Origin: a virus
Length of the DNA: 25,800 nt
Strand: one strand, 5' to 3'
Virus record (IMG/VR): IMGVR_UViG_3300047586_000015
Location: 1-25,800 of that record
The first letter of the stretch is position 1, and the number at the start of each line of letters is the position of its first letter. Shown here piece by piece: positions 1-25,800 of the stretch. A program made the position numbers and the translations under genes. Below the pieces are notes generated by a model, which was not told the origin of the DNA, searched no databases, and saw only the letters and a list, made by a program, of their open reading frames with translations.

Positions 1-76
1 CGGATATTCCCATCTGTTCGTAGATTTCGTAAGCAACCCTGGCAATTTCTTCTTTGAGATTCTGTTTGCTGTCCAT
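1..76 (-). CDS. DUF2934-like protein, N-terminal fragment
   Basis: The reverse strand reads an ATG at 76 followed by 25 open codons to the window edge, beginning MDSKQNLKEEIARVAYEIYE. The pattern IARVAYEIYEQMG resembles the start of DUF2934 proteins (IAxxAYxLYExxG), small proteins of unknown function common in deltaproteobacteria and relatives. Only the N-terminus is visible, so neither length nor the expected downstream tryptophan/acidic motif can be checked. It is divergent from the packaging operon and could be host flanking DNA or a phage gene. The ribosome site is weak (AAGAG about 8 bases upstream). Confidence 0.5.
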   Translation of the reverse strand, partial: MDSKQNLKEEIARVAYEIYEQMGIS

Positions 77-450
77 GATGGGCTCTTTTTATTGAGTCGA
101 GGGAACCGGATTCTCCCGATATGCAGGTTGATGTTTGTTATCTCCGTTTACCGCCTGGTTTCCAGACGGTGCCACATCATTTCAATCATTACCGTTTGTA
201 CTCTCGCATGGTTCTAAAAATCAGTCAATCATTGAGTACAGGAAGGAGCCCACACTTCGCTGCACCCGCCTTTTGGACAAAAGAATATCCACTATTTCCG
301 GTCGAAAGCAAACAGTTTTCTCAAGGTTAACGTTTTACTGACTTCAGCTTGCTACATATTTTTCACAAGTATGCTTAAATCGGAGGAACCAATAAATCTG
401 TCCGGGATTGTACCCCCACGGTACCCCCTATTGGGGTTCTATCGTTCGGG
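77..450. other. Non-coding leader upstream of the packaging genes
   Basis: No convincing gene is seen. Two overlapping short open frames (121-330 and 135-341) lack ribosome sites and family resemblance. The stretch is more AT-rich than the genes to its right. It holds a 19-base dyad at 151-169 (CCG-C-CTGG-TTT-CCAG-A-CGG), a GGAGG at 382-386 with no well-placed ATG after it, and the 8-mer GTACCCCC repeated at 410-417 and 421-428. I found no clear sigma-70 promoter; TTGCTA (349-354) and TATGCT (370-375) are only 15 bases apart and are unconvincing. Confidence 0.5.
410..436. repeat. Tandem GTACCCCC 8-mers followed by a CCCC-TATT-GGGG dyad
   Basis: GTACCCCC occurs at 410-417 and again at 421-428, with an 11-base period (about one helical turn). 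The second copy runs into CCCC-TATT-GGGG. The element lies 40-65 bases before the small terminase ATG. It could be an operator or part of a packaging or initiation site; its function is not known from sequence alone. Confidence 0.45.
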
Positions 451-474
451 TTGGTTTTTTGTTCCAATGGGGCC

Positions 475-1206
475 ATGAAACCATTGAAATCAAAACCCAC
501 CCGCCAAAAGACCAAACCGAAGAGGAGGGCCAAGATATGCACTAATACTACCAAGACCAGTTCCAAACCTGCACCAAATCTGTCAAAATCTGCCTCAAAT
601 CTGTCGAAACCTGTATCAAACCTGACACTATCTGCAAAGCAGCAACTTTTTGTCCTCGAATTTTTGGTGGACAAAAACGCTACACAGGCCGCGATTCGGG
701 CCGGTTACAGCGTCCGCACGGCTCGCAAGATAGCAACCGAAAACCTGTCAAAACCAGTCATAAAAGCCGCAATCGACACCGAGATTGAAAAGCAGAAGGC
801 GCGGATCACCTTTACCGCCGATCAAGTCCTGGAAGAGCTGGCCCTTATCGGCTTCGCCAACATGGCCGATTTCATCCATGTTGATGAGAGCGGCATGGTC
901 CAGGCCCTACCGTTTGAAACCCTGGCCGAGGGGCAGTCCCGGATCGTCAAGAAGGTGAAAGACAAGCGCGTCATTCGGAGCACCAAAGGCACTGAGGACA
1001 ACCCGGACGGTGATCAGATCCTTGACGCGACGTTCGAGTTTGAGCTGTGCGACAAGGTGAAGTCCCTGGAGCTGTTAGCGCGGCACCTGGGCCTCCTGCA
1101 CGACAAGACCGAGGTCGATCTCAAGCAGCCGATCCAGATCACGATCAAGAAGTTTTGCAGCCGGAAGACGGCGAAGGATACCGATGGGAGTCGAGCTACC
1201 TCATAA
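475..1206 (+). CDS. terS: Terminase small subunit (Terminase_2 type)
   Basis: This protein of 243 residues is expected to recognise the packaging start site on phage DNA and bring in the large terminase. After a basic, low-complexity N-terminal arm of about 50 residues comes the typical family core, LSAKQQLFVLEFLVDKNATQ followed by AAIRAGYS, a helix-turn-helix region for DNA binding. The arm holds three 7-residue repeats of the form S-K-x-x-x-N-L (about residues 30-50), which at DNA level form a helically phased heptamer array. I chose ATG at 475 over the in-frame TTG at 451, which would add only eight residues; neither has a good ribosome site. The end overlaps the large terminase start by 23 bases, implying coupled translation. 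The family call is firm; the start is less so. Confidence 0.85.
   Translation: MKPLKSKPTRQKTKPKRRAKICTNTTKTSSKPAPNLSKSASNLSKPVSNLTLSAKQQLFVLEFLVDKNATQAAIRAGYSVRTARKIATENLSKPVIKAAIDTEIEKQKARITFTADQVLEELALIGFANMADFIHVDESGMVQALPFETLAEGQSRIVKKVKDKRVIRSTKGTEDNPDGDQILDATFEFELCDKVKSLELLARHLGLLHDKTEVDLKQPIQITIKKFCSRKTAKDTDGSRATS
554..634 (+). repeat. Helically phased AAAYCTG array inside terS (candidate pac site)
   Basis: The heptamer AAACCTG or AAATCTG occurs at 565, 576, 586, 597, 607 and 618. Steps of 11, 10, 11, 10 and 11 bases average one turn of B-DNA. Degenerate copies continue the phase at 554 (AGACCAG) and 628 (CTATCTG). Alternate copies fall in different codon phases: some encode Lys-Pro/Lys-Ser, others straddle the Asn-Leu codons. 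Two more copies lie at 741 (AAACCTG) and 751 (AAACCAG). In P22 and related phages pac lies in or beside the small terminase gene, so this is a reasonable pac candidate. That role is inference. Confidence 0.55.
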
Positions 1207-2521
1207 CGGGTGGGAACCGCGCGACGATCAGATCGCCCTCTGGGATTACCTGGAGAATGGCGGGAAGCGTGCCGTCGAGGTCGCACATCGCCGCTGGGGC
1301 AAAGATGACATCGCCCTTCACTTCACTGCGACGGCATCACAAGAGCGCATCGGAAACTACTGGCATATGCTGCCGCAATTCAACCAGTGCCGCAAGGCCA
1401 TTTGGGAGGCCGTGAACCCCCGGACCGGCATGAAGCGGATCGACGAGGCATTCCCTGAAGAGATGCGGGCCTCGATACGATCCACCGACATGTACATCGG
1501 CTTCAAGAACGGTGCATCATGGCAGGTTGTGGGCTCCGACAACTACAACGCCCTGGTCGGCTCCCCGCCTATTGGCATCGTCTTTTCCGAGTACGCCCTC
1601 AGTGACCCTCGTTCCTGGGCCTACCTTTCCCCCATCCTTGAAGAAAATGGCGGATGGGCCGCGTTCATCTCCACGTCCAGAGGAAACAATCACCTGAAAC
1701 AGATGTTGGATTTCGCCCGCATCACCCTTGGCTGGTTCGCGCAAGTCCTGACTGCAGACGACACGCCGGTCTTTACCAAGATGCGCCTGGAGGAGATCCG
1801 GGCCGAGTTGGTCGGGACGTTTGGGCCGGAGATGGGCGAGGCCATGTTCCAGCAAGAGTATTTCTGCTCGTTCCAGGGCGCAGTGATGGGCGCGTACTAC
1901 GCCAAACAGATGGCCCTGGCTCGCAAGGAAGGCAGGATAACGAGCGTGCCCCACGAGACAGGCGCCGAAGTCTACACCTTTTGGGATCTGGGTGTGGACG
2001 ACTCCATGACGATCTGGTTCGCGCAGTTCATCGGCAAGGAGACCAGGTGCATCGATTATTACGAGAGCAGCGGCATGGGCTTGGCTCATTACGCCAAGAT
2101 CCTGAAGGAAAAGCCCTACGTTTATGGCGATCACTACATGCCCCACGATGCGGCAGTGCGAGAGATGAGCGCCGGCGAGCACGCAAAGAGCAGGGTCGAG
2201 GTAGCCGAGGAGCTGGGGATCAAACCGATCATCGTCGTTGAGCGCCCACGGAACACGGACGCCGTCATGAACGGCATCGAGGCCGTGAGGAATGCCCTGG
2301 GTTCGTGCTGGTTCGATGAGCGCAAGTGTTCCCCCGGCATATCGGCTTTGGAAGGCTACAGGGCCGAATACGACGAAGAAAAGAAGATTCTCAAGCGGAC
2401 ACCGCTGCATGACCACTGCTCTCACGGGGCCGACGGGTTCAGGACTTTCGCCGTTGGGTACAGGGCGAAGCGGATCAATAAATCTTCCAACAGGCAAGTC
2501 GTTTCAGGGTGGGCCGCATGA
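1184..2521 (+). CDS. terL: Terminase large subunit (packaging ATPase/nuclease)
   Basis: This 445-residue protein is the motor that pumps DNA into the prohead and cuts it. The N-terminal ATPase shows a Walker A-like HRRWGKDD at residues 35-42, a Walker B-like hydrophobic strand ending IVFSEY near 132-137 (Ser-Glu where Asp-Glu is more usual), and a coupling motif STSRG near 163-167. The C-terminal RNase H-like nuclease is suggested by FWDLGVDDS (near 266-274), HDA (near 321) and HGADGFR (near 414-420), which supply acidic metal ligands. Length is normal for the family. The start overlaps terS by 23 bases and the stop overlaps the next ATG as ATGA, so the genes are probably translationally coupled. 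Confidence 0.93.
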   Translation: MGVELPHNGWEPRDDQIALWDYLENGGKRAVEVAHRRWGKDDIALHFTATASQERIGNYWHMLPQFNQCRKAIWEAVNPRTGMKRIDEAFPEEMRASIRSTDMYIGFKNGASWQVVGSDNYNALVGSPPIGIVFSEYALSDPRSWAYLSPILEENGGWAAFISTSRGNNHLKQMLDFARITLGWFAQVLTADDTPVFTKMRLEEIRAELVGTFGPEMGEAMFQQEYFCSFQGAVMGAYYAKQMALARKEGRITSVPHETGAEVYTFWDLGVDDSMTIWFAQFIGKETRCIDYYESSGMGLAHYAKILKEKPYVYGDHYMPHDAAVREMSAGEHAKSRVEVAEELGIKPIIVVERPRNTDAVMNGIEAVRNALGSCWFDERKCSPGISALEGYRAEYDEEKKILKRTPLHDHCSHGADGFRTFAVGYRAKRINKSSNRQVVSGWAA

Positions 2522-2898
2522 GAGTAATCGACAGAGACTATGGATATTTTAAGGGCAAACCGGTCATGATCCTGAAGTCGGCAGGACGGGACAATGGAAA
2601 GCGCTTCATCATCAAGCTGGATGACCTCTGGAAGTACAGCGACACGCACAACGAACTCTTCGAGTCGTTTCTGGCCAACAAAGTCATTCAGATATGCGGA
2701 CTGTTCGACATTCCTGTTTCCAAAGGCGAGAGGACCTTCGCCCAGATGATGGCCTCGATAGCCACAACGATCATGGACGGGATAGACGGGCTCGTGAAGA
2801 TGCCGCCATTCCAAGCAGGGCACGATGACCCGGACACGGTGATCGACATGCAGCATACCAGTGACAGAGCCGACATAAAAGTGGGAATGATGTCCTGA
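2518..2898 (+). CDS. Small protein between terminase and portal, function unknown
   Basis: This 126-residue protein has no family I recognise. ATG at 2518 forms an ATGA overlap with the terminase stop and is preceded by a purine-rich AGGGTGGG; a GTG at 2509 in the same frame is less likely. The sequence is mixed alpha/beta and soluble, with no signal peptide or membrane segment. Its stop shares bases with the portal start (TGATG). The tight fit between terminase and portal suggests a packaging or head-assembly accessory role, but nothing in the sequence proves this. Confidence 0.8.
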   Translation: MRVIDRDYGYFKGKPVMILKSAGRDNGKRFIIKLDDLWKYSDTHNELFESFLANKVIQICGLFDIPVSKGERTFAQMMASIATTIMDGIDGLVKMPPFQAGHDDPDTVIDMQHTSDRADIKVGMMS

Positions 2899-5339
2899 TG
2901 AGCGAGCGAACTCAAAGAGCCGAAAACGTAAGGAGCATCGAGGAATACACCCCTCGCGAGTTCGACGTTGACGAACACTTGGATGATCTGGGGCTCGAAA
3001 AGCCCCCCAAAGGAATTCATCCGCTCGACAGGGAGGATGTCCGCAAGCGCTTTACGAAGGTGTCGTCCTGGTTCGCCCAAGAGAGGACGCGGCAGGCTGA
3101 TTTCCGCTGTGAGTCGATGACAGACCATGAGTTCTATGACGGACCGGGGCAGTGGACGCAGGAAGAGAAGGCGATCCTGGCCAAGCGGTCCCAGGTGCCG
3201 ATCACCTTCAACCAGGTCAAGCCAACGGTCGATTGGGTACTTGGGACTGAAAAGAAGATCCGGGTTGACTATCGCGTTCTACCCAGGGGTGAAGAGGACG
3301 CGAAGAGTGCGGAAATGAAGACGAAGCTCTTCAAGTACGTCTCCGATGTGAACAACGCGGGATTCAAGAGATCGAAGTCATTCGCCGACGCAGTCCTGGC
3401 TGGTGTTGGATGGATCGATCACGGGATCAACCCAGACCCGGATAACGAGCCCCTTGTCGTCTCATACGAGGATTGGCGATACATCTGGTGGGACACACTG
3501 GCCGTTGAGGACGACCTCTCCGATGCCCGTTACGTTTTCAGGGGCAAGTGGGTGGATGAAGACGTTGCCTGTGCCATGTTCCCGGATAGGGCGGACGTTA
3601 TCCATGCTTCTGTTATCAGCGGGGATCAGGGGTTCGGGTACGAGACCTTTGCGGAAATGCTTGATCCTGCCTTCGATCCGAAGATGGCGGGCGGGATGCC
3701 TCACAGCAGTACAGGCTTTACGCCGCAGTACACCGGGTTTTTCGGGTACATCGGCACCCAGACCTCTGTTGAGCCGCGGGATCGCGTGTTTCTGGTCGAG
3801 TGTCAGTATCGGACCCCGGCAAGAAAGAAGCTGTTGCGCGGCAAGGAACTGGGAACGCTTCAGGGGATCACCTTCGACGAGGGCAACGAGCATCACCAGA
3901 GGCTGGTGGAACTGGGGATAGGGCAGCCAGTCGAATCAACCGTGATGGAGATGCGTCAGATAATCTTCACCGGCGACTCGGTTCTTCAGGATGGGGAGTC
4001 TCCGTACCGACACAAACGCTTCAGTCTGGTGCCGATCTGGGGCTTCAAGCGGAAGAAGGACGGGACGCCCTACGGCATTGTCCGGAATCTCAGAGACCCG
4101 CAGAAAGACCTGAACAAGCGCCGGTCAAAGGCCCTTTATCTGCTGTCAGCCAACCGGGTAATGGCGGATGACGACGCGATCGACAACACCGACCAGAGTT
4201 GGAGCGATATCGTCCAGGAGGCGAATCGCCCGGACGGATTGATAAAGGTCAACCCAAAGAGTCAACGCGGGGTCGAGATCCAGAACGAGAACAAGATGGC
4301 TGAAGAGCACGTCATGCTGATGACCCAGGACGAGAAGTACATCCAGAGCGCGTCAGGCGTGACGGACGAGCTGATGGGCCGGGACACGAATGCCGTATCG
4401 GGGAAGGCGATCAGGGCACGACAGGAGCAGGGCGGTGTCGTGACGACAGCCTTCTTCGATAACAATCGGCTGGCCTTCAAGCTGTCCGGTGAAATCATTT
4501 TGTCGATGATCGAGCAGCTCTACACCGAAGAAAAGAAGATCCGAATCACGGGGGGCGAGAACGGGAAGACGCCCGAGTTCCTTGAGATCAACAAGCCCGA
4601 CCCGGAGACGGGCGAGATCATTGGAGACATCACGGCAAGCCAGGCGGATTTCGTCATTTCCGAGCAGGATTACTCCGCGACGATCCGCGAGGCTATGTTC
4701 GCGTCCATGACTGAGATCCTCAAGACCTTGCAGCCCGAAGCAGCGATACAAGTCATTGATCTATGGTTCGAGTTGTCCGATTTGCCCGGCAAGGAGAAGT
4801 TTGTTGATCGATTCAGGGCAATCACCGGCCAACGAGGCACCGATGCTCAGCCCACGCCTGAACAGGCGGCAGCGGATCAGGCCAAGGCAGACGCGGCGGC
4901 ACAGGCGGCAGAGGCGCAGAACCAGATCCTTCAGACGCAGCTCGCAGCCGAACAGGCGAAAGTCAAGAAGCTCGAACAGGAAGCCCAGCTTATTGCTGCG
5001 AAGATCAAGACCGAGTCCGTCAACCAGCAGGTGAGCGCCGCGGGTGTCGATTATGACAAGGAAAAGCTCCGGATGGAGAAGGCGGCAACGCTGAACACCA
5101 TCGAGCAGGGTGAGCACCAGAGGACCATGCAGACGCGGGATCAGAGCGCCAAGGAAGAACAGGCAGCCCACGACATGATGATGACCGAAAAGAATGCAGA
5201 GCACACCGCGGACCAGGCAGAGCATCAGAAGACTATGGATGTGAAGCGCATGGCCCTCGACGAGAAGATGATCAAGCACAAGGACACGGCAGGCAGGGCG
5301 GTCGAAAGGGGACTGAAGAGCAACAACCAGAAGAAATAA
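2898..5339 (+). CDS. Portal protein, P22 type
   Basis: This 813-residue protein would form the dodecameric ring at the head vertex through which DNA enters and leaves. The N-terminal half resembles P22-type portals: a region around residues 55-110 ending in NQVKPTVDWVLGTEKK, a conserved aromatic stretch (EDWRYIWWDT) near residue 190, and a section near 395-420 (NLRDPQKDLNKRRSKALYLL) typical of the family. From about residue 650 the sequence turns into a Gln/Ala/Glu/Lys-rich coiled coil to the C-terminus, matching the helical barrel of long P22-like portals. It is longer than P22 gp1 mainly because of this tail. It starts on the stop of the previous gene (TGATG). Confidence 0.93.
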   Translation: MSERTQRAENVRSIEEYTPREFDVDEHLDDLGLEKPPKGIHPLDREDVRKRFTKVSSWFAQERTRQADFRCESMTDHEFYDGPGQWTQEEKAILAKRSQVPITFNQVKPTVDWVLGTEKKIRVDYRVLPRGEEDAKSAEMKTKLFKYVSDVNNAGFKRSKSFADAVLAGVGWIDHGINPDPDNEPLVVSYEDWRYIWWDTLAVEDDLSDARYVFRGKWVDEDVACAMFPDRADVIHASVISGDQGFGYETFAEMLDPAFDPKMAGGMPHSSTGFTPQYTGFFGYIGTQTSVEPRDRVFLVECQYRTPARKKLLRGKELGTLQGITFDEGNEHHQRLVELGIGQPVESTVMEMRQIIFTGDSVLQDGESPYRHKRFSLVPIWGFKRKKDGTPYGIVRNLRDPQKDLNKRRSKALYLLSANRVMADDDAIDNTDQSWSDIVQEANRPDGLIKVNPKSQRGVEIQNENKMAEEHVMLMTQDEKYIQSASGVTDELMGRDTNAVSGKAIRARQEQGGVVTTAFFDNNRLAFKLSGEIILSMIEQLYTEEKKIRITGGENGKTPEFLEINKPDPETGEIIGDITASQADFVISEQDYSATIREAMFASMTEILKTLQPEAAIQVIDLWFELSDLPGKEKFVDRFRAITGQRGTDAQPTPEQAAADQAKADAAAQAAEAQNQILQTQLAAEQAKVKKLEQEAQLIAAKIKTESVNQQVSAAGVDYDKEKLRMEKAATLNTIEQGEHQRTMQTRDQSAKEEQAAHDMMMTEKNAEHTADQAEHQKTMDVKRMALDEKMIKHKDTAGRAVERGLKSNNQKK

Positions 5340-5352
5340 GAGGAGAATTGAA

Positions 5353-5568
5353 ATGCCAACAGACCCGAAAATAGCGGCGGCAAATATGCAGGCGACAAGA
5401 ATTGGCAGTCGAATGCCACCGGCACGGGTGGCGCCAGGACAATCCCTAGGGCAGGTAAGGGACATTCCCGAAAACCCCACAGATGATGCGGCTATCATTA
5501 CTCGGGTAAAATCTTTGCTCACGAAGGCTATGGAGTTGTTGGCTAACATCGGGCCAGGGACACAATAG
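5353..5568 (+). CDS. Small protein after portal, function unknown
   Basis: This 71-residue reading frame starts at ATG 5353 with AGGAG at 5341-5345, a good spacing. The first half is basic and Pro/Ala/Gly-rich and probably unstructured; the second half (IITRVKSLLTKAMELLANIG) is a predicted amphipathic helix. It lies 13 bases after the portal stop and before a strong terminator, so it is the last gene of the packaging transcript. I do not recognise the family. Small proteins here are sometimes virion or assembly factors. Confidence 0.7.
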   Translation: MPTDPKIAAANMQATRIGSRMPPARVAPGQSLGQVRDIPENPTDDAAIITRVKSLLTKAMELLANIGPGTQ

Positions 5569-5646
5569 AGAGGGAGTTCAAGGGTAGTAATTAAAAATTG
5601 GGGTTCATCCAAGGTCTGATCAACCAAGGATGAAGCAAGAATAAAC

Positions 5647-5692
5647 AAGGACGGTCGTGTGGGACCACACTCTCACACTTCCGTCCTTTTTT
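5647..5692 (+). terminator. Rho-independent terminator after the packaging/portal block
   Basis: An outer stem AAGGACGG (5647-5654) pairs with CCGTCCTT (5681-5688), enclosing GTGTGG/CCACAC complementarity, and is followed by a T-run to 5692. It separates the portal transcript from the scaffold and capsid genes. The T-run leads directly into the 18-base leader element at 5694-5711. Confidence 0.85.
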
Positions 5693-5693
5693 A

Positions 5694-5711
5694 TTGCCCC
5701 GAGCAACCACA
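5694..5711 (+). repeat. 18-base leader element, copy 1
   Basis: TTGCCCCGAGCAACCACA lies just after the terminator T-run and 22 bases before the scaffold-like gene. An identical 18-mer lies at 11788-11805, 19 bases before another structural gene. The core TTGC-CCCGA-GCAA can form a small stem-loop. It may be part of a duplicated terminator-leader cassette or a late regulatory site. Confidence 0.6.
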
Positions 5712-5733
5712 ACCGAGAGGGAGGGAGGATATC

Positions 5734-6786
5734 ATGGGAAAGATCACGGAAGACGAGTTGGCGATGCTGAGCCTCGAAGAGCGAGAGGCCCTTGATGGGG
5801 AAACGGAGAACAAAAGCACGGAGGAGATCAAGGCCGAAGAAGAGGCCGCCGCAGCCGCCAAGGCGAAGGAAGAGGGGGCAGGGGAAGCAAAGCGGACGGT
5901 CGAGAAGAAGACGGTGGAGGAGAAGACTGAAGAGGAGAAGGCGGCGGAGGCAGCGGAAGCAGAGAAGCTCGAAGAAGAGGCCAAAGCCAAGGCGGCTGCA
6001 GACGCAGAAGAGGCAGCAGCAGTACAGGCTGCCAAAGAAGCGGCAGACCTGGAGGCAACGCAGAAGGCGGAAGAGGCCGCTGCCGCAGCGACCGTCATTG
6101 TACCCAAAAATGAACCTGTTTTCACCCTGGAGGCCGAGAAAAAGCACGGAACCAGGGAGGAAATCGAAGCCAAGATGACGGCGCTGGACACGAAGTTCGA
6201 GGATGGGGACATCACCCTGGCTGCTTACAACAGGGAACGCGCCGAGTACGTCGAATCGCTCACCGAGATGAAGATGTTCGACAAGATCAACGCCCAGGTC
6301 CAGAAGGCGGCAGCCGAAAAGGGATGGAAGGACGCCCAAGCCGATTTTTTTAGCAGCAACCCTGAGTATTCCGCAGAGCGGATCAAGAATGTGGCTTTTG
6401 TGGACGCCGTCAACCGGCTCCTGGCCACTGATGAGTCAAAGAATATGACCGACACCCAGATTTTCGAGGACGCAAAGAAAGAATGCGATGCGGTTTTCCA
6501 CCCAGGCGGACCGCACAAGGCGGACGATGGCAATGTTGTGTCCATCGAAGAGAAGCGCACGGTTATCGAGGCCGCCGAGGAGAAGCGCAAGGCTATCGAG
6601 GCCGCGAAGAAGGTGGAGGCCGAGAGGGCCGCGGGGGTCAAGACGCTTGCCAAGGTCCCGGTATCGGAAGGGAATCAGGGAGACGATAAGTATGACGCGA
6701 TTGATAAGCTCACGGGGGAAGCCTACGAGAACGCAGTCGCCAAGATGAGCGATACGGAACGGGCGATCTATGCAGCCCGCTCATAA
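5734..6786 (+). CDS. Scaffold-like protein, Glu/Ala/Lys-rich
   Basis: This 350-residue protein directly precedes the major capsid gene, the usual place for a scaffolding protein that templates the prohead and is later lost. Residues about 25-125 are an extreme Glu/Ala/Lys-rich stretch predicted to be one long helix or coiled coil. A more ordinary alpha-helical section follows (about 130-270), then another short Glu/Ala/Lys helix and a C-terminal tail that is partly basic, as in many scaffolds that bind capsid protein. ATG 5734 is chosen because GAGGGAGGAT lies just before it; an open frame extends further upstream but through the terminator and leader. Function is inferred from position and composition. 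Confidence 0.75.
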   Translation: MGKITEDELAMLSLEEREALDGETENKSTEEIKAEEEAAAAAKAKEEGAGEAKRTVEKKTVEEKTEEEKAAEAAEAEKLEEEAKAKAAADAEEAAAVQAAKEAADLEATQKAEEAAAAATVIVPKNEPVFTLEAEKKHGTREEIEAKMTALDTKFEDGDITLAAYNRERAEYVESLTEMKMFDKINAQVQKAAAEKGWKDAQADFFSSNPEYSAERIKNVAFVDAVNRLLATDESKNMTDTQIFEDAKKECDAVFHPGGPHKADDGNVVSIEEKRTVIEAAEEKRKAIEAAKKVEAERAAGVKTLAKVPVSEGNQGDDKYDAIDKLTGEAYENAVAKMSDTERAIYAARS

Positions 6787-6907
6787 AGACAGTAGTGTCC
6801 CACGTTCTGGTTCAAACATAGCCAGCCCGATGACCGGGAAGTGATGGGGGAAATGGAGAGACGGCGAAACACAAAAACATTTTCTATCACTTTTAGGAGG
6901 ATACGCA
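6787..6907 (+). other. Leader of the major capsid gene
   Basis: The 121-base gap contains only weak dyads (for example CCCG-ATGAC-CGGG at 6826-6838) and ends with the strong ribosome site TTAGGAGGATACGCA before ATG 6908. I see no clear promoter or terminator. Confidence 0.4.
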
Positions 6908-8011
6908 ATGGGACAGACAATCATCGGTGTAAACGACCCCAAGGCCGTCAAGAAGTATTCGGCATTCCTTGCGGTAGACGTGGCGCGGGATTCCTATTTC
7001 TCCCGCAAGTTCATGGGCGCTGAGGGCAGCTCCATGCCCATCCAGGTCGTGAAAGACCTCGAAAGCACGGCGGGAGACAAGGTTTCCTTCGACCTCGTCA
7101 TGCAGTTGAAAATGCAACCCGTGGAAGGGGACACCCCCTTGACCGGGAAGGAAGAGGACCTGAAGTTCTACTCCGACGACATCCTGATCAATCAGATGCG
7201 CGGCGGGGTGAACACGGGCGGCAGGATGACCCAGAAGCGGACGATCCACCAGCTCCGCGAGATCGCACGGGTACGGCAGTCGGAATGGTGGAGCCGGGTA
7301 TTCGACGAGCTCTTCTTCATGTACCTGTCCGGGCTCCGCGGGTCCAATGCGGACTACATCTTTCCGACCAGTTACGCGGGATTTGCAGGGAACGCCTTCA
7401 ACGCCCCCGACACCGAGCACTTGCTCATGCCGGGCACGAAGATCAAGACGACCATTGCCGCGGGCGACACGATCACCCTGGGGCTCATCGACAAGGCTGT
7501 GGCTCTGGCCTCGATGATGGGAGGCGGAACGGGGGGAACCCCCAAGATCCAGCCGATCCTCATCAACGGCGAGAAGCACTTCGTCCTCTTGATGAACCCA
7601 TGGCAGGTGTACGACCTTCGGCAGACCACGGGCGGCGCCGGCTGGCTGGACATACAGAAGGCAGCGGCAGCGGCAGAGGGCCGCAAGAACCCGATCTTCC
7701 AGGGCGGGCTCGGCATGTATAACAACGTGGTCCTGCATGAGCACCAGGCCGTAATCCGTATGGCCGACTACGGCAACCCCGCGACCGTTGAGGCGGCGCG
7801 GGCTCTGTTCATGGGCGTCCAGGCGGCAGTGATCGCCTTCGGCTCCAAGGGCAACGGTCTCCGCTTCGGCTGGTACGAGGAGGAGAGAGACAGTGGAAAC
7901 CAGGTGGTGATCAGCACGCACTCGATCTTCGGAATCTCCAAGGTGCAGTTCAACGCCAAGGACTTCGGGATCATGGCAATCGACACGGCAGCCAAGCAGC
8001 CGGTCGGGTAA
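6908..8011 (+). CDS. Major capsid protein, N4-gp56 family
   Basis: This 367-residue protein would be the main head shell subunit. It resembles the N4-gp56 family of capsid proteins: an N-terminal arm with YFSRKFMGA, then VVKDLESTAGDKVSFDLVMQ and QPVEGDTPLTGKEEDLKFY, and the RQSEWWSRVFDELFFMYLSG helix near 120-140. Length is near the family norm. A strong ribosome site (AGGAGG) precedes ATG 6908. The gene follows the scaffold candidate and is followed by a compact hairpin, as expected for a highly expressed gene. Codon use is strongly GC-ending, which leaves a long meaningless open frame on the opposite strand. Confidence 0.92.
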   Translation: MGQTIIGVNDPKAVKKYSAFLAVDVARDSYFSRKFMGAEGSSMPIQVVKDLESTAGDKVSFDLVMQLKMQPVEGDTPLTGKEEDLKFYSDDILINQMRGGVNTGGRMTQKRTIHQLREIARVRQSEWWSRVFDELFFMYLSGLRGSNADYIFPTSYAGFAGNAFNAPDTEHLLMPGTKIKTTIAAGDTITLGLIDKAVALASMMGGGTGGTPKIQPILINGEKHFVLLMNPWQVYDLRQTTGGAGWLDIQKAAAAAEGRKNPIFQGGLGMYNNVVLHEHQAVIRMADYGNPATVEAARALFMGVQAAVIAFGSKGNGLRFGWYEEERDSGNQVVISTHSIFGISKVQFNAKDFGIMAIDTAAKQPVG

Positions 8012-8034
8012 CAGGGGATCACAGGCATGACAAC

Positions 8035-8054
8035 GGGGGAGACGGATCTCCCCC
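8035..8054 (+). terminator. Compact hairpin after the capsid gene
   Basis: A perfect 8-base stem GGGGGAGA (8035-8042) and TCTCCCCC (8047-8054) encloses the loop CGGA. There is no T-run, so it is more likely a transcript-stabilising or attenuating hairpin than a full terminator. It would allow more capsid mRNA than downstream mRNA. Confidence 0.6.
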
Positions 8055-8081
8055 TTCATTAAAGGAAAAGGAGACACGACT

Positions 8082-8525
8082 ATGTTGAAATCGGCAAATG
8101 TAGCAGGTGCCCGTCCTGCTGTTTACCCGGACGAGGCTGGCAAGGTTTTGGTGAGCGACGGCACGTATGAAATCACCGCCGCTCTGAACGTGGACGAGCA
8201 GACCATCGCACTGTGCTCGCTCCCGGCAGGGTGCATCCCTCTGGACTTCACCCTGATTGTGGATGACCTCGATTCCGGTAGCGCTGCAATCGTCGTGGAT
8301 GGCGGCGGAATCAATGCGGCGGAGGACGCGGTTGATCAGATAATGATCTCCGCGTCTACCGTGGCCCAGGCGGGCGGGGTTGCCCGTTCGACTCTATTCC
8401 CGATGGTGGCCCCCGTCGAGACGGAGACCATGTTTGGTATGCACATCACCACGGCAGCGGGAACAGCCGCGGCAGGGACCATCCGTGGGATTCTGACGTA
8501 CCGCGCCGCGGAGTACGGCGGTTAA
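8082..8525 (+). CDS. Probable head protein downstream of capsid (decoration candidate)
   Basis: This 147-residue protein is rich in small residues and beta-prone segments and has no membrane segment or signal peptide. ATG 8082 follows AAGGAAAAGGAG. Genes of about this size directly after a capsid gene often encode head decoration proteins, and the beta-rich composition would fit. I do not recognise a named family, so the role is inferred from position only. Confidence 0.7.
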   Translation: MLKSANVAGARPAVYPDEAGKVLVSDGTYEITAALNVDEQTIALCSLPAGCIPLDFTLIVDDLDSGSAAIVVDGGGINAAEDAVDQIMISASTVAQAGGVARSTLFPMVAPVETETMFGMHITTAAGTAAAGTIRGILTYRAAEYGG

Positions 8526-8545
8526 AACAGGGTCCACACGACCCC

Positions 8546-8597
8546 GTAGGCGTGGCGGTGGGGTGCCCCTTCTTCTCGCTCCACCGTCACGGCCTAC
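8546..8597 (+). terminator. Long gene-end hairpin
   Basis: GTAGGCGTGGCGGTGG (8546-8561) pairs with CCACCGTCACGGCCTAC (8581-8597) with one bulge and one mismatch, around a loop of about 19 bases. There is no T-run. It sits in the 88-base gap between two head genes and ends just before the next ribosome site (GGAGGA at 8605-8610), so it may act as an attenuator, stability element or translational control. Confidence 0.55.
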
Positions 8598-8613
8598 AAA
8601 CATTGGAGGAGTT

Positions 8614-9036
8614 ATGCAGGTTCAATTGTTGGTCGAGAGAGACCAGAACGAGTGCATCGTCAACCTGGCGGGGACGGCCTACACGTTCAAGCGAAACGAT
8701 CATGGGCACCTTGTCAGTGATATCACGGACCAGGAGCACATCAAATGGGTATCGGACCCGAACCACAACACCGCGTTCAAGGAATACAACGTCCTGAAGA
8801 AGATCACAGAAGAAGTGGTCGATGAAGTGGTGCCTGTTGCCGACATCCCGGAAGCGGTTCCGGAGACTGCCGAGAGTCGCATGTCGGCCCATTTCGGGAA
8901 CGGGATGCCCGTGCATGAGCAGGTCGGTAAAGATGCTTACGCGCCCCATGTTGGGCAGGTAGACACGAGTGATGAACCGGATCTCCCGGCCTATCCCAAA
9001 AAAGGGTCGAAGAGACCGCAGAAGAGGAAAAACTGA
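8614..9036 (+). CDS. Small head-region protein, function unknown
   Basis: This 140-residue protein starts at ATG 8614 with GGAGGA four bases upstream. The first 60 residues look like a compact beta fold (VQLLVERDQNECIVNLAGTA). The middle is acidic and rich in Val, Glu and Pro. The C-terminus is Pro/Lys-rich and basic (PKKGSKRPQKRKN), probably flexible. Its stop overlaps the next start (TGATG). No family is recognised; position suggests a head or connector accessory protein. Confidence 0.75.
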   Translation: MQVQLLVERDQNECIVNLAGTAYTFKRNDHGHLVSDITDQEHIKWVSDPNHNTAFKEYNVLKKITEEVVDEVVPVADIPEAVPETAESRMSAHFGNGMPVHEQVGKDAYAPHVGQVDTSDEPDLPAYPKKGSKRPQKRKN

Positions 9037-9674
9037 TGGAAGTAGATGCAATCGTGGCAGAGGTTGAGAAAGTAGTCCAGGACGCGACTTACGACGAGAC
9101 CTGGATCATCGGAAAGTTCAACGAGGCCCTGCTCCTACTGGCTACGGTGTGCCGGATTCCCGGTTTGCAGACGACCGCCCCGGTAACGACGGTGATCGGA
9201 GCCGTGAGCGCTCCCGCGCCGAAAACGTACCTGCATGACCTCTACCTCGTGACGACTCCGACCTACCCCAACGGCATTCTCATTGCTCCCAACCTGAAGG
9301 AATTGACAGCGAATTCGGATAACGAGCAGACCGGCCCGGCCGAGATCATCTGCCTCGACGGGAAAACGCTTCATTTCAGGCCCATTCCCGAAGAGGCGGA
9401 AGATCTGACGCTTCACTTTTACGCGAAGCCGAAGGAACTGGCGGCAGGAGACCTCTTCCCGGACTACATTCCCGAGATCTTGCACAAGGAGATCTTCCAG
9501 AACTACGCGCTCAAGGAAGCCTATCTTCAGATTGAGGACGGGATCGACGGCGTGATGCCGAATACTCAGAAATACGTCGGTTTGGCCGCAGCGGGAATGT
9601 CATCCCTGGTCGCTTTCTACCCGAATGCACCCAAGGCAAAACCCGAATTGAGACGGGCCGGGAGTTTCTTCTAA
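9036..9674 (+). CDS. Head-tail adaptor candidate (P22 gp4-like position)
   Basis: This 212-residue protein begins with a helical segment (VEKVVQDATYDETWIIGKFN) and has a mixed middle containing PAEIICLDGKTLHFRPIPEE and LTLHFYAKPKEL. That layout is seen in adaptor proteins that dock under the portal in short-tailed phages, where a helical bundle is combined with a beta domain. It overlaps both neighbours at start and stop (TGATG, TAATG), so the unit is tightly coupled. The adaptor role is inferred from fold impression and gene order; I cannot confirm the family. Confidence 0.6.
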   Translation: MEVDAIVAEVEKVVQDATYDETWIIGKFNEALLLLATVCRIPGLQTTAPVTTVIGAVSAPAPKTYLHDLYLVTTPTYPNGILIAPNLKELTANSDNEQTGPAEIICLDGKTLHFRPIPEEAEDLTLHFYAKPKELAAGDLFPDYIPEILHKEIFQNYALKEAYLQIEDGIDGVMPNTQKYVGLAAAGMSSLVAFYPNAPKAKPELRRAGSFF

Positions 9675-10915
9675 TGAAACCCTTAACGATCAGAGGATTC
9701 AAAGGCATGAATAACGTACTCGAAGAGGGCGGGTTCTCGGGGCACGATGATGGGACGATGACGGCGATTCCAAAGGTCATTCTGAATGCCGATGTCACGG
9801 CAGAGGAAAGGCTGAAAAAACGGGGCGGATACCGTCTCTTGGCAAGTCTCCCCAATGCACATAGCGCCTGGAGTACCAGGAGCGTCATGCTGGTTGCATC
9901 GGAAGGAAGACTCTACCGATTCTATCCTGATGGATCGAAGGTCAACCTGTGCGCCTTGGCCGGCCCTTACGAAGAGAAGCTCTTTTACGCGGCGGTTGAC
10001 GACAAGGTCTACATCTCAAGCCGCCACTGGATGGGAATCCTCGATCCGGCAGAAAACACGGTAAGTTCATGGGGGATACCGATCCCGGAGCAGCCGGTTA
10101 TCTCCTCTCAAGCCGGGACCGGGGCGCTTGCAGTAGGCCGTTATCAGGTCTGCTACACGAATCTGGTGGGTGGGCAACTCGGCGGCAGCGGGATGATTGC
10201 GGAAATCGAGATCACTTCCGCCGACTCCAGGATATTGTTACTAAACAAGTCATCCGGTGCGGTCGTATGGATGACCGATCCGGACGGCAGTACCTTTTAC
10301 AGGGCGGCAGACTCGCTGGATTATATCCCGTCTATTGACACGCTGGAGCCCCTGCCGACATTTTTGTGCGGCCCCCCGAGCCCCATGAGGTTCACTCGCC
10401 GGGCGTTCGGTCGCATGTGGGGCGCGATAGACAGTACCCTGCGGTACAGCGAGCCCTACCGGTACGATCTCTTCAAATACACGAACATGTTTTCATTCTC
10501 CCAGGAAATTCTTCTCGTTGCGTTTGTGGACGGGGGAATCTTCGTCGGGTTCGATGACCGGACGATCTTCCTTCCCGGTACAGAACCGAGCGCGATGCGA
10601 GAGGTCCATATCGGGGCGGGGGTGGCGCGGAACATTCTCGCGTACTGCAACAATGTGCCCGATCTGGGCAACAACGTGCCCATATGGGTGTCGAAAGACG
10701 GTCTGGTGGCAGGCAGTCACAGCGGTGCTCTCGTCAAGATCACAAAAGGCAGGGTTCAATTCCCGGCAGGACAGGAGGGGGCAGCAGTGTCCCGGCCTGT
10801 CAACGGCCAGGATCAGTTTTTGACCAGTTTCAAGCAGCAGCGGCCCCAAGGTAGCGGGGTCGGATTCGGCGACTCCGCGACATGCGAGGTCGTGCGGAAC
10901 GGGAAAGTTCTTTAA
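9674..10915 (+). CDS. Tail hub / beta-propeller-like structural protein
   Basis: This 413-residue protein has the repetitive beta pattern of propeller-like phage tail hubs. Repeated short blades such as VMLVASEGRLYRF, LFYAAVDDKVYISS, LLVAFVDGGIFVGFDDRTIF and VPIWVSKDGLVAG alternate with Gly/Asp turns. It starts with MKPLTIRGFKGMNNV, a common opening in such proteins of short-tailed phages. The position after the adaptor matches P22 gp10-like tail factors that extend the portal channel. The start overlaps the preceding stop (TAATG), and a strong terminator follows the gene. The specific role is inferred. Confidence 0.6.
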   Translation: MKPLTIRGFKGMNNVLEEGGFSGHDDGTMTAIPKVILNADVTAEERLKKRGGYRLLASLPNAHSAWSTRSVMLVASEGRLYRFYPDGSKVNLCALAGPYEEKLFYAAVDDKVYISSRHWMGILDPAENTVSSWGIPIPEQPVISSQAGTGALAVGRYQVCYTNLVGGQLGGSGMIAEIEITSADSRILLLNKSSGAVVWMTDPDGSTFYRAADSLDYIPSIDTLEPLPTFLCGPPSPMRFTRRAFGRMWGAIDSTLRYSEPYRYDLFKYTNMFSFSQEILLVAFVDGGIFVGFDDRTIFLPGTEPSAMREVHIGAGVARNILAYCNNVPDLGNNVPIWVSKDGLVAGSHSGALVKITKGRVQFPAGQEGAAVSRPVNGQDQFLTSFKQQRPQGSGVGFGDSATCEVVRNGKVL

Positions 10916-10941
10916 TCTTTAGTAGCTGGGGTTTCCCTGAA

Positions 10942-10953
10942 GGGTGGCCACCC
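10942..10953. promoter_or_regulatory. Perfect 12-base palindrome
   Basis: GGGTGGCCACCC lies between the tail-hub stop and the terminator. It may simply form an additional small hairpin in the 3' end of the transcript. Confidence 0.3.
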
Positions 10954-10968
10954 GGACGGGAACGCAAG

Positions 10969-11015
10969 AACAAAAGATGGCTATTGGGAGCCCAATCTCT
11001 CGGTAGCCATTTTTT
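10969..11015. terminator. Bidirectional terminator shared by the tail-hub operon and the HNH gene
   Basis: On the plus strand ATGGCTA (10977-10983) pairs with TAGCCAT (11004-11010), extendable through flanking A and T bases, with TTGGG/CCCAA inside and T11011-11015 after it. On the minus strand the same hairpin is followed by CTTTTGTTCTTG, so it can stop both directions. The last 13 codons of the HNH gene lie within this structure and its T-run. Confidence 0.75.
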
Positions 11016-11727
11016 GTTGCCCGTTTAACAGGAGACAGGATTTGCCAGCATTACATTCAAAACAAGAGGTTGTCAGGTTATCTAGTCGCGTTTCTCCGCC
11101 ATTGGCGACAGCAAGAACGTGGTCAACGATGAGTTTTGCGCCGTCTTGCGGAGTCCTGCCGCAATATTGGCAAGTGAAATTATCACGCCTGAATACCTCA
11201 AATCTCATTCTTAAATTAGCAAATGGATTTTTCAGGACCACTTTTTTACGCATCCTCGCCATTCTTTGGCCCCATTCTTTTGCAGCATCACTACCCTTTG
11301 TGAAGGAAGGATCACGGGGCGGGAGACCTGCGACCTTCAGGGCATTATTCCATGTGCCAAAGTGCGTCTCATACGCAGACGGTGAAAAACTTTTCCCCTG
11401 TTTGCTTAGAGATTTAAGTTCATCTCTACCAACTGGTCTGCCCATTTCGGCAAATAAGTCCTGCAACCTTGATATCAAAATGTCATCAGAGATAGGAAGC
11501 TTACCGCTTTTATTCCCTTTCACTCCCAACGGAAAACCGGCTGCTCTGGCGGCATTATTCCACGTTCCGAAATATTTTTCATACGTACTCCGGCTCGGGA
11601 ATCCCTTTGGCTTGTCTACCCCTTTTAAGTCCCAATATTTGGGCGGGCGACCAAGCAAAAGGGAAAGTTCTTTCAATTTATTGATGAGGTATTCATCAGT
11701 GAATCTAGGGTGTTTAATGGATTCCAT
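10981..11727 (-). CDS. HNH homing-type endonuclease with two N-terminal repeats
   Basis: This 248-residue protein is on the strand opposite to the late genes. Residues about 10-66 and 79-136 are two copies of a homing-endonuclease-associated repeat, each ending in YExxFGTWNNAxxxAG, probably binding DNA. The nuclease follows: C186-x2-C189, D202-H203, D216-N217 and C222-x2-C225-N226, the layout of a zinc-supported HNH domain. Such enzymes cut one specific site and spread their own gene. The ATG at 11727 has no ribosome site, and a good promoter puts the transcript start on this ATG, so it may be leaderless. The last 13 residues are encoded by the phage terminator region, consistent with insertion. 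It is more AT-rich than its neighbours. Confidence 0.92.
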   Translation of the reverse strand: MESIKHPRFTDEYLINKLKELSLLLGRPPKYWDLKGVDKPKGFPSRSTYEKYFGTWNNAARAAGFPLGVKGNKSGKLPISDDILISRLQDLFAEMGRPVGRDELKSLSKQGKSFSPSAYETHFGTWNNALKVAGLPPRDPSFTKGSDAAKEWGQRMARMRKKVVLKNPFANLRMRFEVFRRDNFTCQYCGRTPQDGAKLIVDHVLAVANGGETRLDNLTTSCFECNAGKSCLLLNGQQKMATERLGSQ

Positions 11728-11787
11728 AGCGGAATCATAATGCGGGGCAATTAAAAAGTCAACAATATATTTTTATTTGCTTTTTCT
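11024..11787. mobile_element. Inferred HNH insertion (freestanding homing gene)
   Basis: The left flank reads T-run, one purine, TTGCCCG (11011-11023). The right flank reads TTGCCCCGAGCAACCACA (11788-11805). The intact cassette at 5689-5711 has T-run, one purine, TTGCCCCGAGCAACCACA. The simplest reading is that about 765 bases carrying most of the HNH gene entered such a cassette, leaving TTGCCC(C)G on both sides. Boundaries are inferred to within a few bases. Confidence 0.5.
11734..11762 (-). promoter_or_regulatory. Sigma-70-type promoter of the HNH gene
   Basis: On the minus strand TTGACT (11762-11757) and TATGAT (11739-11734) are separated by 17 bases, close to consensus. The A of the HNH ATG (11727) is the seventh base after the -10 box, so transcription should begin at or beside the start codon. 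Confidence 0.7.
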
Positions 11788-11805
11788 TTGCCCCGAGCAA
11801 CCACA
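11788..11805 (+). repeat. 18-base leader element, copy 2
   Basis: This is identical to 5694-5711 (TTGCCCCGAGCAACCACA) and lies 19 bases before the next structural gene. Here the T-run and terminator that precede copy 1 are separated from the element by the HNH insertion. Confidence 0.6.
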
Positions 11806-11824
11806 CAACAAGGAGGAACGAAAA

Positions 11825-12421
11825 ATGGACAGAATCAAAAGTACATTCGCGATTTTATGGTTGATGGTCAAAGTTCTCTTTCTGAGGTTGAAGAAGGGGA
11901 CCTGGGATGCCATCGTGTTCGAAGGCAAGGTGACGTTTGAGCATTGGCGCGACGGGATCCTGCTCTACACGGAGACCGGGACGAATACCTTCACCACAGA
12001 GGGTATGGCTTTACTCCTGAATATCATCTTCCATGACATTAGCAAGGCGGCCTCGCACATCTGGTACGTGGGTATCTTTAAGAACAACATTACCCCCGCG
12101 CTGGCTGACACGGGGGCAAAACTTGGTTCCGGGAACGCCTTCGGAGAGTGCCAGGACGCGGATTATGACAGCCCGTTGACCAACCGGCCCTCGTATACCA
12201 CAGAAGATACGACCACGGCGGTCATTACGAACGTCAACGCCAAGGCGCATTTCGTCATGAATGCGTCGATCACCGTCTATGGGGCCTTCCTCGTGAATAC
12301 GGCGGCGAAGACCTCTGCGGCTGGCGTTATGATTTGCGCCAAGCGGTTCGGGACGCCGAGGGCGGTTATCGCGGATGATGAAATTTACGTCACATACCAG
12401 ATCACATGCACCACGAGCTAA
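11825..12421 (+). CDS. Phage structural protein, WYVGxF/YGAFL type
   Basis: This 198-residue protein starts at ATG 11825 with AGGAGG at 11811-11816. The first 25 residues are hydrophobic and basic (FAILWLMVKVLFLRLKKGTW), perhaps an amphipathic or membrane-active segment. The rest resembles a recurrent phage structural protein pattern: IWYVGIFKNNITPA near the middle, NRPSYTTEDTTTAVITNVNA, and ITVYGAFLVNTAA towards the end, which suggests a beta-sandwich. It is the first plus-strand gene after the HNH insertion and is followed by a hairpin. Its exact place in the virion is unknown. Confidence 0.7.
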   Translation: MDRIKSTFAILWLMVKVLFLRLKKGTWDAIVFEGKVTFEHWRDGILLYTETGTNTFTTEGMALLLNIIFHDISKAASHIWYVGIFKNNITPALADTGAKLGSGNAFGECQDADYDSPLTNRPSYTTEDTTTAVITNVNAKAHFVMNASITVYGAFLVNTAAKTSAAGVMICAKRFGTPRAVIADDEIYVTYQITCTTS

Positions 12422-12439
12422 GCGGCTCACTGAGTTCTC

Positions 12440-12464
12440 CGTGGGGTTCTTAACAGGCCCCACG
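12440..12464 (+). terminator. Gene-end hairpin
   Basis: CGTGGGG (12440-12446) pairs with CCCCACG (12458-12464) around an 11-base loop. No T-run follows, so it is probably an attenuator or stability hairpin between two genes. Confidence 0.5.
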
Positions 12465-12490
12465 TGGGACATCTTAAAAGGGGTTACACC

Positions 12491-12682
12491 ATGCCAGTAA
12501 AGATAACGAAGAAGGGCAAGAAATACCAGGTTTCGACCCCGAACGCCATCCACGCCAAGGGGACGACGAAGGAGAAGGCCGCAGCTCAACAGCGACTTCT
12601 CAATGCAATCGACTACGGATGGACCCCGGATCGCAGCCCGATGAAGCCGGCAGAAATGGCGGCGCCGAAGAAGAGGAAATAA
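12491..12682 (+). CDS. Small basic phage protein
   Basis: This 63-residue basic protein starts at ATG 12491, with AAAAGGGG about nine bases upstream; an in-frame GTG at 12464 lies inside a hairpin and is less likely. The central pattern (KGTTKEKAAAQQRLLNAIDYG) resembles a small protein often seen in the structural or lysis modules of phages: a beta hairpin, then a helix with a QQRLLNAID motif, then a Pro/Lys tail. Its function is unknown to me. The next start codon follows its stop immediately. Confidence 0.75.
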   Translation: MPVKITKKGKKYQVSTPNAIHAKGTTKEKAAAQQRLLNAIDYGWTPDRSPMKPAEMAAPKKRK

Positions 12683-12766
12683 ATGCGCGAATTCCTTCTC
12701 ATAATGCTTGCTTTTGCGATTTACGTCGAGGTTTTCATAGTGATGAGGATGAAGAGACTGAAATAA
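12683..12766 (+). CDS. 27-residue single-pass membrane microprotein
   Basis: ATG 12683 follows the previous TAA with no gap, and the frame runs 27 codons. The sequence is a single hydrophobic helix (FLLIMLAFAIYVEVFIVM) with a basic C-terminal end (RMKRLK), a typical inner-membrane segment with positive residues inside. Overlapping spacing suggests translation coupled to the gene before it. It may be an accessory lysis or membrane protein. Real expression is plausible but unproven. Confidence 0.55.
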   Translation: MREFLLIMLAFAIYVEVFIVMRMKRLK

Positions 12767-12778
12767 AGGAGAACTCAA

Positions 12779-13135
12779 ATGGAAAACTCAAGTTATGACA
12801 TAACCTTGGTGTTGACCCTGCTGTTGATCCCGCTCAGCTTGTCGCTGGTTTCGTTCATCTTCAAACGATATTTCGCCAAAAGGGATACCTCCGACGCGGA
12901 AAAGGAAAAGCGGGATGATGCAAAGGCCAAACAGATTCGGGATTTATTGGAAGAAAGGGACAGGGATAAGGATAAATCTACTGATGATTGGAGACATCAA
13001 TCAACAAAAAATCAAGAGGTAATTAAGGAGGAATTGAAAAAAATCAACGACAACATGCACGATAAGGTCCCTTTTGACCAATGCGACAAGAGGATGGAAA
13101 AATTGGATTCACGGATTCGGGGATTGGGGGGTTAG
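12779..13135 (+). CDS. Membrane-anchored coiled-coil protein
   Basis: This 118-residue protein starts at ATG 12779 with AAGGAGA upstream. One membrane segment (VLTLLLIPLSLSLVSFIF, about residues 10-28) is followed by a long, very charged helix rich in Lys, Asp and Glu, then a short C-terminal region with one Cys. This is the general shape of an inner-membrane coiled-coil protein. It could be a spanin-like or accessory lysis protein, but a better spanin candidate pair lies at 15960-16674. No family is recognised. The gene is visibly more AT-rich than the head genes. Confidence 0.75.
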   Translation: MENSSYDITLVLTLLLIPLSLSLVSFIFKRYFAKRDTSDAEKEKRDDAKAKQIRDLLEERDRDKDKSTDDWRHQSTKNQEVIKEELKKINDNMHDKVPFDQCDKRMEKLDSRIRGLGG

Positions 13136-13149
13136 ACAAATAATTAAAT

Positions 13150-13158
13150 AAGGAGGTG
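13150..13158 (+). promoter_or_regulatory. Consensus Shine-Dalgarno site
   Basis: AAGGAGGTG is an unusually complete match to the 3' end of 16S rRNA and lies five bases before ATG 13164. It supports real translation of the 52-residue gene. Confidence 0.7.
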
Positions 13159-13163
13159 TAAAA

Positions 13164-13322
13164 ATGGGATTGGTTCTGTTGGTCATATTGATTCTGTTGG
13201 TTGTCGGTGCATTCCCTTCATGGCCTCACAGTCAAAACTGGGGTTACTACCCGAGCGGTGGGCTCGGTCTTGTTCTTTTGATCATTCTCATCCTGTTTCT
13301 CATGGGGAGAATACGCTTTTAA
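13164..13322 (+). CDS. DUF3309-like membrane microprotein
   Basis: This 52-residue protein has two hydrophobic helices (MGLVLLVILILLVVGAF and GLGLVLLIILILFLMG) joined by a short loop PSWPHSQNWGYYPSGG. This is the DUF3309 pattern (two membrane segments around a WPHSxxWGYxPSGG loop), a family of small bacterial membrane proteins of unknown function. The start has a consensus ribosome site. Its presence near lysis genes might mean a membrane or holin-like role, but DUF3309 is also common on chromosomes, so it may be a captured host gene. Confidence 0.85.
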   Translation: MGLVLLVILILLVVGAFPSWPHSQNWGYYPSGGLGLVLLIILILFLMGRIRF

Positions 13323-13345
13323 GGAGTTATCCTTGAGGAGGGCGG

Positions 13346-13825
13346 GTGGCCAAGTATCTCAACAACCTTTGTTCTGAAGACTTGGGATTTTACGAGGGCA
13401 ATCTTGTCCGCAAGTTGACGAAACCTTTGATCTGGATAGATGGGGATCTCAGGATTGAAATGCCGATTGACATGGAATCGGATGGAGCGAGTGTTCCGCG
13501 TATCCCTCTTATTTATGATGCCTGGGGAGGGCGGGCTCCAAGGGAAGCCTTCGGGCATGATTTTGGATATCGGATTGATAGTGTACTCATAAGGGTGGTT
13601 AGCCGTGAAATCAATGAAGCCTGCATTGGCCCTATCCCGGAGAAATATATTCTCCGGCGTGAAAGCATCCCAAAGTTGGATGCGGACTGGTATTTCAGGA
13701 TCACCATGCGCGACCGTCCTTATTCTTATTTCGTGTACCAGCCAATGTATCTGGCTGTGAGGGTGCTGGGCAACCCATATTATCACCGGATGAAGGTGAT
13801 GGACCACTTTGAGGTTACGCAATGA
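13346..13825 (+). CDS. DUF1353 family protein
   Basis: This 159-residue protein starts at GTG 13346 after GAGGAGGGC. The central part (DGASVPRIP followed by REAFGHDFGYR) matches the DUF1353 pattern, in which a conserved Asp-Gly-x-Ser-x-Pro is followed by an Ala...His-Asp motif. DUF1353 proteins are widespread in phages next to endolysin and tail genes; their biochemical role is not established. The stop overlaps the endolysin start as ATGA, so the two are coupled. Confidence 0.85.
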   Translation: MAKYLNNLCSEDLGFYEGNLVRKLTKPLIWIDGDLRIEMPIDMESDGASVPRIPLIYDAWGGRAPREAFGHDFGYRIDSVLIRVVSREINEACIGPIPEKYILRRESIPKLDADWYFRITMRDRPYSYFVYQPMYLAVRVLGNPYYHRMKVMDHFEVTQ

Positions 13826-14391
13826 TTGAAAACTTCGACAGATCGTTACTATTCGTTCTCGCTGACGAGGGGAAGTTCTCAAACATTCCCGGAGACCGGG
13901 GGGGAGCTACAAATCTCGGCATAACCTTACGGACCCTGATCGATTATCATTCTCATTTCGATTACGGGGATTTTGACCATGATGGCGACATTGATGTTGA
14001 CGATATCCGGCTGCTCGACACTCCGGAAGAGGCGGCGCCGATATACCGCAAATGGTTTTGGGACGCCGTCAAGGGGGACGAACTTCCCTCTGGTGTGGAT
14101 TATGCCGTCTTCGATTCGGCAGTCAATCACGGGCCGAGAAACGCTGGACGATTCCTCCAGAGGGCGGCTAACCGGCAAAGAGGGAGTCTGACCACAGATG
14201 GCGTCATTGGCCCGGAAACACTTGGGGGAGTAGACAGGTGTGAATCGCGGGGTCTTATTTGCGATATCCTTCGGGAACGGGACATCTTCTATCGGAAGAT
14301 TGTGGCGCAAGATCCGTCACAGGGACAGTTTTTGAGGGGATGGTTAAATCGGTTGGCAAAGGTGGATTCTGCGGCAAGGAGCTTTTCTTAA
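13822..14391 (+). CDS. GH108 endolysin with an inserted EF-hand loop
   Basis: This 189-residue protein would cut the glycan chains of peptidoglycan at lysis (N-acetylmuramidase family GH108). The N-terminal motif DEGKFSNIPGDRGGATNLGIT (residues 15-35) carries the likely catalytic Glu16. The part with YRKWFWDAVKGDELPSGVDY and AVFDSAVNHG plus the TDGVIGPETL section matches the C-terminal peptidoglycan-binding_3 region. Between them, residues 50-61 form a calcium-loop motif D-x-D-x-D-G-D-I-D-x-D-D, like an EF-hand or dockerin loop, which GH108 enzymes normally lack. No signal peptide is seen, so it needs a holin. It starts on the previous stop (ATGA). Confidence 0.88.
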   Translation: MIENFDRSLLFVLADEGKFSNIPGDRGGATNLGITLRTLIDYHSHFDYGDFDHDGDIDVDDIRLLDTPEEAAPIYRKWFWDAVKGDELPSGVDYAVFDSAVNHGPRNAGRFLQRAANRQRGSLTTDGVIGPETLGGVDRCESRGLICDILRERDIFYRKIVAQDPSQGQFLRGWLNRLAKVDSAARSFS

Positions 14392-14403
14392 AAGGAGAAC
14401 GCC

Positions 14404-15255
14404 ATGAATAGGAAATTGGCTTGGAAGAAAGACAAATACGATTCAAGGGATTTCATTCATAAACCGGGGGAAGACAGGATTCTGCCCTTGTTCAGTCTGG
14501 TTCAGTATTGTCCGGATGTGCGGGATCAGGGGGATGTTGGCTCCTGCACGGGATTCGGGATCGGGGGAATCCTGACGGGAGTGGCCAAACAACTGAATGT
14601 CTTCAAGGAATGGTTCAGTCCGGAGTGGATTTACAACGGCGCCCGATACATCGAAGGAACCCTGACACAGGACGCCGGGGCGGAACCCGGCGACTGCATG
14701 AGCTGGTTGAAATCCAAAGGGTGCCTCCTGGAAGAATTCTGGCCCTACAATCCTAACGTCCTGGACACCACGTCGCCGCCGTCCAAGGATAACGCATTGG
14801 CGGCGAAATATCCTTTGCTGACTTACGTCCGTGTTACGGGCGGCTCCGCTGGGATATGCTCGGCAATCGCCGCGGGGAACCTCGTAACCATCGGCACTCC
14901 GTGGTTTGATTCATGGATGAATCCCAAAGTGGACGGAATTCTGCCTGTCGTTACCGCGAAGGATACGGTTGCCGGCGGACATGAGACATTCCTTTTCGGC
15001 TACGACAAGACCAGCAAGAAGTTTGCCGGCCAGAATTCCTGGGGAACCTCGTGGGGCAAGATGGGGACATACCTTATGCCGTTCACTCCTTTTGACGGGG
15101 TATTCAGCACCCTGGGCGGGTATGACGCCTATTATGTTACCGTCAACTGGGGCGCGCCGCCACCGACACCCACGCCTAACGGGGCTACAAGAATGGTCCG
15201 GTTGGACAATTCCGTTGATGGCGGGAAGACGTGGCAACAAATTTACCAAGGATAG
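14404..15255 (+). CDS. Papain-like cysteine protease (peptidase C1 type) with C-terminal Asp-box
   Basis: This 283-residue protein shows the papain layout: Gln42 and Cys48 in DQGDVGSCTGF, His193 in GGHETFLFGY, and Asn211 in GQNSWGTSWGKMGTY, so catalytic residues appear intact. The N-terminus KKDKYDSRDF is typical of bacterial C1 peptidases that lack a long propeptide. After residue 250 a Pro/Thr linker (PPPTPTP) leads to SVDGGKTW (270-277), a perfect Asp-box (S-x-D-x-G-x-T-W) at the very end. No signal peptide is seen. A strong ribosome site (AAAAGGAGAAC) precedes ATG 14404, 12 bases after the endolysin stop. Its substrate is unknown: peptidoglycan peptides, envelope proteins or host defence proteins are options. 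Confidence 0.88.
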   Translation: MNRKLAWKKDKYDSRDFIHKPGEDRILPLFSLVQYCPDVRDQGDVGSCTGFGIGGILTGVAKQLNVFKEWFSPEWIYNGARYIEGTLTQDAGAEPGDCMSWLKSKGCLLEEFWPYNPNVLDTTSPPSKDNALAAKYPLLTYVRVTGGSAGICSAIAAGNLVTIGTPWFDSWMNPKVDGILPVVTAKDTVAGGHETFLFGYDKTSKKFAGQNSWGTSWGKMGTYLMPFTPFDGVFSTLGGYDAYYVTVNWGAPPPTPTPNGATRMVRLDNSVDGGKTWQQIYQG

Positions 15256-15266
15256 GGAGGCACATT

Positions 15267-15626
15267 ATGAAACGTCTAATGGTTCTTGCGGTTATGTTGT
15301 TCCTTTTTGGCTTTTCAACCCTTACATTCGCAGCTCCGTTTCTTGTCTGCGATCCGCAGGCAGGAGTGACGACGTACAAACTGACCGGTCCAACTTGGGT
15401 TCCGGTTACTGTCCCGGCTCAGACTGATGGATCAATCCGGATGGATGTAGCCACTGCTACGGTAGGGACAAATTCGCTTACCGTAGCGGCGTGTGCTGCT
15501 GGTGATACTCTTTGGCCTGCTGAGAGGTGTTCAGAGTACGTCCCTTTCGTCTTCACAAGACCGGGAACGCCAAGCACGGTTGGACATATAAAGTTGATTC
15601 CTCCCACAGGAACAAACTTACACTGA
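15267..15626 (+). CDS. Small secreted protein, function unknown
   Basis: This 119-residue protein starts at ATG 15267 after AGGGAGG. It has a clear Sec signal peptide (MKRLMVLAVMLFLFGFSTLTFA, cleavage likely before APFLVC). The mature part is about 97 residues, beta-rich, with three Cys residues that could form a disulphide in the periplasm. Its place after the papain-like protease and before the holin candidate suggests an envelope role, for example inhibitor, partner or superinfection factor. None of these is shown by the sequence. Confidence 0.75.
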   Translation: MKRLMVLAVMLFLFGFSTLTFAAPFLVCDPQAGVTTYKLTGPTWVPVTVPAQTDGSIRMDVATATVGTNSLTVAACAAGDTLWPAERCSEYVPFVFTRPGTPSTVGHIKLIPPTGTNLH

Positions 15627-15664
15627 AGGAATGACCCGCAACTTTACAAAGGTTAAGGAGGCGT

Positions 15665-15991
15665 ATGCAAAACGGTTATTTCCGGGAATTGGTTAATTTT
15701 TGCGGCACTCCATCGGCAGGGAGATTTGCCTTTCTCCTCTCTGTTATTCTCTCAAATGTCGTGGTCTGGTACGTATGGCTATTTGTGTGCGTCTGGACAC
15801 GGACTTTGGTGGATATCCCTGTTGGAGTGTACACGACCTACGGATTAGCCAACGGTATCGCTTTCGGTGGGAAGGGAATCCAAAGTTTTGCGGAACGTCC
15901 TCAAACAAACAGTCAATCAACATATTCGACAACAACAAAAACCACTACGGGGGATCAAGATGAAGATCGCAAACGTGGAAATAGCGAATAA
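15665..15991 (+). CDS. Holin candidate, two membrane segments
   Basis: This 108-residue protein has membrane segments at about residues 21-45 (FAFLLSVILSNVVVWYVWLF...) and 50-68 (IPVGVYTTYGLANGIAFGG), then a polar Ser/Thr tail ending in charged residues. Two membrane helices, small size and a charged C-terminus fit class II holins, which perforate the inner membrane to release the endolysin. ATG 15665 is preceded by AAGGAGGCGT. The end overlaps the next gene by 32 bases. Holin is a call by architecture and location rather than by family match. Confidence 0.6.
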   Translation: MQNGYFRELVNFCGTPSAGRFAFLLSVILSNVVVWYVWLFVCVWTRTLVDIPVGVYTTYGLANGIAFGGKGIQSFAERPQTNSQSTYSTTTKTTTGDQDEDRKRGNSE

Positions 15992-16328
15992 ATGGGTTGG
16001 TGTCGGGGCGGCGGTCCTGGCTGTGATCATCGTACTCGTGATCCTGAGTGTCCCCAAATCCTGTGTAAAGCCCTCCGATACGACAGCGGCCATAGCAGCC
16101 GTGAAGGTTGAATTGGAGAAGCAATATACGGCTCAGATCGAAACCCAGGAAACGCAGATTAAAGATTACAAGAATCGCCTCACGCTTTCCGAGGGCAAAT
16201 ATAAAACTCTGGTCAGTCAGTATGTTGATCTTGAAAGGAGAAAGAAGGATGTCATACCTCCGACAACAAATAAAGAGCTTCGGGATCGTTTTACTGCTCT
16301 CGGTTATCCTCCTCTGGCCGCCAAATAG
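15960..16328 (+). CDS. Inner-membrane spanin-like protein (i-spanin candidate)
   Basis: This 122-residue protein has one N-terminal membrane segment (VGVGAAVLAVIIVLVILSVP, residues about 13-32) followed by a periplasmic Lys/Glu/Gln-rich helix (residues about 45-100) and a Pro-rich end. This matches Rz-type inner-membrane spanins, which fuse inner and outer membranes in Gram-negative lysis. The next gene begins inside it in another frame, as with Rz/Rz1. The start is chosen at ATG 15960, inside the holin candidate. Confidence 0.6.
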   Translation: MKIANVEIANKWVGVGAAVLAVIIVLVILSVPKSCVKPSDTTAAIAAVKVELEKQYTAQIETQETQIKDYKNRLTLSEGKYKTLVSQYVDLERRKKDVIPPTTNKELRDRFTALGYPPLAAK

Positions 16329-16674
16329 TTTCGCCCAGGGGGTCTGTTTTGACGATGCAACGGCAGCGGCCATAGTGGTGGCCCTGGAGCAGGCGCGTAT
16401 CGCTGAGGCTCAATTAGCGGTACAGGCAGGAGGAAATGAGGAGCTTCAGAAGCAACTCGACATCCTCCAGGGGACGATCAAATTATACGAGGACCAGATC
16501 GCGGTCTATAAAAGCATGAGGGAAATGGACGCGAAACTATCGGATGCAAAGGACAAAGCCTGCCAGGAGCAGGTTAAGGCAGCAACGCCGACATTCATGC
16601 AGAACATGCAGAAATATATCGTGGGAGGCGGGATCGGCGCCGCGTTGCTTGGCGTAATACTGATGGTGTTATAG
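16249..16674 (+). CDS. Secreted coiled-coil protein with C-terminal membrane anchor (spanin partner candidate)
   Basis: This 141-residue protein starts at ATG 16249, which is 80 bases inside the preceding gene, with AAAGGAGAAAGAAGG upstream. It begins with a signal-like segment (FGIVLLLSVILLWPPNSFAQ) followed by Gly-Val-Cys. The last residue before Cys is Val, so it is not a normal lipobox. The middle (residues about 45-110) is a helical coiled coil, and the C-terminus is a membrane segment (YIVGGGIGAALLGVILMVL). Secreted coil plus C-terminal anchor resembles single-protein spanins such as T1 gp11, or it may pair with the preceding protein. Function is inferred. Confidence 0.6.
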   Translation: MSYLRQQIKSFGIVLLLSVILLWPPNSFAQGVCFDDATAAAIVVALEQARIAEAQLAVQAGGNEELQKQLDILQGTIKLYEDQIAVYKSMREMDAKLSDAKDKACQEQVKAATPTFMQNMQKYIVGGGIGAALLGVILMVL

Positions 16675-16694
16675 AAATACGTAAGGAGTGCACC

Positions 16695-17090
16695 ATGATC
16701 AGCTCACACGCAGTAGAGGATCTTGCGATATGGGAAGGCGCGACCTTCTACCAGGAGTTCACCTGGAAGATCGGGGACCCTGCGGTAGCCGTCAACCTTG
16801 CCGGTTACACGGCGGCGTTGCAGGCCAGGGACGCCATCGAAGACGAGAACGCCGTCCTCGATCTCTCGACCGAGAATGACGGGATCATCCTCGTGAGCCC
16901 AGAAGCTGACGGCAAGTACGGGATCTCCATTCCGCCCTCTCTCACTACGGGCCTGTGTCCTACCCATGAGAAGCGGACCCTGGTCTATGACCTGTTCTTC
17001 TTTGCCCCTGCCGGAGCGGATGACGCCGGTTTACAACAGAAGGGGAAAATCGTCATCAACCCGGCAGTCACGAGGCCGAACACACCATGA
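16695..17090 (+). CDS. Small beta-rich tail-region protein
   Basis: This 131-residue protein starts at ATG 16695 after AAGGAG. The pattern IWEGATFYQEFTWKIGDPAV, then VNLAGYTAALQARDA, then ENDGIILVSPEADGKYGISI and a final strand KGKIVINPAVTRP recurs in phages just before tail-fibre genes and suggests a beta-sandwich. Its role in the tail tip is unknown. It shares its stop with the next start (ATGA), so the two are coupled. Confidence 0.7.
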   Translation: MISSHAVEDLAIWEGATFYQEFTWKIGDPAVAVNLAGYTAALQARDAIEDENAVLDLSTENDGIILVSPEADGKYGISIPPSLTTGLCPTHEKRTLVYDLFFFAPAGADDAGLQQKGKIVINPAVTRPNTP

Positions 17091-17302
17091 GCATCATCAT
17101 TGTCGCCCCTGAAGAACAATCCATAGTTATCAGGGCAGAGGACCCCACCGTGCACGTTATTGCAGCGGTGGGTGGTGGCAGCAGTCAGAACTACTATCGG
17201 GGCATCGTCAACTTTGATGGTGGCCGCGCCGGTACAAAGTACGGGGATTTGATCCCTTTGGATGGAGGAGGAGCAGCCGATGGCCGTCGTAATCCAGTTT
17301 AG
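17087..17302 (+). CDS. Short tail-fibre-region protein
   Basis: This 71-residue protein starts on the previous stop (ATGA) and overlaps the collagen-like fibre gene by 23 bases. The first part (IIIVAPEEQSIVIRAEDPTV) is an alternating beta stretch; a Gly-rich linker and a short C-terminal region follow. Small proteins with this opening are often found between a beta-sandwich tail protein and a fibre gene in phages. No function is known to me; a fibre accessory or attachment role is plausible. Confidence 0.65.
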   Translation: MSIIIVAPEEQSIVIRAEDPTVHVIAAVGGGSSQNYYRGIVNFDGGRAGTKYGDLIPLDGGGAADGRRNPV

Positions 17303-18173
17303 GCATGATGATGCCGCTATTTGGTTGGAGGAAGACCCTATCCTGTCGGAAGGGGAGATCGGGGTTGAACTCGACACGCACCTGTTCAAAATTGGCGACG
17401 GGGAGACTGTTTGGCACAACCTGGAGTATGCAAACCGGGGTCTCACTGGAGACAAGGGAGACAAGGGCGATCAGGGCGATCGGGGCCTTACCGGCGCAGA
17501 CTCTACCGTCCAAGGACCTGCCGGTGCTGACGGGAGAACGGTCCTGAGTGGAGCTGGTGCCCCTGGGTCCGGAGCTGGCGTGGAAGGCGACTTCTATATC
17601 AATCTGTCTGCCACTACCATCTACGGTCCGAAGACAGGTGGGGCTTGGGGTACGGCAACTTCCCTGATCGGAACCAAGGGCGACCAGGGAACCAAAGGCG
17701 ACCAAGGGGCGGCGGGGTTTTCCCTCCTAAACGGCACCGGAGTTCCGGGCGCAGGCTTGGGGGTGAATGGTGACTTCTACATCGATACGACAAACGCCGA
17801 CATCTACGGCCCGAAGACAGGTGGTGCGTGGGGTTCTGGCACGTCACTGATCGGTCCGCAAGGTGACAAAGGAGACAAGGGCACCACGGGAGACAAAGGT
17901 GATCATGGAGATCCCGCCACTATCACCGTGGGGACTGTTACCCCCGTGGCGTATGGGACGCCCTCAACGGTTACGAACGTAGGGACGGAAGTCGCCGCAG
18001 TCCTCAATTTTGAGCTGGAGACCGGCGACCAAGGGGACAAAGGCGACCAAGGGGACAAAGGCGACAAGGGGGACAAGGGCGACGGCAACGCAATCGTCCA
18101 AGTAACGCAGGCCGAATATGACGCACTCAGTCCCGTCGATGAGAATACTCTCTATGTCATTGTGGAGGAATAG
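17280..18173 (+). CDS. Collagen-like tail fibre protein
   Basis: This 297-residue protein is likely a trimeric host-binding or spacer fibre. The N-terminal 40 residues (VVIQFRHDDAAIW, then LSEGEIGVELDT and FKIGDGETVWHNL) match a trimerising domain common at the start of phage fibres. Three collagen-type Gly-x-y tracts rich in GDKGDQG follow, separated by two copies of a globular module (GDFYI...IYGPKTGGAW...TSLIG) with a 61-residue period. The end, TQAEYDALSPVDENTLYVIVEE, is a frequent fibre C-terminus. ATG 17280 is preferred (GGAGGAGGAG upstream). DNA in the final Gly-x-y tract (about 18025-18083) is made of 9- and 18-base repeats. Confidence 0.85.
   Translation: MAVVIQFRHDDAAIWLEEDPILSEGEIGVELDTHLFKIGDGETVWHNLEYANRGLTGDKGDKGDQGDRGLTGADSTVQGPAGADGRTVLSGAGAPGSGAGVEGDFYINLSATTIYGPKTGGAWGTATSLIGTKGDQGTKGDQGAAGFSLLNGTGVPGAGLGVNGDFYIDTTNADIYGPKTGGAWGSGTSLIGPQGDKGDKGTTGDKGDHGDPATITVGTVTPVAYGTPSTVTNVGTEVAAVLNFELETGDQGDKGDQGDKGDKGDKGDGNAIVQVTQAEYDALSPVDENTLYVIVEE
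17586..17854 (+). repeat. Duplicated fibre module, 183-base offset
   Basis: The segment from 17586 to 17671 recurs from 17769 to 17854, encoding the GDFYI...YGPKTGGAWG...SLIG module twice (61-codon period). The copies differ mainly at third positions and in the middle, so the duplication is not recent. Confidence 0.7.
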
Positions 18174-18175
18174 CA

Positions 18176-18376
18176 GTGATCCTTTCTGCCGCAAAGAAAA
18201 TCTATCTCGGCACGAGTGAAGTCGTCAAGGTCTATCTTGGCGGGGCGGAAGTATGGCCCGGTATATCAGGAAGCAGTTTTTCCTACCTTGAATTGAGTAC
18301 GGATTTTGAAACCCAATATGCTTTGAGTGGCCTTAACCCGCTCTGGCAATACACATCACTTAAAGGAGGACTTTAA
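18176..18376 (+). CDS. Small tail-fibre-associated protein (KIYLGxxEV type)
   Basis: This 66-residue protein starts at GTG 18176, with GGAGG upstream and two bases after the fibre stop. Its opening (KKIYLGTSEVVKVYLGGAEVWPG) is a two-strand repeat (YLG...V twice) often found in small proteins beside phage fibre genes. The rest is unremarkable. It is probably a virion accessory; function is unknown. Confidence 0.7.
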   Translation: MILSAAKKIYLGTSEVVKVYLGGAEVWPGISGSSFSYLELSTDFETQYALSGLNPLWQYTSLKGGL

Positions 18377-18378
18377 TT

Positions 18379-18786
18379 ATGGGCATGACCGCTACGCCGG
18401 TATTTGTGCAGGCCCCGAAGGTTTCGTGGGGGAAGGTCAAAGCCGAGAACACGGCAATGGACGGATCGGGAACGATGGTGACAGTCTTCACCGCAGGAGC
18501 TAATGGGAGCAAAATTGACAAGATCAAGGTAAAACATGAGGGTTCGAGTATCGCTACCGTCCTCCGGTTTTTCCTCAATAACGGCTCCTCCAATGAAACG
18601 CCAGCAAACAACACGCTCTGGAAGGAGCAGTCCATCTTGGCGAACACATCGGACCCGGACGGCTCCTGCTCGGAGTATGAGATTGATGCCGACCTGGTGC
18701 TCCCCACCGGGTACAAGCTCAACATGGCCGTGGGAACGACCATCGCAAATTATCTTCATGTCACGGCGGAGGGAGGGGATTACTGA
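18379..18786 (+). CDS. Beta-rich tail-region protein
   Basis: This 135-residue protein starts at ATG 18379 with AAAGGAGGA upstream. It contains alternating beta segments (VTVFTAGANGSKIDKIKVKH, VLRFFLNNG, YEIDADLVLPTGYKLNMAVG) like a small jelly-roll domain, and ends with ANYLHVTAEGGDY. The pattern is familiar from uncharacterised phage tail proteins. It shares its stop with the next start (TGATG). The specific role is unknown. Confidence 0.7.
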   Translation: MGMTATPVFVQAPKVSWGKVKAENTAMDGSGTMVTVFTAGANGSKIDKIKVKHEGSSIATVLRFFLNNGSSNETPANNTLWKEQSILANTSDPDGSCSEYEIDADLVLPTGYKLNMAVGTTIANYLHVTAEGGDY

Positions 18787-19841
18787 TGCAGTCCTTTGTG
18801 AAACCTTTCGGGAAAGGTCAAATCATCATCCGGCGCGGCCTTGTCCGTAACGAGGCGGTAGACCTGGAGAGTTTGACAACCGATGGTGATGAAATTCTGG
18901 AGTCTGTTGAAGACGGTCCCATGATAACCAAGCATTATCAGGACCTGACTGTCTCGGCGGGCGACACTTTGACAGTTTCTCATAGGTGCAAGGGTCTGAC
19001 CTTAATTGTGCATGGGAATCTGGTGGTAAATGGGACGATTTCCATGTCCGCAAGAGGGGCAAAGGCTGCTGGGGTCAAAACCCTGGTCCCCAATCCCATC
19101 GCGGGAGTGATGATCAAAATAGAGTCCCCGGCGAATTTGGCAGAAATCGAGTCCTGGCTTTACAAGAACTGGGTCCCCGGCATGATAGTGCACGATGCAC
19201 TCGTCGAGGCTGGTTTATGGCCGTCGATTACGAATGAATCCTCCGCCTTAGAATCATGGGAGATTCCGGAAGAGGGAGGGGATGGAGGGCAGACGGAACG
19301 TGCCCCCGGAAATGCCGGAGTTAATAGAGGGACAGGCGGTGGCGGAGCTGGATCTTGGGCCTACGGCAATGAACACCTGGGCAAAGGCTCCAGGGGGACT
19401 TCCTATTCTGGAGGTAGCGGCGGAGGAGGAGCATACGGGGGGTATGATGAACGAACCGACGCAGAGCCTGATGGTGGGGCAGGGGGAAAGGGCCTGGGGC
19501 AAGGGTCCTGCGGCGGCGGATCGGGGAATCCTGGAGGAATCGGGAATCAAGGCGGAACAACCAATGGCGGGGACGGGACAGGCGGGCTTCTCATCATCAT
19601 TTGCTTCCAGACTGTCACAGTGAATGCAGGCGGAATTATCTCTGCCGATGGAGTGCAAGGTGGCGGAAGGAGCTGCGACAGGGGGGGCGGCGGATCGGGC
19701 GGTGGATCGCTCAATGTGTTCTATGGTGTAAGCCTGACGAACAGCGGTACGATCCGAGCGAACGGGGGTATCGGGGGAACTGGCTACAATAACGGCGGAG
19801 TAGGGGGAGCAGGTTCGGTAACGCTCACTAAGATTGGTTGA
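18786..19841 (+). CDS. Glycine-rich tail adhesin candidate
   Basis: This 351-residue protein has an N-terminal part (about 1-160) with beta-helix-like turns (LTVSAGDTLTV, LTLIVHGNLVVNGTISM) and a C-terminal half very rich in glycine (GGGG, GGSGGGGAYGGY and similar), ending in short beta turns (GGIISADGVQGGG and GTIRANGGIGGTG). Glycine-rich beta-sandwich tips occur in phage adhesins such as T-even gp38, where glycine loops make receptor-binding tips. That function is inferred. The gene starts on the previous stop (TGATG) with GGAGGGAGG upstream. The Gly-rich region probably evolves quickly. Confidence 0.7.
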   Translation: MQSFVKPFGKGQIIIRRGLVRNEAVDLESLTTDGDEILESVEDGPMITKHYQDLTVSAGDTLTVSHRCKGLTLIVHGNLVVNGTISMSARGAKAAGVKTLVPNPIAGVMIKIESPANLAEIESWLYKNWVPGMIVHDALVEAGLWPSITNESSALESWEIPEEGGDGGQTERAPGNAGVNRGTGGGGAGSWAYGNEHLGKGSRGTSYSGGSGGGGAYGGYDERTDAEPDGGAGGKGLGQGSCGGGSGNPGGIGNQGGTTNGGDGTGGLLIIICFQTVTVNAGGIISADGVQGGGRSCDRGGGGSGGGSLNVFYGVSLTNSGTIRANGGIGGTGYNNGGVGGAGSVTLTKIG

Positions 19842-19849
19842 GGACGTAC

Positions 19850-21607
19850 ATGCTTAATGGATTTCCAGGATCTAAGATGTTCAAGAAACCGAGGCCAGGC
19901 ACGATAATCCCGGCAGGGTCGGAGTTCATTTATGTGCCTCCGTATTGGCGGGAATATAAAACACGGGTGGAGGCGGATGGAGGAGCTATTGTTTCAGAAT
20001 TGGACATATCAGCAGCACATGTTCATGCCGCAGATAATAAGTATTGGGATAATGTCCTGGGATGGTATTCCTCTCAGTTTGGCTATAAAGACGCAGGCTC
20101 GGGCAAGGTGTCTAAGTGGTATGATCTGACAGTACATAACTTCGATTTTGAGCAGGCATCAGACGGGAGTCGGCCTGTTTGGACAGCGAACCAACAAAAC
20201 GGGAAAGCAGGGCTAATCTTCGATGGTTCTGACGACACAATGGTCAAGACGGTCACGAATATAAAGTCCGTCGTCATTGCGTACAAAGCAACAACGACCT
20301 CCGGCGATTACAAACATCTATTCGGCAATAACGGCGGGGATACCACGTTTCATGGTGGCCCAGGAGCGGCTCATTGGATTTCACAAGGCATTGGACCATA
20401 CTCAGCTACCAACTACATAAATGGAATCGGCGTTCCTGGTTCAACTCTTCAAAGGTTCACAGACTTCAAGATTATGGCGTTTTCGACGCCCGCAACGATG
20501 CCCGTTGGCCAGATATGCTGGGGTCAAAATAATTATGGTGGGCGGGCGTTTCCAGGAAACATATTAGAGCTGCTGCTGATTGACATCCAACTTTCAGATG
20601 AGTTGCGTAGAATTATTGAAACGGGAATAAACGAAAGATGGCAAATGCTTACTTTGAATGAACGAGAATGTACGATTTCGCAAGATGACCCGGCATTGGT
20701 TACTTGCGATGCTCACGGAGCATCAGACGGAGACCGGATCTTCTTTAAGACTGGTGGCACACTGAACGCTCCTCTCGTTTCGGGGGGGTGGTTCTCTGGA
20801 ACGAAGTATTACGTGCGCAATAAAACGGACGACGATTTCAATTTATCATCAACAGTGGATGGAACTCTCATCGAAACCACGTCCGCTGGGTCTGGTATTC
20901 ATAGAGTCTCCGGACCAACGATAGCGGTCGAGGGTGCAAAGGACGCCTGGAAGCCATACTGTGTGTCGCTGCTACATTTTGATGGCATTGATGAAAGCAC
21001 TGATATTGTAGATGAAAGTGGGAAATCATGGACAGCTCACAACCATGCTCAAATTGATACTGCCCAGAGTGTTTTTGGAGGATCAAGTCTGTCGCTCGAT
21101 GGGGTCGATGATTATGTAAGCACCCCGGCCCATACAGACCTCGATATGGGTTCAGGAGATTTTACGCTTGATCTCCGTACTCGCCCGGTAGTCAATGGCA
21201 ACAATTATCCAAGTCTTGTTACCTGCATTACCGGCTGGACGACGGGTTCGTGGGGTTTGCGATGGCATAATAGCGGGCAGGATAATAAATTCGGATTGTT
21301 CTGGAACCCGAACGACCCATTGTTTGGATCAACTCATACTTTCATAGAATTAGAACAGCATCATGTAGGCCTTCTCCGAAGAGGAACGGTGGTGGAATTG
21401 TATGTGGATGAGGTTTTGGAAGCCACTGCGCCGATAGATGTCAATAGAACAATGAACCTGGCATTTGGTGGGTTATGTGTCGGTGGGGGTAACTGGGACG
21501 GAGGCCATAGTTACTTCACTGGGCACATTGATGAACTGCGTATTCTAAAGGGTTTTGCGGACACCTACAATCTGACTCACTCCCCAGGGGAAGCATACAG
21601 CTTGTGA
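19850..21607 (+). CDS. Double LamG-like tail protein
   Basis: This 585-residue protein probably binds a carbohydrate on the host surface. A first LamG/concanavalin-like domain spans about residues 50-265 (GLIFDGSDDTMVKTVTNIKS; FPGNILELLLIDIQLSDELR). A beta domain follows (about 275-355; SDGDRIFFKTGG, GTKYYVRNKTDDDFNLS), a type often repeated in tail fibres. A second LamG domain covers about 365-570 (SLSLDGVDDYVSTPAHTDLDMGSGDFTLD; FTGHIDELRILKGFA). I chose ATG 19850, preceded by GAGGACG, over the in-frame TTG at 19838. The gene is visibly more AT-rich than its neighbours, which suggests acquisition from elsewhere. Confidence 0.8.
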   Translation: MLNGFPGSKMFKKPRPGTIIPAGSEFIYVPPYWREYKTRVEADGGAIVSELDISAAHVHAADNKYWDNVLGWYSSQFGYKDAGSGKVSKWYDLTVHNFDFEQASDGSRPVWTANQQNGKAGLIFDGSDDTMVKTVTNIKSVVIAYKATTTSGDYKHLFGNNGGDTTFHGGPGAAHWISQGIGPYSATNYINGIGVPGSTLQRFTDFKIMAFSTPATMPVGQICWGQNNYGGRAFPGNILELLLIDIQLSDELRRIIETGINERWQMLTLNERECTISQDDPALVTCDAHGASDGDRIFFKTGGTLNAPLVSGGWFSGTKYYVRNKTDDDFNLSSTVDGTLIETTSAGSGIHRVSGPTIAVEGAKDAWKPYCVSLLHFDGIDESTDIVDESGKSWTAHNHAQIDTAQSVFGGSSLSLDGVDDYVSTPAHTDLDMGSGDFTLDLRTRPVVNGNNYPSLVTCITGWTTGSWGLRWHNSGQDNKFGLFWNPNDPLFGSTHTFIELEQHHVGLLRRGTVVELYVDEVLEATAPIDVNRTMNLAFGGLCVGGGNWDGGHSYFTGHIDELRILKGFADTYNLTHSPGEAYSL

Positions 21608-21636
21608 TATAAAATCAGCGATACAGGAGCAAAAGA

Positions 21637-21948
21637 ATGATTATTTTGCACTCGCAACACGATGAAAGATCAAGGAAATTCGTTGAGCAATTCGGAGAGG
21701 GTAATGAAATTATCTCCTACCCTGAGTGCATCCGGAGATTCCCGTGGATCAGAGCGTTCCCGTCTGTAATCCTGGATGTCCCCGCTCATTCGGTTCCTGC
21801 GGGGTGGTTTCATCCGGAGCAGAAAGCCTACAATGTCCCGGCCCACGAGGAGCTGGCGGACACCCCGGAGGATTGGGAACTTGTCTGCAAGAGCCAGGAG
21901 TTCATCGATGAATGGGTAAAGGTCTCCCCGCCAGGCGGCGGGACATAA
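21637..21948 (+). CDS. Small protein, function unknown
   Basis: This 103-residue protein starts at ATG 21637 with CAGGAGC upstream. It opens with a beta-alpha pattern (MIILHSQHDERSRKFVEQFG) followed by ISYPECIRRFPWIRAFPSVI, which looks like a small alpha/beta domain vaguely reminiscent of thioredoxin-like or chaperone folds, but no catalytic motif is visible. It stands between the LamG adhesin and the 824-residue protein and may be a tail-fibre assembly helper. No family is recognised. Confidence 0.65.
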   Translation: MIILHSQHDERSRKFVEQFGEGNEIISYPECIRRFPWIRAFPSVILDVPAHSVPAGWFHPEQKAYNVPAHEELADTPEDWELVCKSQEFIDEWVKVSPPGGGT

Positions 21949-21957
21949 GGAGAAGGC

Positions 21958-24432
21958 GTGCCAGTATTCAACCATCCCACATTCGGCGACATCCAAAGCC
22001 ACGTCTATCTCGAAGGGAAGATCCTGAAGATCTATCTCGAAGGCGATGATGTCCCCGAAGCGAAGTGGGATACCGCTGATGTCGAGTACGAGAACAAGAA
22101 GATATTCTACAACGCCCCGATCCGATACCATTGCACGGCGGTCGGGATCGAGCGGGCCAACGGTGCGATTGCAGATGGTGGCAGAGGCTTTGATGTGGAT
22201 GACAAAGTGATCCTCATGGCAAAGATAGGGTCCTCCCCTCACCTTGGCGAGGAGTACGAGAAGATGTATGTCGTCGCACACCGTGATGGTGTGGTCCCCT
22301 GTGCCTACAATTATCTCCTGATCAGAATGAGCGCCAGCGCCCTTCTTCCGCATAACCCACCTTATGGAACATGGCTTGCCGGGGCTTATACCCCGACTAC
22401 TCCAAACTCTCACCTGCATGAATATATTACGGTGTGGGACGCGGCTAAGGGAGCTCCGGCCAAGATCTACAATCCCGTGACGAAGGTGCTTTACGTCTTC
22501 CCCGTGACCGTCGAGGAATTCAAGCCTGCCTTTGACTACTACCGGTTCACCGACGAGGAGTTATTCACCTTGGAGTCGCAGGGAGACATGCAGAGCCAAG
22601 AGGCCGGATTTGTCCCTGACTGGCTCCAAGATTTTCAGGGAAATAAGATTCGCGCCGGGGCTACGCCGGATGCCTGGTGGACATCTTACGACATCTACGC
22701 AAATCCCATCTTCAGTCTGCTGGCGAATACTCAGATCGCCTTAGCCACAGACAACGCCGGGGCAGGTGACGGGACTTTCGCGAAGGCGATGGCCAAGTTC
22801 AACGCCGGAGTGGAAAATATTGTGAAGTGGAAGACGGCAAGTCCCCTGGCCTTCAACGATCAGACCCTCAGTTTTGATGTAAAGGGCTCGGATACGACGA
22901 AGGAGATCCCCACGGCAACACAGACCCAGCTGCAAGAACTCCAGGTCCTTATCGGAAAACAGAATGACCTTATCAATGCCCTCGATTCTTCCAAGATTTC
23001 CCGGTGGACAGAACTGTCCGGGATGATCCCCCTGACCGATCCCGTCCTCCAGGCCGAACTTGTGACGCTTTCCAAAAATTCGATAATTATTCAATACCTG
23101 ATCTGCAAAAGCATCAAAGATACCGCGCAACTTGAGGTAGATAGCATCCTCGGGAAGAGTACCTTTACCCCCTGGGAGATCGCCCATGATAAGAACTTGA
23201 AGCCACTGAAGGGGAATTCCTATCACATGCAGACCGTCTACGGGGAAGACGAGATATGGGTCTGCGGGAAGAATGTCTACCAAGGTATCGTGGTCAGTAA
23301 CTGCGATGCGAAGTGGAAGTTCGTTCGGTTGGCCTCCATCCCGCCTGCGATGGCCATCGGCAATCCGCACCTGGATAAACTGGCCGGGGGCGGGATCTAT
23401 TTTCTCGGCGGCGCTGGGGCCTCTCTCGGATCAGGGAAACTCATTGAGGACGTGTCGTTCGCCTTGGCGTCCAGTATCACAACCGAAAACGACGACAATC
23501 TTTTCAGCTACGGCACCCTGAAACGGATCAACGACGGCGGCTTTCACCGGACAACGCACCCCGCCTTGAAGACGACGGGTATTGGCTCATGGCGGTTGAC
23601 ACAAGGAAAGATCCCTCTCACCCCCACGGAACCAACCTTTATCACGGCGATGAACGCCCGTTCGGAACATATCGACGTCTGGAATCGGTACGATAACTGG
23701 ATGAACTCTATTCAATACTCCGCGGCGACTTATGGGGTTGACCGGACCTGGTGGTTTGCAAGCAATGCCCAGCAGTGGAGAATCCGGGCGAACTTTATTG
23801 ATACTCCCATTGGCAGCATGTGGCACGCTTCCCCCGTATGGGAGGTAGCCCTCTGGTATATGACCGGGTTCAACATCCTCTCTGGAGGACCGACCTGCCG
23901 CAGGGATGCCCCTCTGAAGACGCACTTCACCCGCCAGACAAAACACTCCAAGCGGGTCGCTGTCCAGGTCTACATTGTTCAGCGTCAGGCTGTGACGCAA
24001 TGGGATGACCCGGCCCGGACATTCGTAATCCAGCAGATCAACAAGGGGATCTATGACCACTTTGCCCCGGCAGACATCAAGTACGTGGCGGTTGGCGGCG
24101 GGGCGAATGACGATGACTACACCACGCTGACCGCAGAACAACAGAAGGCGTTGCTCTCAGATCGCGTATACCTCCGCACGCAGTACCCCGGAGAGGTCGG
24201 CTATAACCCCCCGGCAGCCCTGCGGAATAATCGAAACGAGGTTGAGATCATGGCGTCGTGTGATCTGTACTCGACGCTGAAGACGAATTTCGGGCGGATG
24301 CACCCGAACGATCAGGTTCGGAGGGGGCTCCTTGAATATGAGATCCAGAAGCTGATCACTGGGTATTATACCGGTGAGGTCCTGGGACTGAAGGACTTCT
24401 CGGAGTTCAAACTGGAAGCGAGGATCATCTGA
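21958..24432 (+). CDS. Large tail/virion protein of unknown family
   Basis: This 824-residue protein starts at GTG 21958 with AAGGAGAAGGC upstream. It is soluble, beta-rich and full of Trp, Tyr, Asn and Asp, as in many virion proteins. Near residues 300-345 a Gln/Leu-rich helix (QTQLQELQVLIGKQNDLINA) suggests an internal coiled coil, perhaps for oligomerisation. An aromatic section near residue 425 (VYGEDEIWVCGKNVYQGIVV) and residues 570-640 look like beta domains. It has no signal peptide or membrane segment. Its size and place after the fibre genes suggest a tail-tip or baseplate-like component. I do not recognise the family. Confidence 0.7.
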   Translation: MPVFNHPTFGDIQSHVYLEGKILKIYLEGDDVPEAKWDTADVEYENKKIFYNAPIRYHCTAVGIERANGAIADGGRGFDVDDKVILMAKIGSSPHLGEEYEKMYVVAHRDGVVPCAYNYLLIRMSASALLPHNPPYGTWLAGAYTPTTPNSHLHEYITVWDAAKGAPAKIYNPVTKVLYVFPVTVEEFKPAFDYYRFTDEELFTLESQGDMQSQEAGFVPDWLQDFQGNKIRAGATPDAWWTSYDIYANPIFSLLANTQIALATDNAGAGDGTFAKAMAKFNAGVENIVKWKTASPLAFNDQTLSFDVKGSDTTKEIPTATQTQLQELQVLIGKQNDLINALDSSKISRWTELSGMIPLTDPVLQAELVTLSKNSIIIQYLICKSIKDTAQLEVDSILGKSTFTPWEIAHDKNLKPLKGNSYHMQTVYGEDEIWVCGKNVYQGIVVSNCDAKWKFVRLASIPPAMAIGNPHLDKLAGGGIYFLGGAGASLGSGKLIEDVSFALASSITTENDDNLFSYGTLKRINDGGFHRTTHPALKTTGIGSWRLTQGKIPLTPTEPTFITAMNARSEHIDVWNRYDNWMNSIQYSAATYGVDRTWWFASNAQQWRIRANFIDTPIGSMWHASPVWEVALWYMTGFNILSGGPTCRRDAPLKTHFTRQTKHSKRVAVQVYIVQRQAVTQWDDPARTFVIQQINKGIYDHFAPADIKYVAVGGGANDDDYTTLTAEQQKALLSDRVYLRTQYPGEVGYNPPAALRNNRNEVEIMASCDLYSTLKTNFGRMHPNDQVRRGLLEYEIQKLITGYYTGEVLGLKDFSEFKLEARII

Positions 24433-25800
24433 TGTTACTCTTTTCGGATGGGTTTGATCAATACAACGTCTACGATATCGGGCAAAAGTGGGGTTATTTT
24501 GGCTGGAGCGGAACCCCGATCCCCAAGATCGTCTTGGGTATTGACCCTGTCGGGAACAAACCTTATGCCACCAAGAACGGGCGGGCCTTGTATCTCGGAA
24601 GTCTCAGCGCGGAATTAAACACGACATTTAAGCCGTCGCGAACTATCTACGCAGGACTGGCTGTGAGAACCCGGTCGGGGATGACATTAACTTTCAACTA
24701 CGGGGCTAAGGTTCCGATCGGCAGAGGGGGAGGGGTCGGATTGCCCAGGGAGAAGTGGATTTCCACCCTCACGCTTACCATCGACCAATACTACATCGGC
24801 ATCAGCCAAACTTTCCTTGGCCTCACTGCGTGGGGGGCGGGTGTAGCTCCCGCACAGGCAGGCGGAATCAACACCACGATGAATATGTGGTCCGGGGATT
24901 ACCACTACATCCAAGTGGCGATGACCCTCTCCGGGAATAATTCTGCTCAACCGCAGGCGTGGATTGAGGTTAGGGTTGGCAGTCGTTTGGTCAACCGGTT
25001 TTCGGCACAAAATATCCTGACCAGTCTCCCGGATGAGACCTCCCCGTACTCTTATATCAACGCGCTGAGCATCTATCCAGCGGGTGGGACGGGGACTACC
25101 CTGGACGACGTCTACATCTGCAACGACGAGGGGTCGGTAAACTGTGGTTTTCTCGGGAACGTGAAAGTGAGAAGAGCCGTCCCTATCGCGGAAGGATCGG
25201 AGAACGACGCGACACCCGTGGGGGGAAACACGGGTTATCGTTTTCAGTATGTCGATGAGGACTTCATTTCTCTCGCGCAGGTTCTGCCTTATCCCCAACC
25301 GACTCCAGAACAGGACCCGCTTTTCATCCCCTGGGAGAAAGGAGTCGATGACTATCTTGTCTTGGCCTCTCAGGGCGACCGCCAGATGCTGTGTTTCACA
25401 AATGTTGATTTTGCCGGATCTGAACCTATCATTTTCGGGGCAGTACTTCACACCTTGGCAAGAGGACAATACAGAAACGCTGTCGGGTCCACGGCGCTGA
25501 AAGGAATCAAGAAAACCGGTGCAGAACCCATTGATGAGGCCATTCCCACGGATACTCCCCTTAAATTTTCCCCAACCGCGCTCGCGACTGGGGGATGGGA
25601 CACCTACCCGATGGTCTTTGAGAATGACGAGGTCGTCACTCCAGGACAGCCGTATCAGATATGGAACCCGACTGCGCTCAATGGATCGGAGTTCGGAATT
25701 GAGTTGGCCCGCTGTGAGTTAGATCCTGCGATTTATGACCAGGACCTTGTGCGCTTCAACCTTGTTTTTGAGCAAACCGTGGCCGAATTCCTTGGGTTCT
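24432..25800 (+). CDS. Partial tail/virion protein, runs off the right edge
   Basis: ATG 24432 overlaps the previous stop (TGATG) and the frame stays open for 456 codons to the window end, so the C-terminus is missing. The N-terminus (MLLFSDGFDQYNVYDIGQKW) and the following ~230 residues, with NGRALYLG and TLDDVYICNDEGS, resemble a LamG-like beta-sandwich found in phage tail proteins. Later parts (GVDDYLVLASQGDRQMLCFT) suggest further beta domains. Its role in the tail is inferred from context. Confidence 0.75.
   Translation, partial: MLLFSDGFDQYNVYDIGQKWGYFGWSGTPIPKIVLGIDPVGNKPYATKNGRALYLGSLSAELNTTFKPSRTIYAGLAVRTRSGMTLTFNYGAKVPIGRGGGVGLPREKWISTLTLTIDQYYIGISQTFLGLTAWGAGVAPAQAGGINTTMNMWSGDYHYIQVAMTLSGNNSAQPQAWIEVRVGSRLVNRFSAQNILTSLPDETSPYSYINALSIYPAGGTGTTLDDVYICNDEGSVNCGFLGNVKVRRAVPIAEGSENDATPVGGNTGYRFQYVDEDFISLAQVLPYPQPTPEQDPLFIPWEKGVDDYLVLASQGDRQMLCFTNVDFAGSEPIIFGAVLHTLARGQYRNAVGSTALKGIKKTGAEPIDEAIPTDTPLKFSPTALATGGWDTYPMVFENDEVVTPGQPYQIWNPTALNGSEFGIELARCELDPAIYDQDLVRFNLVFEQTVAEFLGF

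Follow-up and report, generated by a model that had tools for sequence, protein, structure and literature searches.

Introduction

In pac phages the small terminase subunit (TerS) is a weak DNA binder, and the model in which the DNA wraps round the TerS ring is disputed (PMC9611059). The closest described sites are those of SPP1 and SF6. In SPP1, pac covers promoters, the ribosome-binding site and the start of the small terminase gene (terS, gene 1), including codons for the DNA-binding domain (PMC6316719); its pacL segment has an intrinsic bend and is wrapped (PMC4856287). In the proposal of Greive et al., bent DNA is selected by helix-turn-helix domains arranged in a ring about one helical turn apart (PMC4737164). 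The only preference measured for the SF6 DNA-binding domain is a weak one for TTAGGTT, and replacing Lys48 of SF6 TerS abolished DNA binding (PMC4737164). HK97 TerS threads DNA, and the same paper describes the channels of SF6 and SPP1 TerS as looking too narrow (PMC11331095).

A recognition site within the small terminase gene, as described below for the window, is also found in P22. In phage P1, several short TerS-target words likewise lie within the small terminase gene: pac consists of hexamer repeats in pacA, with words that are not known to recur at one helical turn. The pac of P22 consists of one asymmetric 22-bp sequence (PMC9611059), in contrast to the multi-copy array reported here. 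Lambda cosB (R3-I1-R2-R1) combines repeated TerS sites with an intrinsic bend (PMC4856287), as the array does by prediction; it differs in having far fewer, IHF-assisted sites, a TerS of another fold and cohesive-end cleavage. Here we describe a helically phased heptamer array in the terS gene of an uncultured phage. It most likely represents a variant form of the bent packaging site of SPP1/SF6, overlapping its own terminase gene.

Results

The window (the whole stretch of DNA that was analysed) covers 25.8 kb of an uncultured tailed phage; its record, like those of the relatives used below, is a linear fragment. Its terminase sits with a P22-type portal, in a phage group different from that of SPP1 and SF6, and the window also encodes a Phage_capsid_3 coat and an SU10-type adaptor. 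Between structural genes, on the opposite strand, lies an HNH endonuclease gene with homing-associated repeats (10981-11727, minus strand), probably a homing or moron gene, and in the phage late region a papain-like cysteine protease domain (14404-15255) adjoins a GH108 endolysin (13822-14391). The features needed below are, in window coordinates:

475 to 1206, plus strand: terS, small terminase subunit, 243 aa, PF03592, ATG at 475
475 to 627, plus strand: N-terminal tail of TerS, codons 1-51, Lys/Ser/Pro/Asn-rich, predicted disordered, protein sequence poorly conserved
554 to 560, plus strand: degenerate in-phase copy AGACCAG; an exact AAACCTG occupies this phased position in relative L008
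565 to 624, plus strand: AAAYCTG array, six exact copies in steps of 11, 10, 11, 10 and 11 bp, three 21-bp units, predicted curvature maximum of the window
628 to 634, plus strand: degenerate in-phase copy CTATCTG where the codons of the DNA-binding domain begin; 5/5 close sequences have NTATCTG
628 to 795, plus strand: helix-turn-helix DNA-binding domain, residues 52-107, match to the SF6 TerS DNA-binding domain 4zc3
741 to 764, plus strand: 24-nt stretch coding for ENLSKPVI, including Lys93, 75% identity to the array unit
1184 to 2521, plus strand: terL, large terminase subunit, phrog_2, E 1.8e-19

Assignment of the small subunit is supported by matches to PF03592 (Terminase_2; E 4.6e-32, 112 bits against a cut-off of 26.1, residues 52-214) and to phrog_51 (terminase small subunit, E 1.7e-38). 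Translation might alternatively start from a TTG at 451. The original prediction had likened the locus to P22-like phages. This analogy was not supported: TerS is a PF03592 protein whose nearest solved relative, by structure and by sequence, is SF6/SPP1 TerS, and the proper comparison is therefore SPP1/SF6 pacL rather than P22 pac. P22 TerS is not known to be PF03592-like, nor P22 pac to contain such an array; the TerS of the window matches PF03592/SF6 only. In a predicted model of the monomer, which is of low confidence outside the DNA-binding domain, pLDDT is below 50 for residues 1-49, and the confident domain matches 4zc3 with Z 10.4 and an rmsd of 0.9 over 56 residues (50% identity). Lys93 (codon 751-753, within ENLSKP) aligns with SF6 Lys48. 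The array spans +90 to +150 of terS; given the pLDDT profile and the 4zc3 match, it encodes disordered tail and stops at the first codon of the DNA-binding domain, a position that fits the earlier suggestion of a possible seat for a TerS ring.

Two further features flank the array. An inverted repeat (TTTTTGTCCTCGAA / TTGGTGGACAAAAA, window 647-677) lies just 3' of it; as a candidate cleavage dyad it was rejected, a compensatory pair being present in L005 only and the repeat being broken in other relatives. Upstream, window positions 1-250 are unrelated to the corresponding region of L005 and L006, which are otherwise 92% identical, placing a module boundary about 225 bp upstream of terS.

The heptamer array is a non-random feature, far beyond chance. 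All six exact copies lie on the plus strand where they had been predicted (565, 576, 586, 597, 607 and 618) and read CAGRTTT on the minus strand, and the degenerate in-phase copies expected at 554 and 628 were found as well. Along the array two codon phases alternate, AAA-NCT-G (Lys-Pro/Ser) and A-AAY-CTG (Asn-Leu), again as originally described. The longest run of copies stepped by 10 or 11 bp was six, against at most one in 100 Markov-1 simulations of 25.8 kb, and the outcome was unchanged with local composition. Tandem Repeats Finder independently recovered the 21-bp unit (565-636, score 74), which a second, separate repeat search also picked up. The heptamer count across the window is ordinary (10 against 6.9 expected); only clustering and phasing are unusual, and the phased pattern has no second occurrence anywhere else in the record. 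A scan of viral contigs for three phased copies matched the terS contigs of three relatives and one unrelated contig, the latter without a match to the window TerS.

Curvature was predicted with a wedge model, whose parameters reportedly follow Bolshoy et al. 1991 and which returned strong curvature for phased and weak curvature for unphased A6 tracts. As anticipated from the AAA tracts, the predicted curvature maximum of the 25.8-kb window falls at the array, where A-tract phasing is also strongest and AA recurs with a period of 10.5-10.75 bp. Predicted curvature exceeded that of synonymous recodings of the same protein in 5/5 close sequences (P <=0.010). A secondary curvature peak (756 and 758) falls in the 741-764 stretch; the array may have been seeded from this stretch, or both may mirror the same codons.

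To compare relatives, we collected sequences from viral and genome contigs, using TerL as one query. The array is present in five distinct close sequences: the window, L005, L007, L011 and L008 (the terS of L006 is the same as that of L005, and the terS of L089, from a Deltaproteobacteria assembly, the same as that of L008). The contig ends of L005 and L007 were rejected as packaging ends: upstream, L005 runs into a poly-G stretch that is crossed in L006, and L007 begins at the ATG itself, so both ends look like assembly or trimming effects. Among 46 genomes of the same class, one, already known, had a TerS of the window type, and TerL-based relatives among annotated phages mostly had other TerS types or an unannotated TerS. 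In L012, TerL is 92% identical to that of the window and TerS only about 58%; its small subunit and tail look exchanged, or fast-evolving relative to the large subunit.

With position classes ('fixed' and 'Y') defined on the window sequence, only 1/12 heptamer-fixed third codon positions vary among the five distinct sequences, compared with 7/9 spacer or Y third positions (Fisher 0.0022); the figure for the downstream rest of the gene is 98/186. At four-fold sites with the window's lineage left out, 1/9 heptamer-fixed and 6/6 spacer columns vary (P 0.0014). In the tail codons 5' of the array, variation is spread about evenly over the three codon positions. The original prediction had proposed comparing the DNA with the protein in relatives, and the clearest case is L008. 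Over the array codons, 13/24 residues but 21/24 third positions are identical to the window, whereas elsewhere in the gene conservation is lowest at third positions (125/190). L008 keeps 50/56 of the phased consensus and has largely lost the amino-acid repeat, the reverse of the outcome (amino-acid repeat kept, heptamer spacing lost) that had been named as speaking against a DNA-level site. The heptamers also depend on codons avoided by the phage (AAA, CCT, TCA and CCA), and in 20,000 synonymous recodings the observed phased score was never reached for any of the five close sequences. An antisense ORF (375-674, minus strand) was considered and rejected as the cause of third-position conservation; by frame arithmetic it shares its third codon positions with terS and therefore cannot explain it. 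The evidence that selection acts on the array at the DNA level appears good though limited, given how few sequences there are and that the window itself served to define the classes.

Phasing of AA extends beyond the heptamer. Scored over a fixed 93-bp segment that precedes the DNA-binding codons, it has a period of 10.25-10.75 bp in 8/8 tail-bearing close or middle-range members (the window, L005, L007, L011, L008, L012, L015 and L023); within their respective loci these segments rank at the 99.2-100th percentile. Three of these (L012, L015 and L023) have no heptamer and carry other tails and other DNA words; their AA nevertheless recur every 10.25-10.5 bp over these 93 bp (99.6-100th percentile), and in L012 and L015 the phased segment is the most curved point of the locus. 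Our reading of these predictions is that the retained property may be bending or phasing rather than the exact word. Among more distant tailed members, L111 had no phasing in the 93-bp segment and L022 had a best period of 12.5, which does not fit. Phasing was not seen at the same place in the tail-less L016 and L017, nor generally in PF03592 prophages (12/30 loci, one strand). The array and local phasing are both absent from L016, L017, L111 and L112, which are tail-less or carry another tail, and the array is therefore not required throughout the family.

How much of the phasing is owed to the protein was assessed by shuffling and recoding. Shuffling codon order abolished phasing (P 0.0000-0.018), indicating that amino-acid order matters most, and as the 7-residue repeat of the tail equals 21 bp, or two helical turns, the protein repeat carries a good part of the 10.5-bp period. 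Recoding synonymously with matched A content left a modest excess (combined P 4e-4 over five lineages; single P 0.006-0.12), so that codon choice adds a smaller, significant share. The earlier claim that the protein repeat does not explain the DNA period was therefore too strong.

Several SPP1-like phages (049ML001, 000TH010, 279BB001 and Ray17) served as stand-ins for SPP1. In 049ML001, 000TH010 and 279BB001 the locus maximum of AA/TT phasing (T=10.5) lies just upstream of terS, together with the largest phased AGGTT set of the locus, at -64, -53, -32 or -51, -40, -29; the set is absent from Ray17. Because 000TH010 and 279BB001 are nearly identical near terS, this control amounts to two independent sequences. 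AAACCTG has as its core AACCT, which is complementary to AGGTT, the core in turn of TTAGGTT. In the window, AGRTT is phased six times, inside the gene and on the strand opposite to the AGGTT words of the SPP1-like phages. Agreement of the word may be partly chance, since A-rich words are limited.

Discussion

On balance we favor the view that the array is the core of a pac-type, bent TerS-recognition site (pacL-like) overlapping terS, a reading that we hold to be somewhat more likely than not. It is supported by the array itself, its phasing, the predicted curvature, its retention in relatives and an SF6-type DNA-binding domain with the essential Lys. Like the array, SPP1/SF6 pacL is served by an SF6-type TerS, lies at the start of terS and is bent (in the array, by prediction), and in three SPP1-like phages AA/TT is phased at the helical period as well. 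The phased AGGTT words of those phages have a counterpart in the AGRTT of the array, though on the other strand and within the gene. The overlap is in position and not in exact layout: the array has six to eight copies rather than the three or four of SPP1-like phages, and it lies within N-terminal tail codons, whereas the SPP1 site lies over the promoter and ribosome-binding site.

In such a site, A-tracts recurring once per helical turn would give the DNA a smooth bend, confined to one plane and about 6-8 turns (60-85 bp) long, and every turn would show the same word on the same face (minus-strand AGRTT, plus-strand AAYCT). Each subunit of a TerS ring would contribute one helix-turn-helix domain, at a spacing of about one helical turn. 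The bent segment could then wrap part-way round the ring, with successive domains contacting one word each through interactions that would be weak singly and effective collectively, and the wrapped site would mark viral DNA for cleavage nearby by TerL. We infer TerS binding, wrapping, cleavage and headful packaging in this scheme. A further possibility, which we hold tentatively and with some doubt, is that the site acts as a molecular ruler, with one TerS-contact word per turn over about 8 turns matched to the ring. The tail would then be mainly coding room and its repeats a by-product of selection for DNA shape, and words could change, as in L012 and L015, while the phase stays.

The main rival to the packaging-site reading is a coding repeat in a flexible tail, in which slippage within disordered sequence duplicated a 21-bp (7-residue) unit, perhaps one copied from the ENLSKPV codons of the same gene, and the DNA pattern is functionless; the tail may be a flexible basic arm, and half-units would resemble each other because Asn-Leu and Lys-Pro codons look alike in DNA. 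Recognizable tandem units and the dominance of amino-acid order in the phasing are what such a history would leave. Coding alone in fact suffices for NLSKP-like motifs to produce a 10-bp step, as AAYCTG-N3-AAACC (window 741-764; L120), and the N-terminal arm of the SF6 DNA-binding domain contacts DNA (PMC4737164). We nevertheless judge this explanation unlikely, given conserved heptamer-fixed beside variable spacer third positions, the intact DNA pattern over a degraded protein repeat in L008, the use of non-preferred codons and the recurrence of phasing in tails of other sequence. Moreover, a Pro-rich disordered tail offers no structural basis for a 3.5-residue period.

Two other roles for the DNA itself deserve mention. 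Phased A-tracts generally attract nucleoid proteins, and in SPP1 binding of TerS to pac also represses the terminase promoters (PMC4737164); bent DNA could thus serve a host nucleoid protein (IHF, HU or H-NS) or a regulator of the late or terminase operon, with no TerS docking. We consider this improbable: the array is intragenic, 90-150 bp after the start codon, no promoter-like site was found in 1-1300, and phasing sits exactly before the TerS DNA-binding codons, also in relatives with unrelated tails. Strong curvature-related periodicity is, in addition, generally absent from phage genomes (PMC3431218). More improbable still is another sequence-specific initiation site in terS (replication iterons, for example, or a cos-type TerS site) that would be recognized by its repeats, with bending playing no part. 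Direct repeats at helical-turn spacing do resemble iterons and multi-site TerS targets like lambda cosB (PMC4856287), but no replication initiator gene was recognized next to the array, and L012, L015 and L023 have lost the heptamer and kept the phasing.

How TerS recognizes DNA, wrapped round its ring or threaded through it, is still debated in recent reviews. The kind of site proposed here, the bent pac of SPP1/SF6, is known; what is new is most likely an intragenic, opposite-strand, higher-copy variant of it. Its six to eight equal words, each one turn from the next and placed ahead of SF6-type DNA-binding codons, provide an unusually clean substrate for footprinting and cryo-EM, and synonymous recoding of the site would put the wrapping model to a direct test. 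The variant is also an example of a protein tail whose sequence DNA bending may shape, and it supplies a search rule for packaging sites in uncultured phages: phased A-tracts before the DNA-binding codons of terS.
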